From the NCBI GenBank assembly GCA_030427905.1, contig JAUICL010000003.1, forward strand, positions 558,001 through 622,000: DNA of 64,000 bases. The letters are read 5' to 3'. Shown here in pieces: positions 1 through 64,000 of this stretch. Within the stretch, counting starts at the first letter, position 1. Every line of letters starts with the position of its first letter. This DNA comes from Bacteroidia bacterium (lineage in GTDB: Bacteria > Bacteroidota > Bacteroidia > Flavobacteriales_D > Cryomorphaceae). The notes below the pieces were generated by a model. It was not told where the DNA came from. It was given only the letters and a program-made list of their open reading frames with translations, and searched no databases. The position numbers were made by a program, and so were the translations under genes.

Positions 1-1456
<1,456 letters not shown>

Positions 1457-1479
1457 TTAATTCAGAAAATTGATTCAAA

Positions 1480-1487
1480 CAAAAATA
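1480..1487 (-). promoter_or_regulatory. -7 promoter box of gyrB
   Basis: On the minus strand these bases read TATTTTTG, an exact match to the Bacteroidota -7 consensus TAnnTTTG, 33 bases upstream of the gyrB ATG. No clear TTTG -33 box is seen at the usual distance. Confidence 0.5.
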
Positions 1488-1649
1488 CGAATAATAAAAG
1501 GTTATATCGCGGCTAAAACACGCGTAAACACTGGACATTTTCAACAATTACACCCGGTTATTAACAGGATGTTGAACCCTGATGAGAAGGGCGAGGTCAC
1601 AAGTAGCGTTAACGAACTTTCATTACGGTAAAATCTTGTTTTTCCACTT

Positions 1650-1845
1650 CCTTTTGTCTTGATACAAAAGGAACAAAAGATCAGGGCTGTAATTTTATTT
1701 CTTGAAACTCTCGAAAACGCTACAGCACCTTACCCAAACTCGCAAACGGTATTAGCGGAAGCATAGCTTCCGATACCTGAGCTCAAACATGGGTGCGGTG
1801 GACTTCCGCTTATTTCTGAGTTTCTAAGAGAATAAAATTAAGGCC
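1650..1845. repeat. Structured intergenic repeat with nested inverted repeats
   Basis: The 583-base gap between gyrB and the next gene (1448-2030) holds no convincing gene. It begins with CCTTTTGT-N6-ACAAAAGG (1650-1671), a perfect 8-bp stem. It continues with an arm at 1685-1710 that is imperfectly complementary to 1818-1845, sharing TAATTTTATT and the AAACTC/GAGTTT edges. Inside lies the hairpin CGGAAGC-ATA-GCTTCCG (1756-1772), and AGCGGAAG (1754-1761) can alternatively pair with CTTCCGCT (1803-1810). I recall TTTTGTCTTGATACAAAA-type elements as common dispersed intergenic repeats in Bacteroidota, but this is memory, not a search. Just after it, TTGGCTCAC (1851-1859) and GTGAGCCAA (1900-1908) form a further perfect 9-bp inverted repeat. 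Nothing is seen in 1909-2030. Confidence 0.6.
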
Positions 1846-2030
1846 GAAAGTTGGCTCACGACATCCTTTGCGAATTGTCTGATTTCAAATCTGCAAGCTG
1901 TGAGCCAATATGTGTTAGAGTGAGGGTTGAAATGACTAAAATTTCTGATTGGCATTTAGGTCTACCAAATCTGGGGCATCTCCACAAGATGAAAGTAACA
2001 GATCACATATCAACCGATGAAAAATTGCCC

Positions 2031-3764
2031 TTAGAAACTGTACTTAGCCCCTCCCATCAAGAAGACCCTCTGAGCTGGGAATCGGTAGTAGATATCGTAT
2101 TTCGTTCCAGTCAAGTTGTTGGCTTCGATAAAAGCGCTCAGACGCTTCGTGTAGCGGTACTCAACCGACAAGGAAAGATCAACGTATCCATCGAGTTCCA
2201 ATTGATAAACGCCATCATCGTTCTGAGCCACATCACCCACGGGTAGGAATGAGAACACTTGTCGCTTGCCAATCCAGGTCAAATCGGCACCAATTACAAA
2301 CTTGTCGAAAAGGCTATACTTTCCATGCAAACCAATGCGGTGACTAGGCAAATGCCAAGCTTCCTTCTGAGCGTCAGTGTCGTAAGAAAACAGCTCTCCG
2401 CGAAGGGCGGCTTCCCATTTGGTTCCGAATTCGTAAGACAATTCTCCGAGAATGGTAAAGGTCTTCACATCGTCGTAAACCACGCCAAATCTGTTTTCGG
2501 TACTCACCAATACATCGTTGTAAAACAAGGCCATATCATCAACCCGATCAAACGACAGCGCCGCATTGAAACTCATTCTATCGCTGATAGCCCCGCGGAT
2601 ACCCGCATAGAAATTATACTTCTCTACTTCGTTTTTAAGGGCAACTGATGAAAGCATGTACGGATTTCTCGCCGTTAAACTGCGGTAGCTCGTTCTGCGC
2701 ACTTCTCCCGTCAATCCTGCATAGGGAACAAAAACATCATCGAAGAGCGAGTAGCTCACTTCCAATGTTGGAAATGCATGGAACTTAGCCTGGTTCGTAA
2801 ACTGACCGAAAATCGAGATCCCAGCCAGTGCCGTAAAGTCACCTTTTGTCAAGAGTACCTGCGGAGCAAGCTCGAGAATGGCATTGTTCTGATCGTAGCC
2901 CAGTACCTGAACTCCTGTGGTGTCATTCATGTAATCAAATGGATCCACCGCTGCCAGCGAAGAGCTCAAGAAGTCAAACGATGCGTCCATATTGTAGAAC
3001 AGGTCTCCCCGGATGGACTGGAGATTTCCGCCAGCCTTAATTCCGAACTCGCTCGAGTTGTAGCGATCACCCATATAATAGGCATCCAAACTGATGTCGT
3101 GATTGATTCGAGACGAGTCTCGATAATAACTCTTCCAGTTGGCATCGAGATCGATGATATCGAAAGTCTGGCGTATGTCCTTTTTGTCGACATCCAAATC
3201 TTGCGGATCGAAACCGTAGTAGTGGTAACCATTGCGCTCATAAGTGAGCTTCGATTGAAGGCTGTACTTGCTAAACACCTTCTTAGCCCAGCCCTCCACC
3301 AGGTTTTGGTTGTACCCACTAAATGCCACTGGCCCATTCACACCATCGTGAGAAGACATGTGGCGAAACCGCGCGCCGTAGGCCAAATCGCGATCGCGAG
3401 TTGATGTGTACATTCCTTCGATATACGGTGTGGCAAAAGTCCCTACACCGGCCTTCACATATCCGTGGTAAAGCTTTTCAAGCGGCTCCCGAACCTTGAC
3501 CTTGGCGGGCTGAATACTATCAACCGATATAGCCATGGCCGGCCGGCGTGGAATGAGCTGGTACTTCAAACTCCCCAGATCTACCGAAATATCGATCGGG
3601 TCTGGAAGCACCGACATTTTAAACGCTTTTTGAACACTCAGACTACGGTCTCCAGTGATAACCTGGGTTTGGTCAAAACCACCTTCCGTTTCTTCCTGAG
3701 CTATTGCATCGAATCCCCAAATTAAAAGGACTCCAGCAAAGAAATATTTGAATGTGCTTCTCAT
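2031..3764 (-). CDS. Plugless TonB-receptor-type outer-membrane beta-barrel
   Basis: A predicted outer-membrane barrel of 577 residues. ATG at 3764 is preferred: it follows GGAGGAAG and the upstream stop TAA by one base, and it opens directly into a signal peptide ending at AIAQ. The longer frame from 3794 would add ten charged residues ahead of that peptide and overlap the upstream gene by 29 bases. After a short linker (about 70 residues) the sequence is alternating beta-strand-like to a terminal Phe (GGAKYSF), as in TonB-dependent receptors, but no plug domain or carboxypeptidase-regulatory domain is visible. It is translationally coupled to the large TPR protein upstream, so the two probably act together in the envelope. 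The substrate is unknown. Confidence 0.8.
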   Translation of the reverse strand: MRSTFKYFFAGVLLIWGFDAIAQEETEGGFDQTQVITGDRSLSVQKAFKMSVLPDPIDISVDLGSLKYQLIPRRPAMAISVDSIQPAKVKVREPLEKLYHGYVKAGVGTFATPYIEGMYTSTRDRDLAYGARFRHMSSHDGVNGPVAFSGYNQNLVEGWAKKVFSKYSLQSKLTYERNGYHYYGFDPQDLDVDKKDIRQTFDIIDLDANWKSYYRDSSRINHDISLDAYYMGDRYNSSEFGIKAGGNLQSIRGDLFYNMDASFDFLSSSLAAVDPFDYMNDTTGVQVLGYDQNNAILELAPQVLLTKGDFTALAGISIFGQFTNQAKFHAFPTLEVSYSLFDDVFVPYAGLTGEVRRTSYRSLTARNPYMLSSVALKNEVEKYNFYAGIRGAISDRMSFNAALSFDRVDDMALFYNDVLVSTENRFGVVYDDVKTFTILGELSYEFGTKWEAALRGELFSYDTDAQKEAWHLPSHRIGLHGKYSLFDKFVIGADLTWIGKRQVFSFLPVGDVAQNDDGVYQLELDGYVDLSLSVEYRYTKRLSAFIEANNLTGTKYDIYYRFPAQRVFLMGGAKYSF

Positions 3765-3765
3765 C

Positions 3766-6700
3766 TTACTCTTCCTCCGATTTTGGTTCATCAATCAACT
3801 CATTGTACGAATCTTCATAATCCAGCGTATCCGGACTAGCCAGCGTATCAGCTTTCTGGATCTCTACTTCTTCGGCTGTGTCAAGGGCTTCCATTTTATC
3901 TTCAGCAATTGCCACCAAACTCGAATCGGAAACATTGTCGAGTACGCTTTGCAGGGTAGCTCTCGCCTGGAAGTAATCATCGCGCTCCACGTAGATATCT
4001 GAGAGCAGGATGAAGGCTTTGACCTTCCAGAATGTGATAGCCTGAAAGTTTTGAACCAACTCGAAGACGTGGTTTTCAGCCAAATCAAGCTCTTGGTTTA
4101 TCATGGCAATCTCGGCCAATCGGTATTTCGACTCAGCGCCTTCTGTTGTATTATCGATCAGAGAAAGCTCTTCGTAAAATGGCTTAGCCAAATCGTACTC
4201 CTTCTGAGCAAAGTAGATCCGAGCCTTAGTTAGTTTCGCTTCCTTTTCAATCTTCTCAGGCGTTGCCGAATTGGCAAGCGCTTGGTCCGCGCCTTTTAGC
4301 GCCAAATCGTAATCCCCGATTTTGAAGGCCGTTCTCATCTTTCCAATCTGAGCTTCCAAAACATTCGTCGCGAAAGATGCTACGCTTTCAAGTCGTACGT
4401 AGAGCGGTAAGGCAGCTTCGTAGTTTTTGCGATCGTATTGGATGGTAGCGGCCCCTAGTAGTGACGACTCAGAAAACTGGCTCGTTGGCTGGTCGATCAC
4501 GTAGGTAAACCCTGTCAAAGCCGTATTGAAATCGTTCTTTCGGTAAGAACAATCGGCAATGTAGTAGTAGGCATTCAAAGCGAAAAGACCGTTTGGATAG
4601 TCGCTCAAATACTTGTTGAATGCCTTGATGGCGCCATCGCAATCGGCGTCGGCAACGAGGTTCTCAGCGGCTTGGTACGACAAGCTGTCGATCTCATCGC
4701 GGCTCACTTCGTAATCTGGAATATCAGCCAGCCATTTCGAGTAGGCATCCACATCACCCAAGTCTAGGTAGATGTTTTTTAGGGTAGCGATGGCTTCATT
4801 CGATTCTGAATCCACACCGTAATCGTTTACAACCGTTTTGAAACTAGCGATCGCGTCATCGTAATTGTTCAAACGATAGAGCACAAGTCCGCGCTTCAAG
4901 AGCGATTTCTTTCGGTAGGGAGACTGTGGAAAGGAGTCCACTACGGTATTGTAATTCGATAAGGCTGGGTTGAGCTCGTTCTGTGCAAAATAGCTTTCAC
5001 CCAATTCAAAATAGCTCACAGGAGCCAAACTCGTTTCGGGATGCTTCGCAAAAAGCTGCTCAAGCGTTTCAATCTTCTTGAAGTAATTCTCTTCGTAGCC
5101 GTAGCATTGGGCCATTTGGAAGAGTGCATAATCTTCGTTAGCACCGTGCTTTTCCACCGCCTTCGCGTAGTTCTCGATGGCTACTTTGTAGTTCTTCGTA
5201 ACGAGGTTTAGGTCACCAATTCTCAGGTAAGCATCGTTCTTACGCTTATCATCCACCTGATTGCTCGAGATAAACTTTCGAAAAGCTGTAAGCGAACTCG
5301 GATAATCCTTTTCCTTGAAGTAGCAGTAACCCAAGTTGTATTGCACCAAGTTGTAGTAGTCGGTCTGAAAAGAAGCAGAACTGCTCACAAAAGCCTGATA
5401 ATGAGATTTGGCTTCATCGTATTTTCCTTTGCGATACTTCAAATCACCCAACCAGTAATCCGAAAGTGCTACGAGCTTCGGGTCTTCAGGGTAAGTCTTG
5501 ACCTTGGCAAACGTCTCTGTCGACTCCATGGTTTTTCCCTTTCGCATTTGTCCCACGGCCAAATTGTAGGCACATTCCTGGTACTTGATACGGTGATAAG
5601 GGTTTGGCGTCTTCATCTTATCGATGCTAGCCATAGCGGCTGGATAGTTCTTGGTGGAGATATAGACTTTCAACAAGAACTCGTATGCATCATCTTTTCG
5701 CTCCGAATTTGGATATTTCTCTAGATAAGCTTCAAAAGCTCGAATTGCTTCGTGGAAGGGGTCATAACTCAGTTCGTAGGCCAGCTTGGCGTAATTGAAG
5801 TAAGAATCTTCCGTCACTTCGGGATCGATTCCCATTTGTGCCGATACTTTGAAAGCGTTTTGAGCGTAGTTCTTCTGATCGAGATTTACGTAGGCATCAG
5901 CCATTTGGTAAGTCGCGATCTGCACAAGGGCTTCATCATCCGACTTCGCCGCTTTCACAAAATACCCGATCGACTCCTGGTACTCACCCATGCGGTATAG
6001 CGCATAGGCAAGCGGGTAGGCATCTTCAGCCGTTTTCTTGGAGCTATTCTCCATAAAGTACCGCAGGTAAGGCACGGCTTTGGCAAACTCTTGCTTCTGG
6101 TAATAAGCGTGACCAAGCAGATGAGCAATCTCTTCCTTTCGAACGGTTTCTTCCATTTCCATCATGGGCTCTGCGTAGGCGATCAAATCGTCGTATCGCT
6201 CTTGGAAATGGTAAATCTGTGTGATGTAATAAGGCACAACTGGCTCAAAATTCGGATCAGCCTGAGCTGCTTCAAGAGCATCAAGGGCTGTTTGATAATT
6301 CCCTTCGGTGTAGGCGATGTGGCCGTAGTAGTAATTGCTCGGCCCCTTGTATTCGCTCTCACCATCTTTTAGCTCGTAAAACGATGCCTTGGCCAATTCG
6401 TAGTCTTCCAATTCAAAAGCCGAAAACCCTTTCTTGAAAGTGATTTTCTCCTTATCGGCCACACTCATCTTGTAGGTATCTACTTGATCGAGCCAGTACA
6501 ATGCATCGTCGTAATCGCGGCGATTGAAATTGTAATTGGCCAGGTCGTAGATCGCGGGATTTCTCCAATTGCTCTCTGGATGAGTGTGTACAAACGTTTC
6601 CATCAAGTACTCAGCGTCCTTGTGAAAAAGCTTCATGGTGGTGCTGGCCAGGTAGTACTCGGCGTTGGCATACAGCTCTGTATTGCTGTTTTGAGCCGAC

Positions 6701-6879
6701 TCGAGATAATCCGAAAACATGCGTCGTGCTGACTCGTACTGCTCGTAGTTCATCAGCTCAAGCGCTTCAAAGTACGGCCTGTCGGTACTCCGGTATGCTT
6801 CAGTTTGTTGGGCGCTGAGCCTGAAACAAGCCAAAACAGCCGCCACACAATAGATAAGAACCTTCAATTTGGATTGCAT
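3766..6879 (-). CDS. Large periplasmic tetratricopeptide repeat protein
   Basis: A 1037-residue exported protein with a signal peptide (hydrophobic residues 7-22, cleavage near LSAQQ). Most of its length is repeated helical pairs of TPR type, with recurring patterns such as A-x-Y-xx-A and F-x-K-x-Y-xx-A-xx-Y. The last 30 residues are very acidic and unstructured-looking. TPR arrays scaffold protein complexes; here the partner is probably the barrel encoded one base downstream, since stop and start are nearly fused (TAAGATG). I recall this long TPR plus TonB-like barrel pair as common in Flavobacteriia, but its function is not known to me. A near-consensus -7 box TAATTTTA lies just upstream of the start. 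It is not SprE: there is no lipobox. Confidence 0.85.
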   Translation of the reverse strand: MQSKLKVLIYCVAAVLACFRLSAQQTEAYRSTDRPYFEALELMNYEQYESARRMFSDYLESAQNSNTELYANAEYYLASTTMKLFHKDAEYLMETFVHTHPESNWRNPAIYDLANYNFNRRDYDDALYWLDQVDTYKMSVADKEKITFKKGFSAFELEDYELAKASFYELKDGESEYKGPSNYYYGHIAYTEGNYQTALDALEAAQADPNFEPVVPYYITQIYHFQERYDDLIAYAEPMMEMEETVRKEEIAHLLGHAYYQKQEFAKAVPYLRYFMENSSKKTAEDAYPLAYALYRMGEYQESIGYFVKAAKSDDEALVQIATYQMADAYVNLDQKNYAQNAFKVSAQMGIDPEVTEDSYFNYAKLAYELSYDPFHEAIRAFEAYLEKYPNSERKDDAYEFLLKVYISTKNYPAAMASIDKMKTPNPYHRIKYQECAYNLAVGQMRKGKTMESTETFAKVKTYPEDPKLVALSDYWLGDLKYRKGKYDEAKSHYQAFVSSSASFQTDYYNLVQYNLGYCYFKEKDYPSSLTAFRKFISSNQVDDKRKNDAYLRIGDLNLVTKNYKVAIENYAKAVEKHGANEDYALFQMAQCYGYEENYFKKIETLEQLFAKHPETSLAPVSYFELGESYFAQNELNPALSNYNTVVDSFPQSPYRKKSLLKRGLVLYRLNNYDDAIASFKTVVNDYGVDSESNEAIATLKNIYLDLGDVDAYSKWLADIPDYEVSRDEIDSLSYQAAENLVADADCDGAIKAFNKYLSDYPNGLFALNAYYYIADCSYRKNDFNTALTGFTYVIDQPTSQFSESSLLGAATIQYDRKNYEAALPLYVRLESVASFATNVLEAQIGKMRTAFKIGDYDLALKGADQALANSATPEKIEKEAKLTKARIYFAQKEYDLAKPFYEELSLIDNTTEGAESKYRLAEIAMINQELDLAENHVFELVQNFQAITFWKVKAFILLSDIYVERDDYFQARATLQSVLDNVSDSSLVAIAEDKMEALDTAEEVEIQKADTLASPDTLDYEDSYNELIDEPKSEEE

Positions 6880-7032
6880 TTGCAGGTATAGGTTTTAAAG
6901 GGTTAAAATTACCTTGGAAGCAGAGGGTCAGCGGTCACCTGCTCACAAAGTTTTGCACCTGAAAATGTGAAGAATCAGGCGGTAAATAAGGTGGTTTCAA
7001 TGCATGGATAACGGAAATTCACCACGGTAAAT

Positions 7033-7040
7033 TATCTTAG
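7033..7040 (+). promoter_or_regulatory. Near-consensus -7 box upstream of ftsE
   Basis: TATCTTAG, one mismatch from TAnnTTTG, lies 20 bases upstream of the ftsE start codon in the 180-base gap between divergent genes. Confidence 0.3.
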
Positions 7041-7059
7041 CACTATCTAATATTTCCCC

Positions 7060-7755
7060 ATGGCCGAAGAAAGCATTGTAGAACTCAAAGACGTCACCAT
7101 CTATCAGGGCGATCACCTTGTACTGAACGATGTAAACGTGCAGATCAACAAAGGCGATTTCGTCTATCTAATCGGAAAAACCGGTTCGGGAAAGAGTAGT
7201 CTTCTCAAAACGCTTTACGGTGCGGTAGAGCTAAAAAATGGTGAAGGACGGGTGAACAGCTACGATCTGCGAAAGCTCAAGCGCAAGCAAGTACCCTATT
7301 TGCGTCGGAGTATGGGGATCGTTTTTCAGGACTTTGAGCTCTTACCGGATAGAAATGTTCACGACAATCTCTGGTTTGCGCTTCGAGCTACAGGCTGGAA
7401 GGGCAAGGATAAAATGAATCAGCGCATTCAGGAAGTGCTGGAGAAAGTGGGGCTCGGAACCAAGGGGTACAAAATGCCGCACGAATTGTCGGGTGGTGAG
7501 CAGCAACGCGTGGCCGTAGCTCGTGCATTGCTCAATGACCCAGACCTGATTCTAGCGGATGAGCCTACGGGAAACTTGGACCCAGGAACGACTGAAGAGA
7601 TCTTGAATCTACTATACCAAATCAGCCAAAACGGACGTGCCGTGATCATGGCCACACACGACTACAAGCACATGAAGAAGCTGTCGTCTCACATCATTCG
7701 CTGCGAAAACAGTACAGTAAGCTCCGAAGAAGTAGTGGTTTCTACTGAAGAATAG
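7060..7755 (+). CDS. ftsE: Cell-division ABC ATPase FtsE
   Basis: A 231-residue ABC ATPase with Walker A GKTGSGKSS (39-47), Q-loop VFQDF (88-92), signature LSGGEQQR (143-150), Walker B LILADE (163-168) and the PTGNLDP segment typical of the FtsE/MacB/LolD group. FtsE with FtsX couples ATP hydrolysis to activation of peptidoglycan hydrolases at the division site. The FtsE call rests on length and on features such as the QDFELLPDRNV segment. No ftsX lies next to it in this window, which I believe is usual in Bacteroidota. The last 14 bases overlap the convergent glycosyltransferase gene. A LolD-like role cannot be excluded. Confidence 0.8.
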   Translation: MAEESIVELKDVTIYQGDHLVLNDVNVQINKGDFVYLIGKTGSGKSSLLKTLYGAVELKNGEGRVNSYDLRKLKRKQVPYLRRSMGIVFQDFELLPDRNVHDNLWFALRATGWKGKDKMNQRIQEVLEKVGLGTKGYKMPHELSGGEQQRVAVARALLNDPDLILADEPTGNLDPGTTEEILNLLYQISQNGRAVIMATHDYKHMKKLSSHIIRCENSTVSSEEVVVSTEE

Positions 7756-8863
7756 CCTTGACCTGAGCTAGAACAGGGGCCATCTCGGTATTCCAATTGT
7801 GATCTTCAATCATTCTTGAAGCGTTGGTCGCATATGCTGACGCCTTCTCTGCATTGGAAAAAAATACTTCAATAGCCTTGGCAATATCGGCTGGAGTAAC
7901 CTCATCAACCAAGACGCCAATATCATACCCTTCCACCCAACGGGCAGTTTCCTGAAGCCTCGAAGCGATAACCGGTGTACCAACAAGCGCGTAGTCAAAT
8001 ATCTTATTGGGCAGGCTAAACTGATAATTCATATTGGTACCCTTATCCAAGCTCAAGCCCACGTCAGAAGCGGCAGTATAAGCGAGCATCTCACGGTATG
8101 GCACTGGGGGAATAAATGAAACCCGATTCTCGATCGACAGGTCCTTGGCCATTTGCTTGAGAACTGGCAATGCATCTCCGCTACCAACCACGAGTAAGTG
8201 GGCATTTGCAACCAATGAAATCGCTTCGACCAACTCCTCCCCGCCGCGGTCAATGTTGATTCCGTTTCCTTGGATGATCAAGAGTCTCATCGACTCTTCT
8301 ACTCCCAATTCCACTCGAGATTTGGGCTGAATACCATCTACTGGCTCTGGAAAATTGCGAACCAAGGCAACATCCTTCAGCTGGTAATCGGCTTCTAGAT
8401 TCTGGACGATGGCCGGCGACACGGTGGAAACAATAGCTGCACGACCAATAAACGCTCGCTCAATGGCCCGCCATGACTTCTGAACAAAAGGTCGATTGAC
8501 CACTTCGGGTACCTGGGTGAAATACTCGTGGCTATCGTACCAGTATGGCTTTGATTTCAGTCGGGCTACCAAGCCTGTAGCCAGAAGGGTGTCAAGGTCG
8601 TTGGAAACGTAGAAATCAGCCTTTTGAAAGAGCAGGTAGAAGAAAAGGCGAATATTAAACCAGGCGTACATCAAGGGCCCTTTCCGAAAAGGAAGAGATA
8701 AATGAAGGTATTTGAATGGCAAGTCGATGGGGATATCCCTGCCCAAATCGCGACCGACAAGCGTAAGGCTGTAGCCACTTTTGTGCAGTGCCCGGCATTG
8801 CTTTTGCACCCGCTGATCGGTAGCAATATCGCTACTTACCGAAACAATGATCCTTTTATTCAC
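7742..8863 (-). CDS. Family 4-type glycosyltransferase
   Basis: A predicted GT-B fold glycosyltransferase that transfers sugars from nucleotide donors during polysaccharide or glycolipid synthesis. The frame is open from a TTG at 8905, but GTG at 8863 gives the typical N-terminus for this group (NKRIIVSVSSD...TDQRV), so I use it; this leaves 373 residues. The C-terminal Rossmann half is recognisable by LLIIQGNGINIDRGG, then LLVVGSGD and the region SLPNKIFDYALVGTPVIAS, which matches the donor-binding segment of GT4 enzymes. No signal peptide is present, so it is cytosolic or peripheral. It stands alone, converging on ftsE and divergent from murB, so its acceptor cannot be told from context. 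Confidence 0.82.
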   Translation of the reverse strand: MNKRIIVSVSSDIATDQRVQKQCRALHKSGYSLTLVGRDLGRDIPIDLPFKYLHLSLPFRKGPLMYAWFNIRLFFYLLFQKADFYVSNDLDTLLATGLVARLKSKPYWYDSHEYFTQVPEVVNRPFVQKSWRAIERAFIGRAAIVSTVSPAIVQNLEADYQLKDVALVRNFPEPVDGIQPKSRVELGVEESMRLLIIQGNGINIDRGGEELVEAISLVANAHLLVVGSGDALPVLKQMAKDLSIENRVSFIPPVPYREMLAYTAASDVGLSLDKGTNMNYQFSLPNKIFDYALVGTPVIASRLQETARWVEGYDIGVLVDEVTPADIAKAIEVFFSNAEKASAYATNASRMIEDHNWNTEMAPVLAQVKAILQ

Positions 8864-8918
8864 AACCGACAAATGTAAAGAGAATGGAGGAATGCCGTTT
8901 TGCAATTTAAATTGCGAT

Positions 8919-8926
8919 TAGATTTG
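8919..8926 (+). promoter_or_regulatory. -7 promoter box of murB
   Basis: TAGATTTG matches TAnnTTTG exactly and lies 18 bases before the murB ATG. TTTG (8899-8902) is 16 bases further upstream, a shorter spacer than the usual 19-21. Confidence 0.5.
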
Positions 8927-8944
8927 TAAAAAACGATAAGCCCC

Positions 8945-9958
8945 ATGATCGAAAATCAGGTTTCCCTCAAGGAGTACAACACCTTTGGAATAGATGTTCA
9001 AGCCGATAGTTTTTGCCGTTTCGATTCGGCGGAAGCGCTTCAGGAAATATTGAAGTCGGTGGATCTGAAAGCGCAGAAGTACTTGATTTTGGGTGGGGGA
9101 AGCAACATCCTTCTAACCCGCGATTTTGATGGCATCGTTTTGAAGAACGAAGTGATGGGGATTCACCTGATTGAAGAAACCGACGAGCACTACGTGGTTG
9201 AGTCGGGTGCGGGTGAAAACTGGCACCAATTTGTGATGCACACCCTAGATCAGGGCTGGGCTGGTCTCGAAAACCTGTCCCTTATTCCCGGGAATGTTGG
9301 CGCGAGTCCTATGCAAAACATTGGGGCCTACGGGGTGGAAATTAAAGACCGATTCAGGTCCTTAAAAGCCTTTCACCTAGAATCGGGAGAAGTGCATGAG
9401 TTTGACGCGGCCGCTTGCGAATTCGGGTACCGCGAAAGCGTTTTTAAGCGTAGACTTAAGGGGCAATACATTATCCTGTCGGTTACGTTTAACCTCTTGA
9501 AAAAGCCTGACCTAAAAACGGAGTACGGTGCCATCAAGGGCGAGCTCGAAGCTCAGGGAATTTCCAATCCCACGATAAAGGATGTGAGCAATGCCGTGAT
9601 CCGAATCAGACAAAGCAAGCTCCCCGACCCGGCAGAACTCGGAAATGCCGGTAGCTTCTTCAAAAATCCAGTAGTCCCAATTGAACAATTTGAGCAGATA
9701 TCGGCTGATCACCCAGACATCCCAAATTATCCAGCGGGAGAAGGACACCGCAAACTAGCTGCTGGCTGGCTAATCGAAAAGGCTGGATTTAAAGGCCTCC
9801 GCGAAGGACACTGCGGCATGCACACCAAGCAAGCGCTTGTTCTTGTCAACTACGGCGATGCCACAGGTGAAGAGATTTATGCCTATTCAGGAAAAGTACT
9901 TGAGACGGTTAAAGCCAAGTTTGGAGTAGAGCTGGAGCGGGAAGTGAACATTGTTTGA
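8945..9958 (+). CDS. murB: UDP-N-acetylenolpyruvoylglucosamine reductase MurB
   Basis: MurB reduces UDP-GlcNAc-enolpyruvate to UDP-MurNAc with NADPH and FAD in cytosolic peptidoglycan synthesis. The 337-residue protein has an FAD_binding_4 domain, with NTFGIDVQAD near the start, LILGGGSNIL (47-56) and ENLSLIPGNVGASPMQNIGA (111-130). Its C-terminal MurB domain carries GSFFKNP, with the catalytic Ser, followed by the AAGWLIEKAGFKG block. The length agrees with the longer (type I, E. coli-like) MurB form. It has its own -7 box and is divergent from the glycosyltransferase gene. Identification is secure. Confidence 0.97.
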   Translation: MIENQVSLKEYNTFGIDVQADSFCRFDSAEALQEILKSVDLKAQKYLILGGGSNILLTRDFDGIVLKNEVMGIHLIEETDEHYVVESGAGENWHQFVMHTLDQGWAGLENLSLIPGNVGASPMQNIGAYGVEIKDRFRSLKAFHLESGEVHEFDAAACEFGYRESVFKRRLKGQYIILSVTFNLLKKPDLKTEYGAIKGELEAQGISNPTIKDVSNAVIRIRQSKLPDPAELGNAGSFFKNPVVPIEQFEQISADHPDIPNYPAGEGHRKLAAGWLIEKAGFKGLREGHCGMHTKQALVLVNYGDATGEEIYAYSGKVLETVKAKFGVELEREVNIV

Positions 9959-10064
9959 GTGGAAGTACAAAGTACTATGTAGCGTATCACGACTAGGACA
10001 TTTCCACAAATAGCATCTTACTCCCCATTATTGGACATGTTAATATTTAGCTCTGAACCCAGCC

Positions 10065-10130
10065 CTTAGTTGGCACTTAGTTGGTATTTAGTTGGTACTT
10101 AGTTGCCCCTTAGTTGCTACTTCGTTGGTT
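10065..10130. repeat. Six tandem 11-bp repeats
   Basis: Six contiguous units of exactly 11 bases fit the pattern yTTmGTTGsyn, e.g. CTTAGTTGGCA, CTTAGTTGGTA, TTTAGTTGGTA, CTTAGTTGCCC, CTTAGTTGCTA and CTTCGTTGGTT. They lie in the 371-base gap between the convergent ends of murB and the DUF5606 gene (9959-10329). The period is close to one helical turn. No open frame of note covers them and the gap holds no gene. Confidence 0.85.
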
Positions 10131-10287
10131 TGGGGCCTTAGACGTGTTAAGATTACCCATAGGTTGTCCCTAACGGGACTGAGTACCAGTAAAACGAATT
10201 CAATCAAGCATGTAGAACCAACTTTTCACTGCTAGTTTTCCATTTTTCACTCTATAAGCCACAGAGCTTCTTTGTACTTAATACCTG

Positions 10288-10327
10288 ATACTTAGTACAA
10301 TCTCAAAATACTTAGTACAATCTGAAA
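10288..10327. repeat. Two tandem 20-bp repeats
   Basis: Copies at 10288-10307 and 10308-10327 share ATACTTAGTACAATCTsAAA with a single base difference. A degraded third copy (GTACTTAATACCTG) precedes them at 10274-10287. They end three bases before the stop codon of the minus-strand DUF5606 gene. I recall AGTAC/CTTAGTAC-rich intergenic strings from other Bacteroidota genomes, unverified. Confidence 0.8.
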
Positions 10328-10329
10328 AA

Positions 10330-10767
10330 CTATTCTTCCTCCGAAGCTTCAGTCGTCTCCTCTTTTGACTCTTCTGTAGATTCTTCGATGCTAAGCTCGC
10401 CTTTTTCAAGCAGGAGGTTAAACCACTTGATCATCTTTTTGATATCAGAAGCATAGACTCTTTCTTCGTCGTGGTCGGGAAGGATTTCGAGAAAGTAGTT
10501 TCTCAGGTCGGAGTTGTCCTTCATATTGACATCAATAGCCTTCCCATCGCTGTTCTTAAACATCGTGGTGAAAATATCGGCTAGTGGCTCGTCTCCTTCT
10601 TCGGTGTAGATGGAAATATCGCTCAATGAGCTTACGCGCTGCGTTTGTCCGATCGACATCTTTCTTCCGTCTTGGAGGGATGTGACCACCACGCCACCAC
10701 GCGATTGGCTAACTACTTTGTAAAGTCCAGGCTTACCTGCGATTGAGAGAATATTTGATAAATCCAT
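10330..10767 (-). CDS. DUF5606 domain protein
   Basis: A 145-residue cytosolic protein starting MDLSNILSIAGKPGLYKVVS, which I recognise as the N-terminus of DUF5606, a Bacteroidota-restricted family of unknown function. The body is a small beta-rich domain followed by a helix, and it ends in a Glu/Ser/Thr-rich acidic tail of about 20 residues. The ATG at 10767 is preferred over a TTG at 10788, because that TTG lies inside the predicted -7 promoter box (10786-10793). No partner gene is suggested by the context: it converges on murB across a repeat-containing gap and lies downstream, on the same strand, of a secreted protein gene. Confidence 0.82.
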   Translation of the reverse strand: MDLSNILSIAGKPGLYKVVSQSRGGVVVTSLQDGRKMSIGQTQRVSSLSDISIYTEEGDEPLADIFTTMFKNSDGKAIDVNMKDNSDLRNYFLEILPDHDEERVYASDIKKMIKWFNLLLEKGELSIEESTEESKEETTEASEEE

Positions 10768-10785
10768 TAAATGATAATTGGGGCG

Positions 10786-10793
10786 CAAATCTA
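10786..10793 (-). promoter_or_regulatory. -7 promoter box of the DUF5606 gene
   Basis: The minus strand reads TAGATTTG, an exact TAnnTTTG match, with TTG (10814-10816) 20 bases upstream, which fits Bacteroidota promoter geometry. The -33 element lies inside the end of the preceding gene. This placement fixes the start codon at 10767. Confidence 0.6.
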
Positions 10794-10805
10794 ATCATTG
10801 ATCGC

Positions 10806-12596
10806 TTATTTCTCAATCAAAACTTTCCTCGATACCAGATTTCCATCTTCGAGACGGGTTTTGACGAGGTAAAGTCCCGCAGCCAGCTCACTGGTATCGA
10901 CCTTTACTGCACCTGCAGTTTCTGGGGAAACGATCCCTACCACCTTCCCATCGGGACTCATGATAATCACTTCTGTAATGGAAACGGAAGTGGATTGAAG
11001 AAGGAAGTAATCGCGCGCTGGGTTTGGGTAGATTTTGAAGGTGGACGATTCTGAATCATTTGACCCTAGTGAGATTCCGCTAATCCCATCATTAAACTCA
11101 CCGGGCTGCTGGATCAATTCCGTAAGGTCGTTCTCAAAACCACCACCCAATTCACAGGGCCCCGGATCGGTAGCCAGAGGGTTGTAGTTGGTGGCGCTCG
11201 GGTTTTGACAGCCCGCTATTTCGTCGCTATCGCAGATGCCGTCGCCGTCGGTGTCGGTGTAAGGAACTATGAGAACCGTTATTTCAGCGTAATCTGTAGG
11301 GCAAATTTCATTGATCACTTCATAAGTATAGACACCCGAGTTTTCGGGGATCATTTCAAACATATTGGCACTGAACTCCCCCTCCAATCCACCATTGATA
11401 AACTCGAATAAATCAACGGTAGTACCCGGTGACTCGCAAAATTCTAGAAGTACATCTTCTCCTGCATAATGCCCGTCAAACTGATATCGCACAAACCCTA
11501 ATTGAGGAATCTCTAACTCAGAAGGAATGGTGTATTGCAAAATGACCTGAGGATTATCGCCTGTAGGAATAGAATCAAAAGGAAATTCAGGAACAGACTC
11601 TCCCGTTAATGCAAACGTCCATTCGAGACTGGATGGATCTGTTATTCTCGGATCAACTATTGAGTCTAAAGGGTCGAATAAAGAATCGCCTAAACACAAG
11701 TCTAAATAAGTAATGAGTCCATTTGAATCGAGACCCTGTACATTCACATGCAAGTCGGTAAATGACCCGCCACATGGCAAGGCATATTTTACGTATTGAA
11801 ACCTAATATACTCACCGTATTCTGCGATATCATAGTCTGAAACACATAAATCGTAACCGGGTAAATGGTTAAGATGATTTGAATTCGCTTCTATAACATT
11901 CCAATACCCCCATGCTTCAGGGTCACACTCCAGATGATCAAAGGGACAAAACCCACCTTGTCCAAAGGTGTAATCTACAACCGTTTCGCAACCTGTGATA
12001 CTTACCAAATACAAATTCAAATCAACTCGAATGGTTGACATACAATTGGACTCATCAAGGTAATGGTAAATATATTCACCAGATGATTCAAAAAGCGTAT
12101 TAAACACCCCTTCAAAAATTTCTGAACCAACAATTGGGTAACCTTGAGGACTGGAGTGATACCAAGTTCCTGAAAGCGGAAGATCGAGAGGAACGCATAC
12201 TGACCCATTTAAATCAAAATAATCTTCGAGACAATAAGTTTCTGAAACCACTATATGCTCAACGTTAGATTCGAGAATTATGGTCGCCGATGCCTCGCAT
12301 CCGTCAACACCACTTACCGTGTAGGTATATTCTCCTGGAATATCAGAATTGGGATCAAAGATGGCACATTCTGAATTTCCATCCCATTCCCACGATTCAG
12401 GTCCGACCCACACACCATCGGCTTGGATGGGAGTGCCATCCGATTCTAAAAAGTCGAAAAGACAAATCGGGTCCGTTCCACAGATTTGTATGGGATCTTC
12501 TGGAGGAATTCCTGGAAAGGCATCGCACTGTCCAAAACTAAGTCCGATGCTCAGCCAGAAGAAACTAAGGGTGATAAATACGCTCTTGATGTCCAC
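10806..12596 (-). CDS. Secreted T9SS cargo protein, short paralogue
   Basis: A 596-residue secreted protein of unknown function. It starts at GTG 12596 with a signal peptide ending near LSFGQ. The mature N-terminus (QCDAFPGIPPEDP...CLFDFLESDGTPIQ) is shared with the upstream neighbour. The middle is Cys-containing and beta-rich, resembling Ig/PKD-like adhesin modules. Near the C-terminus are a calcium-binding-type DTDGDGICDSDE stretch and a NPSATNYNPLATDPG motif, followed by a T9SS type A sorting domain with FKIYPNPARDYF and a terminal RKVLIEK. It should be exported by T9SS to the cell surface or medium. It is separated by 58 bases from the longer paralogue and probably arose by tandem duplication. 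Confidence 0.85.
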   Translation of the reverse strand: MDIKSVFITLSFFWLSIGLSFGQCDAFPGIPPEDPIQICGTDPICLFDFLESDGTPIQADGVWVGPESWEWDGNSECAIFDPNSDIPGEYTYTVSGVDGCEASATIILESNVEHIVVSETYCLEDYFDLNGSVCVPLDLPLSGTWYHSSPQGYPIVGSEIFEGVFNTLFESSGEYIYHYLDESNCMSTIRVDLNLYLVSITGCETVVDYTFGQGGFCPFDHLECDPEAWGYWNVIEANSNHLNHLPGYDLCVSDYDIAEYGEYIRFQYVKYALPCGGSFTDLHVNVQGLDSNGLITYLDLCLGDSLFDPLDSIVDPRITDPSSLEWTFALTGESVPEFPFDSIPTGDNPQVILQYTIPSELEIPQLGFVRYQFDGHYAGEDVLLEFCESPGTTVDLFEFINGGLEGEFSANMFEMIPENSGVYTYEVINEICPTDYAEITVLIVPYTDTDGDGICDSDEIAGCQNPSATNYNPLATDPGPCELGGGFENDLTELIQQPGEFNDGISGISLGSNDSESSTFKIYPNPARDYFLLQSTSVSITEVIIMSPDGKVVGIVSPETAGAVKVDTSELAAGLYLVKTRLEDGNLVSRKVLIEK

Positions 12597-12654
12597 TCGT
12601 TTGAACTTAGTTGTTTCAGCAGTAAGATACGAAACATCTCCAAACTGAACTTTC

Positions 12655-15600
12655 CTAGTTCTCTATCAGCACTTTCCTCGATACCAGATTTCCATCTTCG
12701 AGTCGGGTTTTGACGAGGTAAAGCCCAGAAGCCAGCTCACTGGTATCGATCTTTAACTCGCCAGTTGTTTCGGGAGAAACTAGTCTCACCACCTTCCCAT
12801 CAGGACTCATAACGATCACTTCTGTAATGGAAACGGAAGTTGATTCGAGCAGAAAGTAATCTCGCGCCGGGTTTGGGTAGATTTTGAAGGTGGACGATTG
12901 CGCTTCGTTTGACCATAGGGATATTCCGCTAAATCCATCGCTTAGTTCACCCGATTGTTGAACCAGATCAGTGAGCACATCTTCATATCCACCATCCAGT
13001 TCACATGGACCAGGATCGGTAGCCAAGGGGTTGTAGTTGGCGGCGCTCGGGTTTTGACACCCTACTATTTCATCGCTATCGCAGATACCGTCGCCATCGG
13101 TGTCGGGTTCTATTTCGACTAGATATTCAGCCGTGTCTGCAGGACAACTAAAACCTGAAACGACATAAACGTATTGACCCGAATTATCCGGGATTTGAGA
13201 AAACAAGTTTAAGTTAAAGGTCCCACCTACATCGGCCATCGGATCCAGATATTGATTTAGGTCAATAACTATACCCTGGTCTTCGCAAAACTCAAAACTT
13301 CCATCTTCACCTGCATTTGGCGGGGATTCCACCGAGACAGTTACAACTCCACTTGCCGTTCCGGTACAATTTACATCATTCACATGAACGATGTTATATG
13401 TAGTAGTTGACGTTGGACAAAAGTTGAGTGCTATTGACGATTCGAAACTAGTCAACATTGGTGCTTCTGTTCCGTCGAAAACAATAAAGTCATACGGTGG
13501 AGATCCTTCAAACTCTATTACAAGATCAAAACATTCTCCTTCACAAATCGTCTCATTAGCAGAAGTTATAGTCGCTGATGCCGGACAAACACAATTAGGG
13601 GAAATTCCAGACACCACAACGTTGGGACATGAATTGGCGCTAACAATGGTGAACGAAAAGTTCACACCATCGGGTATAGGCCCCAACATGTGAACTCCTT
13701 CTTGAGCTGGTTGTACAACCAAACCATTGCCGTTATCAATAATCTCAATGTATTCTCCAGTCAAGACTTCGAGCTCTACGTAGTACTCCGTCTGATTTGG
13801 TTCACAAATAGCAGCCAATGAATAAGTGATCTCTGGCTCTATGTTTACCGTGTAATTTGCTACGTCGGGTGGACAAACACCCGAACCGGGCACGGTGTAG
13901 GTATAAACCCCGGAATTAGCAGAGACTTGTTGGAAATTATTGTCGTTAAAAGTCCCACCTGCATCAGCAGCCGCATCTGGTAAAAGTGTGAAGTTGAGAG
14001 CAGGGTCTTCACAAAGATAGATTGTTACGTCTGGTCCGGCGTTAAGTGGACACATCACTTCCAGTTCGAGCACTGATGTTGATGTGCACTCGGCATTAGA
14101 AAGAGAATACTCCAAATCAATGGTTGAACCACACAAATCAGAAACATCAAGTGGATCTGGAACTGGCTCACCCGTTTCCTGAAAAGCCCAGACGCCTCCA
14201 GCTTCAGGCTCTCCACCTAAATATCCAAACAAGGCATCATGAGAGATATCTCCTGAAGTTGCGCAAACTTCGGCAGACCCATCTTCACCTGCATTGGGAG
14301 AATCTAGTTCAATTACGGTGACAGTAGCAGTATCTACGGCGCACGTAGATGCGACAATGTAGTAATACTCACCAGGTACGTGTAGTTCGGGATTGTAGAA
14401 GCTTCCACCATTAAATGGCGGGGGACCTACCCAAATACCACTTATCCAAGGATCTGTAACAAACTGAAGCAAATTAATTGCTGATGAACTCGAACAAATC
14501 TCAACGGTTCCGCCATTTCCAGCATTGGCAATAGCGGGTAGAATTGTTAGGACCAAAGAAGTTGCGGTTTCACATGATGTTCCTGCCTGTCCTCCGCTGT
14601 ACTGAAGATGAAGGGTTGTGTTCGGAGGGTAGACACTTGGGTCAAGCGGATTGGTGAGTGGAATCCCTGTAGATGGAGAGCTAATATCTGTCCAAGTGAG
14701 GCCTTCCGTGATGGGTTCACCGCCATCATCGAGCAAGGACTCGAGAAGGACTGGCGGGCCGTTCTGACAGATGGTTTCCATGGTCTCTACACCAGTATTG
14801 ACAGGCGCGTGGAAAGTAACGTGTAGATCGGTGTACAAGGTTGGACAGAAGTCATCTCCCAAGACATACTGAAAGATTAAACTGTCTCCCCATTGATCTA
14901 TATCAGACGCGTCAACACAACCAAAACCGTCGAGAAAACCTAAATAGGAATAGTCGGTGTCGTAGGCAATCCAGTCCCCACCGAAGTCTGGGTTGCAACC
15001 CAAATGATCAATTGGGCAAAATTGGCCCTGATCCAAGCAGTAGTCAATGCTGGTTTCGCAACCGCCGTTCTGTCCGGTGGTCAAAATCAAATTGATACCA
15101 ACCGTGGTAAAGCAGTTGTTCGCATCATAATATTGGTAAATAAATTCACCACCTGGTGCCGTGTCTGAATCGACTATACCAAATGGAACTAATGAACCAA
15201 TACTCGGGTATCCAGAGATTCCACCATAATACCAAGTTCCAGTAAGTGGCAGACCCTGTGGAATGCAAATGAGGGTAAACAAATTGATCGCCCCACCTCC
15301 ACAATAAACAAAATTACCTATGATGCCATCGTCTGCATAGGCCATGGTGATGGTGGCCGAGTCGGTACACCCATCCGTACCAACCACGGTATAGGTATAG
15401 TCACCGGGCGGGTGAGTAGATGGCTCAAAGGAAGCGCAAAGCGTTGCATCCCAAGTCCAACCGGATGGCCCAGTCCACGCTCCATCGGTTTGGATGGGCG
15501 TGCCATCTGTTTCCAAATAGTCGAAAAGGCAAAAGGGTTCGGTTCCGCAGATGTTGACAGGATCTTCAGGGGCAATTCCAGCAAAAGCATCGCATTGGGC

Positions 15601-15693
15601 ACTTGCCATTTGCGACAAACTTGAAACGACGATCAAACTGAGTAAGGCGCAGAAGGATCTGAAAGGGCGGTAGGATTGTCTCGCTTTCATCAT
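12655..15693 (-). CDS. Secreted T9SS cargo protein, long paralogue
   Basis: A 1012-residue secreted adhesin-like protein. The start ATGATG at 15693 leads into a signal peptide ending ASAQ. It shares the N-terminal module (QCDAFAGIAPEDPVNICGT) and the last 130 or so residues with the shorter paralogue downstream. It differs by a longer middle, with repeated segments opening NAGEDGS or NAGNGG and ending in SGVYTYTV or SGQYVYVV, typical of gliding-adhesin-like repeats of Bacteroidota. A DTDGDGICDSDE stretch precedes the T9SS type A sorting domain (FKIYPNPARDYF...RKVLIEN). Its 5' leader contains a small hairpin. Adhesion or matrix function is inference. Confidence 0.85.
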   Translation of the reverse strand: MMKARQSYRPFRSFCALLSLIVVSSLSQMASAQCDAFAGIAPEDPVNICGTEPFCLFDYLETDGTPIQTDGAWTGPSGWTWDATLCASFEPSTHPPGDYTYTVVGTDGCTDSATITMAYADDGIIGNFVYCGGGAINLFTLICIPQGLPLTGTWYYGGISGYPSIGSLVPFGIVDSDTAPGGEFIYQYYDANNCFTTVGINLILTTGQNGGCETSIDYCLDQGQFCPIDHLGCNPDFGGDWIAYDTDYSYLGFLDGFGCVDASDIDQWGDSLIFQYVLGDDFCPTLYTDLHVTFHAPVNTGVETMETICQNGPPVLLESLLDDGGEPITEGLTWTDISSPSTGIPLTNPLDPSVYPPNTTLHLQYSGGQAGTSCETATSLVLTILPAIANAGNGGTVEICSSSSAINLLQFVTDPWISGIWVGPPPFNGGSFYNPELHVPGEYYYIVASTCAVDTATVTVIELDSPNAGEDGSAEVCATSGDISHDALFGYLGGEPEAGGVWAFQETGEPVPDPLDVSDLCGSTIDLEYSLSNAECTSTSVLELEVMCPLNAGPDVTIYLCEDPALNFTLLPDAAADAGGTFNDNNFQQVSANSGVYTYTVPGSGVCPPDVANYTVNIEPEITYSLAAICEPNQTEYYVELEVLTGEYIEIIDNGNGLVVQPAQEGVHMLGPIPDGVNFSFTIVSANSCPNVVVSGISPNCVCPASATITSANETICEGECFDLVIEFEGSPPYDFIVFDGTEAPMLTSFESSIALNFCPTSTTTYNIVHVNDVNCTGTASGVVTVSVESPPNAGEDGSFEFCEDQGIVIDLNQYLDPMADVGGTFNLNLFSQIPDNSGQYVYVVSGFSCPADTAEYLVEIEPDTDGDGICDSDEIVGCQNPSAANYNPLATDPGPCELDGGYEDVLTDLVQQSGELSDGFSGISLWSNEAQSSTFKIYPNPARDYFLLESTSVSITEVIVMSPDGKVVRLVSPETTGELKIDTSELASGLYLVKTRLEDGNLVSRKVLIEN

Positions 15694-15699
15694 AGCTTT

Positions 15700-15720
15700 G
15701 ATTAGAAGTCAATTCTAATC
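15700..15720 (-). promoter_or_regulatory. Hairpin in the leader of the long T9SS cargo gene
   Basis: GATTAGAA (15700-15707) and TTCTAATC (15713-15720) form a perfect 8-bp stem with a 5-base loop, ending six bases from the start codon of the minus-strand gene. On the minus strand a T-run lies before the hairpin, not after it, so it does not look like a terminator of the upstream subtilase. A role in mRNA stability or translation is possible. Confidence 0.5.
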
Positions 15721-15758
15721 AAAAAATAGAATACAACCATCCGAAAACGCTTGCGTCA

Positions 15759-17933
15759 TTATTCCTTGACTATCCGCTGAATGCCGTAGGCACCACTCTT
15801 CGAAATTCCCTTCAGAATATAGAGTCCCGAAGGAAGTTCACTTAAATCGAGTTTTTGTAAATCAGCCTGCTTTTCGAAGTGATGGGTAAAAACGAGCTGG
15901 CCATTGGAGCTATACAGCTGCACGGTAGCAACCGCTTCATCAACTCCCATTATCATAAGTTCATACTCCACTGGATTGGGATAGACTTTAAAAATGGAAT
16001 TGGAACTTTCCCCAACCGATGTCGGCTCAAAAGGCTCTGTCAAAACAGCAAACCCATTGAGCTTTCCATACCCGAATTGATTACCGGGCAAAACGCCTGT
16101 CTGGAAGTCGGCCACGGCATTGTCGATGATAGCTTGCTTCACGTCGGCGTATGTTGCCGAAGGATCGCGCTCGAAGTAAAGGGCTCCAACACCGGCTACT
16201 ACGGGAGACGCCATGGAAGTTCCACCATTGATGTAGTGCATCCCATCTTCTGCTACTTTGTGCGGCTCATTGTTGATGAATGTATTCAAGGTGGCTAGGC
16301 GGCCTGTGCTCAAGGTGTGATCGCCCGAAGCGGCAATATCCGGCTTTTGGCGGTAGTCGCGGGTAGGGCCACGGCTGCAGTTGATCGAAATCTCACCCGG
16401 AACCGACTCGAATGTGGTGATCTCACCAAGGTAATTCACGAACTCATCGCGGTTGGCGTAGTTCCCCACCGTGATCACCTTATCAGAGCAAGCCCAGGAA
16501 CTAACGATGGTTTTCTCATTGTCGGGGTACTGGTAAAAAGCCATATCGGGGTAGGCTCCCACAGAAGGCAGACCCGTTTCAGCGATGGCCGAAGTACCGA
16601 AGCCCGCATAGCTCCAAACATCTACAACGCCGCCACCGGTAGTGGAGAATCGCCAGAAATACTGGCTACTAAAGGGCTCTCGCACTGAAACCTGAATTTG
16701 GTATTGCTCACCCCGCAGTCCTACCCAGGTTTCTACAATTCCGATCATAGCCGACTCGTACCAGATGGTATCGATAAGCGACACATTCAAATTGGACTCG
16801 GCGGTTTGCCAATCCGAATACCCGCGAAATTCAAATCCGGGATTGGTCTGATCAGCGCCGACAGCGAACTGGGTGTTTGAAAAATCAGCCGTATCGACCC
16901 AAGCTTCAAAAAAAACGCCGCCTTCTCCCCCATTCACATCGCCGCTATACTTAAACCAGGTGAAAGCCGTATCGGCTTCGGGAATTTCGTAGCCTAGGTG
17001 GTAGTTTCCAATGTTTCCGCTGTTTCCCGCAGCAGAAACCACCAACCTTCCGGGAGACTCTTCCACTAACTCATCCATGATCAGGGCAGCTCCATCGAGA
17101 CCATCGTGTGAGCCGTAGTACGTACCGAGACTCAGATTCACGACACAAGGCTTTCCAAATCCTTCTGCTTTCGTGAAAATATAGTCTACCGCATCAGCTA
17201 TGGAACTGGTCCAGTTTTCTCGCGAAAAGTCTGAAGAAACAACGATAATATCGGCTTGTGGCGCTACGCCTTTGAACTGGCCCGTAGCCAACCCATTTCC
17301 GGCTCCTACCCCCGAAACGGTGCTACCGTGTCCGTAGTATCCCGCCTGATCATCGTGGCCGGTGATACCCAAATCGATCTCTTCGGGTGTCCACTCTTGC
17401 CCGTAGCCGTAAGGTTCTGGAATTCGAAAAGGCTCATCTTCATCTTGGGTCTGATCCCAAAGCGCTATGACGCGGGTAGATCCATCAGCATTTTGAAAGT
17501 CGGGGTGTTCGAGCTCGATACCGGCATCCACAAACCCCAGTATCACGTCTTCGCCCAGATAGGCTTGGTCGAGTGGGGCTACCCCAGCATGAATAGGGTT
17601 GATATTGTTGTTGGTGAGCATCACATCATTGAGCACCGTTCCACGAGAATGCTCAAATTCCACGAAATCTATTCCCTCTTGCTCATTTAAAAGGTAAACC
17701 GCCGTGACTGGCATTGTGCAGGAAATGACTTGAGAAGTTTGGTGCTTAATCACACCTTGGTGGGCATTCACAAATGCAATAATCGAAGCCGCTTCGCCAC
17801 GAAGAAAGAGATCGACACGCTCATCAGGAGCTGACTCCTTCAGGTATTCGCGGAGCTCAATGTTCAATAATTGCTTGCTCTGACCTAGGGTCAAAAGGGG
17901 AATACACAATAGAACTGCCAACCAAAATCTCAT
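15759..17933 (-). CDS. Secreted subtilisin-like serine protease (S8) with T9SS sorting domain
   Basis: A 724-residue exported protease. A signal peptide (residues 1-18, ending LGQ) and a prodomain-like region (to about 110) precede the S8 catalytic domain. The catalytic triad is visible: Asp136 in FVDAGIELEHPD, His202 in GHGSTVSGVGAGN, and Ser573 in GGTSMASPVVAG, with the oxyanion Asn304 in SAAGNSGN. An insertion of about 170 residues lies between Asn304 and the FxSVPGEI region. The C-terminus is a T9SS type A sorting domain (FKVYPNPVEYELMI...GLYILKG). It begins three bases after the stop of the HsdR-N-like gene and precedes two T9SS cargo genes, so this may be a four-gene unit. Extracellular protein degradation or processing of surface proteins is likely. 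Confidence 0.93.
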   Translation of the reverse strand: MRFWLAVLLCIPLLTLGQSKQLLNIELREYLKESAPDERVDLFLRGEAASIIAFVNAHQGVIKHQTSQVISCTMPVTAVYLLNEQEGIDFVEFEHSRGTVLNDVMLTNNNINPIHAGVAPLDQAYLGEDVILGFVDAGIELEHPDFQNADGSTRVIALWDQTQDEDEPFRIPEPYGYGQEWTPEEIDLGITGHDDQAGYYGHGSTVSGVGAGNGLATGQFKGVAPQADIIVVSSDFSRENWTSSIADAVDYIFTKAEGFGKPCVVNLSLGTYYGSHDGLDGAALIMDELVEESPGRLVVSAAGNSGNIGNYHLGYEIPEADTAFTWFKYSGDVNGGEGGVFFEAWVDTADFSNTQFAVGADQTNPGFEFRGYSDWQTAESNLNVSLIDTIWYESAMIGIVETWVGLRGEQYQIQVSVREPFSSQYFWRFSTTGGGVVDVWSYAGFGTSAIAETGLPSVGAYPDMAFYQYPDNEKTIVSSWACSDKVITVGNYANRDEFVNYLGEITTFESVPGEISINCSRGPTRDYRQKPDIAASGDHTLSTGRLATLNTFINNEPHKVAEDGMHYINGGTSMASPVVAGVGALYFERDPSATYADVKQAIIDNAVADFQTGVLPGNQFGYGKLNGFAVLTEPFEPTSVGESSNSIFKVYPNPVEYELMIMGVDEAVATVQLYSSNGQLVFTHHFEKQADLQKLDLSELPSGLYILKGISKSGAYGIQRIVKE

Positions 17934-17936
17934 AGC

Positions 17937-18398
17937 CTAATATTTTTCAACAAGGTAATCATACTGTGGTATGTCTCGCGACACCGACATCTTGTTTTTA
18001 ACCACATCTATATCAACAAAATAGTGATCCAAACCATTGGTAAGCATCAAGAAAGAAAGATTCATGGCCGAATTGTACTTGGCGATTTGGTAGAACGTTT
18101 CCTTGGTGATTTTCACTGAAGGCGCTTTACACTCCACCAAAACCAGGGGCTTACCTTGATTGTTGAACACCGTCAAATCATAACGCCCAACCCGCTGATT
18201 GTGTTTAACCGCCGACTCTAATTTAAAGAGTCCAGCAGGAAACCCACGTTCATTGATCAGGAATTGGACAAAGTGCTGCCTTACCCATTCTTCGGGAGTA
18301 AGTACAAGATATTTTCTTCGTACCGGATCAAAAATCTTAAGTTTACCAGCGTCTTCAACAACCTTAAATGGGTGCGCTGGAAGATTGAGTGCATCCAT
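17937..18398 (-). CDS. HsdR N-terminal-domain-like (HSDR_N) protein
   Basis: A 153-residue soluble protein resembling the stand-alone type I restriction enzyme R N-terminal domain family of Bacteroidota. A PD-(D/E)xK nuclease-type core is suggested by RVGRYDLTVFN and, about 15 residues on, LVLVECKAPSVKI, which would supply Asp, Glu-x-Lys and a downstream Lys/Thr. There are no helicase, specificity or methylase genes nearby, so this is not a restriction system. I recall such genes commonly near holA, which is three genes away here. ATG at 18398 is chosen; a TTG at 18407 would add three residues. Its start is only 15 bases from the divergent AMP nucleosidase start. Confidence 0.75.
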   Translation of the reverse strand: MDALNLPAHPFKVVEDAGKLKIFDPVRRKYLVLTPEEWVRQHFVQFLINERGFPAGLFKLESAVKHNQRVGRYDLTVFNNQGKPLVLVECKAPSVKITKETFYQIAKYNSAMNLSFLMLTNGLDHYFVDIDVVKNKMSVSRDIPQYDYLVEKY

Positions 18399-18413
18399 CA
18401 AAAGCAAATCTAA

Positions 18414-19184
18414 ATGAAAACTAAGAACGAAATAGTCGAGAATTGGCTTCCGCGCTATACCGGTGTGGAATTGAGCGAGTTCAACCCTTATATTTTATTG
18501 ACCAACTTTGATAATTACGTCGAGTCTTTTGCGCGACTTACGGGGGCTGAAGTACGCGGGATGGATAAGGCGATGCCCAGCGCTCACTATGGAAATTTGA
18601 GCATGATTAATTTTGGAATGGGAAGCCCAAATGCCGCCACCATTATGGATTTACTTTCGGCGATTAGCCCCAAAGCCGTTTTGTTTCTCGGGAAATGTGG
18701 GGGATTGAAATCGAAGAATGGAGTCGGCGATTTTATCTTGCCGATTGCTGCCATTCGCGGAGAGGGAACTAGCCACGACTACCTGCCTGCCGAAGTGCCA
18801 GCCCTTCCTTCGTTTAGCTTGCAGCGGGCCGTTTCTTCGACCGTGCGCGATGCTGGGCTCGACTATTGGACAGGGACAGTGTACACCACCAACCGCCGTG
18901 TGTGGGAGCACGACGAAGCTTTTAAAGATTACCTGAAAAAAACGCGGAGTATGGCGATCGATATGGAAACGGCCACTATTTTTGTAGCCGGATTTTCGAA
19001 CAAGATTCCCACTGGAGCGCTGCTCTTAGTCACCGATATGCCAATGACACCCGAAGGTGTGAAAACGATAGAAAGTGACAAAAGCGTCACTGCCGACTAC
19101 GTTGATACACATCTAAAGCTAGGCATAGGTGCTATGCGGGAATTGGCCGAAGATGGAAGATCCGTTAAACACTTGAAATTTTAA
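18414..19184 (+). CDS. AMP nucleosidase
   Basis: A 256-residue phosphorylase-superfamily protein predicted to hydrolyse AMP to adenine and ribose 5-phosphate. Visible features are FGMGSPNAATIMDLLSA (an alpha/beta substrate loop), AVLFLGKCGGLK (the purine-nucleoside-phosphorylase-type core) and MAIDMETATIFVAG, which matches the nucleobase/ribose-binding MEx(A/T) motif. The length fits the short AMP nucleosidases of Bacteroidota rather than the 480-residue E. coli Amn. Its stop overlaps the holA start by one base (TAATG), indicating translational coupling. A general nucleoside phosphorylase activity is the alternative. Confidence 0.85.
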   Translation: MKTKNEIVENWLPRYTGVELSEFNPYILLTNFDNYVESFARLTGAEVRGMDKAMPSAHYGNLSMINFGMGSPNAATIMDLLSAISPKAVLFLGKCGGLKSKNGVGDFILPIAAIRGEGTSHDYLPAEVPALPSFSLQRAVSSTVRDAGLDYWTGTVYTTNRRVWEHDEAFKDYLKKTRSMAIDMETATIFVAGFSNKIPTGALLLVTDMPMTPEGVKTIESDKSVTADYVDTHLKLGIGAMRELAEDGRSVKHLKF

Positions 19185-20188
19185 TGACCTACCAGGAAAT
19201 CATCAAGCAGATAGGGCAAAAGGCTTGTAAGCCCATTTATCTTCTCGATGGCGACGAGCCGTATTTTATAGACTCCATCACCCACGAAATAGCAACCAAG
19301 GTGTTGGACGAAGGCGAGCGTGAGTTTAATCAAACCATCGTTTACGCCATGGATACGAGTCCCGATGCGCTCGGGAGCATTGTGAAGCGGTATCCTATGA
19401 TGGCGCCCTTTCAGGTGGTGATTGTAAAAGAAGCCCAAACGTGGAAGTCGCTGGAAGACCTTCTCCCGTTAGTCGAAAACCCGACGCCTACCACCGTTCT
19501 GGTTTTGTGTTTTAAAGGGAAAACCATCGCCAAGAATACCAAGCTTGCCAAATTTGCCAAGGCCAACGGAGTTCACTTTAGAAGTGAAAAAGTAAAGCCA
19601 TACGATGTAACCAAATGGCTTACTGCGTACTGCAAATCTCACAAAGTAGCAATCGAATCACGGGCATTGGCCATTCTTGCTGAGAATATTGGAAACGATA
19701 TCAAAAATCTGATCGAGGCTATCGACAAATTGAAAATACTTTGTCCCGAAGGCAAGAGCATCGACGCCGATATGGTCTGGAAGAATATTGGTATCAACAA
19801 GGACTTTAACGAGTTTGAGCTACAAGAAGCGATTGGTGCCAGAAACGATGTGAAGGCCCTGACCATTGCCAAATACTTTTCCGAAAACCAGAAAGAACAC
19901 AACGTTATCAAGGTCACGATTGGTTTGTACTACTACTTTGCTAAACTCATCAAATACCGTAGCTTGAAAAATCCGACCGATAACTATATGATAGCCCGTG
20001 AACTAGGGGTTAACCCTTACTTTGTGGGCCAGTATCGTACTGCAGCTAAAAACTACGGCAACGCCAGCCTATTGCGAGCCATGGATATTTTGCACGATAT
20101 TGACCTTCAGTCAAAAGGCGTGAGCAACGCCGGCGGTTCGCATGGCGACCTGATGAAGGAAATGGTTGCTCGACTGCTCAGAGCATAA
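19184..20188 (+). CDS. holA: DNA polymerase III subunit delta
   Basis: HolA opens and loads the sliding clamp as part of the clamp-loader complex. The 334-residue protein shows the usual delta-subunit opening (PIYLLDGDEPYFIDSIT, residues 12-28), a Rossmann-like AAA+ fold without a functional Walker A, the helical middle with LAENIGNDIKNLIEAIDKL, and a C-terminal collar domain. The length is typical for HolA (about 330-345). It is coupled to the AMP nucleosidase by an overlapping TAATG. Confidence 0.93.
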   Translation: MTYQEIIKQIGQKACKPIYLLDGDEPYFIDSITHEIATKVLDEGEREFNQTIVYAMDTSPDALGSIVKRYPMMAPFQVVIVKEAQTWKSLEDLLPLVENPTPTTVLVLCFKGKTIAKNTKLAKFAKANGVHFRSEKVKPYDVTKWLTAYCKSHKVAIESRALAILAENIGNDIKNLIEAIDKLKILCPEGKSIDADMVWKNIGINKDFNEFELQEAIGARNDVKALTIAKYFSENQKEHNVIKVTIGLYYYFAKLIKYRSLKNPTDNYMIARELGVNPYFVGQYRTAAKNYGNASLLRAMDILHDIDLQSKGVSNAGGSHGDLMKEMVARLLRA

Positions 20189-20291
20189 ATAATTATTGAA
20201 AAGCTAAGACGTGATTAGGAATATTTTTGTGCCGTCATTCAATAGGGCATTTCATTACCTTAGCGCATCTTAAAAAAAACAGCCACCACCT

Positions 20292-22637
20292 ATGAGAAAG
20301 CATTTACTGTTTCTCCTTTTATTCGGACTTGGAACACTCCAAATGGCCCTAGCGCAAACAGGAACCATTCGCGGATTTATCTACGAAGAAGAATCGGGAG
20401 AACCCGTGATATTGACAAATGTTTATCTCCAGGGAACCACCATCGGCTCTTCTACCGATGTCAACGGATTTTTTCAGATCACAAACATTCCCTTTGGTGA
20501 ATACACCCTGATGGTGACATACTTAGGCTACGATACCCTTGCGCAACAAGTAAGCGTTCAATCGGCATCGATACAGTCCAAAAAGCTCTACCTGAAAAAA
20601 GCCAGTGTAGAAATCTCAACCTTCGAGGTGTCGGCTGAAAAGCAGGAGCGGCAGACCAATGTAACCATGTCGGTTACCAAGGCTACGCCAAAAGACATTA
20701 AGCAAATTCCGAGTGTAGGTGGTACAGCCGATTTGGCCCAGTACATTCAGGTACTCCCAGGTGTAATTTTTACTGGAGACCAAGGTGGGCAGCTCTACAT
20801 TCGTGGTGGATCGCCCATCCAAAACAAGGTGCTTATGGATGGTATGACCATTTACAACCCATTCCACAGTATCGGTCTTTTCTCGGTTTTTGACACTGAG
20901 CTTATCCGTAGCGCAGACATTTACACCGGTGGTTTTGGCGCTGAGTACGGTGGACGAATTTCTTCGATTATGGATATCACCATGAAGGATGGTAACAAGA
21001 AGCGAATAACAGGAAAGGCTGGCCTTAGCACCTTTATGGGTAATTTGACACTGGAAGGTCCTTTGAAAAAGCTGAAGAAAGACGGTCGTGGATCTTCATC
21101 CTTCATTTTCTCTGCCAAGCACTCTTACCTCGATGAATCTTCAAAGATCTTCTACGACTATATCGATGAAGACGGACTTCCATTCAGCTTTACCGATTTA
21201 TATGGTAAGGTGTCGTTCAACTCGACTAGTGGTAGCAAGGTCGACCTTTTCGGGTTTAACTTCAACGATCAGGTTAAATTTCAACAAAACTCAAGCCTAG
21301 AGTGGAACTCAACGGGTGTGGGAGGAAACTTTGTACTCGTTCCTAGCGGGTCGCCAGTACTGGTAGATGGACACGTAAACTGGAGTAAATACGACATCAC
21401 CCTGATCGAACAACAACTCGATCCGGAAGGCGGTGCACCTGAGTTTCTCGAGCCGCGCGAATCGGGGATAAACAGTTTCGACTTGGGAATTAACTTCAAA
21501 TATTTCAAAGGCGACAATGAGTTTAAGTATGGAATAGATGTGAGCGGGTTTTCAACCGAGTTCTCGTACTACTCAAATACGGGCGTAAGACTGGCTCAAA
21601 ATGCCAACAATACGGAGCTTGCCGGTTTTGCAGCCTACAAATTCAAAACGGGAAATCTGATTCTCGACCTAGGGTTCAGAGCCCAGTATTACGCATCTAT
21701 CAGGGTGTTTAGCCCAGAACCTAGGGTTGGTGCTAAGTACAATCTGACTGAAAAACTCAGACTTAAAGCTGCTTGGGGACTCTATTCTCAAAACATCATT
21801 AGCGCCAATTCCGATCAGGACGTCGTAAACCTGTTTTATGGATTCCTGGTAGCTCCAGAAGATATTCAGGACGAATTTGTAGACGAAGACGGAAACGTTA
21901 CCGAAATCAAGAGCCCAACTCAGAAAGCACAGCACTACATCGCTGGGTTTGAGTACGATTTGACAGACAATATTTCGATCAATATCGAAGGGTATTTCAA
22001 GAATTTCAGTCAGCTGACCAACGTAAACCGAAACAAAGTATTTGCGAGCAATACACAAGGAGTGCCTGATGAGCTCAAGAACGACTTTATCGTAGAATCG
22101 GGAACAGCGAAGGGTATTGACTTCAATCTGAGCTACCAAACCCGACAGTGGTATGTATGGGCCGTGTACTCATTTGCCAAGGTAGATCGATGGGATGGGT
22201 TCAAAACCTACAGCCCTATTTTCGACAGAAGACACAATGCCAACTTGGTTGTTTCGTATAAACTCGGAAAGCAGCTCGACTGGGAAGTAAATGCCCGTTG
22301 GAACTTCGGTAGTGGATTTCCATTCACCCAAAACCAAGGCTTCTACCTACAAGAGACGTTTGTTGACGACGTGAATACCGACATCACACAAACCAATTCC
22401 GATGATGTAACCATTCAATATGCCGAACTGAATAAGGGACGGCTACCTGATTATCACCGATTGGATTTGACCGTAAAGAAAGTCTTTACTTTCTCTGAAA
22501 ACTCTTCGCTTGAAGCAAGTGTAAGTGTAACCAACGTTTACGATAGACAAAATGTGTTCTACGTAGATCGCGTATCTGGAGAGCGAGTAGATCAGTTGCC
22601 AATTCTACCTAGTATCGGGCTTTTATACAGCTTCTAA
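20292..22637 (+). CDS. TonB-dependent receptor with CarboxypepD_reg-like domain
   Basis: A 781-residue outer-membrane receptor. The order is signal peptide (1-21, ending ALAQ), a carboxypeptidase-regulatory-like domain (about 22-95, with GTTIGSSTDVNGFFQITNIP), a plug domain (about 130-235, with LYIRGGSPIQNKVLMDGM and FGAEYGGRISS), and a beta-barrel ending in a terminal Phe (LLYSF). Such receptors import siderophores, cobalamin, peptides or glycans using TonB energy. No SusD-like lipoprotein follows, so it is not a classic SusC; the substrate is unknown. It is a single transcription unit with a near-consensus -7 box (TACCTTAG, 20256-20263) in front. Confidence 0.93.
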   Translation: MRKHLLFLLLFGLGTLQMALAQTGTIRGFIYEEESGEPVILTNVYLQGTTIGSSTDVNGFFQITNIPFGEYTLMVTYLGYDTLAQQVSVQSASIQSKKLYLKKASVEISTFEVSAEKQERQTNVTMSVTKATPKDIKQIPSVGGTADLAQYIQVLPGVIFTGDQGGQLYIRGGSPIQNKVLMDGMTIYNPFHSIGLFSVFDTELIRSADIYTGGFGAEYGGRISSIMDITMKDGNKKRITGKAGLSTFMGNLTLEGPLKKLKKDGRGSSSFIFSAKHSYLDESSKIFYDYIDEDGLPFSFTDLYGKVSFNSTSGSKVDLFGFNFNDQVKFQQNSSLEWNSTGVGGNFVLVPSGSPVLVDGHVNWSKYDITLIEQQLDPEGGAPEFLEPRESGINSFDLGINFKYFKGDNEFKYGIDVSGFSTEFSYYSNTGVRLAQNANNTELAGFAAYKFKTGNLILDLGFRAQYYASIRVFSPEPRVGAKYNLTEKLRLKAAWGLYSQNIISANSDQDVVNLFYGFLVAPEDIQDEFVDEDGNVTEIKSPTQKAQHYIAGFEYDLTDNISINIEGYFKNFSQLTNVNRNKVFASNTQGVPDELKNDFIVESGTAKGIDFNLSYQTRQWYVWAVYSFAKVDRWDGFKTYSPIFDRRHNANLVVSYKLGKQLDWEVNARWNFGSGFPFTQNQGFYLQETFVDDVNTDITQTNSDDVTIQYAELNKGRLPDYHRLDLTVKKVFTFSENSSLEASVSVTNVYDRQNVFYVDRVSGERVDQLPILPSIGLLYSF

Positions 22638-22670
22638 TCAGGCTTTTTCGACGGCGCGGGTTCTACTTTC

Positions 22671-24390
<1,720 letters not shown>

Positions 24391-24420
24391 TACAGACTGA
24401 GTCAGAATATGATGAGTGGC

Positions 24421-24451
24421 TTTGTGCCGTTCATTCAAGGCCTTATCTTTG
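24421..24451 (+). promoter_or_regulatory. Consensus Bacteroidota promoter of yidC
   Basis: TTTG (24421-24424) and TATCTTTG (24444-24451) are separated by 19 bases, an exact fit to the Bacteroidota sigma consensus TTTG-N19-21-TAnnTTTG. The -7 box ends 21 bases before the yidC ATG. Confidence 0.75.
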
Positions 24452-24472
24452 CTGACTTATTAAACCCATAGA

Positions 24473-26365
24473 ATGGATAGAAATTCCGTTATCGGACTCG
24501 TACTAATCGGCTTACTTCTGGCCGCTTACACAATTTACCAAAGACCGAGTGAAGCTGAGCTAGCAGCTCAGAAAAGAGCTCAAGATAGCATTGCCGCCCT
24601 ACAACTAGAAGAAGCCAAAGCCATATCCGAAGCCAATACCGTTTCATCGCAGCCGGGCGAAGAGTCTGAAATGGCGCTTATTGCCGACTCATTGATGAAC
24701 GACAGCACCGCTCTTGCCGAAGAAAATCAACGATTGAGAGCGCGATACGGAGCACTTGCCAATAGCGCTGAGCAAGAAGGTGAGATAATCGAAATAGAAA
24801 CAGATCTACTCCGCTTAAAGTTCAACACGAAGGGTGGAATCATCTCATCGGCCGAACTCAAAGAATTTAGCACTTACGACAGCCTTCCGCTCATCCTTTT
24901 TGATGAGAAGTCGGCGACCATGGGCTACGCTTTTACTTACCCGTCTTACGGGGAGTTCAATACATCCGATTTCAATTTCACGACCAAGGCTAGTTCTCAG
25001 AATCTTAGTGGTGATCAAGAGTTGATCGTCGAGTTTCGACTACAAATAGATGGTGGTCGATACATGACCAACACCTACGTAGTGAAAGGAAACGCTTACG
25101 ATGTAGGTTTCGAAACGCGTTTCAACGATCTTGGTGGACTCGTCACTAGCCCCAAATTGAAATGGGAAATGAGCGGGTACCCGAACGAGAAAGGAATTAA
25201 AGCCGAGCGAAACAAGTCGACCATTTTCTACAAGGAAGTAGACAAAGGGCGGGACTTTTTGAGTGAAGCGAGCGACGATGAAGAAGAACTGGACGATGAA
25301 GAGACCCAATGGATCGCTTTCAAGCAGAATTTCTTCTCAGCCATTCTCATCGCCGACAACCCGCTAGAGAAAGGAGTAAAACTCAAGTCGTACCCTTACG
25401 AAGAAGAAGTCGATTCACTTACCCAATTCTATTCGGCTGTAGTTCCAATCGAAAGCGCAGGCACAGGTACTGTTCTCAAAGGCTCGCTCTTTATGGGGCC
25501 GAACGATTACAAGATTTTGAAGCCTTACGGCATGGAGCTCGACCGGGTGATCAATCTCGGTTGGGGGATCTTTGGCTGGGTGAACAAATACATTGTAATC
25601 AAGATTTTCGATTTCCTTGAAGGCACGGGAATGTCGTACGGGATTATCATCTTGATTTTGACCTTGTTTATCAAACTCATCCTATCGCCACTCACCTTCA
25701 AAAACTTCTTGAGTAGTGCCAAGATGCGCGTGCTCAAGCCCGAAGTTGACGAGATCAATGAGAAATACAAAGACGCCGATGCAGCGAAGAAGCAACAGGC
25801 TACTATGGAGCTCTACCGCAAAACGGGAGTAAATCCATTTGCCGGTTGTATCCCGATGCTTTTCCAGCTACCGATTCTCTACGCCATGTTTCAGTTCTTC
25901 CCGTCGAGCATCCAGCTCAGACACGAGAGCTTTCTATGGGCAGATGACCTTTCGGCATACGATAGCATCATGTCGCTTCCATTCGAGATCCCATTCTATG
26001 GCGACCACGTCAGCCTGTTCACGCTTTTGATGTGTATTAGTACCTTCTTCTACACCTTGCTCAATAGCAGCAATATGCCGACTCAGTCGCAGCCGGGTAT
26101 GCCGAATATGAAGGTGATTACCTACATCTTCCCATTCATGATGTTGTTCTTCTTCAACAGTTTTGCTTCTGGATTGAGTTACTACTACCTACTTGCCAAC
26201 TTGATGTCTATCATCCAAATGATCGTGATCAAGCGATTCTTTATCGATGAGGATAAGATCAAGATGCAGATCGCTGAAAACAAGAAGAAAAAGGCAAAAC
26301 AAGGGAAGTCAAAATTCCAGCAGAAACTGGAAGAAATGGCTAAACAAAGAGGAATGAATACCTGA
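24473..26365 (+). CDS. yidC: Membrane protein insertase YidC
   Basis: YidC inserts and folds inner-membrane proteins, alone or with SecYEG. The 630-residue protein has one N-terminal transmembrane segment (residues 5-20). A large periplasmic beta domain follows, with an acidic coiled linker around residues 30-90. The conserved C-terminal membrane core starts near YGIIILILTLFIKLIL and includes the region ending GCIPMLFQLPILYAMFQFFP and later TM segments around FPFMMLFFFNSFASGLSYYY. A highly basic tail (KKKKAKQGKSKF) completes it, as expected for ribosome interaction. The length and order match Bacteroidota YidC. Its stop overlaps the start of the lipoprotein gene downstream (TGATG). Confidence 0.96.
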   Translation: MDRNSVIGLVLIGLLLAAYTIYQRPSEAELAAQKRAQDSIAALQLEEAKAISEANTVSSQPGEESEMALIADSLMNDSTALAEENQRLRARYGALANSAEQEGEIIEIETDLLRLKFNTKGGIISSAELKEFSTYDSLPLILFDEKSATMGYAFTYPSYGEFNTSDFNFTTKASSQNLSGDQELIVEFRLQIDGGRYMTNTYVVKGNAYDVGFETRFNDLGGLVTSPKLKWEMSGYPNEKGIKAERNKSTIFYKEVDKGRDFLSEASDDEEELDDEETQWIAFKQNFFSAILIADNPLEKGVKLKSYPYEEEVDSLTQFYSAVVPIESAGTGTVLKGSLFMGPNDYKILKPYGMELDRVINLGWGIFGWVNKYIVIKIFDFLEGTGMSYGIIILILTLFIKLILSPLTFKNFLSSAKMRVLKPEVDEINEKYKDADAAKKQQATMELYRKTGVNPFAGCIPMLFQLPILYAMFQFFPSSIQLRHESFLWADDLSAYDSIMSLPFEIPFYGDHVSLFTLLMCISTFFYTLLNSSNMPTQSQPGMPNMKVITYIFPFMMLFFFNSFASGLSYYYLLANLMSIIQMIVIKRFFIDEDKIKMQIAENKKKKAKQGKSKFQQKLEEMAKQRGMNT

Positions 26366-26898
26366 TGAAAAACCTGGTTTTTGTCTTATTCGCATCGCTA
26401 GCTCTCGCGGCTTGCAAGGGCCCGAAGGAAACGAGTGCTACCGCTGAAACGGCTGCTGCAGCTGCTCAACCCGACACCGTAGTCATGGTGGTCGAAAAGG
26501 AAGTAGCACCCAAGGACACCTTGGTTATTTCTTACGAGCGCACACCTTGTTTTGGGCGTTGTCCGGTTTTCAAAGTCAAAGTCTACGAAAGCGGTTTTGC
26601 GACTTACGAGGGAATCAATTTTGCAGAAAAGCTTGGTCTCTACAGTGGCCGATTTACCAAAGAAGAAATTGACGCGATTTACCAATCGGCCCTGGATATC
26701 CACTACTTCGATTTGGAATCGGTGTACAACGATCCCTTAATCTCGGATCTTCCATCCACTAAGTCGAAAATCAACTGGGCAGGAAAGTCGCACAAGATCG
26801 ATGCCCGCTTCAACATCCCAGCTGAAGTAAAGGCCTTTCACAAGAATCTCGAAGTTACCCTACTAGAGCACCAGTGGCAGCCGTTTGATGAGCGGTGA
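26365..26898 (+). CDS. DUF6438-domain lipoprotein
   Basis: A 177-residue lipoprotein: signal peptide with lipobox LALAAC (Cys at about residue 17), an Ala/Thr-rich linker, then a domain with ISYERTPCFGRCPVFKVKVYESG. This matches the conserved RTPCFGxCPxYxxxIxxxG pattern I associate with DUF6438, of unknown function. The CFGRC cysteines may be structural or redox-active. Start and yidC stop overlap by one base, so it is translationally coupled, suggesting an envelope role expressed with YidC. Confidence 0.78.
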   Translation: MKNLVFVLFASLALAACKGPKETSATAETAAAAAQPDTVVMVVEKEVAPKDTLVISYERTPCFGRCPVFKVKVYESGFATYEGINFAEKLGLYSGRFTKEEIDAIYQSALDIHYFDLESVYNDPLISDLPSTKSKINWAGKSHKIDARFNIPAEVKAFHKNLEVTLLEHQWQPFDER

Positions 26899-26978
26899 TG
26901 TTTTGTTGTGGTAGGTCTTTTATGGGGCCATCATTCTTGTTTTGAGCGTTAGGAATTAAAGTAGGCTGATTGGGAAGA

Positions 26979-27510
26979 AATTGGGAATTCGGAGTGCGGA
27001 ATTCGGAATGGCAGAGCGGCGAGGAGAATGGCGAGTGGGGAGTGCGGAGTTTAGAATAGCTTAAAGCGCGGAGTCGCTTGCGGTGAGTTTGGTTATTCAC
27101 GGAGCTCACACTTCCAACCAGAGACCCTGATTGATCAATAGCCGCGATTTAGTAAACAAAAATCGCTCATTCCTAATTCCTAATTCCAGCATTCCTAATT
27201 GATTCATGCCATTCTTAATTCAATCATTGATAGTTCAATTCACACATTCTTAATTTAAAGAGACATTCCGAATTCCGCACTCCGAATTCGCAACTCACTT
27301 CTTGCCGTCTATTTCTCGATACACCCTGAAAAAAATCGGGGCACCCTGACGTTTGCAGTCTGGGCTTTTGCTCGAAATGACTCAATTTTGGATGACTATT
27401 GAAATTTAACAGATCAACCTAACTATGTATTTGGTTCACATTTAAAGTGACTATCCGCAAGCTACTCCGCATTCTGGGCATTCCGAATTCCGCACTCCGA
27501 ATTCCCAATT
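26979..27510. repeat. 532-bp intergenic region bounded by perfect 32-bp inverted repeats
   Basis: The 678-base gap between two convergent genes (26899-27576) has no convincing gene. The 32 bases at 26979-27010 are exactly reverse-complementary to 27479-27510; both centre on the core CGGAGTGCGGAATTCGG or its complement. A further inverted copy of about 26 bases lies at 27264-27289. Internally, the 11-mer CATTCyTAATT occurs four times on the + strand (27168, 27190, 27210 and 27245). I recall GGAATTCGGAGTGCGGAATTC-type elements as widespread dispersed repeats between Bacteroidota genes, but this was not searched. No transposase is present, so any mobility would have to be supplied in trans. Confidence 0.8.
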
Positions 27511-27576
27511 TAAAAACTCTGCTCGCAAAGCACCACACCGCAACATACCCGCTATTCCTTACCAAATGAAGGCCGC

Positions 27577-28068
27577 CTAGAAAAAAACGTCTTCAACAAA
27601 AAACCAAATGGCGAAACCACCATAGACGAGCTTTAACCCGGTGCCGAGAAGAAATCCGATAAAGGATCCCAACGCACTTTTGAATGCGCCTTTGGTGTTT
27701 TCTCTATTCACCAAGAGTTCGCCAATAAAGGCGCCGAGAAATGGGCCGAGGATGATGCCGAGTGGGCCAAAGAATAACCCAACGATAAGACCGATAGTGG
27801 AGCCGCGGATACCAGCCTTGGTGCCACCAAACTTCTTGGTTCCCCAAATCGGAATCATGACATCCAAAACGGTAATCAAAATCATTAGCACCGCCATCAC
27901 AATGATCACATTCCACGACATTTCTGAATAGGAAGTGAATTTGAGAATGAGCAGTCCACCCCAGGCAATAGGTGGCCCAGGAATGACTGGAAGCACCGAG
28001 CCCAAAACGCCTGTTAAAATCAAAAGGCCACTCAACACGGCCAAAAATACATCCATTGCGACGTCCAT
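27577..28068 (-). CDS. DUF456 family membrane protein
   Basis: A 163-residue inner-membrane protein of unknown function with about four to five hydrophobic segments. The Gly-rich pattern is typical of DUF456: SVLPVIPGPPIAWGGLLIL, the GTKKFGGTKAGIRGS segment, and GLFFGPLGIILGPFLGAFIGEL. The length is normal for the family (about 160). A second Met five residues in is an alternative start. It is monocistronic and converges on the DUF6438 gene across the repeat region. Confidence 0.85.
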   Translation of the reverse strand: MDVAMDVFLAVLSGLLILTGVLGSVLPVIPGPPIAWGGLLILKFTSYSEMSWNVIIVMAVLMILITVLDVMIPIWGTKKFGGTKAGIRGSTIGLIVGLFFGPLGIILGPFLGAFIGELLVNRENTKGAFKSALGSFIGFLLGTGLKLVYGGFAIWFFVEDVFF

Positions 28069-28188
28069 AATTTTGATTTGTTTGATCGTAAACTTAGAGT
28101 TTTAGCCTGAGTCCGACAATGCCGCTCATCATTTGCTTTTTCGTTAATGAAAAAATGCCGATTTTTGCCGCTTATCTAGATTAAACCA

Positions 28189-29535
28189 ATGAGCATTTCT
28201 GCCATTTCGCCGATTGATGGTCGGTACGCTTCCAAAACGGAAGCCCTTGTCCCCTACTTCTCAGAATACGCCTTGATCAAGTACCGCGTATTTGTTGAAA
28301 TTGAATACGTCTTAGCGCTTGCCGAAGGTCCATTGACCCAATTGTCTGGCCTTTTGGAAAAGAAAGCGGAGCTGAAAAAAGTAGTCGAAGACTTTTCGCT
28401 CGAAGACGCTGAAAAGATCAAGGGGTTTGAAGCCGTAACCAACCACGATGTAAAGGCCGTGGAGTATTTCGTCAAAGAAAAACTCGAAGCCCTTGGTTTG
28501 AAGGAATACGAAGAGTTTATTCACTTCGGCCTGACTTCGCAAGACGTAAACAATACGGCTGTGCCCGTTTCAATCAAGGACTGTTTCGATCAGGTTTACC
28601 TTCCTGAATTGGAATCTGTGGTAAGCTTGATCGAAAACCTGGCTAAGGAGTGGAAGGAAATTCCCATGCTCGCCAAAACGCATGGACAACCGGCATCGCC
28701 AACCCGCTTGGGTAAGGAGATGTGGGTATTCGCCGAGCGTCTGCGCACACAGATTTCGAGCTTGACCAATATTCCAATTTCGGGAAAATTTGGTGGAGCC
28801 ACAGGAAACTTTAATGCCCACCACGTAGCCTACCCGGGTATAGATTGGGTGGATTTTGGAAACACCTTTTTGGCTGAAAAGCTAGGCATCAAACGCCAGC
28901 AAACCACTACGCAGATTGAGCATTACGACGAGCTAGCTGCTCGCCTCGATGCCATGAAGCGAATCAACGTGATCTTCATTGATTTCTGTCGTGATATTTG
29001 GACCTACGTTTCCATGAACTACTTCAAGCAGAAGATCAAAGCTGGAGAAGTGGGCTCATCGGCCATGCCGCATAAGGTAAACCCGATTGACTTTGAAAAT
29101 GCTGAAGGAAATCTGGGAATGGCCAATAGCATTCTCGAGCACCTTGCCGCAAAGCTGCCTATTTCTCGGCTTCAACGCGACTTAACCGACAGCACTGTAT
29201 TGCGAAACATGGGGCTACCGTTCGGCTACCAACTTATTGCTTTGAAATCGATGGCGAAAGGAATCGGTAAGCTGCTGCTTCACGAAGAAGCCCTGAGAGC
29301 CGATCTCGAAGACAACTGGAGCGTGGTAGCCGAAGCCATACAAACCATATTGCGTAGAGAAGGGTATCCAAAACCGTACGAAGCGTTGAGAGATTTGACC
29401 CGAACCAACGAGGTGATTAATCAGGTAAGTCTGCATAATTTTATTGACGGACTTGACGTTAGTGAAGAAGTGAAAAAGGAGATTAAAGCCATTACCCCGT
29501 TTAACTACGTCGGAATTCAATTGGTGAATAGATGA
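28189..29535 (+). CDS. purB: Adenylosuccinate lyase
   Basis: PurB catalyses two beta-eliminations in purine synthesis: SAICAR to AICAR, and adenylosuccinate to AMP. The 448-residue protein starts MSISAISPIDGRYASKTEAL, carries KTHGQPASPTRLGKE in the substrate-binding region, and has the superfamily signature SSAMPHKVNPIDFENAEGN with the catalytic Ser loop. Size and opening match the PurB subgroup of about 450 residues. It overlaps the downstream exporter gene by four bases (ATGA). Confidence 0.97.
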   Translation: MSISAISPIDGRYASKTEALVPYFSEYALIKYRVFVEIEYVLALAEGPLTQLSGLLEKKAELKKVVEDFSLEDAEKIKGFEAVTNHDVKAVEYFVKEKLEALGLKEYEEFIHFGLTSQDVNNTAVPVSIKDCFDQVYLPELESVVSLIENLAKEWKEIPMLAKTHGQPASPTRLGKEMWVFAERLRTQISSLTNIPISGKFGGATGNFNAHHVAYPGIDWVDFGNTFLAEKLGIKRQQTTTQIEHYDELAARLDAMKRINVIFIDFCRDIWTYVSMNYFKQKIKAGEVGSSAMPHKVNPIDFENAEGNLGMANSILEHLAAKLPISRLQRDLTDSTVLRNMGLPFGYQLIALKSMAKGIGKLLLHEEALRADLEDNWSVVAEAIQTILRREGYPKPYEALRDLTRTNEVINQVSLHNFIDGLDVSEEVKKEIKAITPFNYVGIQLVNR

Positions 29536-31361
29536 AAGGATTTTGGCAAATAGTCAAGCTCCTAAAGAACTATAAAGGGTATGTAGCCGGAAACGTTTTC
29601 TTTAATGTTCTGGCCACCTTGTTTTCGTTGGTATCGCTGGGTATCGTCGCTCCTTTCTTGACGATACTCTTCAACTTCAACAATATTCAGCTTCCGGAAA
29701 AAGCGCCTGAATTCGGTTATACGACAGAGGAGTTTCTGAATTACATCAAGTATCAGTCCGAAGCATTTATTGTAAACAACGGAGCGCGGGAGTCTTTGAT
29801 CTACTTCTGTTTGCTGATTGTCATCGTCTTTTTCCTGAAAAATGTCACCCGGTACATGACGCTCTACTTTATCACGCCTATTCGAATTGGGGTGATCAGG
29901 GATATCCGCGAAGCCATGCACGACAAGGTTTTGAGCCTTCATTTGGGTTACTACAGCGAAGAGCGAAAGGGCGATATTATCTCACGTGTGTCTAGTGATG
30001 TGAACGAGGTGGAAATCTCGATCATTTCATCGCTTGAAATGGTGTTCCGCGATCCCATTTTGATTCTGACTTACCTGGGGTCGATGATTTTCATGAGCTG
30101 GAAATTGTCACTTTTTGTGCTCGTACTTTTGCCTATCAGTGGATTTTTGATTTCGATAATTGGGAAGAGTTTGAAAGGAGCATCTCGCCGTGGACAATCA
30201 AAGCTCGGTGAAGTGCTATCGGTTTTTGAAGAATCGCTCTCAGGCTTGAGAATCATCCAAGCCTTCAACGCTCAGAAAGCGACACACGATCGATTCACCG
30301 AGACCAATAATGCCTTTTACCGATTGATGGTGAAGCTCTATCGCAAGCACTATCTCGGCAGCCCATTGACCGAAGTATTGAGCTCCATCACGTTGGCCAT
30401 CTTGATTTTCTTTGGTGGACAGCTCGTTTTAAGTGAAGACAATGCTGGATTTACAGGTGAGTTCTTCATCACCTTCCTTCTGATATTTTCTCAGCTAATC
30501 ACTCCGGCAAAATCATTCAGCCAGGCCTATTTCAAAATCCAAAAAGGACTGGCATCCGTAGAGCGAATCAACGACATTCTCGATGCTGAGCCGCAGATCA
30601 CCAGCCCGAAGAATCCGAAGTCACTCCCCGGACTGTCGAATTCAATCACCATTGAAAATGTTCGATTTAAGTATGGGCAGACCGAAGTATTGAAGGGCCT
30701 CGACCTGGAAATCAAGAAAGGTCAGAAAGTAGCACTCGTCGGTCCTTCGGGGGGTGGAAAAAGTACGCTGGCCAATCTCGTTCCACGATTCTACGAAGTG
30801 AGCGAAGGTCAAATCTGCATAGACGGAACCAATATCAAAGACGTGGATCTGCACGAGTTGAGAAGCATGTTTGGCGTTGTTTCTCAAGAGTCGATCTTGT
30901 TTAACGACACAATACGCAATAACATCCGCATGTCGAAGCCCGAAGCTACAGATGAAGAGATCGAGCAAGCGGCGAAGATTGCCAACGCGCATGACTTTAT
31001 CAGCGAGTTTGAAAACGGGTATGAAACCAATGTAGGTGATGGCGGAGGAAAGCTGAGTGGCGGGCAAAAACAGCGTATCAGTATAGCGCGTGCGGTCTTA
31101 AAAAACCCACCGGTTTTGATTTTGGATGAAGCCACGTCGGCACTCGACACCGAGTCGGAGCGATTGGTTCAAACAGCTATAAACCGATTGATGGACAATC
31201 GGACTTCACTCGTCATTGCCCACAGATTATCTACGATTCAACACGTCGATAAGATTGTCGTAATTGAGAATGGAGAGATTGTTGAGTCGGGTACCCACGA
31301 TGAGCTACTTACTCAAGGCGGTACTTACAAGAAGCTCTACGACCTTCAGTCTTTCGCTTGA
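29532..31361 (+). CDS. ABC exporter, MsbA-like permease-ATPase
   Basis: A 609-residue half-transporter. The N-terminal membrane domain (about 1-330) has six hydrophobic segments and EERKGDIISRVSSDVNEVE. The ATPase domain has Walker A GPSGGGKST, signature LSGGQKQRISIARA, Walker B VLILDEATSALD and an H-loop in IAHRLST. Fusion and length fit lipid A or multidrug exporters of the MsbA/ABCB type; the substrate cannot be deduced. It is coupled to purB by a four-base overlap, and its end lies only four bases from the convergent DUF983 gene. Confidence 0.92.
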   Translation: MKGFWQIVKLLKNYKGYVAGNVFFNVLATLFSLVSLGIVAPFLTILFNFNNIQLPEKAPEFGYTTEEFLNYIKYQSEAFIVNNGARESLIYFCLLIVIVFFLKNVTRYMTLYFITPIRIGVIRDIREAMHDKVLSLHLGYYSEERKGDIISRVSSDVNEVEISIISSLEMVFRDPILILTYLGSMIFMSWKLSLFVLVLLPISGFLISIIGKSLKGASRRGQSKLGEVLSVFEESLSGLRIIQAFNAQKATHDRFTETNNAFYRLMVKLYRKHYLGSPLTEVLSSITLAILIFFGGQLVLSEDNAGFTGEFFITFLLIFSQLITPAKSFSQAYFKIQKGLASVERINDILDAEPQITSPKNPKSLPGLSNSITIENVRFKYGQTEVLKGLDLEIKKGQKVALVGPSGGGKSTLANLVPRFYEVSEGQICIDGTNIKDVDLHELRSMFGVVSQESILFNDTIRNNIRMSKPEATDEEIEQAAKIANAHDFISEFENGYETNVGDGGGKLSGGQKQRISIARAVLKNPPVLILDEATSALDTESERLVQTAINRLMDNRTSLVIAHRLSTIQHVDKIVVIENGEIVESGTHDELLTQGGTYKKLYDLQSFA

Positions 31362-31365
31362 GAAA

Positions 31366-31794
31366 TTACGAAGCTTTCGAAGTAACTTTAGATTCTCTCG
31401 CCTTCGGGTCGTACTTCACGAAAATGTGAATCCAAATGGAACGCGAAACCCGGTAAAGAAGTGGGAGAAGAATTAGCAAAAGACTAATCCCCAGAACGAT
31501 AAATAGTATAGGGTCATCCTCGAACGAGAAAGACATCAAGCCGATAGCATCAAACACAGTCAAGGCTACAAAAAGAGCGATCCACAGCGCTACGGTTACG
31601 CCATAACTCACGTAAGCTGCCCCGTAGTAAAAACCTGGTTCGCGATCAAAATCTTCGCCACATGTCGGGCATGAATGGTTCATTTCGGCCATCCCCTTGG
31701 TGTAGGATGACTTTGTCTTAAACAATCGGCCATCGTGGCATTTGGGGCATCGAAGGCGAAGGATTGAAACGATCGCACTGTTCTTTAGGCTCAT
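31366..31794 (-). CDS. DUF983 family protein
   Basis: A 142-residue membrane protein. It starts MSLKNSAIVSILRLRCPKC, which carries the first of two zinc-ribbon-like pairs (CPKCHDG and CPTCGEDF), followed by GFYYGAAYVSYG and two transmembrane segments; this pattern is typical of DUF983. Its function is unknown. ATG at 31794 is chosen because the -7 box at 31813-31820 lies downstream of the longer frame's start at 31845. Confidence 0.88.
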   Translation of the reverse strand: MSLKNSAIVSILRLRCPKCHDGRLFKTKSSYTKGMAEMNHSCPTCGEDFDREPGFYYGAAYVSYGVTVALWIALFVALTVFDAIGLMSFSFEDDPILFIVLGISLLLILLPLLYRVSRSIWIHIFVKYDPKARESKVTSKAS

Positions 31795-31812
31795 GGTCAA
31801 ATTTTGATGGTA

Positions 31813-31820
31813 CAAAGTTA
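31813..31820 (-). promoter_or_regulatory. -7 promoter box of the DUF983 gene
   Basis: The minus strand reads TAACTTTG, an exact TAnnTTTG match, with TTTG (31843-31846) 22 bases upstream. It lies 18 bases before the chosen ATG and argues against the longer frame. Confidence 0.55.
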
Positions 31821-31960
31821 ATCTACTATGAATTTTTCTGGGCAAATTCAGTATAAAATAGCGTGGAAAACTTTGTTGAAATCGAGAAGCTATCCCCCAT
31901 TGTGAAAGGGATAATACCCGTTAACTTCGTTTATTAAATTTTTATTATCCGAGGGATATT

Positions 31961-32509
31961 ATGCTGACACTGTTCGGAAAGAAAAAACTTACCGAAGAAA
32001 AGGTTGCCAATATTTTCGTCAATGGAATCCAGGAGATCATTGACCAAGGGTTTGACGACGTTGTTGGCCTCATTCAAGATTCACCCGAATTCTTGTCCCC
32101 TCCAACCATCAACTCTAGTGAAATAGGGCCTTTCGCTTTAATCGTGATTTCTGGAAACATTCAGGAAATCCCGAAATATTTTAGTGCGGGGCAAGATAAG
32201 CGCATTACCGAACTGATCTTAACCAAGTTGGCCGATATCTATGAGATGGATAAAATGGAACTGGCCAAGCGGGTAAGCGAAACGCGAAAATTGATGTCGC
32301 GGAAAAATCACCGCAGCAAGAGCGTTGTCAATGCTATGTCGATGGCTCTATTCTGCAGGTATCAGCTCAACAATTACCAGGAAGATTACTTCAAAAGCGT
32401 GCACGCTCCAAACCCCATTTTGAATCAAAGGCTAAAGGATGCCCTTGAAAATTTTATGTGGGATTGGAAACTAATCACCGATAAGTACAAGGTCGTTCCC
32501 AGACTTTGA
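31961..32509 (+). CDS. Unknown cytosolic protein
   Basis: I do not recognise this 182-residue protein. It opens MLTLFGKKKLTEEKVANIFV, has no signal peptide or membrane segment, and looks mostly helical with mixed charge. A basic stretch RKLMSRKNHRSKS occurs in the middle. Coding appears genuine: it has a purine-rich GAGGGA before the ATG, and it is the only long frame there that is not shadowed by another gene. Its stop lies one base from the convergent L-2-hydroxyglutarate oxidase stop. A near-consensus -7 box (TAACTTCG, 31922-31929) precedes it. Confidence 0.7.
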   Translation: MLTLFGKKKLTEEKVANIFVNGIQEIIDQGFDDVVGLIQDSPEFLSPPTINSSEIGPFALIVISGNIQEIPKYFSAGQDKRITELILTKLADIYEMDKMELAKRVSETRKLMSRKNHRSKSVVNAMSMALFCRYQLNNYQEDYFKSVHAPNPILNQRLKDALENFMWDWKLITDKYKVVPRL

Positions 32510-32510
32510 T

Positions 32511-33731
32511 TTAGATCTCAAACTGCTTCTCGACCATCTCACAGATCTGACCCCCAATGGCCAATGATGCTGTAGCTGCTGGTGAAGGCGCGTTTAATAC
32601 GTGGATACTGTTGTCCTTGTACTCGATTCGGAAATCGTCTCGCGTATCGCCATCCTGACTCAGCAGCATAGCGCGCACCCCCGAACGGCCAGGTCTTAAA
32701 TCGTCCATTTCAAGAGATGGCACCAAGCGTTGAAGTGTTTTGAGGAAAAGCTTTTTTGAGAAAGCCCGACGGTATTCATTGATCCCAAAGCGAACGTTCT
32801 GAAAAAATAGCTTCCAGGTTCCGTTGTAGGTCAATGCGTCTATGGTATCGCGAAGGCTGAAATCGGTTTTTCCATAGCCTTCACGCTTAAACGTGAACAC
32901 AGCGTTAGGCCCACATTCTATTTCACCATCCGTCATACGCGTAAAGTGTACACCAAGAAAGGGAAATGCCGGATTTGGGACGGGATAGATCAAGTGCTTA
33001 ATCTTGTGCTTACCCTGATCAGTCAATTCGTAATAGTCCCCTCTAAACCCAACGACTTTCTCCTTGAGTTTTACCCCATCTTTGCGGGCCATTCTATCGG
33101 CTTGCAAGCCGGCACAAAACACCTGATAACGTGCAGTATAATTACCTTTTGGCGTAACGAGCGTATTGGCTCCATCGCCTTTGCGAATCTCTTTTACTTC
33201 GGCTCCCAGCACCACTTTGCTCTTCGGATTCACCAGAAGTGCTAGCTCTACCATTTTGGCAGTAGCGGCTCTATAATCGATAATTCCGGTAACAGGGACG
33301 TAGATCCCCTTTATTCCTTCACAAAACGGCTCGCGCTCCTTGATTTCATCTCGATCGATCAGCTTAATTCCTTCGATACCGTTCTCCTGCGCCGTCTGAT
33401 ACACCTTCTCTAACTGTGGCAATTCCGACTCATCGGCGGCCACAACTATCTTCCCACACACTTCGTGGGGCACATTGTGCTCTTTGGCGAAAGCCACCAG
33501 CTCCTTACGGCCTTTCACGCAGTTTATAGCTTTCTGCGAGCCAGGTTTGTAATACAGCCCGGCGTGGATTACACCACTATTGTGACCAGTTTGATGATCG
33601 GCCAACATGTCTTCTTTCTCAATCAAGACAATGCGCAGCGAAGGGTGCTTGGCTTGGAGTTTGTAAAAGGTAGCTGCGCCTACTATTCCACCACCAACGA
33701 TGGCAACATCAAAGTCTGGAGATTCCGACAT
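32511..33731 (-). CDS. lhgO: L-2-hydroxyglutarate oxidase
   Basis: A DAO-family FAD oxidoreductase that oxidises L-2-hydroxyglutarate to 2-oxoglutarate, passing electrons to oxygen or the quinone pool. From ATG 33731 it is 406 residues. The N-terminal dinucleotide-binding motif is VAIVGGGIVGAATFYKL, followed by LIEKEDMLADHQTGHNSGVIHAGLYY, the family hallmark, and a GRSGVRA segment near the end. The frame is open to 33815, but that extension passes through a -7 box (33749-33756), so the shorter start is preferred. Confidence 0.92.
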   Translation of the reverse strand: MSESPDFDVAIVGGGIVGAATFYKLQAKHPSLRIVLIEKEDMLADHQTGHNSGVIHAGLYYKPGSQKAINCVKGRKELVAFAKEHNVPHEVCGKIVVAADESELPQLEKVYQTAQENGIEGIKLIDRDEIKEREPFCEGIKGIYVPVTGIIDYRAATAKMVELALLVNPKSKVVLGAEVKEIRKGDGANTLVTPKGNYTARYQVFCAGLQADRMARKDGVKLKEKVVGFRGDYYELTDQGKHKIKHLIYPVPNPAFPFLGVHFTRMTDGEIECGPNAVFTFKREGYGKTDFSLRDTIDALTYNGTWKLFFQNVRFGINEYRRAFSKKLFLKTLQRLVPSLEMDDLRPGRSGVRAMLLSQDGDTRDDFRIEYKDNSIHVLNAPSPAATASLAIGGQICEMVEKQFEI

Positions 33732-33748
33732 GAAATAAATTTTGACTG

Positions 33749-33756
33749 CAAAAATA
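33749..33756 (-). promoter_or_regulatory. -7 promoter box of lhgO
   Basis: The minus strand reads TATTTTTG, an exact TAnnTTTG match, 17 bases before the ATG at 33731. Confidence 0.5.
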
Positions 33757-33908
33757 GACGTTTGAACAAAACCAAGACGCTTGCGACGTACAATCGCAGC
33801 GATAAGTTGTTTCAAATGCGCGCTCTATAAACATATTTTATTGGAAACTCAGAAAAGGTGAAATGACCCAGAGTCAACTCCCTTAACGAGCAATTTTATG
33901 GTCTTTTA

Positions 33909-33916
33909 TATCTTTG
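33909..33916 (+). promoter_or_regulatory. -7 promoter box of the PAS histidine kinase gene
   Basis: TATCTTTG matches TAnnTTTG exactly and ends 38 bases before the start codon. Confidence 0.5.
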
Positions 33917-33954
33917 GTTCATACCTTTACTACATCAAGATGTGAGGTTAAATC

Positions 33955-34947
33955 ATGGGCAAGAGTACCGACATAGAGCATGAGTTTGGAGCGTATAACC
34001 ACATCGCTGCCATCGTATTAGTGGCAGATGAAAACGGCCAAATCGTGTTTGCAAATAACGCCGTGAAGGATGTACTTGGCTTTGCACCATCCGAAGTTCT
34101 GGGTAAAAACTGGTACGAGCTCACCGATGCTGGAATCATGAACAAATCAGAGCGCGAGCAGATCGTACTTGAAATGGCTAAAGGCACCTACGAGCAGGAT
34201 GTAGCCAAGCTTCAGGAGCGCCCCTTGCGAACCAAAGATGGGAAATTGATCTGGTCGCAGTGGTCTAGCAAGCGAATGCCCGATGGAAAACTCGTTGGGA
34301 TAGCTCAGGACATTACAGAAAAAAGAGACCTGAAAGACTCTCTAGTTCAGAAGAATGAAGAAAATGAAATTCTTTTGAAAGAAATCCACCATCGGGTCAA
34401 AAACAACCTGCAGATAATTTCCAGTTTCTTGAATCTTCAGTTTCGAGAGCATAAATCTGATGATGTAATAAAAGCGATCGAAAAGAGTAAGTCACGGATA
34501 AACGCCATGGCCATTGCTCACAACACCATCTACAAAAGTTCAGAGTTTAACCGGATCGATTTTGGTACTTATCTGAATGAGCTAGTAGAAACCATGTGTC
34601 AAAATCATTGTACCAAAGCATCAATAGAGCATGATATAGACCACTGCTCCCCTTTGTTTGAACTCGATTTAGCCATAAACTTAGGAATGATTGCTACGGA
34701 GCTGGTTTCAAATGTTTTGGAACACGCCTTTGACGAGAATCAGGCAGGCAAACTCGTAGTGAGATTGAATCGGAAAAACGATACTAAACACGAGTTATTG
34801 ATCTCAGACAACGGAAAAGGAATAGGTCCTTGTACAAAAGATAATAAGAAACTGGGGCTGGAGCTAGTTCTAGCTCTTTGTGATCAAATAAATGGCGAAA
34901 TCAGTGTAAAAAATGGTGTAGGAACTTCGGTAGCCATTTCCTTTTAA
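33955..34947 (+). CDS. PAS-domain sensor histidine kinase (HisKA_2 type)
   Basis: A 330-residue soluble sensor kinase. A PAS domain spans about residues 10-125 (AAIVLVADENGQIVFANNAV, GFAPSEVLGKNWYELT, and the PAC-like end VGIAQDITEKRDL). A HisKA_2 phosphoacceptor region follows (LLKEIHHRVKNNLQIISSFL, about 137-156, with the His in EIHHRVKNN), then a HATPase domain with NLGMIATELVSNVLEHAF (N box) and ISDNGKGIG (G1 box). No transmembrane segment is present, so it senses a cytosolic signal such as redox or light. No response regulator is adjacent; it is an orphan. Its end overlaps the convergent MFS gene by four bases. Confidence 0.9.
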   Translation: MGKSTDIEHEFGAYNHIAAIVLVADENGQIVFANNAVKDVLGFAPSEVLGKNWYELTDAGIMNKSEREQIVLEMAKGTYEQDVAKLQERPLRTKDGKLIWSQWSSKRMPDGKLVGIAQDITEKRDLKDSLVQKNEENEILLKEIHHRVKNNLQIISSFLNLQFREHKSDDVIKAIEKSKSRINAMAIAHNTIYKSSEFNRIDFGTYLNELVETMCQNHCTKASIEHDIDHCSPLFELDLAINLGMIATELVSNVLEHAFDENQAGKLVVRLNRKNDTKHELLISDNGKGIGPCTKDNKKLGLELVLALCDQINGEISVKNGVGTSVAISF

Positions 34948-36251
34948 GCCACCCGTTCCTTTTTAGGAACGAGCAACAAGAGCACGAGCCCTACTACAAA
35001 AAACGACCCCAAAGTCAAGGCTGAATTTCTAAGGTCGCCTGTGAGCTCATAAATGAATCCAAAGGCGAAAGTTCCCAAAACAATTCCCAACTTATCGCAA
35101 ACGTCGTAAAAGCTAAAGTAGGATGCGTGGTCAATGGTTTCTGGAAGAAACTTTGAATAGGTACTGCGGCTCAAGGACTGAATGCCCCCCATCACCAGCC
35201 CCACCAAGGCCGCCAAGGCGTAAAACTCGTAGGGCGTGTATATGATGTAGGCAATATAACAGGCCACCACCCAAATCAAAACCGAGATAATTAACGCCTT
35301 GATATTCGAAAACCGAGAACTCAGGTACGAGAACAAGTAAGCCCCCAGAACGGCGATGACCTGGATGATTAGAATACTGATGATCAAACCGCTATCAGGC
35401 ATGTCTACAATCTCCTTTTTAGCAAAGCTCACCGCCATGTACATGACGGTTTGCACACCCATATTGAACACGAAAAACGCGATGAGATAGCGCTTGAGCC
35501 TGGAAGTAGCCTTGAGTTCAAACCACACCTTTCTCAATTCGAGGTATCCCTTGTACAGCACCGAGCCCTTGATGGACCTACCGTAGACATTATCGGGTAG
35601 TCTGTTGAAACTGATCTGAGCAAAGCCCATCCACCATAGCCCAACCATAACAAATGAGATTCGTGCCGGCGTTCCATCATCTTCCAGTCCAAAAACTTCC
35701 GGGTTCATGATCATCAAAATATTGACCACTAGCAGAATAACGCTTCCAATATACCCTAATGCAAAGCCCCTGGCGCTCACTTCGTCTTGCCGCTCCACAC
35801 TTGCTATTTCTGGCAAGTAAGCATTGTAAAAGACTTGTGAACCGGAAAATCCAATCCCGGCAAGAGCCACCATGCTCAAACCAATAAGAAGGTGATCGGC
35901 GCTAAAAAAGTAAAGCCCCATGCACGCCGTTCCGCCTAGGTAGCAGAAGAATTTCATAAATGACTTCTTCTTGCCAGCGGCATCGGCTATTCCAGATAGT
36001 AGTGGCGAAATCAATGCTACAATCAAAAAAGAGATGGAAAGCGTGTATGAATAAAGCGCGGTATTGAGAAAAGTACCACCAAGAACTTCCACTTTTTCGG
36101 AAGTAATATTCTCATAAAAAATGGGAAAAATGGACGATGTAATCACCAGTGAATACACCGAATTCGCCCAATCGTACATGGCCCAACCATTGATAGTTTT
36201 TGGATCATTTTTCTTTAGGCTTATCGACCTGGGTGTATGGCTGCTCTCCAT
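34944..36251 (-). CDS. MFS transporter, UMF1/Atg22-like
   Basis: A 435-residue inner-membrane protein with about twelve hydrophobic segments. The opening (KTINGWAMYDWANSVYSLVI) matches the conserved N-terminus of UMF1/Atg22-type major facilitator proteins (WxxYDWANSxY). GGIQSLSRSTYSKFLPE, late in the sequence, is another family mark. It probably exports or imports small metabolites such as amino acids; the substrate is unknown. It converges on the PAS kinase with a four-base overlap. Confidence 0.9.
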   Translation of the reverse strand: MESSHTPRSISLKKNDPKTINGWAMYDWANSVYSLVITSSIFPIFYENITSEKVEVLGGTFLNTALYSYTLSISFLIVALISPLLSGIADAAGKKKSFMKFFCYLGGTACMGLYFFSADHLLIGLSMVALAGIGFSGSQVFYNAYLPEIASVERQDEVSARGFALGYIGSVILLVVNILMIMNPEVFGLEDDGTPARISFVMVGLWWMGFAQISFNRLPDNVYGRSIKGSVLYKGYLELRKVWFELKATSRLKRYLIAFFVFNMGVQTVMYMAVSFAKKEIVDMPDSGLIISILIIQVIAVLGAYLFSYLSSRFSNIKALIISVLIWVVACYIAYIIYTPYEFYALAALVGLVMGGIQSLSRSTYSKFLPETIDHASYFSFYDVCDKLGIVLGTFAFGFIYELTGDLRNSALTLGSFFVVGLVLLLLVPKKERVA

Positions 36252-36287
36252 GGGTGAGTAAAATAGGAATTAAAGTTCTATTGGGCT

Positions 36288-37505
36288 CTATTTGATTAAG
36301 AATGCGACTCGCCTATTCTGCCTTCGTCCTTCTTCGGTATCGTTTCTGCCGATGGGTTTGGTGTCTCCAAAACCTACGGCTGACAGGCGATCGGCATCGA
36401 TACTATGCTCTGTTAGCCACTGAACTACCGCTGCGGCCCGCTCTTGACTAAGTAGCTGATTGGCTTGTTTCTGCCCTACATTATCCGTGTGGCCCTGTAC
36501 TTCTATTTTCCATTCAGGATGCTGGTCTAAAACCTGCTTCAGGGCCAAGAGCTGAGACTCCGACTCATTGATCAACTGAGCTGACCCCGATTCAAAGAAC
36601 ACGCTTCGAAGCTCAATGGTTTGCCCCGGTTCGAGTTTTGGCGATTTGGACTGGGGTGTACAAGCCAGGGAGTCCAAATCGGCAAGTCGTAGACAAATAT
36701 CATCGAAATAGTAGCGTACCGAAAAGGAATACGGCGTTTGAATACTAGGCGGAGCGAGCTCATCTGCCGGCTGGTAAATCACCTTTGGCGGGGCAAAACG
36801 ATCAGGCTCATCTTCCTTCTTCCCTTTTTTCTTGGCCCTTTTTCGCTCCGCTTTGATGTAAGCCTTCTGCTCATCAGGCGGTAAGTACAGCCACGACATA
36901 TCTTCCTTTGGCTCAGGTTTTTCTTGGACTTCTTCCGATGGCAAATCAAACCCACGATCTTCGAGATACCGCTCTGTTTGCTCAAACTCTCGTGTAGCGT
37001 CAAAATACCCAATGGTCATATATGCAAAATCACGATCAAGGGTGATGGTATCATGCAGGGTGAACCAATTGTAGCGACCCGAATCGGGAAGGGTGAAACG
37101 GATCTGCGGAACCTCGTAGAGATCGCTTGGCTCCCTGGTATCAAGCACTTCATTCCCGAAGTAAACACCTAAATATCGTTGGTTGGCATAGCCATGATCT
37201 TTGTAGTCGGCTAGGATCATGCTAAACTCGAGGATGTACTCTTCGCCCGCCTTCACTGGCTCAACCAATTTGATATGCAAATACTCATTTGCCGCATGGC
37301 TGTACATGCAGATCCCATTAATGTACTCTCCCGAGTGGGAATGCGCTTCGCCGACTGGCGCATAGTGGTATGAAGCCCCTTGTGGCTGCACCCATTGGTA
37401 TTCAGGGTCGGTAAAAAGGTCTTCAAACCCTGGATTGGGTACCAGGTTTTGGGCATGAGCCACAACGCTCAAACAAATGAGAACAATATGTAGTACAATT
37501 CGCAT
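36288..37505 (-). CDS. OmpA-family peptidoglycan-binding protein
   Basis: A 405-residue envelope protein with a signal peptide (1-19, ending AHAQ). The N-terminal half (from NLVPNPGFEDL) is a beta-sandwich, carbohydrate-binding-like region, and a charged Lys-rich linker (AERKRAKKKGKKEDEP) follows. The OmpA C-terminal domain occupies about residues 300-405: VFFESGSAQL, VQGHTDNVG and GRRQNRRVAF contain the expected peptidoglycan-binding Asp and Arg. It follows a paralogous OmpA gene 62 bases upstream, with an intrinsic terminator between them. Confidence 0.92.
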   Translation of the reverse strand: MRIVLHIVLICLSVVAHAQNLVPNPGFEDLFTDPEYQWVQPQGASYHYAPVGEAHSHSGEYINGICMYSHAANEYLHIKLVEPVKAGEEYILEFSMILADYKDHGYANQRYLGVYFGNEVLDTREPSDLYEVPQIRFTLPDSGRYNWFTLHDTITLDRDFAYMTIGYFDATREFEQTERYLEDRGFDLPSEEVQEKPEPKEDMSWLYLPPDEQKAYIKAERKRAKKKGKKEDEPDRFAPPKVIYQPADELAPPSIQTPYSFSVRYYFDDICLRLADLDSLACTPQSKSPKLEPGQTIELRSVFFESGSAQLINESESQLLALKQVLDQHPEWKIEVQGHTDNVGQKQANQLLSQERAAAVVQWLTEHSIDADRLSAVGFGDTKPIGRNDTEEGRRQNRRVAFLIK

Positions 37506-37524
37506 GAATACATGAAGAAAAAAA

Positions 37525-37548
37525 AATCCGGTGACTGATCACCGGATT
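37525..37548 (-). terminator. Intrinsic terminator after the divergent-type OmpA gene
   Basis: A perfect 10-bp stem AATCCGGTGA/TCACCGGATT with loop CTGA; on the minus strand it is followed by a run of eight or more Ts. It ends the transcript of the minus-strand gene at 37568-38749 and separates the two OmpA genes. Confidence 0.85.
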
Positions 37549-37567
37549 TTAGTTTCTAGTTGATCGC

Positions 37568-38749
37568 TTATTTTGTCACGACAAACTCTACTCTTCTGTT
37601 CTTAGCAAGAGATAGCGGCGTTTTCATTTTTGAAACTGGCTCAGTGTTTTTCACACCTTTTGGCATGAGACGGCCTCGTTCAATACCTTGATTAACCATG
37701 TAGTTCACTACATTCTTAGCTCGATCTTCATCGAGATTCGTCAACGAAGATTCCGATTTTGAAAGAGCGATTTCTTCATTATCCATATGCCCAATCACTT
37801 CCACATACAATTCTGGGTCGGCGTTCATCAATTCGATGATCTGATCGATTGATCGAGTTGTAGCCGAAACTGGTGAAGATTTGTATTGGTAGAAGTAGGC
37901 GTCGATAGCTTCTATTTTCTGGTTCACAGACATATCGTCGTTCAATTGAACTGAAGCCGAGTAAATCACCTTGTTTTCTGGGATTTTCGAACTTTCACAC
38001 CCACAAAGTCCATCGGCATCTGCTTTGGTAACTTCCACCATATCTATGAAGTAGTAAGCACCCGAAATTTGTCCTTCTTCGGCGTACTTAGAAGGAAGCT
38101 CGAGCGTTTCGGTCTGCGTATTGGCATCCGATTCAAAGTTTCCAATGGTCAAATATTGCTCGCCACCTTTTGCTGCGTATCGCGAGCACACTTCGTACCA
38201 CCCATCTGTTTGCTTAATGATTGGGTTAAATTGGTTGGTTATGGCGTTCGAATTACTGATCGAAGCCGATCGGCTACTCACCTTGCTTTTGGATATCACC
38301 ACACCCATATTGTTAGTAGCATATCTCGAACGCTCTGCGAGAGAAACTCTAAACTTCACACAATACAGCTTATTTTCTTCCAGTTTCTGCTCGAGCTGCG
38401 TTGAAATATACGTACGCGTTTTATTTCGACTTCTATATACGTAAGTCATGATACCAGCGTAGCCATCGCCGTCAAAGGCGTGCTCATATCCGTAGGAACT
38501 CTCGGGAACACTGATATACCGACTTCGCACATCCGTTGCAAAGAGTTCTGAAATATTATCAGTAGCATTGACCCAACCTTCTGTTAAATCAAATTGTCCA
38601 TCTCTTCTCAAGGCACCTTCATAGCGCTCAAAACTTGGGTTCGGAACCAAGTTATTGTCGTTAGCATCTGGGTCATCGTCTTGAGCTTGAACAGGCAAGA
38701 GAGCAACCCAAGCGAAAAGTAGCAAGAGAAGATTATTGGTTTTTGTCAT
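37568..38749 (-). CDS. OmpA-family protein with divergent C-terminal domain
   Basis: A 393-residue exported protein paralogous to the next gene (both start the mature part with NLVPNPSFE or NLVPNPGFE). The signal peptide ends VQAQ. The C-terminal OmpA-like domain is unusual: the region normally reading GHTDNxG is GHMDNEE, and the canonical YFxxxSxxL entry strand is missing, although KNRRVEF is kept. Start choice is ATG 38749; ATG 38755 adds two residues. Either way it overlaps the 3' end of hemE by 17-23 bases, so it is co-transcribed and translationally coupled with it. Reduced peptidoglycan binding is inference. Confidence 0.85.
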
Positions 38750-39782
38750 GTTCATATGATTTAATTGTATCTATAAAAATTTTAACTGAATCGGGGTTTG
38801 TATCTGGGTAAACCCCATGGCCCAAGTTAGCAATGTGCTTCTCAGAACCAAATGATTCAAGCATTTTGATGGTGTGTTTAGCAATTTCCTTGCCATCGGC
38901 ATAGAGTACCGTTGGATCCAGGTTTCCTTGAAGGGTTTTATCAGGGCCCGCCTGCGCTCTAGCATAGGCTGGTGGGGTGTTCCAATCTACTCCGATCGTT
39001 CTACACGAAGTTGAAGCCAAATCGTCTATCGAAAAATGGGCTCCTTTGGCAAACAAGGTAAGCGGAACGCGTGAACTCAAAGAGTCGGCAATGCGTTCGA
39101 GATAAGGCATCGAAAAGGCCTTGTACAAGTCCTTATCCAAAATTCCTGCCCAGGAATCAAACACTTGTAGCATGTGCACTCCAGCATCTACTTGGGCGTG
39201 TAAGTACGAAATGGTGGTTTCCGTAATCATATCCATCAACTTATGCGCTAAGTCGGGACGTTGAAAAATCATCTTTCGGGCCTTCGAAAAAGTCTTCGAA
39301 CCGCTTCCCTCCACCATATAGCAGAGAATGGTGAACGGAGCACCAGCAAAACCGATAAGCGGCACGCGGCCATTTAGTCCCGCCAAAGTGTGCTCTATGG
39401 CTTTGTACACGTAGTCGAGTTCATTGGGGTCTGCTACGCGAATATTCGCAAAATCATTCTCAGAGCTGATCGTCTTGGGAAACCAAGGACCCTTTTTCTC
39501 CACCATCTCATAGGTGAGTCCCATGGCTTCAGGTACAACCAAAATATCTGAAAAGATGATGGCCGCATCTACCCCAAGGATGTCTACTGGCTGGATGGTC
39601 ACTTCTGCAGCTAGTTCTGGAGTTTCTACCAACTCTTTAAAGCCCGATAGGCTGTTTCTCACAGCTCGGTATTCGGGGAGGATTCGCCCAGCTTGACGCA
39701 TCAGCCATACAGGAGTTCGCTCAACAGATTGGCCTTTGGCCGCTCTTAGAATAAGATCGTTCTTTAGTTCTGCCACAATCAA
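38733..39782 (-). CDS. hemE: Uroporphyrinogen decarboxylase
   Basis: HemE decarboxylates uroporphyrinogen III to coproporphyrinogen III in haem synthesis. The 349-residue protein carries the signature [21 protein letters not shown], the [11 protein letters not shown] region with the catalytic Asp, [19 protein letters not shown], and [11 protein letters not shown] near the end. There is no ATG at the 5' end: the frame begins at TTG 39782 or GTG 39776, the latter giving a more typical N-terminus. A -7 box (39797-39804) just upstream implies a very short leader. It overlaps the downstream OmpA gene. Confidence 0.96.
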
Positions 39783-39796
39783 TTTTGATAGGAGCC

Positions 39797-39804
39797 CAAA
39801 AATA
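39797..39804 (-). promoter_or_regulatory. -7 promoter box of hemE
   Basis: The minus strand reads TATTTTTG, an exact TAnnTTTG match, 14-20 bases before the possible hemE start codons. Confidence 0.5.
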
Positions 39805-39951
39805 GTGGAATTGTAAGAAAGGAAAGACTTTTAGATGCTATAATTAATGCGTGCTCGGTTTCCCAATTATTCAAATGCATCATCTGATTTGATGCGCCCG
39901 ATTTTGCTCTGCCTAAGGGATAAAAACAAGTTAAGTAAAACCTTCAACAAG

Positions 39952-39987
39952 AAAGCCCTCTGACGCATCAATGTCAGGGGGCTTTTT
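39952..39987 (+). terminator. Terminator-like hairpin, possibly bidirectional
   Basis: AAAGCCCTCTGAC (39952-39964) pairs with GTCAGGGGGCTTT (39973-39985) with one G-U pair and an 8-base loop. On the + strand it runs into TTTTTAT, but no + strand gene lies upstream. On the minus strand, where it would end the gene at 40012, the T-run is poor (TTTCTTG). Confidence 0.7.
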
Positions 39988-40011
39988 ATATAGCTGTGCA
40001 ATGAGATACAC

Positions 40012-40530
40012 CTACAGATTAAAACTGTAAATCGCTTTTAGTTGCAATTCAACTATGTCAAAATCAAAGGATCTGAAGTATTGGACTCCAAGATCTGTGG
40101 AGAGGTGTTTACCAAATACATATCCGACTGAAGGCGTCAGGTTGTAGCCTTGATCTTCGTTAACGACTTCATCTCCTCTGCTGGTATATTTATATCGCGT
40201 GTAGTTTATCCCTCCAATCAATCCCGCATACACACCTTTATCTTGTGATTGTAAAAAATACCGACCTCCGACCTGAACAGGTATCATCGTCGGTTTTCTA
40301 CTTCCTTGCCAAAATTTAACTCCTATATCTCCAACAAGAGCGAATTTGCTGGAAATCCCTAGTTCATAAGATCCTGCAAATCCATAGCTAAGGTAGTCGA
40401 CATCAAAACGTTCAATATCCAACAAATCAGTCCCGACAAGGGCTCCAACCTGAACTTTACTTGATTGCGCATCTACCTGAGTAGATAAGGCCAGAACGGC
40501 TATTCCAAAAAGTAAGTTTTTGATTTTCAT
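40012..40530 (-). CDS. Small outer-membrane beta-barrel protein (copy 1)
   Basis: A 172-residue porin-like protein: signal peptide (MKIKNLLFGI... ending VDAQ) and about eight predicted beta strands with repeating GxxxxYELGISSKFALVGDIG-type patterns, ending in SFNL with a terminal hydrophobic residue. It is paralogous to the next two genes upstream, sharing GLIGGINYTR, TPSVGYVFGKH and AIYSFNL. The family is the outer-membrane beta-barrel group of Bacteroidota (OmpX/OmpW-sized). Function unknown. Confidence 0.85.
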   Translation of the reverse strand: MKIKNLLFGIAVLALSTQVDAQSSKVQVGALVGTDLLDIERFDVDYLSYGFAGSYELGISSKFALVGDIGVKFWQGSRKPTMIPVQVGGRYFLQSQDKGVYAGLIGGINYTRYKYTSRGDEVVNEDQGYNLTPSVGYVFGKHLSTDLGVQYFRSFDFDIVELQLKAIYSFNL

Positions 40531-40609
40531 CGGTGTCTCTATTTTGTAAGTTGGTTAATAACTATAACAATATCTCAAACCTTTCAGTTCGGGATTTCTA
40601 AACGTCTAG

Positions 40610-41140
40610 CTACAAGTTAAAGCTATAGACTAACTTCAATCTCATATCAACAAAATTGGCTCCGTAGAAAGCGTAATAGGCTCCTAAATCAGCCGCGAAA
40701 TGTTGACCAAATACATATCCGATTGACGGTGTTATGCTGTAACCTTGATCTGTGCGTTCGTAACCGGACAACCTCCCAGGAAAACTATCATCAAAGCTCA
40801 GACGCGAAAAATTCATCCCTCCGATCAAACCGGCGTAAAGACCATTAAACTGAGATTTCAAATAGTATCTCGCACCTATTTGAATCGGAATAAATTCAAC
40901 TCTCTGGTCCCAATCCAAATTATACCATCTCTGATATCCGACATCTCCCACTAGGGCAAACTTATTTGAGATCCCGAACTCATAGGTTCCAGCAATTCCA
41001 GCTGTATAAGGTATAGACCGAGAAAAATCTGAAATTGAGATCCCGCCAAATACGCCAATTTGAAGTTTGTCTGATTGGGCTTTTGCCTGAGCAGTCAATG
41101 CCAGAGCCGCGATTACAAGGAGTAAGCTTTTGATTTTCAT
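40610..41140 (-). CDS. Small outer-membrane beta-barrel protein (copy 2)
   Basis: A 176-residue paralogue of the downstream gene, with signal peptide MKIKSLLLVIAALALTAQA and cleavage after AQ. It shares the YEFGISNKFALVGDVGYQ, GLIGGMNFS, TPSIGYVFGQH and VYSFNL segments. ATG 41140 is chosen; the frame extends to 41188 but the -7 box at 41167-41174 lies in that extension. The tandem arrangement points to recent duplication. Confidence 0.85.
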   Translation of the reverse strand: MKIKSLLLVIAALALTAQAKAQSDKLQIGVFGGISISDFSRSIPYTAGIAGTYEFGISNKFALVGDVGYQRWYNLDWDQRVEFIPIQIGARYYLKSQFNGLYAGLIGGMNFSRLSFDDSFPGRLSGYERTDQGYSITPSIGYVFGQHFAADLGAYYAFYGANFVDMRLKLVYSFNL

Positions 41141-41166
41141 CGTTGATTCTGTTTCATGGTTAAACT

Positions 41167-41174
41167 CAAATATA
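41167..41174 (-). promoter_or_regulatory. -7 promoter box of barrel copy 2
   Basis: The minus strand reads TATATTTG, an exact TAnnTTTG match, 26 bases before the ATG at 41140; it also rules out the longer frame. Confidence 0.5.
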
Positions 41175-41252
41175 AAAAAAACGTTCAACTAGTTCGAATA
41201 TCTGATTGTAGGGCATTGCGCATCAGCGAAATAGCAGAATATACTCAAACAA

Positions 41253-41284
41253 AAAGCCGCCCCGAAAGTCTTCGGGGCGGCTTT
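41253..41284 (-). terminator. Strong intrinsic terminator after barrel copy 3
   Basis: A perfect 14-bp GC-rich stem AAAGCCGCCCCGAA/TTCGGGGCGGCTTT with a 4-base loop, followed on the minus strand by TTTTTG. It ends the minus-strand gene at 41344 and insulates copy 2. Confidence 0.92.
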
Positions 41285-41343
41285 ATCTAATTTCGATATG
41301 ACCCGAATAGAAATCAGGTCAACCAAACAATTATCTGAAAGGC

Positions 41344-41928
41344 TTAGAAGTTGTATGCTGCTTTCAAACCAAGAAGGCTTCCTGTCATGCTATCAGTTCC
41401 AGCATCCTCATCTTCAGAGATGAAAAACATCTGGTAGCGAAGAGCCAAAGAAATATTCTCGTTCAAGAAGTAACCAACTTGTGGAGCAAAACTGAGGTAT
41501 GTTTCTGAGTTATTGTCACCTTCGATAGTACCACCGAACGCACCCAAATCTATGTCTTCAGTTTTAACAGTCCAGATGTGAACTCCAACTTTTCCTTCGA
41601 GGAATAGACCTGAACGCGACTCATCAAGGTAATATCTTCCACCGAGCTGAATAGGAATTAAAGCAGAGTTTGCAATGATGTCTGAAGCGTCGTCAGAAAT
41701 TGTCAGAAGCTGGTATCCAGCATCAATGTTCACTCCAAAATTATCTGAGATTCCAAGTTCATATCCTCCTGTAACTCCGAAAGAGAACCCGTAAATATCC
41801 TCAGCCCAGTCACCCATTGGAAGACCTAGTTCAATACCGGCATTACCGAAACTCTCTTGAGCTGATGCTTCCGGTGTTGCTACAAACATGGTAGCCGCTA
41901 AGGCGCAAAGACCTAAAACTTTTTTCAT
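41344..41928 (-). CDS. Small outer-membrane beta-barrel protein (copy 3)
   Basis: A 194-residue outer-membrane barrel with signal peptide MKKVLGLCALAATMFVATPE ending ASAQ. It is a more distant paralogue of the two following genes (GYELGISDNFGVNIDAGYQ, IPIQLGGRYYLDES, FAPQVGYFLNENISLALRYQ, and a terminal AAYNF). ATG 41928 is chosen because the 43-residue extension to 42057 is non-signal-like. The 323-base gap upstream (41929-42251) holds a near-consensus -7 box (TATTTTCG, 41953-41960) and the aconitase terminator; otherwise nothing was seen. Confidence 0.86.
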   Translation of the reverse strand: MKKVLGLCALAATMFVATPEASAQESFGNAGIELGLPMGDWAEDIYGFSFGVTGGYELGISDNFGVNIDAGYQLLTISDDASDIIANSALIPIQLGGRYYLDESRSGLFLEGKVGVHIWTVKTEDIDLGAFGGTIEGDNNSETYLSFAPQVGYFLNENISLALRYQMFFISEDEDAGTDSMTGSLLGLKAAYNF

Positions 41929-42195
41929 GATTTTTTGTTTTGATTTGAGTTCGAAAATAGGATTTAGAGACCTATTATGACGATTTTTTGAATTGGAATA
42001 GGGTTGATTTTTTCCACATTTATTATAAATCAACTGATTTTCAACAGCATATTGCACACCGAATTTTTACTTTTTAACAGTTGTTCCGAAACCAAATCCT
42101 AAGTTTTCTAGGTGGTTTAATCTAAGTCAATAAGTGTACAACGATTCGCGCTATAAAGGCTACCACAAGTAGTCAAAGGGTGCTGGACAAAAAAA

Positions 42196-42221
42196 AATCC
42201 CGAACCAAATGGCTCGGGATT
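42196..42221 (-). terminator. Intrinsic terminator of aconitase
   Basis: AATCCCGA (42196-42203) pairs with TCGGGATT (42214-42221), with a short inner CC/GG stem. On the minus strand it is followed by eight or more Ts, 30 bases after the aconitase stop. Confidence 0.88.
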
Positions 42222-42251
42222 CTGTAAAATTAATGAATCGGTAGTCTCGGC

Positions 42252-44516
42252 TTAAGCCTGAAGTTTCTTAATCAAGTTAAGCGCAGACCCTGCCTTAAAC
42301 CAATCAATTTGGTTGGCGTTGTATGTGTGGTTACAAACGATTTGATCTTCCGACCCATCGGCGTGCTTCACCAAAAGCGTAATTGGCTTATCGGGAGCAA
42401 ACTGATCGAGATCCAATGTAGAGATTGTATCGTCTTCTTGAATCTTATCGTAGTCTGCTTCGTTGGCAAACGTTAAACCGAGCATTCCTTGTTTCTTCAA
42501 GTTCGTCTCGTGAATACGAGCGAAGGATTTAACCAAGACTATGCGAACTCCAAGGTGTCGTGGCTGCATAGCCGCGTGCTCACGCGAAGACCCCTCACCA
42601 TAATTGTGATCACCTACCACAATAGTTGGGATTCCAGCAGCCTTGTATGCCCGTTGTACATCAGGTACACCACCGTATTCTCCAGTAAGTTGGTTCTTCA
42701 CTTTATCCGTTTCCTGGTTGAATGCATTAACCGCACCCGTCAAGGTATTGTTTGCAATATTGTCAAGGTGACCTCTGAAGCGTAACCATGGTCCCGCCAT
42801 CGAAATGTGGTCGGTTGTACACTTACCAAAGGCCTTGATCAAAAGCTTCATTCCTTCAATATTCTTTCCATCCCAAGGTGCGAATGGCGAAAGGAGTTGA
42901 AGTCTCTTCGACTCTGGGCTCACGTTAACTTCAACACCAGAACCGTCTTCGGCTGGGGCTTTATATCCTGCGTCTTCTACCGCAAATCCTTTTGGAGGGA
43001 GCTCCCACCCTGTTGGCTCGGCTAATTTTACTTCTTCGCCCTTGTCATTCACCAAGGTATCGGTGATTGGGTTGAACCCAAGGTCTCCCGATATCGCGAT
43101 GGCAGCTACCATCTCAGGCGATGTTACAAAAGCGTGTGTATTTGGGTTTCCGTCAGCACGCTTCGCAAAGTTTCTGTTGAATGAGTGAACAATTGAGTTC
43201 TTTTCTCCCTTCTCAGCTCCTGTACGCGCCCACTGCCCAATACATGGACCACAGGCATTCGTAAAGATTTTTGCACCGAGTTTATTGAATGTGTCGATAA
43301 ATCCATCGCGCTCGATTGTATAGCGCACTTGCTCAGAACCTGGGTTAATTCCAAACTCAGCTTTTGGCTTCAATCCTTTTGCCAATGCGTCTTCAGCAAT
43401 AGAGCAAGCTCTTGAAATATCTTCGTACGAAGAGTTGGTACAAGAACCGATCAATCCCCACTCTATTTTTGTCGGCCAGTCGTTAGCTGTTGCTTTCTCC
43501 TTCATTTCTGCAACTGGTGTCGCTAGGTCTGGGGTGAAAGGTCCGTTTACGTGCGGACTCAAAGTCGACAAGTCGATTTCAATAACTTGATCAAAGTACT
43601 TCTCTGGGTTGGCGTATACTTCATCGTCACCCGTTAGGTGGTCTTTTATTCCATTGGCTAGGTCGGCAACTTCTGCACGGCCTGTGGCGCGAAGGTATCG
43701 CTCCATAGATTCGTCGTAACCAAATGTAGATGTCGTCGCTCCGATCTCTGCACCCATGTTGCAGATTGTACCTTTTCCAGTACATGACAGGCTCTTAGCC
43801 CCTTCACCAAAGTATTCAACGATACATCCCGTACCACCTTTTACCGTTAGGATACCCGCCACCTTCAAGATCACGTCTTTCGGTGCAGTCCAACCATTTA
43901 GTTTACCGGTAAGCTTCACACCGATTAGTTTCGGGAATTTCAGCTCCCAAGGCATACCAGCCATCACATCTACAGCATCAGCACCACCAACACCTACAGC
44001 CACCATACCGAGACCACCAGCATTTACTGTGTGCGAGTCAGTTCCGATCATCATCCCACCTGGGAAGGCGTAATTTTCGAGTACTACCTGGTGAATGATT
44101 CCAGCACCTGGTTTCCAGAACCCGATACCGTATTTGTTTGAAACAGACTCAAGGAAGTTAAACACTTCTGAGCTCGTGTTGATCGCGTTTTGCAGATCGA
44201 CAGATGCGCCAACTTTTGCCTGGATCAAGTGATCGCAGTGAACTGTAGAAGGAACCGCTGTTTTCTTTTTACCGGCTTGCATAAACTGAAGCAGAGCCAT
44301 CTGAGCTGTTGCATCTTGCATTGCAATTCGGTCTGGGGCAAAGTCTACGTAAGACTTTCCACGTGTATACTCCTCAGTCGCATTACCCTGCGAAAGGTGC
44401 GTATACAAAATCTTTTCTGTAAGGGTGAGTGGTCTATTGAGCAATTGACGAGCCGCTTCTACACCTGAAGGGAATCGCTCGTAGACCGCCTTAATCATAT
44501 CTAAATCGAATACCAT
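42252..44516 (-). CDS. Aconitate hydratase
   Basis: Aconitase isomerises citrate to isocitrate in the TCA cycle using a [4Fe-4S] cluster. The 754-residue protein is of the mitochondrial/AcnA-like type. It shows [29 protein letters not shown], the cluster cysteines in [17 protein letters not shown] and [11 protein letters not shown], and the C-terminal swivel-domain motif [17 protein letters not shown]. The length agrees with mitochondrial-type enzymes (about 750-780) and not with AcnB. It is monocistronic with a strong terminator. Confidence 0.96.
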
Positions 44517-44627
44517 AATTGGAGAATTTTGAAGTGGCGCGAATTTACCAATTTATGATGAGTGGTTAAAGCTCTCCAGCCGATAATCGTAGTTTTACAT
44601 CAAGTATTTATCTAAACTGGGTTTTTA

Positions 44628-45872
44628 GTGAAAAGTTTTCACATCGAGAACGTCAAAATAGCCGTAGGGGCCATTAAGGGTCAGCTTTTGCGCACCATTC
44701 TTACTGCACTCATCATAGCCGTGGGGATTACCGCTCTGGTCGGAATTCTGACTTCCATCACAGCGCTCCAAAATAAAATTGAAGACAATTTTTCGCGGAT
44801 GGGGTCGAATACATTTAACATTCGATCAAACACAGGTGGTATGGGCGGCTTTCAAGGTGGTGAACGGGCCAAGCAAAATGAGCCCATTCTCTACCGAGAA
44901 GCGATGCAGTTTTTGGATTTGTACGAGTATCCGGCTACCACATCGGTGTCGGCTATGATCAGTTTTGCGGCCACCGTCAAGCATCAATCAGAAAAATCGG
45001 ATCCCAACGTGCAAGTCATTGCTGGATCTCAAGACTACTTAGCTACGGCAGGGTACTTCATAGAGCGGGGAAGAGATTTCAACCGAACGGAGCACGACCT
45101 CGGTACACAGGTAGCGCTGATAGGTACCGATATCGTAGAAAAAATATTCAACGAAGGAGCCACTGATCCCATTGGAAAGGAAATTTTCATTGGTGGAAAG
45201 AAGTTGCTCGTCGTGGGCTTATTGGAGTCGAAGGGCGATAGCTTTGGTATGGGGGGCGACAATCAAGTCATCATACCTCTGCGCACCGCTCGACTCAATT
45301 TTCTCGGCGCCAAGAACGACTACGTCATCAATATTCAGACAGCAAAGGCCGAAGAACTCGAAGCCGCCCAACAGGCTGCATCCGGTATTATGCGGTCTGT
45401 GCGTCGCGACAAACCCAGTGAGAAAAACTCTTTCGGGATCACCCAAAGCGATAGCATGGCCAATATGATACTTGAGCAAATTTCGGTGATTGCTGTGATC
45501 GCCACCTTGATTGGCTCCATCACATTGCTCGGTGCGGCCATCGGCCTGATGAATATCATGTTGGTGAGCGTAACAGAGCGCACGAGAGAGATCGGGATCA
45601 GAAAGGCAATCGGTGCCAGCAGTAGCCGAATTCGGAATCAGTTTTTAGTGGAAGCGATCTTAATCGGTCAGCTCGGTGGATTCTTGGGTATCATCCTAGG
45701 TATAGCTGCGGGCAATGTGGTTTCGCTCTTCATTGGTTCATCTTTCATCATTCCGTGGGCCTGGATCATCATGGGTGTGGTGCTCTGCTTCATTGTTGGG
45801 GTAGTGAGTGGATACTACCCGGCAAAAAAGGCTGCGTCGCTCGATCCGATTGAAGCTCTGAGATACGAGTAA
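44628..45872 (+). CDS. MacB-like ABC transporter permease
   Basis: A 414-residue permease starting at GTG 44628. It has one N-terminal transmembrane segment (about 17-40), a periplasmic MacB_PCD-like domain (about 41-270), and three C-terminal segments of the FtsX family with [20 protein letters not shown], then [20 protein letters not shown], the ATPase-contact region, and [20 protein letters not shown]. Such permeases pair with an LolD/MacB-type ATPase to move lipoproteins or peptides, or to transmit force. No ATPase or membrane-fusion gene is adjacent, so the partner lies elsewhere. Confidence 0.9.
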
Positions 45873-45930
45873 ATAAGGCCTATCCTCGCCGCATACCACA
45901 AAAAAGGTATTTTTCTCAAAATCGATCTTT

Positions 45931-45966
45931 GACTCTTGTTGGAGTCGAATTCTGACTGTTTCTTTG
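45931..45966 (+). promoter_or_regulatory. Possible promoter/operator of the haem cluster
   Basis: TTTCTTTG (45959-45966) is one mismatch from TAnnTTTG. A possible TTG -33 (45936-45938) lies 20 bases upstream. It sits inside the small inverted repeat GACTC-TTGTTG-GAGTC (45931-45946), which is positioned as an operator could be. The leader to the GTG start is 33 bases. Confidence 0.3.
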
Positions 45967-45999
45967 CGCTAATTTAAAACCAGTCTAAATTAACATAGC

Positions 46000-47211
46000 G
46001 TGAAAATCAAAGCTTTACTCATAGGATCAATTTTGGCAACGACCAACATGGTAGGCCAAGTAGTAAACGAAACTGTAGAAACAGGACCGGGTTACGCCCA
46101 ACAAGTTTGGTACGATCTCCAAACTGGAAATCAGTACAGCGCCGAACTCGATAACTGGGATCTGGCATTCGAAATTTCTGGTTTCACGGCATCTATCCGT
46201 GCCAACTGCCAGAAAGGTTTGGAAGTGTACAATGCACCCGTTGCTATCGAAGATTGGGCAACGATAACCGACGATTCGGAAGTAGCGAACTGGGAGAAAC
46301 TATACAACAGCGCTACAAGCTGGGGTGTAGGAGCTTTCAATAGGTACAGCAGTTCTGAGACTGATTTGGGATGGGGTGACTACAACTTCATTACACACGT
46401 TGTATCCGGAGATAGCGTACAGGTGATCAAACTTGCCGATGAGACTTACAAGAAAATCATGATCGAGTCTTTGGCAGGTGGGATTTACACCTTCACTTAC
46501 GCCAATTTGGATGGTTCTGACGAAGTAACCATGGAAATAGACAAAGCAAATTACTCAGGTAAGAACTTTGTGTACTACAGCATCGAAACGGGCGAAATAC
46601 TTGATCGCGAGCCACTATCATCAGAGTGGGACATCACATTCACTCGATTTATTGATGATTACAACGGTACTCCATACGCCGTGGCTGGTGTCATGCACAA
46701 TCACTTTGTAGAAGTGAGCGAAGTGGGTGAAACAGATGTTACCATTGCCGAGCCAGGTGAGTTTAGCGCAGCTATCAATACCATTGGTTTTGATTGGAAA
46801 ACTTTCGACTTCACAGAAGGCTGGCTATTGACAGAAGACCTAAGCTACTTCGTGAAGACTGAAAATGGTGACACTTACCAAATTGTATTTACCGGTTTCG
46901 GTGGATCTGGCACAGGAGTTTACGAAATGGGCATCAGCTTCTACGGCGTGTTGAGCTCAAACGATGTGGATCCAACCGCTGGTCTTTCAATTTTCCCAAA
47001 TCCAAGCACCACTGGTTCTTTCCAGATCGAAGGAATTGAAGGAAACACAAACATTCAGTTGATCGACCAAACGGGTCGCGTAGTGCGCTCTATCGAAAGT
47101 GCAAACCGCACGGAAAGAGTGTCAACTGATGGCCTTGCTTCAGGAATATACTTTGTTCGCGTGAACCAAGATGCGCAAACAACTACATACAAAATCATCA
47201 TCAACGGATAA
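46000..47211 (+). CDS. HmuY-like protein with T9SS sorting domain
   Basis: A 403-residue exported protein starting at GTG 46000, with a signal peptide ending near MVGQ. The body resembles the HmuY haem-binding fold: it opens GPGYAQQVWYDLQTG, and has WDITFTRFIDDYNGTPYAVAG and later FDWKTFDF, all mirrored in the lipoprotein at 50557. It ends in a T9SS type A sorting domain (LSIFPNPSTTGSFQIEGI...GIYFVRVN), so it should be carried across the outer membrane and attached or released. It leads a cluster with a DUF6607-like protein, a TonB receptor and a second HmuY-like protein. Haem binding is inferred from the family, not shown. Confidence 0.85.
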   Translation: MKIKALLIGSILATTNMVGQVVNETVETGPGYAQQVWYDLQTGNQYSAELDNWDLAFEISGFTASIRANCQKGLEVYNAPVAIEDWATITDDSEVANWEKLYNSATSWGVGAFNRYSSSETDLGWGDYNFITHVVSGDSVQVIKLADETYKKIMIESLAGGIYTFTYANLDGSDEVTMEIDKANYSGKNFVYYSIETGEILDREPLSSEWDITFTRFIDDYNGTPYAVAGVMHNHFVEVSEVGETDVTIAEPGEFSAAINTIGFDWKTFDFTEGWLLTEDLSYFVKTENGDTYQIVFTGFGGSGTGVYEMGISFYGVLSSNDVDPTAGLSIFPNPSTTGSFQIEGIEGNTNIQLIDQTGRVVRSIESANRTERVSTDGLASGIYFVRVNQDAQTTTYKIIING

Positions 47212-47215
47212 TACA

Positions 47216-48121
47216 ATGAAAAATCTGACCGCTCTTTTTCTAGCCCTTCTCGCTACTACGAGCCTATTCTCGCAGGATGCGAAGAAATCTGCAGACATCG
47301 AAGCCATCAAATCGATGGTAGGATGCTACAAAGTAAGCTTTGACTTTGCAGAAACCTTCTCGCCCGACACGGCTTATGAATACTACGACCGATACAGTAC
47401 ATCGGGAATCGAATACGTGACTATTGTAGCAGATGAGCCGAATTTTATTTCGTTTCAACACCTGCTGGTAATCAACGACACGATGGTAATCAAGCACTGG
47501 CGACAAGACTGGGTTTACGAAGAGAATGAACTTCTCGTATACGACAAAGATCAAACGTGGAAGAAGATCAGTTTTACCGACGAAGAAGTCGCTGGAACGT
47601 GGACTCAAAAAGTGTTTCAAGTAGACGATAGCCCGAGATACGAAGCAAAAGGTACGTGGGTACACGTAGACGGGAAGCACTACTGGGAAGCTACTGGCGA
47701 TGCTCCCCTTCCACGAAGAGAATATACCAAGCGAAGCGACTACAACGTGATGCGTCGTAACAGCCGCATTGAAATCACCGAAAACGGTTGGTTCCTCGAG
47801 CAGGACAATGAAAAAATCGTTCGTGATGAAACAGGCGATAAAGTGATTTGCTACGAGAAGGGAATGGAAGCTTTTACTACGGGTGATTACAGTTGCCAAG
47901 CGGCAGTGGATTACTGGGAGAAAAACAACATTTTCTGGAATGACGTGCGCTTGGCATGGGATGAATTGTTTGAAGAAAACCAAACGATGAAATTGAAGGC
48001 CAAAGTCGACAATAAGCACCTATGGCAAAACTTGTTTGAAATGGGTGGTACATACGACAAGTCAACAAAAAAACACCGTGCAGAAATCAAGGAGTGTATT
48101 GCAAAATACATGGAATCCTAA
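47216..48121 (+). CDS. DUF6607-like secreted protein
   Basis: A 301-residue exported protein; ATG 47216 lies four bases after the stop of the HmuY-like gene and opens a signal peptide ending LFSQ. The longer frame from 47171 overlaps that gene and lacks a signal peptide. Mature features include SMVGCYKVSFDFAETF at the N-terminus and many conserved Trp/Tyr residues (KHWRQDWVYEENELLVYD, GTWVHVDGKHYWEATGDAPL). I associate this with the DUF6607 family, which I recall beside TonB receptors and HmuY proteins, but this is from memory. Function is unknown; co-transcription suggests a role in the same uptake system. Confidence 0.7.
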   Translation: MKNLTALFLALLATTSLFSQDAKKSADIEAIKSMVGCYKVSFDFAETFSPDTAYEYYDRYSTSGIEYVTIVADEPNFISFQHLLVINDTMVIKHWRQDWVYEENELLVYDKDQTWKKISFTDEEVAGTWTQKVFQVDDSPRYEAKGTWVHVDGKHYWEATGDAPLPRREYTKRSDYNVMRRNSRIEITENGWFLEQDNEKIVRDETGDKVICYEKGMEAFTTGDYSCQAAVDYWEKNNIFWNDVRLAWDELFEENQTMKLKAKVDNKHLWQNLFEMGGTYDKSTKKHRAEIKECIAKYMES

Positions 48122-48196
48122 AAACAATAATGGTGAAGATGCTTTGTAAAGAGATCGCAAATACTTGGTCAGATTGCTTGAGATTTCTTTCAATAA

Positions 48197-48227
48197 AAGT
48201 GTGGAAGGATGAGATTCTTCCGCACTT
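48197..48227 (+). promoter_or_regulatory. Hairpin between the DUF6607-like gene and the TonB receptor gene
   Basis: AAGTGTGGAAG (48197-48207) pairs with CTTCCGCACTT (48217-48227) with one G-U pair and a 9-base loop. There is no T-run after it. It lies in the 237-base intra-cluster gap and may be an mRNA processing or stabilising element; the gap holds no convincing gene. Confidence 0.5.
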
Positions 48228-48358
48228 ACTTTCACCACAGAGTTCTATTCAACCCATAGTTCTGCACACTAAACTGACCAAGAAATTTAACCAATCAACC
48301 AACGTGTTGACAAGTGTGCTCGATAGACCTTTTAATCCGAAATACCAGAGAGAATAGT

Positions 48359-50554
48359 TTGAAGTACTGGCTACTGAGCATATTGTTAACTGGAATAGTG
48401 CAGTTCGCCCTTGGGCAAGAGCTGCACTTTTCTGATAAGAACGCCGTCGCCATTCCTTGGGTGACCGTGGTGAATACCAACCAAAATTTGAAGTTGATTT
48501 CAAATAAGAATGGAGTGGTTTCTACGAGTCAGTTCAAAGATGGAGACAGGCTCATCGCTCTTGCATTTGGGTACAACACCGACACCCTTGTCTATTCATC
48601 TGGGCTGAGCACCTGGACGCTCCAAGTCAAGAATCACCAGCTGGGAGAAGCCGTTGTAACAGCACAGTACGATTCGATAGACTCGCGAAAGTCGCTGAAT
48701 AAGGTGCGCGTTATTGACGGCACAGAGATGGCCGCCCGTGGAGCGATTACACTCGACGATGTTCTCAAAAACGAAATTAATTTCCGTGTTGGGAATGACT
48801 TTGTTCTCGGTTCTTCGCTCAGCATTCAAGGTGTAGGCGGCGAAGGAGTCTTGATCATGGTTGATGGCGTCCCAGTAGTAGGCCGCTTGGATGGAAATAT
48901 CGACCTGAGTCAAATCAACGTGAGTCAAGTAGAGCGTGTTGAAATCGTGGAAGGCCCACTCTCAGTAAACTACGGATCGAACGCTATTGGTGGAACGATC
49001 AACATCATCACCAAAGCGCCAAAAACAAATTCCAAAGCTGTCTCAATCGACACCTACACCGAATCTACCGGTCATTTTAACGGCTCGGCAAATGTGGAGC
49101 TCGGGTGGAAGAAGCAGAGCGTAAAACTGGGCTTTGGGAGAAATTACTTCGATGGCTGGACAGAAGGCGATGACCCATTCTACCACCAGCGATCAAACAT
49201 TGCCGATTCTTCTCGCGCGCAAACCTGGAATCCGAAAACCCAGTACTTCGGAGATTTTAAGTTCCGCCAGATCGTTGACAAAGGTTTCATTGAGCTTTTC
49301 GGTTCATATTTCGATGAAGAGATCATAAACCGCGGAACCCCACGAGGCGTTTACGGCGAAACGGCATTCGACGATTACTACCGCACCCGCCGAATAGACG
49401 GTGGTTTGAGAGGTCAAAAGGAGTTCTCAAGAGATTGGAATGGACGCGTGGTTTTTGGATACAACAAGTTTATTCGAAACAAGGACACCTACCTGACCGA
49501 TTTGACTGGAGTTGAAAGCGAGCTCTCCGCAGATCCCGGCCTGATTGACACATCAGAAGTGTCAGCTTATATGAGCCGTGGATCGATGATCAAACAGTGG
49601 AACCCAACCATACAAGCTGAGTTTGGCTACGACTTGCGTTTTGAAAAGGCCACGGGAAAGCGTATTGGCGCCGACGACGAAATTGGTGACTACGCCTTGT
49701 TTGCCACGGCCACTTGGAAAATTCACCCGCTTGTGAGCGTAAAACCTGGAATTCGAAAATCGTACAACACCCGATACGATGCTCCGTGGGTGCCCTCGCT
49801 AAATGCCTTGTACACCCCATTCGAAAACATCCAAGTACGCGCTAGCTACGCCATGGGATTCCGCGCTCCGAGTATCAAGGAACTGGACTTCGACTTTGTC
49901 GACATCAATCACAATATCCAGGGAAATGAAGACTTAGAAGCCGAGACGAGTCAAAACCTAGCACTATCGGTAAAAAGCACGGCAGCAAAATTTGGCTGGG
50001 AGCTCACCGGTTACTACAACGACATTGAAAACCTGATCACGTTGGCCCAAATCAGCGGAACAGAATACTCGTACGTAAACATTGGTCAGCGAAGAACCAC
50101 AGGTGCCAATGCCAGCATTACCTCATCAGTAAAATGGGCCGATGTAAAATTGAGCTTTGCAACAAATGGGGTACAGAACAAGTTGTCGAATGGTGACTTT
50201 TCACCTCTGACTTTCAGCCCAGAAGTAGCATTCCAGACCAGTGTTAAGCTATTTGACACCGGGTGTACACTTCACGCCTACTACAAATACAACGGCAAGC
50301 GGAAGTCCATATTTATCGGTGAAGACGAGACCCTTTCTGAACAATACGTAGACGCTTTCAGCAATTTGGATCTTTCGGTTTCCAGGAAGCTGTGGAAAGA
50401 CAAGGTTTACCTTCTTGTAGGAGCCAAAAACATATTTGATGTGACCTCACTCAATTCCACCGTTAGTGGTGGCGCTCACCAGGGTGGCGGTGAGTTTCTG
50501 GTCGCAAACGGAATTTCCTATTTCGCTACCCTTAAATTCAACTTCAATCTCTGA
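48359..50554 (+). CDS. TonB-dependent receptor, HmuR/BtuB-like
   Basis: A 731-residue outer-membrane receptor, if started at TTG 48359 (after AGAGAG), which places a signal peptide (KYWLLSILLTGIVQFALGQ) at the N-terminus; a GTG at 48314 would add 15 residues. A short carboxypeptidase-like region precedes the plug (TLDDVLKNEINFRVGN, LIMVDGVPVVGRLDGNIDLS, GPLSVNYGSNAIGGTINIIT), and a barrel follows to the terminal FNFNL. A slim plug and a barrel with FRAPSIKELDF and NEDLEAETSQN resemble haem/cobalamin receptors. Its stop is two bases from the HmuY-like lipoprotein start, so the pair is analogous to hmuR/hmuY. The haem substrate is inference. Confidence 0.9.
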   Translation: MKYWLLSILLTGIVQFALGQELHFSDKNAVAIPWVTVVNTNQNLKLISNKNGVVSTSQFKDGDRLIALAFGYNTDTLVYSSGLSTWTLQVKNHQLGEAVVTAQYDSIDSRKSLNKVRVIDGTEMAARGAITLDDVLKNEINFRVGNDFVLGSSLSIQGVGGEGVLIMVDGVPVVGRLDGNIDLSQINVSQVERVEIVEGPLSVNYGSNAIGGTINIITKAPKTNSKAVSIDTYTESTGHFNGSANVELGWKKQSVKLGFGRNYFDGWTEGDDPFYHQRSNIADSSRAQTWNPKTQYFGDFKFRQIVDKGFIELFGSYFDEEIINRGTPRGVYGETAFDDYYRTRRIDGGLRGQKEFSRDWNGRVVFGYNKFIRNKDTYLTDLTGVESELSADPGLIDTSEVSAYMSRGSMIKQWNPTIQAEFGYDLRFEKATGKRIGADDEIGDYALFATATWKIHPLVSVKPGIRKSYNTRYDAPWVPSLNALYTPFENIQVRASYAMGFRAPSIKELDFDFVDINHNIQGNEDLEAETSQNLALSVKSTAAKFGWELTGYYNDIENLITLAQISGTEYSYVNIGQRRTTGANASITSSVKWADVKLSFATNGVQNKLSNGDFSPLTFSPEVAFQTSVKLFDTGCTLHAYYKYNGKRKSIFIGEDETLSEQYVDAFSNLDLSVSRKLWKDKVYLLVGAKNIFDVTSLNSTVSGGAHQGGGEFLVANGISYFATLKFNFNL

Positions 50555-50556
50555 TT

Positions 50557-51525
50557 ATGAAAATCAATTTGCTTACACTTTCCCTTTTTGCATTGATTTT
50601 TGCCTCGTGCGAGAAAGATGAAATTCCAGTAGAAGCGGCTCAACGCGGAGAGATTTCTTCGAACTCGGTTGATATGGGAGCGGGTTACCCCAACCAAGTG
50701 TATTTCAACTTCGATTTGAATGGAGCCACTGGCTTTACAGAAAACACAGCCTGGGATATCGGGCTCGAAGGCGGAGCTGATGGATATAAAATCATACTCA
50801 ATGATGCCCGGTTGATGAGTGCGTGGAAATCGGATTCAAAAGATATCCAAACAGCGAGCGACACGTTAGGATTTGGCCAGGGGAAAGTGATTGAGAATGC
50901 AAACTTGGTTTACGACCAGCCAGCTATGGGCGATTGGCGAACCGAAACGCCTGTCTACCTTTTGGAATTGGGATACAATAGTGCCGGTCAGCATCTGGGC
51001 TACTATTGGCTTCAGGTACAGCGTTCCGATTCTTATGAATACACCATAGCCTTCAGAGAAATGGGCACAGAAGGCACTGCAACGGTCACCATCCCCAAGG
51101 CAGAAGGGTTGTCGTACAATCTTTACTCTTTTGTAAATCGAGAATCGGTACAAATACCTGCCGACAACGACTGGCACATTCGCTTTACGCGATTCACTCA
51201 CCAGTTTGATGATCCACCCCTCGCCTACCTCGTAACCGGCGTCTTACTCAACCCCAACAGCACCTACGCCATTGAGGTGTTGGATATACCATTTGACGAA
51301 ATAGATGGGGAAACCGTTGGAACACTCGACTTCACCAATGCTCCCGACGAAATAGGCTACGATTGGAAGTTTTACAATTTTGACTTGGCTTCCTATGAAG
51401 TAGATGCGAACCGCTCATGGGTCATTCAGACATCGGCTGGGTACTACTACAAACTTCGCTTTATCGACTTTTACAGTGAAGATGGTGTGGTAGGCCATCC
51501 GCAATTTGAGTTTAGCTTAATCTAA
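50557..51525 (+). CDS. HmuY-like lipoprotein
   Basis: A 322-residue lipoprotein: signal peptide and lipobox FASC (Cys at about residue 18), then a beta-rich HmuY-like body. It is clearly paralogous to the T9SS-type protein at 46000: MGAGYPNQVYFNFDLNG compares with GPGYAQQVWYDLQTG, WHIRFTRFTHQFDDPPLAYL with WDITFTRFIDDYNGTPYAVA, and GYDWKFYNFDLA with GFDWKTFDFTEG. HmuY lipoproteins bind haem at the cell surface and pass it to the TonB receptor. The gene follows the receptor by two bases. Residues that ligate haem in known HmuY cannot be assigned here. Confidence 0.82.
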   Translation: MKINLLTLSLFALIFASCEKDEIPVEAAQRGEISSNSVDMGAGYPNQVYFNFDLNGATGFTENTAWDIGLEGGADGYKIILNDARLMSAWKSDSKDIQTASDTLGFGQGKVIENANLVYDQPAMGDWRTETPVYLLELGYNSAGQHLGYYWLQVQRSDSYEYTIAFREMGTEGTATVTIPKAEGLSYNLYSFVNRESVQIPADNDWHIRFTRFTHQFDDPPLAYLVTGVLLNPNSTYAIEVLDIPFDEIDGETVGTLDFTNAPDEIGYDWKFYNFDLASYEVDANRSWVIQTSAGYYYKLRFIDFYSEDGVVGHPQFEFSLI

Positions 51526-51533
51526 TTCGCTTT

Positions 51534-51541
51534 TATCTTTG
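51534..51541 (+). promoter_or_regulatory. -7 promoter box of the AlkA-like gene
   Basis: TATCTTTG matches TAnnTTTG exactly, 14 bases before the ATG; it overlaps nothing coding, and TTTA lies 19 bases upstream. Confidence 0.5.
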
Positions 51542-51555
51542 GCAAAAAGCTGAAG

Positions 51556-52146
51556 ATGAATATTGAGTTAGCTGTTGAACACCTCAATCGAGTAGATCCC
51601 GATTTAGGAAAGATTATCGATCGTGTTGGGCCAATCGCCGTACCCTTGCCCAAAAGCGACTTTGAGACGCTTATCGATTCGGTTGTTTCGCAGCAACTAT
51701 CCACCAAAGCAGCAGCGACCATCATGTCTAGGGTCAATCAAGTGCTCGACTTTGTGATTTTACCAGCACAGATTCTCGAGACTTCGGCAGAGGACCTTCG
51801 GTCTGCTGGTCTTTCCCGACAAAAGATCAAATACGTCTATGCCATCTCTGAGGCCTTTATGGAAGACCCAAGTCTAAACACGAAGCTTCACACCATGACC
51901 GATGAAGATGTGATTGCAGAATTGACCAAGATCAAGGGAGTTGGAGTGTGGACAGCCCAAATGTTCCTGATGTTCACTTTACTACGTGAAGATGTTTTTC
52001 CGGTTGGCGATCTAGGCATTCGCAAAGGGATGGAAAAGCACTTTTTCGGAGGAGAAAAGCAAGATCACCCAACCTTGATCGATCGCGCCGACCGATGGAA
52101 ACCCTTTCGATCTGTGGCTTCGCTTTATATCTGGAGGAGTATGTAA
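51556..52146 (+). CDS. DNA-3-methyladenine glycosylase, AlkA family
   Basis: A 196-residue HhH-GPD DNA glycosylase that removes alkylated bases. The core SVVSQQLSTKAAATIMSRV is followed by a helix-hairpin-helix motif and catalytic Asp region: IKGVGVWTAQMFLMFTLLRE then DVFPVGDLGIRKGM, where Asp in GDLG is the expected catalytic residue. No Fe-S cysteines are present, unlike Nth/MutY. The length fits the short bacterial and yeast MAG1-like group. It has its own promoter after the haem cluster. Confidence 0.93.
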   Translation: MNIELAVEHLNRVDPDLGKIIDRVGPIAVPLPKSDFETLIDSVVSQQLSTKAAATIMSRVNQVLDFVILPAQILETSAEDLRSAGLSRQKIKYVYAISEAFMEDPSLNTKLHTMTDEDVIAELTKIKGVGVWTAQMFLMFTLLREDVFPVGDLGIRKGMEKHFFGGEKQDHPTLIDRADRWKPFRSVASLYIWRSM

Positions 52147-52152
52147 ATAAAA

Positions 52153-52178
52153 AAGCCATCAACACAAGCTGATGGCTT
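52153..52178. terminator. Bidirectional terminator between convergent genes
   Basis: AAGCCATCA (52153-52161) pairs perfectly with TGATGGCTT (52170-52178). An A-run on the left gives Ts for the minus strand; to the right is CGATTTCTTT. It serves the convergent AlkA-like gene and the small gene at 52201. Confidence 0.8.
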
Positions 52179-52200
52179 CGATTTCTTTATGAGTGACAAC

Positions 52201-52461
52201 TTATTTCGTCGCCGCCCATTTTCGTACTTCCGTCCGGAACCATTCATCAGCAGCGTCGGTCCACTTGTAGTTATCGCGCAAGTAGCTCACCGTGGCTTTT
52301 TCGATATCGGTGTATGAGTCGCCATCTGCTACCGCTTTGTAAAGCGATTTGGCATCTTCCACCGAAATCTGCCCATCTCCTGCTCCTGCAGTGAGTTTAT
52401 CAGCCAGATCAATTAATTCGCCATCGTACTTGTGGCCGTCAATGGTTTTGTAATAAGACAT
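52201..52461 (-). CDS. Small conserved protein, unknown function
   Basis: An 86-residue soluble protein opening MSYYKTIDGHKYDGELIDLA and ending WFRTEVRKWAATK. I recall similar small proteins in unrelated marine bacteria, but know no function. A stretch GAGDGQISVEDAKSLYKAV resembles an EF-hand-like calcium loop, without complete ligands. It has no signal peptide. The gene ends at a strong bidirectional terminator. Confidence 0.75.
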   Translation of the reverse strand: MSYYKTIDGHKYDGELIDLADKLTAGAGDGQISVEDAKSLYKAVADGDSYTDIEKATVSYLRDNYKWTDAADEWFRTEVRKWAATK

Positions 52462-52607
52462 AAATCGAAGTTTTAATTGGTTAAGCGCTTAAATTAGTGA
52501 AAACAGCCTATATCTCACAGGCATTCAACCATTTTAAAGCAACCTTAACATGACCAACCTCGAATTTTGCTTAGTCAAGCACTCTAATATTCGAGTACCC
52601 TGACCGA

Positions 52608-55600
52608 TTACATATTCCTTCGGTACTGCCCTCCTACTTCGAAAAGTGCAGAAGTAATCTGACCAAGCGAGCAATACTTCACTGCTTCCATAAGGTATTC
52701 AAACACATTCTCATTTCGCAAGGCAGCTTCCTGAACTTCTTTCAGTGCCGTTTCCACCTTGTCGGCATTGCGCTTGTGGAGCATATCTCTCGTTTCGATC
52801 TGATCTTGCTTCTCTTCTTCCGTAGCGCGGATTACTTCACCTGGTGTGACTGTAGGCGATCCTTTGCTACTCAAAAAGGTGTTCACACCGATCAACGGCA
52901 GTTCTCCTGTGTGCTTCAAAGTCTCGTAGTACATGCTCTCCTCTTGAATCTGACTGCGCTGGTACATAGTTTCCATGGCTCCAAGCACTCCACCCCTTTC
53001 GGTGATGCGATCAAACTCGGTAAGAACTGCTTCCTCTACCAGATCAGTCAGCTCTTCGATGATAAACGATCCCTGGATCGGGTTCTCATTTTTGGCAAGC
53101 CCTAATTCCTTGTTGATGATCATTTGGATGGCGATCGCTCTTCTTACAGATTCTTCTGTAGGTGTTGTGATCGCTTCATCGTAGGCGTTGGTGTGGAGCG
53201 AATTACAGTTGTCGTAGATCGCGTAAAGCGCTTGCAATGTGGTGCGGATATCGTTGAAGTCAATCTCCTGAGCGTGAAGGGATCGGCCGGAAGTTTGGAT
53301 GTGGTATTTCAACATCTGCGCTCTCGGGTTGGCTCCGTACTTATCGCGAAGTGCTTTGGCCCAAATTCTTCGTGCCACACGTCCAATCACAGCGTACTCA
53401 GGGTCAATTCCATTTGAGAAGAAGAAGGATAGGTTTGGCCCAAAGGCGTTGATATCCATACCTCGACTCAGGTAGTACTCTACATAGGTAAATCCGTTAG
53501 CCAAAGTAAAAGCGAGCTGGGTAATTGGATTAGCTCCCGCCTCAGCGATGTGGTAACCAGAAATAGACACCGAATAGAAGTTCCTTACTTTCTGATCGAT
53601 AAAATACTGCTGTACATCACCCATCAAGCGAAGGGCAAATTCCGTACTGAAAATACAGGTGTTTTGCGCCTGATCTTCTTTGAGAATATCGGCTTGCACC
53701 GTTCCGCGCACCACGCTCAGAGTCTTTGCTTTGATCTCTGCATAGACATCAGTTGGCAGAACTTGATCTCCCGTCACTCCGAGTAGCATAAGTCCTAGAC
53801 CGTCATTTCCTTCTGGAAGATCTCCGCGATACTCAGGGCGCTTAGCTCCTTTGTCTTTGTAGATTTTCTCAATTTTCTTTTCAACGTCCTTTTCCAGGCC
53901 GTTCTCCTTGATGTACTTCTCACATTGTTGATCGATCGCAGCATTCATAAAGAATCCTAGCAACATGGGCGCTGGCCCATTGATCGTCATACTCACTGAT
54001 GTAGTTGGGTCGCAGAGATCAAATCCTGAGTAGAGCTTTTTCGCGTCGTCCAAACAGCAGATACTCACCCCAGAGTTTCCGATTTTCCCGTAGATATCCG
54101 GACGGTGATCGGGATCGTTTCCATAGAGGGTAACCGAGTCAAAAGCCGTACTCAAACGCGCTGCCGGCATTCCCTGGCTCACGTAGTGAAAACGACGGTT
54201 GGTACGCTCTGGCCCACCTTCACCGGCAAACATACGAGTCGGGTCTTCACCTACGCGTTTGAAAGGGTAAATTCCGGATGTGTAAGGGAATGACCCCGGC
54301 ACATTCTCCTGAAGCTGCCAGCGGAGTACATCTCCCCAGCTTCGGTACTTTGGCAAGGACACTTTTGGCACTTGCGTGTGGCTCAATGACTCGGTGTGAG
54401 TCGCCACTTTTATTTCTTTGTCGCGCACCTTGAACACAAACTCTGGTGCGGCGTAGCGATCTTTAAGACCTTGCCACTGCACGATAGCGTCCCAGTTGTG
54501 CGGATCTAAATCTTTTTTCAAGCTTTCAAACTCAGCGTCGAGCTTCTGAACCAGTTCGGAATGCGAATCAGAAACGACTTCGTCTTTCACTTTGTTCGGA
54601 CCACCTAGATGAGCGATACTCGTAGCCAATCCGTATAGTTTGTCGGCTACATCGGCTTGAGCGCGTACCTTTTTATCATACGCGCGATTGTTTTCCGAAA
54701 TCTCAGACAGGTATCGGGTGCGATCTGGTGGAATGATGTAGATCTTCTCTGACATCTCGCTGCTTACGCCAAACTGAGAGTTCAGCTTCGCTCCTGTTTT
54801 TTCGACCAACTCATTCATGATCTTTCGGTAAAGGGAATTCATTCCCGGATCATTAAACTGCGAAGCGATGGTTCCAAAAACTGGTAAGTCTTCGTCAGCA
54901 ACATCCCATTTCTGGTGATTGCGCTTGTATTGCTTCTTCACATCGCGAAGGGCATCCAGAGCACCGCGTTTATCGAATTTATTAAGGGCAATCACATCGG
55001 CAAAATCGAGCATGTCGATTTTCTCCAACTGTGTGGCCGCACCGTATTCGGGCGTCATCACATATAGCGATACGTCTGAGTGATCGAGAATCTCGGTATC
55101 ACTCTGGCCGATTCCCGAAGTTTCGAGAATGATCAAATCAAAATCAGATGCTTTTAAAATGCTTAGCGCATCGGCAACGTGCTTACTGAGCGCCAAATTG
55201 CTCTGGCGTGTGGCTAAACTCCGCATGTAAACACGTCCGTTGTTTACTGAGTTCATTCGGATACGGTCACCGAGTAGGGCTCCACCCGTCTTTCGCTTCG
55301 AAGGATCGACTGAAACGATGGCCAGTCGCTTGTCTTCAAAATCGATTAGAAAGCGACGAATGAGCTCATCAACCAAGGAAGACTTTCCTGCTCCACCCGT
55401 ACCTGTAATACCCAGTATCGGCGTATTGGCTTTCGCGGCCATATCGCGCACTTTTTGGATTTCATCATTAAAAGACTCAGGATTGTTTTCCGCTGCCGAG
55501 ATCAAGTGAGCTACGGCATTGGTCTCATAAGTGCCAAGCTTCTCCATCTCACCGTTTAGCTTATCGCCAGTAGGGAAATCACACTTCTCAATCATATCGT

Positions 55601-56009
55601 TGATCATTCCCTGAAGGCCCATCCTACGCCCATCGTCTGGGTGGTAGATGCGGGCTATACCATATGCATGAAGCTCATCGATCTCTTCGGGAAGAATAGT
55701 TCCACCACCTCCACCAAAAATCCGGATTTGAGAAGCGCCTTTTTCTTTGAGCAAATCGTACATGTACTTAAAGTACTCCATATGCCCACCTTGGTACGAG
55801 GTCATGGCAATGGCCTGTGCATCTTCTTGAATCGCGGTGTTTACCACTTCTTCTACACTGCGGTCGTGACCCAGGTGGATTACCTCGCAGCCCGTAGATT
55901 GGATTATGCGGCGCATCAAGTTTATGGCGGCATCATGGCCATCGAAAAGCGACGCAGCGGTTACAATTCTGACTTTATTCTTTGGTACGTATGGTGCTAT
56001 GGTTTCCAT
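52608..56009 (-). CDS. icmF: Fused isobutyryl-CoA mutase (IcmF) with G-protein chaperone domain
   Basis: A 1133-residue B12-dependent mutase fused to its GTPase chaperone; it interconverts isobutyryl-CoA and n-butyryl-CoA. The order is a B12-binding domain (about 12-145, [10 protein letters not shown] with the cobalt-ligand His25), a MeaB-like G domain (about 195-410, Walker [13 protein letters not shown]) and the TIM-barrel mutase domain. Two specificity positions read as IcmF rather than methylmalonyl-CoA mutase: Phe594 in [10 protein letters not shown], where the mutase has Tyr, and Gln782 in [10 protein letters not shown], where it has Arg. About 45 residues between them ([16 protein letters not shown] onward) look inserted compared with the spacing I recall. 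Residue numbers were counted by hand. It is monocistronic. Confidence 0.92.
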
Positions 56010-56044
56010 TGAATTTCTTTAGTACGAGTGGATATTTGGTTCCG

Positions 56045-56052
56045 CAAAAATA
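56045..56052 (-). promoter_or_regulatory. -7 promoter box of icmF
   Basis: The minus strand reads TATTTTTG, an exact TAnnTTTG match, 35 bases before the ATG. TTG (56075-56077) lies 22 bases further upstream. Confidence 0.5.
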
Positions 56053-56195
56053 CTACAACCATTGAGATTAATCGCAACGCCATCTTCACCCAAAACTCGC
56101 ATACCAGAACCAATTCGCTTCCAATTTGTTAAAAGGTCATACAGACGACAAGCGGACAAACTGGTTCGCGATAGCTTTGTAGGAAAGCAAAAGTC

Positions 56196-56936
56196 ATGAA
56201 AAACATACTTACAAGCATACTCATATTATTGTCTGGTATAAGCACGGCCCAGATCGACAACCGAATTGAAACGGATTGCACGGGTGCATCGAGAAGTATA
56301 TACGCGGTACTTGGCGAAGGTAAGCCACTTGTAGTCGCGTCTAAAGGATTCGATTGCTCAGTCTGCGTAAGCCACGCTGGTGAATTCGGAGATTTTGCGG
56401 ATAACTATCAAGGTCAAATTGAAGTTTGGGGTGCGATGAACTACACCTACTCAAGTCAGACTCCTATATGCTCAACCGCCGGAAATTGGATAGCTACCCA
56501 TGGCTGGGGCAACATCTTTACTTTTGTCGATGAACAAGACTATTGGCTGGAGATAGGCACACCCCGGTACTACGTAATCGACCCAACATCGCAAGAGATA
56601 GTTTATGAAGGGCCTTCGATCAATACAGCCACATCCACGGCTGTGAGTTTGATTTCTACGGTTGGTGTTTCAGACTACGGAATTGCCCAAGAGAGCTTTA
56701 AAGTATACGCCGACGGGCAGACCGTACAATTCAGTTTGTTCTCAACAGAAAGCATGATGGCTGATTTTGAGATCTACAATATTCTTGGTCAAAAGATGGC
56801 CACACACCGAGTTCAAATTCAAGATGGTGAAAACAATCTTGCCTTCCCGTTCAGCGAAACAGAAGGCATTTTCGTAGCGAACATCGCTATCGATGGTGAG
56901 CGAATTTCAAAGAAATTCCTTCTCCGTAAATCCTAG
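56196..56936 (+). CDS. T9SS-exported thioredoxin-like protein
   Basis: A 246-residue exported protein: signal peptide ending GISTAQ, then a thioredoxin-like region with a CxxC motif (GFDCSVCVSHAGEFGDF), a TPRYYVIDP segment resembling the cis-Pro loop of thioredoxin folds, and a C-terminal T9SS type A-like sorting domain (FEIYNILGQKM...RISKKFLLRK). This implies a redox-active or thiol-dependent protein at the cell surface. The fold call is based on the CxxC and the PRYYVID loop. It has no obvious partner gene next to it. Confidence 0.72.
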   Translation: MKNILTSILILLSGISTAQIDNRIETDCTGASRSIYAVLGEGKPLVVASKGFDCSVCVSHAGEFGDFADNYQGQIEVWGAMNYTYSSQTPICSTAGNWIATHGWGNIFTFVDEQDYWLEIGTPRYYVIDPTSQEIVYEGPSINTATSTAVSLISTVGVSDYGIAQESFKVYADGQTVQFSLFSTESMMADFEIYNILGQKMATHRVQIQDGENNLAFPFSETEGIFVANIAIDGERISKKFLLRKS

Positions 56937-56968
56937 CGACAGTCGTCTTTTTAAGTAGTTTGGTTAAG

Positions 56969-56994
56969 CATGGCTCGAATTCTTTCGAGCCATG
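56969..56994 (+). terminator. Terminator between convergent genes
   Basis: A perfect 11-bp stem CATGGCTCGAA/TTCGAGCCATG with loop TTCT, followed on the + strand by TCCTTTTCT. It serves the thioredoxin-like gene ending at 56936. Confidence 0.8.
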
Positions 56995-57052
56995 TCCTTT
57001 TCTGGGCTATTCTGAGATGGTTTCATCTAAGGCCAACCATCAAGCAATCACA

Positions 57053-57487
57053 TCACAAGGTTCGAGCGGCGTACTTCTTAAAGTACTGCATCCACGAAAA
57101 AGATATAATCGCCCCAGAAGCCATTCCTTCAATAAAAATGGCAAAGGCCGCTTGCTGAAGCGTTAGCTGAGAGCCCCACATGCCCGATGATTCAAGAACG
57201 GCCACAAAATTGGGGTCAATGATACCCGTATACAAAGCCATAAACAGCAAGAAGGTCACTACTGATGTTATGGTCAAGGTAAACCCATACGCGAGCCCTT
57301 CGAGATATGAGAATGGCCTTCCCGATGCTACGGTTGACCTGAGCATCAGGTATGTTCCGCCGATCAATATGAAGAAATTAAAAATCCTCAAGAAGAAGTT
57401 GGTCTCGAGACCTAAAATTTTCATGAGAAGAAAATAGAGAATCAGCCCAAGGGCTGTTCGCAATCCGTATCGTATGCTATGTGCCAT
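57053..57487 (-). CDS. DUF4199-like membrane protein
   Basis: A 144-residue membrane protein with four hydrophobic segments (IRYGLRTALGLILYFLLM, LRIFNFFILIGGTYLML, FLLFMALYTG and AAFAIFIEGMASGAIISF). The pattern, with GRPFSYLEGLAYGF after the second segment, suits the DUF4199 family of Bacteroidota, of unknown function. It converges on the previous gene; its 265-base upstream gap (57488-57752) shows nothing recognisable. Confidence 0.7.
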   Translation of the reverse strand: MAHSIRYGLRTALGLILYFLLMKILGLETNFFLRIFNFFILIGGTYLMLRSTVASGRPFSYLEGLAYGFTLTITSVVTFLLFMALYTGIIDPNFVAVLESSGMWGSQLTLQQAAFAIFIEGMASGAIISFSWMQYFKKYAARTL

Positions 57488-57752
57488 AGTTGAAGGCTTT
57501 TAAAGTGAACACATTCAAAGCCATTATGTTTGAATTTCAATAAGATACGAAATATTGGAGTAATACCGTTAGTGAATGACCTTAATGTACTTAACAAAAG
57601 CCTAAAACGAATCATTGCAATTGGCCATGGCAATCGGAAAATCTCAATTCTCTCTTTCTCCTTGACAGAAGTCACATATATCGGCAATGCATATTACGCG
57701 TATGAACGGCAACATTTTTGCCATATTTGTAATTGATTTAGAGTAAAGAAGA

Positions 57753-58841
57753 ATGAAGAAGACTATTTTATTCTCTACTGCGCTCCTTTTCTCAGCAGCT
57801 GCAGTATGTCAAAAGAAGGTGACGATTAAACCAATTTACTCCAACGAACGGATCGAGACATCCATAAGGATAGCGGAGGTAATTGACGCACGTCAAAACA
57901 AGACTTCAACTTGGACAACCTACAAAGGAATAGCGAATAAACCAACCGACTTAGTTCTTTCGGATAGTCTTGATGAATTTATCTTGGATTATGTCCATAA
58001 ATTGCACCAGCCAACTGACCTGAGTTTTGATGCTGTTCTCGTGGTTCATGAATTCAATATCGAAGAGATTCCTCACAAAGTAGATCATGATGTGGGGATC
58101 TGTGTAATGCAGTATGAAATTTGTGTTCCAAATGGAGATTCCCTTTTTTCCATTTTCATTCGGGACAAAATACGAAAGGATGTATACACAGACGTCAGTA
58201 GCAGACACAAGAACAGAGTAGCGCAAATTCTTGAAGATCTTTCCCTTCACACCAAGGCACTAGAGTCGGATATGCCAGTTCTAAGACGTTATACTAGGAC
58301 TAATATTCCAAGTCCGAATATGTATGACTTTGACTTAACTGATGGTATTTACCAATCTTACTCAGAAATGATATACGGTCTAAAACTCGATATTGACTCA
58401 TTCAATTTGATAGATACCGAACCTGACAAACCATTCTCACTATATACGCTCAACACGAAACCGGAGATAGATAGATCAAACATCAGATTCATAGTACAAA
58501 ATGGAGAAATCTTTCGTGTAGCACCAAGTACTGAAGGGGAGGGGTATATGCGGAATCGTACTCCTGGAAAATATCTCGCTTTTAGATTGCATGAAGTAGA
58601 TCCGACAATACTCCCAGCATCCTTAAACAGCTTAATTTTGAGTACTATCAAATTCACCTTCACATATTTTTATGACCCTGATAGACTAGAGTTGCGAGCT
58701 CTCAATAGAGATAATCTTCTCGAAATAGCTAGCGACTTTCCCGACATTCAAGATTCAATCAATAAGTCCAAGCTAAAGACTGAAGACGAAATTGAGTTTG
58801 TTGATCAAATAAACACTTTGGTGAACGCAACTCACCGTTAA
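57753..58841 (+). CDS. Unknown secreted protein
   Basis: I do not recognise this 362-residue protein. It has a signal peptide (MKKTILFSTALLFSAAAVCQ) with no lipobox and no T9SS sorting domain, so it is probably periplasmic or membrane-associated. Base composition looks more AT-rich than the neighbours and the protein is rich in Asp, Ile and Ser. There are no tandem repeats or motif-like catalytic clusters. It ends 21 bases from the convergent PorE-like gene. A near-match of the -7 box (CATATTTG) lies upstream. Confidence 0.72.
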   Translation: MKKTILFSTALLFSAAAVCQKKVTIKPIYSNERIETSIRIAEVIDARQNKTSTWTTYKGIANKPTDLVLSDSLDEFILDYVHKLHQPTDLSFDAVLVVHEFNIEEIPHKVDHDVGICVMQYEICVPNGDSLFSIFIRDKIRKDVYTDVSSRHKNRVAQILEDLSLHTKALESDMPVLRRYTRTNIPSPNMYDFDLTDGIYQSYSEMIYGLKLDIDSFNLIDTEPDKPFSLYTLNTKPEIDRSNIRFIVQNGEIFRVAPSTEGEGYMRNRTPGKYLAFRLHEVDPTILPASLNSLILSTIKFTFTYFYDPDRLELRALNRDNLLEIASDFPDIQDSINKSKLKTEDEIEFVDQINTLVNATHR

Positions 58842-58862
58842 AATTCTCAATAAGCAACAGAT

Positions 58863-60950
58863 CTAATCCTCGTAGAGATCTTCTTCCTCGACTACTTTGT
58901 TGTCGAGTATTTTGAATTCCGTTCTACGGTTCAATGCTCTACCATCGGGGTTGTCGCTTCCATCTGGATTCGCATTCTCTGCGATAGGCTGGGTCTCTCC
59001 ATATCCCTTCGGAATCATCCGGTCTGAGTTAATCCCCTTTCCCGTCAGGTAATCTACTACGCTCTGTGCGCGATCTTGCGATAGATTCAAATTGTAGGCC
59101 TTTTCACCTTTGTTGTCGGTGTGGGAGCTTATCTCTACAACTAATCCGGGGTTTTCAATCAGGGTGCTATAGATCCCCTTATCGATGGTGGCTTTGCTCT
59201 CCGAAGTCAATTCGGCTGAGTTAAAGTCGTAGAGAATGTTCTCGAGAACAACCGATCCATCCGAAATTTCACTCAATCCTACATTTTGAACGAGCAAAAC
59301 TGACTCCGTGTAATCTCGGGTGTCGATTTCGATGTGGTTAGAGTAAAACCCATCGCGAGCAAGAACCACCTTGTATTCTTTTCCCGGCTCAAAATCCACA
59401 AAAAACTTTCCATCACCGCCCGTAGTCATCTTGTCCATGAGCACTTCATTCCCATCTTCGAGCATGAAAATGCTGACCTCTACACCATCCAACATATCGG
59501 TGCTAAAAGCATCAGAATCGAGTTTATCGCCATCACCTCTCAAGTACTCTTCGTCTTCCACGTTCATCACAAATCCTTCCATCTCGATGTGGATGATGTC
59601 TAGGCGGCGAAACTCGTAAATATCATCGCAGCAAGTCTCGTTGATCATCTGGTAGCCACCAGCTCTATTTGAAACGAAGAAGCCGCTTTCGCGATCGTCC
59701 CTGAGAGCGAAGTAAAAATCATCAACGCTTGAATTAATCGGGTAGCCCACGTTAATGGGCTTCGCGAAACGCTTGATTTCTCCACGAGAAGAATAAATAT
59801 CAAGTCCGCCCATTCCCGTAAAACTCGATGAACTGTAGTAGAGCTTTTTCTCGGCGTCGTTGTAAAAGGGTGTTATCTCATCTCCTTCTCCATTCACTCT
59901 TCGCCCTAGATTTCTAGGTGGTCTCCATTCCTTCCTTCTCTTATCGAAGTACGTGTACCAGATATCCATTCCACCCTGTCCGCGGTCCTGATTGCTTGAA
60001 TAGTACAAAATGTGTTGCTCCTTTCGCTGATCAAATGCCAATGCAGGCTGCGTGATAATGGTCTCTTCCAAATTGATGTTGTCGGGCAGTCGCTCAGGTG
60101 TTCCCCACTGATCATTTTCAATCTCCACTTGCCAGAGTTCGCAGGTCATTTCATTCTTCCAGTTCTCAAAACATCGGGTAAAAACGAAAAGACTCCCATC
60201 AGCGCTGTACGATCCATTCACAAGGTGTTTTTCTCCCTGGTTAAAAGGCACATCCCACAATTGAGCTTCGTTCCAAACTTCATCTTCCTTCGTTGAAATG
60301 TAGAAACGTCTGCGCGTGGTGGCGCTATCCAAACGGTAGTACTTGATCTCATTTTCCTTGAGTGCTCCATAAACCAACACAGAGTCGCCAAAGGGCATAG
60401 GGCTAAACTCGGCATGTGGTCCGTTCACATTTGCTCCAAGGTTTTTGATCTCCACATCGAGCGAATCGGCCATTAGACCAAGGGCTGTATCACAGCTGGC
60501 AATCTCTGTTTTTAGCACACGGCGCCATGTGGAGCTGTAGCGCTTCTTTCGGAGAATATCATTGAAGTTTTCGTACTTCGCTTTGGCCGAATCGATGGCG
60601 CCGGTCATCTTGACCATTCGGATGTGATCGTAGAGACCTTGTGGGTCTTTATCATTCAACTCGTAGGCTCTCAAATACGATTCACTAGCCCCTTTGTAAT
60701 CTCTCAGGCTTTCTTGCAATTCACCCAGGTGATACTGAACGGAAGCGTCATCGCCTTTCTTTTTGGCGTAATACTCGTAGTATGCCAGCGCCGTGTACTT
60801 GTCGCCGTAGCGCTCGGCATTGAGTGCAATTTTCTTCAGTTTTCCAGCGCTCAACTGACTTGGCTCGGCAAGCTGTCCCATACTTACAGTCGAGAGCAAG
60901 CACAAGACTCCAAGAATGACGAAGCTGATGTATCTCTTAGTATCTATCAC
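58863..60950 (-). CDS. PorE-like TPR/PD40/OmpA protein
   Basis: A 695-residue outer-membrane-associated protein linked to type IX secretion. From GTG 60950 it has a signal peptide ending VSMGQ. Domains in order: TPR (about 30-110, AERYGDKYTALAYYEYYAKK), a beta-propeller of PD40/WD40-like repeats (about 150-445, e.g. LYYSSNQDRGQGGMDIW and LYYSSSSFTGMGGLDIY), a carboxypeptidase-regulatory-like domain (about 450-550), and an OmpA C-terminal domain (ENILYDFNSAELTSESKAT, SSHTDNKGEKAYN, GRALNRRTEFKI). This order matches PorE of Porphyromonas gingivalis. The longer frame to 61097 lies wholly inside the PorP/SprF gene. It overlaps that gene by 14 bases. Confidence 0.88.
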   Translation of the reverse strand: MIDTKRYISFVILGVLCLLSTVSMGQLAEPSQLSAGKLKKIALNAERYGDKYTALAYYEYYAKKKGDDASVQYHLGELQESLRDYKGASESYLRAYELNDKDPQGLYDHIRMVKMTGAIDSAKAKYENFNDILRKKRYSSTWRRVLKTEIASCDTALGLMADSLDVEIKNLGANVNGPHAEFSPMPFGDSVLVYGALKENEIKYYRLDSATTRRRFYISTKEDEVWNEAQLWDVPFNQGEKHLVNGSYSADGSLFVFTRCFENWKNEMTCELWQVEIENDQWGTPERLPDNINLEETIITQPALAFDQRKEQHILYYSSNQDRGQGGMDIWYTYFDKRRKEWRPPRNLGRRVNGEGDEITPFYNDAEKKLYYSSSSFTGMGGLDIYSSRGEIKRFAKPINVGYPINSSVDDFYFALRDDRESGFFVSNRAGGYQMINETCCDDIYEFRRLDIIHIEMEGFVMNVEDEEYLRGDGDKLDSDAFSTDMLDGVEVSIFMLEDGNEVLMDKMTTGGDGKFFVDFEPGKEYKVVLARDGFYSNHIEIDTRDYTESVLLVQNVGLSEISDGSVVLENILYDFNSAELTSESKATIDKGIYSTLIENPGLVVEISSHTDNKGEKAYNLNLSQDRAQSVVDYLTGKGINSDRMIPKGYGETQPIAENANPDGSDNPDGRALNRRTEFKILDNKVVEEEDLYED

Positions 60951-61938
60951 AGGGAATTGTGATTTTTTTGATGGCTGTACTCGGGCTGATATAGATGACA
61001 CTGAGCTCAAATGCTCCTCTATTGTTTGTGGCTTGGTCAACAGACGAGTGGTTGATATCGTATGCAATACCAACGGTAAAATCGCCATAAGCCACACCGA
61101 TGCTAGCTATAAACGCATCTCCGTTTCGGTTTATCCCGTCTCGCATGTCAATTCCAAGAAAAACTTCCCGCAAGCCAGGACCATTAGAAAACATAAGACC
61201 GGCGTCGCCCCCCATCACCCACTCTTGGGCTTTCTTGGCGGTACTCACCAAAATAGAAGGTTTGAAGAAAAGACCGTTTGCTGTATTGATCCGCCAATTC
61301 ACATAGGTATTACTCCTGATCGGCAGATTGTCCTTGTTGTCGAAAAACGAAACATCGGGCCGATTCAAATGAAAAAAGGAAACACCTCCAGTAAGAATTG
61401 AATTCTTGAACTTTCGCGAAACCAATCCACCTACATTTAGATCGAAGTAGCCCGTTTGGTTGGAAAGGCGCGACTCCGAATTGGGTAGGTTGGGGTCAAA
61501 GGCCCCGATAGTCTGATTGTACTGTTCGGGAAAACTCGTCGATGAAAGATTGAAACTCTTGGAAACGAACCCAGCTTGCAGTCCAGCGCTATAGGTCCAC
61601 ACGCTTGTTTCCTTCTTGTAGCCCAAGCTTAGGTAAAATCGGTTTTGCGATAAATCAACTGCTCCGCTGTTGTCGGATAGAAAAATCAATCCTGCCGAAA
61701 ACTGACCTGGTAGTCCGTAAACGTTTTGGTCATAGGCAGCTGATATGGTCTGGTATGGCTTGGCAATCGCTTTCCACTGCTCGCGATAATTGATAATGGC
61801 TCTCCAGTCTCCGTCATACACTCCCGTTTCTGCGGGGTTCATGGTCAAAGGAGAAAAGTCGTACATCGAAAAATGCACGTCCTGGCCTTTCGCTGAAAAC
61901 ACACTAATGAATAGAATAAGGAGTAAAAACGCTCTCAT
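60937..61938 (-). CDS. PorP/SprF family T9SS membrane protein
   Basis: A 333-residue outer-membrane barrel with signal peptide ending FSAKGQ. The opening DVHFSMYDFSPLTMNPAETG is diagnostic of the PorP/SprF family, whose members attach or export specific T9SS cargo such as gliding adhesins. Further marks are NYREQWKAIAKPYQTISAAYDQ and FSAGLIFLSDNSG. Its start ATG immediately follows the stop of the M43 protease gene, and its end overlaps the PorE-like gene, so all three form one operon. It is probably dedicated to the PKD adhesin encoded divergently at 62861. Confidence 0.92.
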   Translation of the reverse strand: MRAFLLLILFISVFSAKGQDVHFSMYDFSPLTMNPAETGVYDGDWRAIINYREQWKAIAKPYQTISAAYDQNVYGLPGQFSAGLIFLSDNSGAVDLSQNRFYLSLGYKKETSVWTYSAGLQAGFVSKSFNLSSTSFPEQYNQTIGAFDPNLPNSESRLSNQTGYFDLNVGGLVSRKFKNSILTGGVSFFHLNRPDVSFFDNKDNLPIRSNTYVNWRINTANGLFFKPSILVSTAKKAQEWVMGGDAGLMFSNGPGLREVFLGIDMRDGINRNGDAFIASIGVAYGDFTVGIAYDINHSSVDQATNNRGAFELSVIYISPSTAIKKITIPCDRY

Positions 61939-62793
61939 CTACCACAAGTTTGTTCTAAATTGAAGATACTGCTCTATCATCCTATTGTACTGCTGGGGAG
62001 TAAATCGGCACCTACATTCAGCTGGAACATAAGACATAATGTTGTTTGCTGGTGGAACGTAAAAGTCGCCATTTGAATCCGTAGCAGGATTCCCTATGTA
62101 ATTGCAGTCTTCAAAATCATCTGGATCATCAGTCGGACTCGCTTCCGTATCACAAACCAAATCACCTGCAGTTTCACAATTCGAGCCATCCACCAACTCG
62201 GGCCCACCTACTTCCGTTTCAAATGTGTGATAAAGTCCAAAGAAATGACCCATTTCATGAGGCAAGGTGTATACCTGTCCATTCATTGTCTCCTTTGTGA
62301 TCCACACGGTGTCAGAACCTCCTGGAAAGGTCCCTAAACCTGCGGCTTCAATCCCACTATCAGCAATGATACTATTGACCAGATACACGTTTATCGTATT
62401 CACCTGATAGTACATACCTAGTAAATTTTCTCTGTCTTCTGCAGATCTATAATCTTGGAATTGGAAATCCTCAATTCTTCGCACTTCACAAATACGAAAA
62501 CTAAACCCAATTGGGCTAAACATCTCATTCAAAAGAGCCAAAGCGTCCTCCAACTGTGACTCATCATAGCCCGTATTTCCCAAACTATCTTCAACGATAT
62601 GAACCGTCATTTGAAATTCGCGATTGAGCGTATTGATTTGCTCACAGCCAAAATAGCCCGGCATAAAGCTCTGTTGTGCTTGCAAACTAGCAGGTGTTAC
62701 TACGGTACCGCAGCTTTGACCATAGCTCAGCGTGCTGATCAATACACTTGCGAAGAGAAAAAAAGCTGATTGGAAATTACCCTTAAGCCTCAC
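61939..62793 (-). CDS. M43-type (pappalysin-like) zinc metalloprotease
   Basis: A 284-residue exported protease starting at GTG 62793, with signal peptide ending LSYGQ. The zinc motif HEMGHFFGLYH (residues 179-189) and the Met-turn in NNIMSYVPAEC place it in family M43 (cytophagalysin/pappalysin); cysteines in DGSNCETAGDLVCDT are typical. No T9SS sorting domain follows, so it may remain periplasmic. The next gene, PorP/SprF, starts right after its stop. A role in processing the secreted adhesin or another T9SS cargo is inference. Confidence 0.93.
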   Translation of the reverse strand: MRLKGNFQSAFFLFASVLISTLSYGQSCGTVVTPASLQAQQSFMPGYFGCEQINTLNREFQMTVHIVEDSLGNTGYDESQLEDALALLNEMFSPIGFSFRICEVRRIEDFQFQDYRSAEDRENLLGMYYQVNTINVYLVNSIIADSGIEAAGLGTFPGGSDTVWITKETMNGQVYTLPHEMGHFFGLYHTFETEVGGPELVDGSNCETAGDLVCDTEASPTDDPDDFEDCNYIGNPATDSNGDFYVPPANNIMSYVPAECRCRFTPQQYNRMIEQYLQFRTNLW

Positions 62794-62843
62794 TTTAAAT
62801 CAATTTATCCGATGTCGAAAATAGTATTATTTTATATTTAGCC

Positions 62844-62855
62844 CACAAATTTGTG
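62844..62855. promoter_or_regulatory. 12-bp palindrome between the divergent protease and adhesin genes
   Basis: CACAAATTTGTG is a perfect palindrome in the 67-base region between the two divergent starts (62794-62860), five bases before the adhesin ATG. It lies after the TATATTTA near-consensus -7 box of the + strand gene. A minus-strand TATTTTCG (62817-62824) is the candidate -7 box for the protease. The site could be an operator or simply a hairpin; nothing else was seen there. Confidence 0.4.
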
Positions 62856-62860
62856 AGTAG

Positions 62861-64000
62861 ATGAGGGTCTCATTTTTTTCTTTCATAGTCTTTTTCATTT
62901 TTCCAATGCTTGCCTTGGCCGATATAAGTGCCAGTCAAACAGAAGGATGCGCACCACTAGCAGGTGTGGTATTTTCCAATTCGTATTCAAACGCCACCAA
63001 TATAAATTGGGATTTGGGTAATGGAGCAAGTTCGTCAAGCCCCAGTCCGGTGAATAGCTATTCTGAACCAGGGGTTTACACTGTTGTCTTTACGGCTACG
63101 GTAAACGGTTCGCCAGTGAGTGAATCGCTGACGATCACCGTATTTGAGAATCCTGTGGCAGATTTTACAATCGGCCCTGAAAACGGTACCTGCCTTGGAA
63201 GTGCTACCCAATTTACCGATAACTCGAGTGCCGCTACTGGATCCAGTTTGGTCAATTGGCAATGGAATTTTGGAGACGGATCGCCGAGTGCTTCTGGCCA
63301 AAACCAATCTCACACCTACGGTGCAGCTGGCACCTATGATGTAACGCTTGTCGTAACTGACAACAATGGCTGTACGGCTTCGGCTACCCTTTTTGACGAA
63401 GCCATCGTTTCTACGCCGCCTACCACATCTTTTTCTACTTCGCCCAATCCACCCGTTGCTTGTGAAGCACCCCTTTTGGTGTCTTTTATCAATTCGAGTT
63501 CAACAAATGCTCCCAATGGTGGTGGGCTGACTTACGCATGGAACTTTGGTAATGGCTCAACATCGACCCAAGAAAATCCACCACCAGTAAACTACACGAC
63601 TGAAGGAACCTTTGTAGTAACTCTGGTTGCCACGGATATTGCCGGCTGCGAAAGCACGGCCAGTACGGTGGTATCGCTTCAGGAGCCAAGTGCCGAAATA
63701 TCGGTAGTCAATGCCGAAAACGGTGTGTCTTGCGGTGATATAGAATTGGAAATAGAGGGGACGCCAGGAGGAATATTCAACTATGGCGACGGGACTACTG
63801 GTACGTCCTTGGAACACACTTATACCCAAGAAGGTGAGTTTACCATAACGTACAACATCAGTGTGAGTGGATGCTCGGCGAGCGCATCAACATCGATCAT
63901 AATCGAAATGCCTTCTGCGGAAATTGTTTCAGATCCTGGATTCGCTTGTACGAAACCAGCACCGTTTTCCTATTCGCTCGAATCAGATTATGACATCGAG
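62861..64000 (+). CDS. PKD-repeat adhesin (5' part, truncated by window edge)
   Basis: This frame was translated by hand from ATG 62861: 380 residues are visible and it runs off the right edge without a stop. A signal peptide (MRVSFFSFIVFFIFPMLALA) is followed by successive PKD-type beta domains: WDLGNGASS, NWQWNFGDGSPSASGQNQSH and TYAWNFGNGSTS, with the usual GTYDVTLVVTDNNGC and GTFVVTLVATDIAGC ends, and later FNYGDGTTG. The spacing of the PKD units is about 85-100 residues. Such proteins are often long T9SS cargo adhesins, like SprB of gliding flavobacteria, whose SprF partner lies divergently. The C-terminal sorting domain and full length are not visible. Confidence 0.88.
   Translation, partial: MRVSFFSFIVFFIFPMLALADISASQTEGCAPLAGVVFSNSYSNATNINWDLGNGASSSSPSPVNSYSEPGVYTVVFTATVNGSPVSESLTITVFENPVADFTIGPENGTCLGSATQFTDNSSAATGSSLVNWQWNFGDGSPSASGQNQSHTYGAAGTYDVTLVVTDNNGCTASATLFDEAIVSTPPTTSFSTSPNPPVACEAPLLVSFINSSSTNAPNGGGLTYAWNFGNGSTSTQENPPPVNYTTEGTFVVTLVATDIAGCESTASTVVSLQEPSAEISVVNAENGVSCGDIELEIEGTPGGIFNYGDGTTGTSLEHTYTQEGEFTITYNISVSGCSASASTSIIIEMPSAEIVSDPGFACTKPAPFSYSLESDYDIE

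Follow-up and report, generated by a model that had tools for sequence, protein, structure and literature searches.

Why should two HmuY-like proteins with different routes of export be encoded beside one and the same TonB receptor, together with a protein of the family DUF6607? The locus that raises this question lies in a window (the whole stretch of DNA analysed, 64,000 nt) from a Bacteroidia bacterium of the Cryomorphaceae (assembly GCA_030427905.1, contig JAUICL010000003.1, positions 558,001-622,000 of the forward strand). The original prediction had read it as a haem/iron system built on one TonB receptor and a pair of HmuY paralogues exported by different routes, in which haem is relayed from protein to protein. 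The system itself is supported here, and the four genes in line are borne out by ORF coordinates and by domain calls above curated cut-offs. The locus is likely to be an operon for haem (haem-iron) uptake of the Hmu/Hfp/Rhu kind, under Fur-type control. It is a composite form, with three predicted extracellular haem binders and one receptor, whose parts are known and whose combination is unusual. Genes, domains, folds, RhuH pocket, co-occurrence and box were computed directly. The cluster consists of four + strand ORFs in series (46000-51525 of the window), and the features in and ahead of it are:

45972..45990, no strand assigned: Fur-type box ATTTAAAACCAGTCTAAAT, 9 bp ahead of the first start codon (match to the Riemerella box)
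46000..47211, + strand: gene 1, T9SS-HmuY, with HmuY and T9SS type A sorting domains (Pfam/NCBIfam, predicted model)
47216..48121, + strand: gene 2, haemophore of the RhuH family (Pfam DUF6607), with His94 as predicted haem ligand (match to PDB 8XJC)
48197..48227, + strand: predicted RNA hairpin between genes 2 and 3, stem of 14 pairs (RNA fold of 48122-48358)
48314..50554, + strand: gene 3, TonB-dependent receptor, possible start TTG 48359 (Plug and barrel domains)
49859..49927, + strand: the receptor's FRAP...NH..GN box, FRAPSIKELDFDFVDINHNIQGN, which contains a His and resembles that of haem receptors (from sequence)
50557..51525, + strand: gene 4, HmuY-family lipoprotein, lipid Cys18 (HmuY 1.4e-12)

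The four genes almost abut, save for about 190 bp ahead of the listed receptor start. Signal peptides and lipobox of the cluster proteins were read by eye from the sequence, and this reading affects two starts: the listed start of gene 2 (47171) overlaps gene 1, and ATG 47216 opens an apparent signal peptide; for gene 3, TTG 48359 gives a cleaner signal peptide than 48314. The gap between genes 2 and 3 (48122-48358) has a whole-stretch folding z of -1.86, and scans for sigma-70 promoters and terminators gave chance-level results. On the opposite strand, the gene for a B12-dependent mutase ends 1.1 kb past the operon.

The second gene changes the reading of the locus. Its product is DUF6607-like, as predicted (Pfam DUF6607, 1.5e-107), and the role that had been left blank can be filled: judged by profile and fold, DUF6607 and the RhuH haemophore family are one. 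When a profile of 35 relatives was compared with solved structures, there was a sole strong match, 8XJC (1.5e-114; the next at 0.17), which is RhuH of Riemerella anatipestifer and is also matched by gene 2 alone (E 3.8e-76). The predicted model of gene 2 (pLDDT 93.2) superimposes on 8XJC with a Z of 36.2 and an rmsd of 1.6 over 270 aligned residues, at 46% identity. The equivalents of the six RhuH haem contacts, namely the His96 ligand and five propionate contacts (RhuH to gene 2: His96=His94, Arg143=Arg141, Tyr144=Tyr142, Arg170=Arg168, Arg183=Arg181 and Gln198=Gln196), are invariant in 35/35 aligned relatives, picked by hand from 81 sequences. Bilin lyase and nitrobindin were rejected as identities for DUF6607, since CpeS lyase and nitrobindin reach a Z of about 10 and the RhuH match is far higher. 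According to the accessible part of the RhuH study, RhuH binds haemin with a Kd of 3.44e-11 M, weakened to 2.0e-5 M by His96Ala, and occurs in vesicles under iron limitation; the haem complex reported there was modelled with AlphaFold3 and not solved by crystallography (PMC11967795). By its resemblance to RhuH, gene 2 most likely encodes a soluble haemophore, and the operon would then encode three predicted haem carriers, where the original prediction counted two and a protein of unknown role.

The two HmuY proteins are as described in the original prediction. Gene 1 is HmuY-like with a T9SS sorting domain (HmuY 5.1e-9; Por_Secre_tail 5e-13; TIGR04183 6.4e-14; 36.9 bits against Pfam PF14064, cut-off 27), and gene 4 is an HmuY-like lipoprotein (HmuY 1.4e-12; PF14064 48.4 bits, cut-off 27), with a lipobox by reading; among its relatives (n=30), the Pfam HmuY match and the lipid Cys are found in 30/30. 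They share aligned segments (28% over 151 aa, E 2e-10), align full-length in the family alignments, and differ in anchoring, with a T9SS tail in gene 1 and a lipobox in gene 4, both evident from sequence. In this genome, of 99.77% completeness, they were the only matches in a search with a two-paralogue HmuY alignment. Genes for SprA (2546 bits) and 15 PorP/SprF-family matches are also present, so that T9SS export is possible.

The structure prediction of T9SS-HmuY that had been suggested gave a model (pLDDT 90.3, pTM 0.74) with a predicted HmuY fold. It consists of a signal at about 1-20 (by reading), an HmuY-like fold with a large insertion at about 17-318 and a C-terminal domain at about 323-403, the last of which (residues 323-403) matches T9SS C-terminal domains with a VIA Z of up to 10.9. 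Foldseek matches were weak (PinO, E 3.6e-4, query TM 0.28; BVU_2192, 2.3e-3, query TM 0.19); VIA re-alignment gave Z of 11.4-13.3 in the seven best rows (among them PinO 13.3, BVU_2192 12.5 and HmuY 3h8t 12.5, with 132-136 residues aligned), four of which bear HmuY or HmuY-like titles. PinO, BF2707 and BfrB, which are among the VIA rows, we take to be HmuY relatives. Two tandem domains in the 320-residue HmuYs were considered and rejected, the fold comparison spreading one HmuY fold over 17-318.

Profile alignments, which cover HmuY in part, placed no known pair of haem ligands, whether two His or two Met, in either paralogue, the pair of P. gingivalis included. In the T9SS clade the sole His conserved above 70% is His133 (28/31); in the lipoprotein clade no His exceeds 70%, and Met87 (24/30) and Met40 (21/30) are conserved. 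His133 on the one side, and Met87 and Met40 on the other, are candidates only. Since no ligand pair was placed, the case for haem binding by both HmuYs is made by the Fur-type box, by the neighbouring genes and by homology, from which we infer that haem would be the ligand of both.

Iron control is suggested by the box ahead of gene 1. Spotted by eye before scoring, ATTTAAAACCAGTCTAAAT agrees at 13/14 half-site positions with the Fur box published for Riemerella, of which R. anatipestifer provides ATTTAGAATTATTCTAAAT and, ahead of hmuR, ATTTAAAATTATTCTAAAT. The 21-base version scores 15/16 and is the sole site of at least 13 within the window, and 0/2000 Markov shuffles of its intergenic stretch reach its score. 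Boxes of at least 12/14 precede 67/81 operons in the first survey (the 80 top-ranked of at least 593 relatives) versus 26/630 other upstream regions, and 11/18 operons versus 5/117 control upstream regions in a second set, where 7/18 operons have no box at 12/14; these counts ignore kinship, and the loci are related by descent. Matches to the Fur family number five in the genome, and one is strong; a Fur-family protein would be the repressor acting at this box.

The original prediction had proposed a survey of T9SS-HmuY with DUF6607. A first survey, seeded with DUF6607 and thus silent on HmuY without it, covered the 80 top-ranked of at least 593 relatives, and in these 80 loci we found: (i) TonB receptor and HmuY, each no more than 6 kb from DUF6607, in 74; (ii) T9SS and non-T9SS HmuY together in 15, plus the window; (iii) non-T9SS HmuY only in 57; (iv) T9SS HmuY only in 2, both at contig ends; (v) neither receptor nor HmuY in 6; and (vi) a DoxX-like gene, absent from the window, in 36. 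The T9SS and lipobox labels in these loci are regular expressions, and the Pfam tail is present in 31/31 long aligned members. DUF6607 is divergent from TonB-HmuY in many Flavobacteriaceae loci among the matches listed. Several DUF6607 relatives, again among the matches listed, are metagenome bins with titles naming sediment, groundwater or sea, so the system also occurs outside host-associated species. A second survey, of a sample of 120 genomes from the taxonomic order, also covers HmuY loci without DUF6607. It found DUF6607 in 14 genomes and an adjacent HmuY pair (two matches on the same contig and strand, less than 9 kb apart) in 40, of which 10 have a DUF6607 match anywhere in the genome (in G046 on a different contig) and 30 have none; 4 DUF6607 genomes have no adjacent pair. 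The pair count used rows of at least 119 bits, which retains 45/53 matching genomes, the dropped rows being fragments or tail-only. With 40/120 genomes carrying the pair, 30 of them without a DUF6607 match, the two HmuYs form the more stable core.

What stands between the two HmuYs varies. Spacing within the pair is 2.3-2.6 kb without DUF6607 (15 genomes) and 2.6-4.0 kb with it (10), and otherwise 0.16-0.20 kb (3), 4.05 kb (1) or 6.2-6.5 kb (11). Regions were fetched for half of these 40 genomes (L111 and L112 repeat the contigs of L005 and L004), and in 19/20 both a T9SS-type and a lipoprotein-type HmuY are called beside one receptor, the exception being L115, where no lipoprotein was called. 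RhuH occurs in 6/20, between the pair in five and ahead of it in L109; the receptor stands alone between the pair in 6/20; L105 has the receptor and two unassigned genes there, and in L098 the two HmuYs lie side by side after the receptor. In 5/20, by clustering, the slot between the pair is filled by an ABC cassette together with a HemS-type gene, with HemS confirmed by Pfam in L099, L113 and L117 and assigned by clustering only in L100 and L101. L099 has Peripla_BP_2, FecCD, ABC_tran and HemS (6.4e-75) by Pfam, its HmuTUV names deriving from Pfam families and NCBIfam matches below cut-off. RhuH and the ABC/HemS cassette were found together in 0/20 fetched regions. The cassette ties the pair to haem, and of all the gene-context evidence it speaks most strongly for that ligand. 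In the genome of the window itself, no match was found for HemS or for haem oxygenase; one strong FecCD permease and a ferrochelatase are present, so the cell probably makes its own haem, and imported haem would be a supplement or an iron source.

Do the three carriers work in series or side by side? A relay among them is a fair hypothesis. In its full form, T9SS-HmuY and RhuH, working with different chemistry and at different distances from the cell, would pass haem to lipoprotein-HmuY on the receptor in three surface stages, and RhuH and the HmuTUV-HemS-type cassette would be interchangeable add-ons to a conserved core of T9SS-HmuY, receptor and lipoprotein-HmuY; this version we put forward tentatively, and hold it to be rather doubtful. 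Carriers acting in parallel, by which T9SS-HmuY, RhuH and lipoprotein-HmuY would serve different haem sources and each feed the receptor directly, have a little less than an even chance in our judgement. The 30/40 pair genomes without a DUF6607 match argue for it, as RhuH is then not an obligatory link, and so do the changing content of the slot (RhuH, an ABC cassette of haem type, various other genes, or nothing but the receptor) and the unlikeness of the two HmuY clades in conserved residues; however, the presence of both HmuY types beside one receptor in 19/20 fetched regions suggests joint work.

It is unlikely that T9SS-HmuY has given up haem altogether and accompanies an ordinary RhuH-RhuR-RhuA system as an adhesin, a decoy or a binder of haemoproteins. 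The Pfam HmuY match of the long T9SS paralogues is weaker (found at 0.001 in 21/31 aligned, against 30/30 lipoproteins), no ligand pair was found and, in the accessible part of PMC9618737, a Flavobacterium columnare strain deleted for its T9SS-HmuY grew without defect in the media used there, all of which would agree with such a loss; but His133 is kept in 28/31, and the T9SS proteins form one well-supported tree group that is retained beside the receptor in the fetched regions. In that tree (105 sequences, tails trimmed off, unrooted), all 35 T9SS proteins fall on one side of a branch with an SH-aLRT of 100, and 32 paired lipoproteins and 38 single-HmuY proteins on the other, where a separate lipoprotein group is without support; the single T9SS side fits one old T9SS-HmuY lineage better than repeated gain of tails.

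The receptor bears on the ligand. Gene 3 is a TonB receptor, as predicted (Pfam Plug 2.3e-19, TonB barrel 2.9e-31), and its box FRAPSIKELDFDFVDINHNIQGN is of the FRAP / His / NxxL type, as these motifs are defined in the accessible part of PMC9331221; the strict FRAP/NH/GN pattern occurs in 30/78 surveyed receptors (another, FKAP type in 19, neither in 29), and a looser one in 16/20 of the second set. It scores below the haem-receptor cut-offs (TIGR01785, 105.3 versus 316.85 bits; TIGR01786, 104.5 versus 323.75). Another tetrapyrrole as the ligand, e.g. cobalamin or metal-free porphyrin, is very improbable, for while the best NCBIfam matches of the receptor are TonB-B12 and BtuB and the B12-dependent mutase is encoded close by, its gene ending 1.1 kb past the operon in opposite orientation, both matches are under cut-off (TIGR01779, 139.2 versus 599.7 bits), Rfam at gathering thresholds gave zero matches in the 64-kb window, cobalamin riboswitch included, and the Fur-type box, the RhuH identity and the HemS context all stand against it.

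Known systems share much with this locus. The R. anatipestifer Rhu locus has a RhuH-family haemophore, a TonB haem receptor, an HmuY-annotated outer-membrane haem binder and iron/Fur control; there, rhuH (1415) is divergent from rhuR-rhuA (1416-1417) and one protein (1417) is named with an HmuY annotation, given in the RNA-seq paper, whereas the window is co-directional and adds a T9SS-tailed HmuY. According to the accessible parts of these reports, rhuH, rhuR and rhuA all rise in low iron, and the RhuH abstract states that R. anatipestifer has no homologues of well-characterised haemophores (PMC11967795, PMC5429918, PMC10986502). The hfpR-DoxX-hfpY operon of F. psychrophilum, there iron-repressed, likewise combines a TonB receptor with an HmuY-like protein, HfpY, which binds haem and whose deletion slows growth on haemoglobin; it differs in its DoxX-like gene, as in 36/80 surveyed loci (best 80 of at least 593), in HfpR, which retains the FRAP/NxxL motifs partly, and in that the accessible text mentions no T9SS-HmuY (PMC9331221). 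The T9SS version, which the original prediction singled out as unusual, has already been published: C6N29_01035 of F. columnare has an HmuY domain and a TIGR04183 tail like gene 1 and is reported as T9SS-secreted, and tails are present in 31/31 aligned long paralogues; in contrast to the window, it is listed as a single haem-uptake gene, and the accessible part of PMC9618737 mentions no lipoprotein-HmuY or RhuH partner. HmuY-HmuR of P. gingivalis shares the HmuY fold and the lipoprotein with a TonB receptor, and differs, as far as the available account goes, in its His134/His166 ligands and in companion genes unlike those of the window. In the literature searched, mostly papers outside subscription, no prior description of a T9SS-HmuY and lipoprotein-HmuY pair with RhuH was found, nor the term 'DUF6607', nor 'HmuY' together with 'BtuH'.

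Receptor box, RhuH identity, homology to the Rhu locus, HmuY-like fold, gene context and Fur-type box favour haem uptake; against it stand the unplaced HmuY ligand pair, the lack of matches to HemS and haem oxygenase in the genome, the sub-cut-off receptor scores, the F. columnare deletion and the 7/18 operons of the second set with no box at 12/14. Read as haem uptake, the operon would be repressed at the box before gene 1 by a Fur-family protein when iron is plentiful. In want of iron, the T9SS-exported HmuY paralogue would be fixed to the surface or released, RhuH, as a soluble or vesicle-borne haemophore, would take haem with one histidine, and the TonB receptor would be made, with lipoprotein HmuY most likely seated on it. 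T9SS-HmuY and RhuH would capture haem at some distance from the membrane, and the lipoprotein-receptor pair would import it; we infer such a receptor-lipoprotein complex, and likewise the hand-over of haem and its order.

With this assignment the Pfam family DUF6607 gains a solved and mutated representative, and RhuH is linked with HmuY systems across Bacteroidota. The locus thereby poses the question of why two or three haem carriers, differently anchored, serve one receptor.

In relatives, the surroundings of the DUF6607 (RhuH) gene hold further genes. A conserved gene of ~184 residues, which we take to be FMN-binding-like, adjoins DUF6607 in 16 loci among the matches listed, mostly from Flavobacteriaceae (e.g. 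L039, L044 and L047), and a small membrane protein gene lies near DUF6607 in 36 of the best 80 of at least 593 relatives; its representative at L003:7214-7639 matches MauE and DoxX, both under the cut-off, and no gene of this type is present in the window. Directly upstream of the operon, the relatives' loci L006, L007, L012, L013, L016, L019, L020, L025, L031, L034 and L042, together with the HmuY-pair regions L099 and L100, carry a gene that by our reading is presumably a LuxR-type response regulator; none was seen upstream of the operon in the window, which contains these other features:

48197-48227, predicted RNA hairpin with a stem of 14 pairs, between the RhuH and receptor genes
52608-56009 (-), fused B12-dependent acyl-CoA mutase, downstream of the operon (B12-binding, MeaB GTPase and mutase domains), presumably IcmF-like
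~60991-61929 (-), PorP/SprF-family gene (G000:C3:618991-619929 in contig coordinates)

Setting the ratio of carrier to receptor could be a role of the hairpin.
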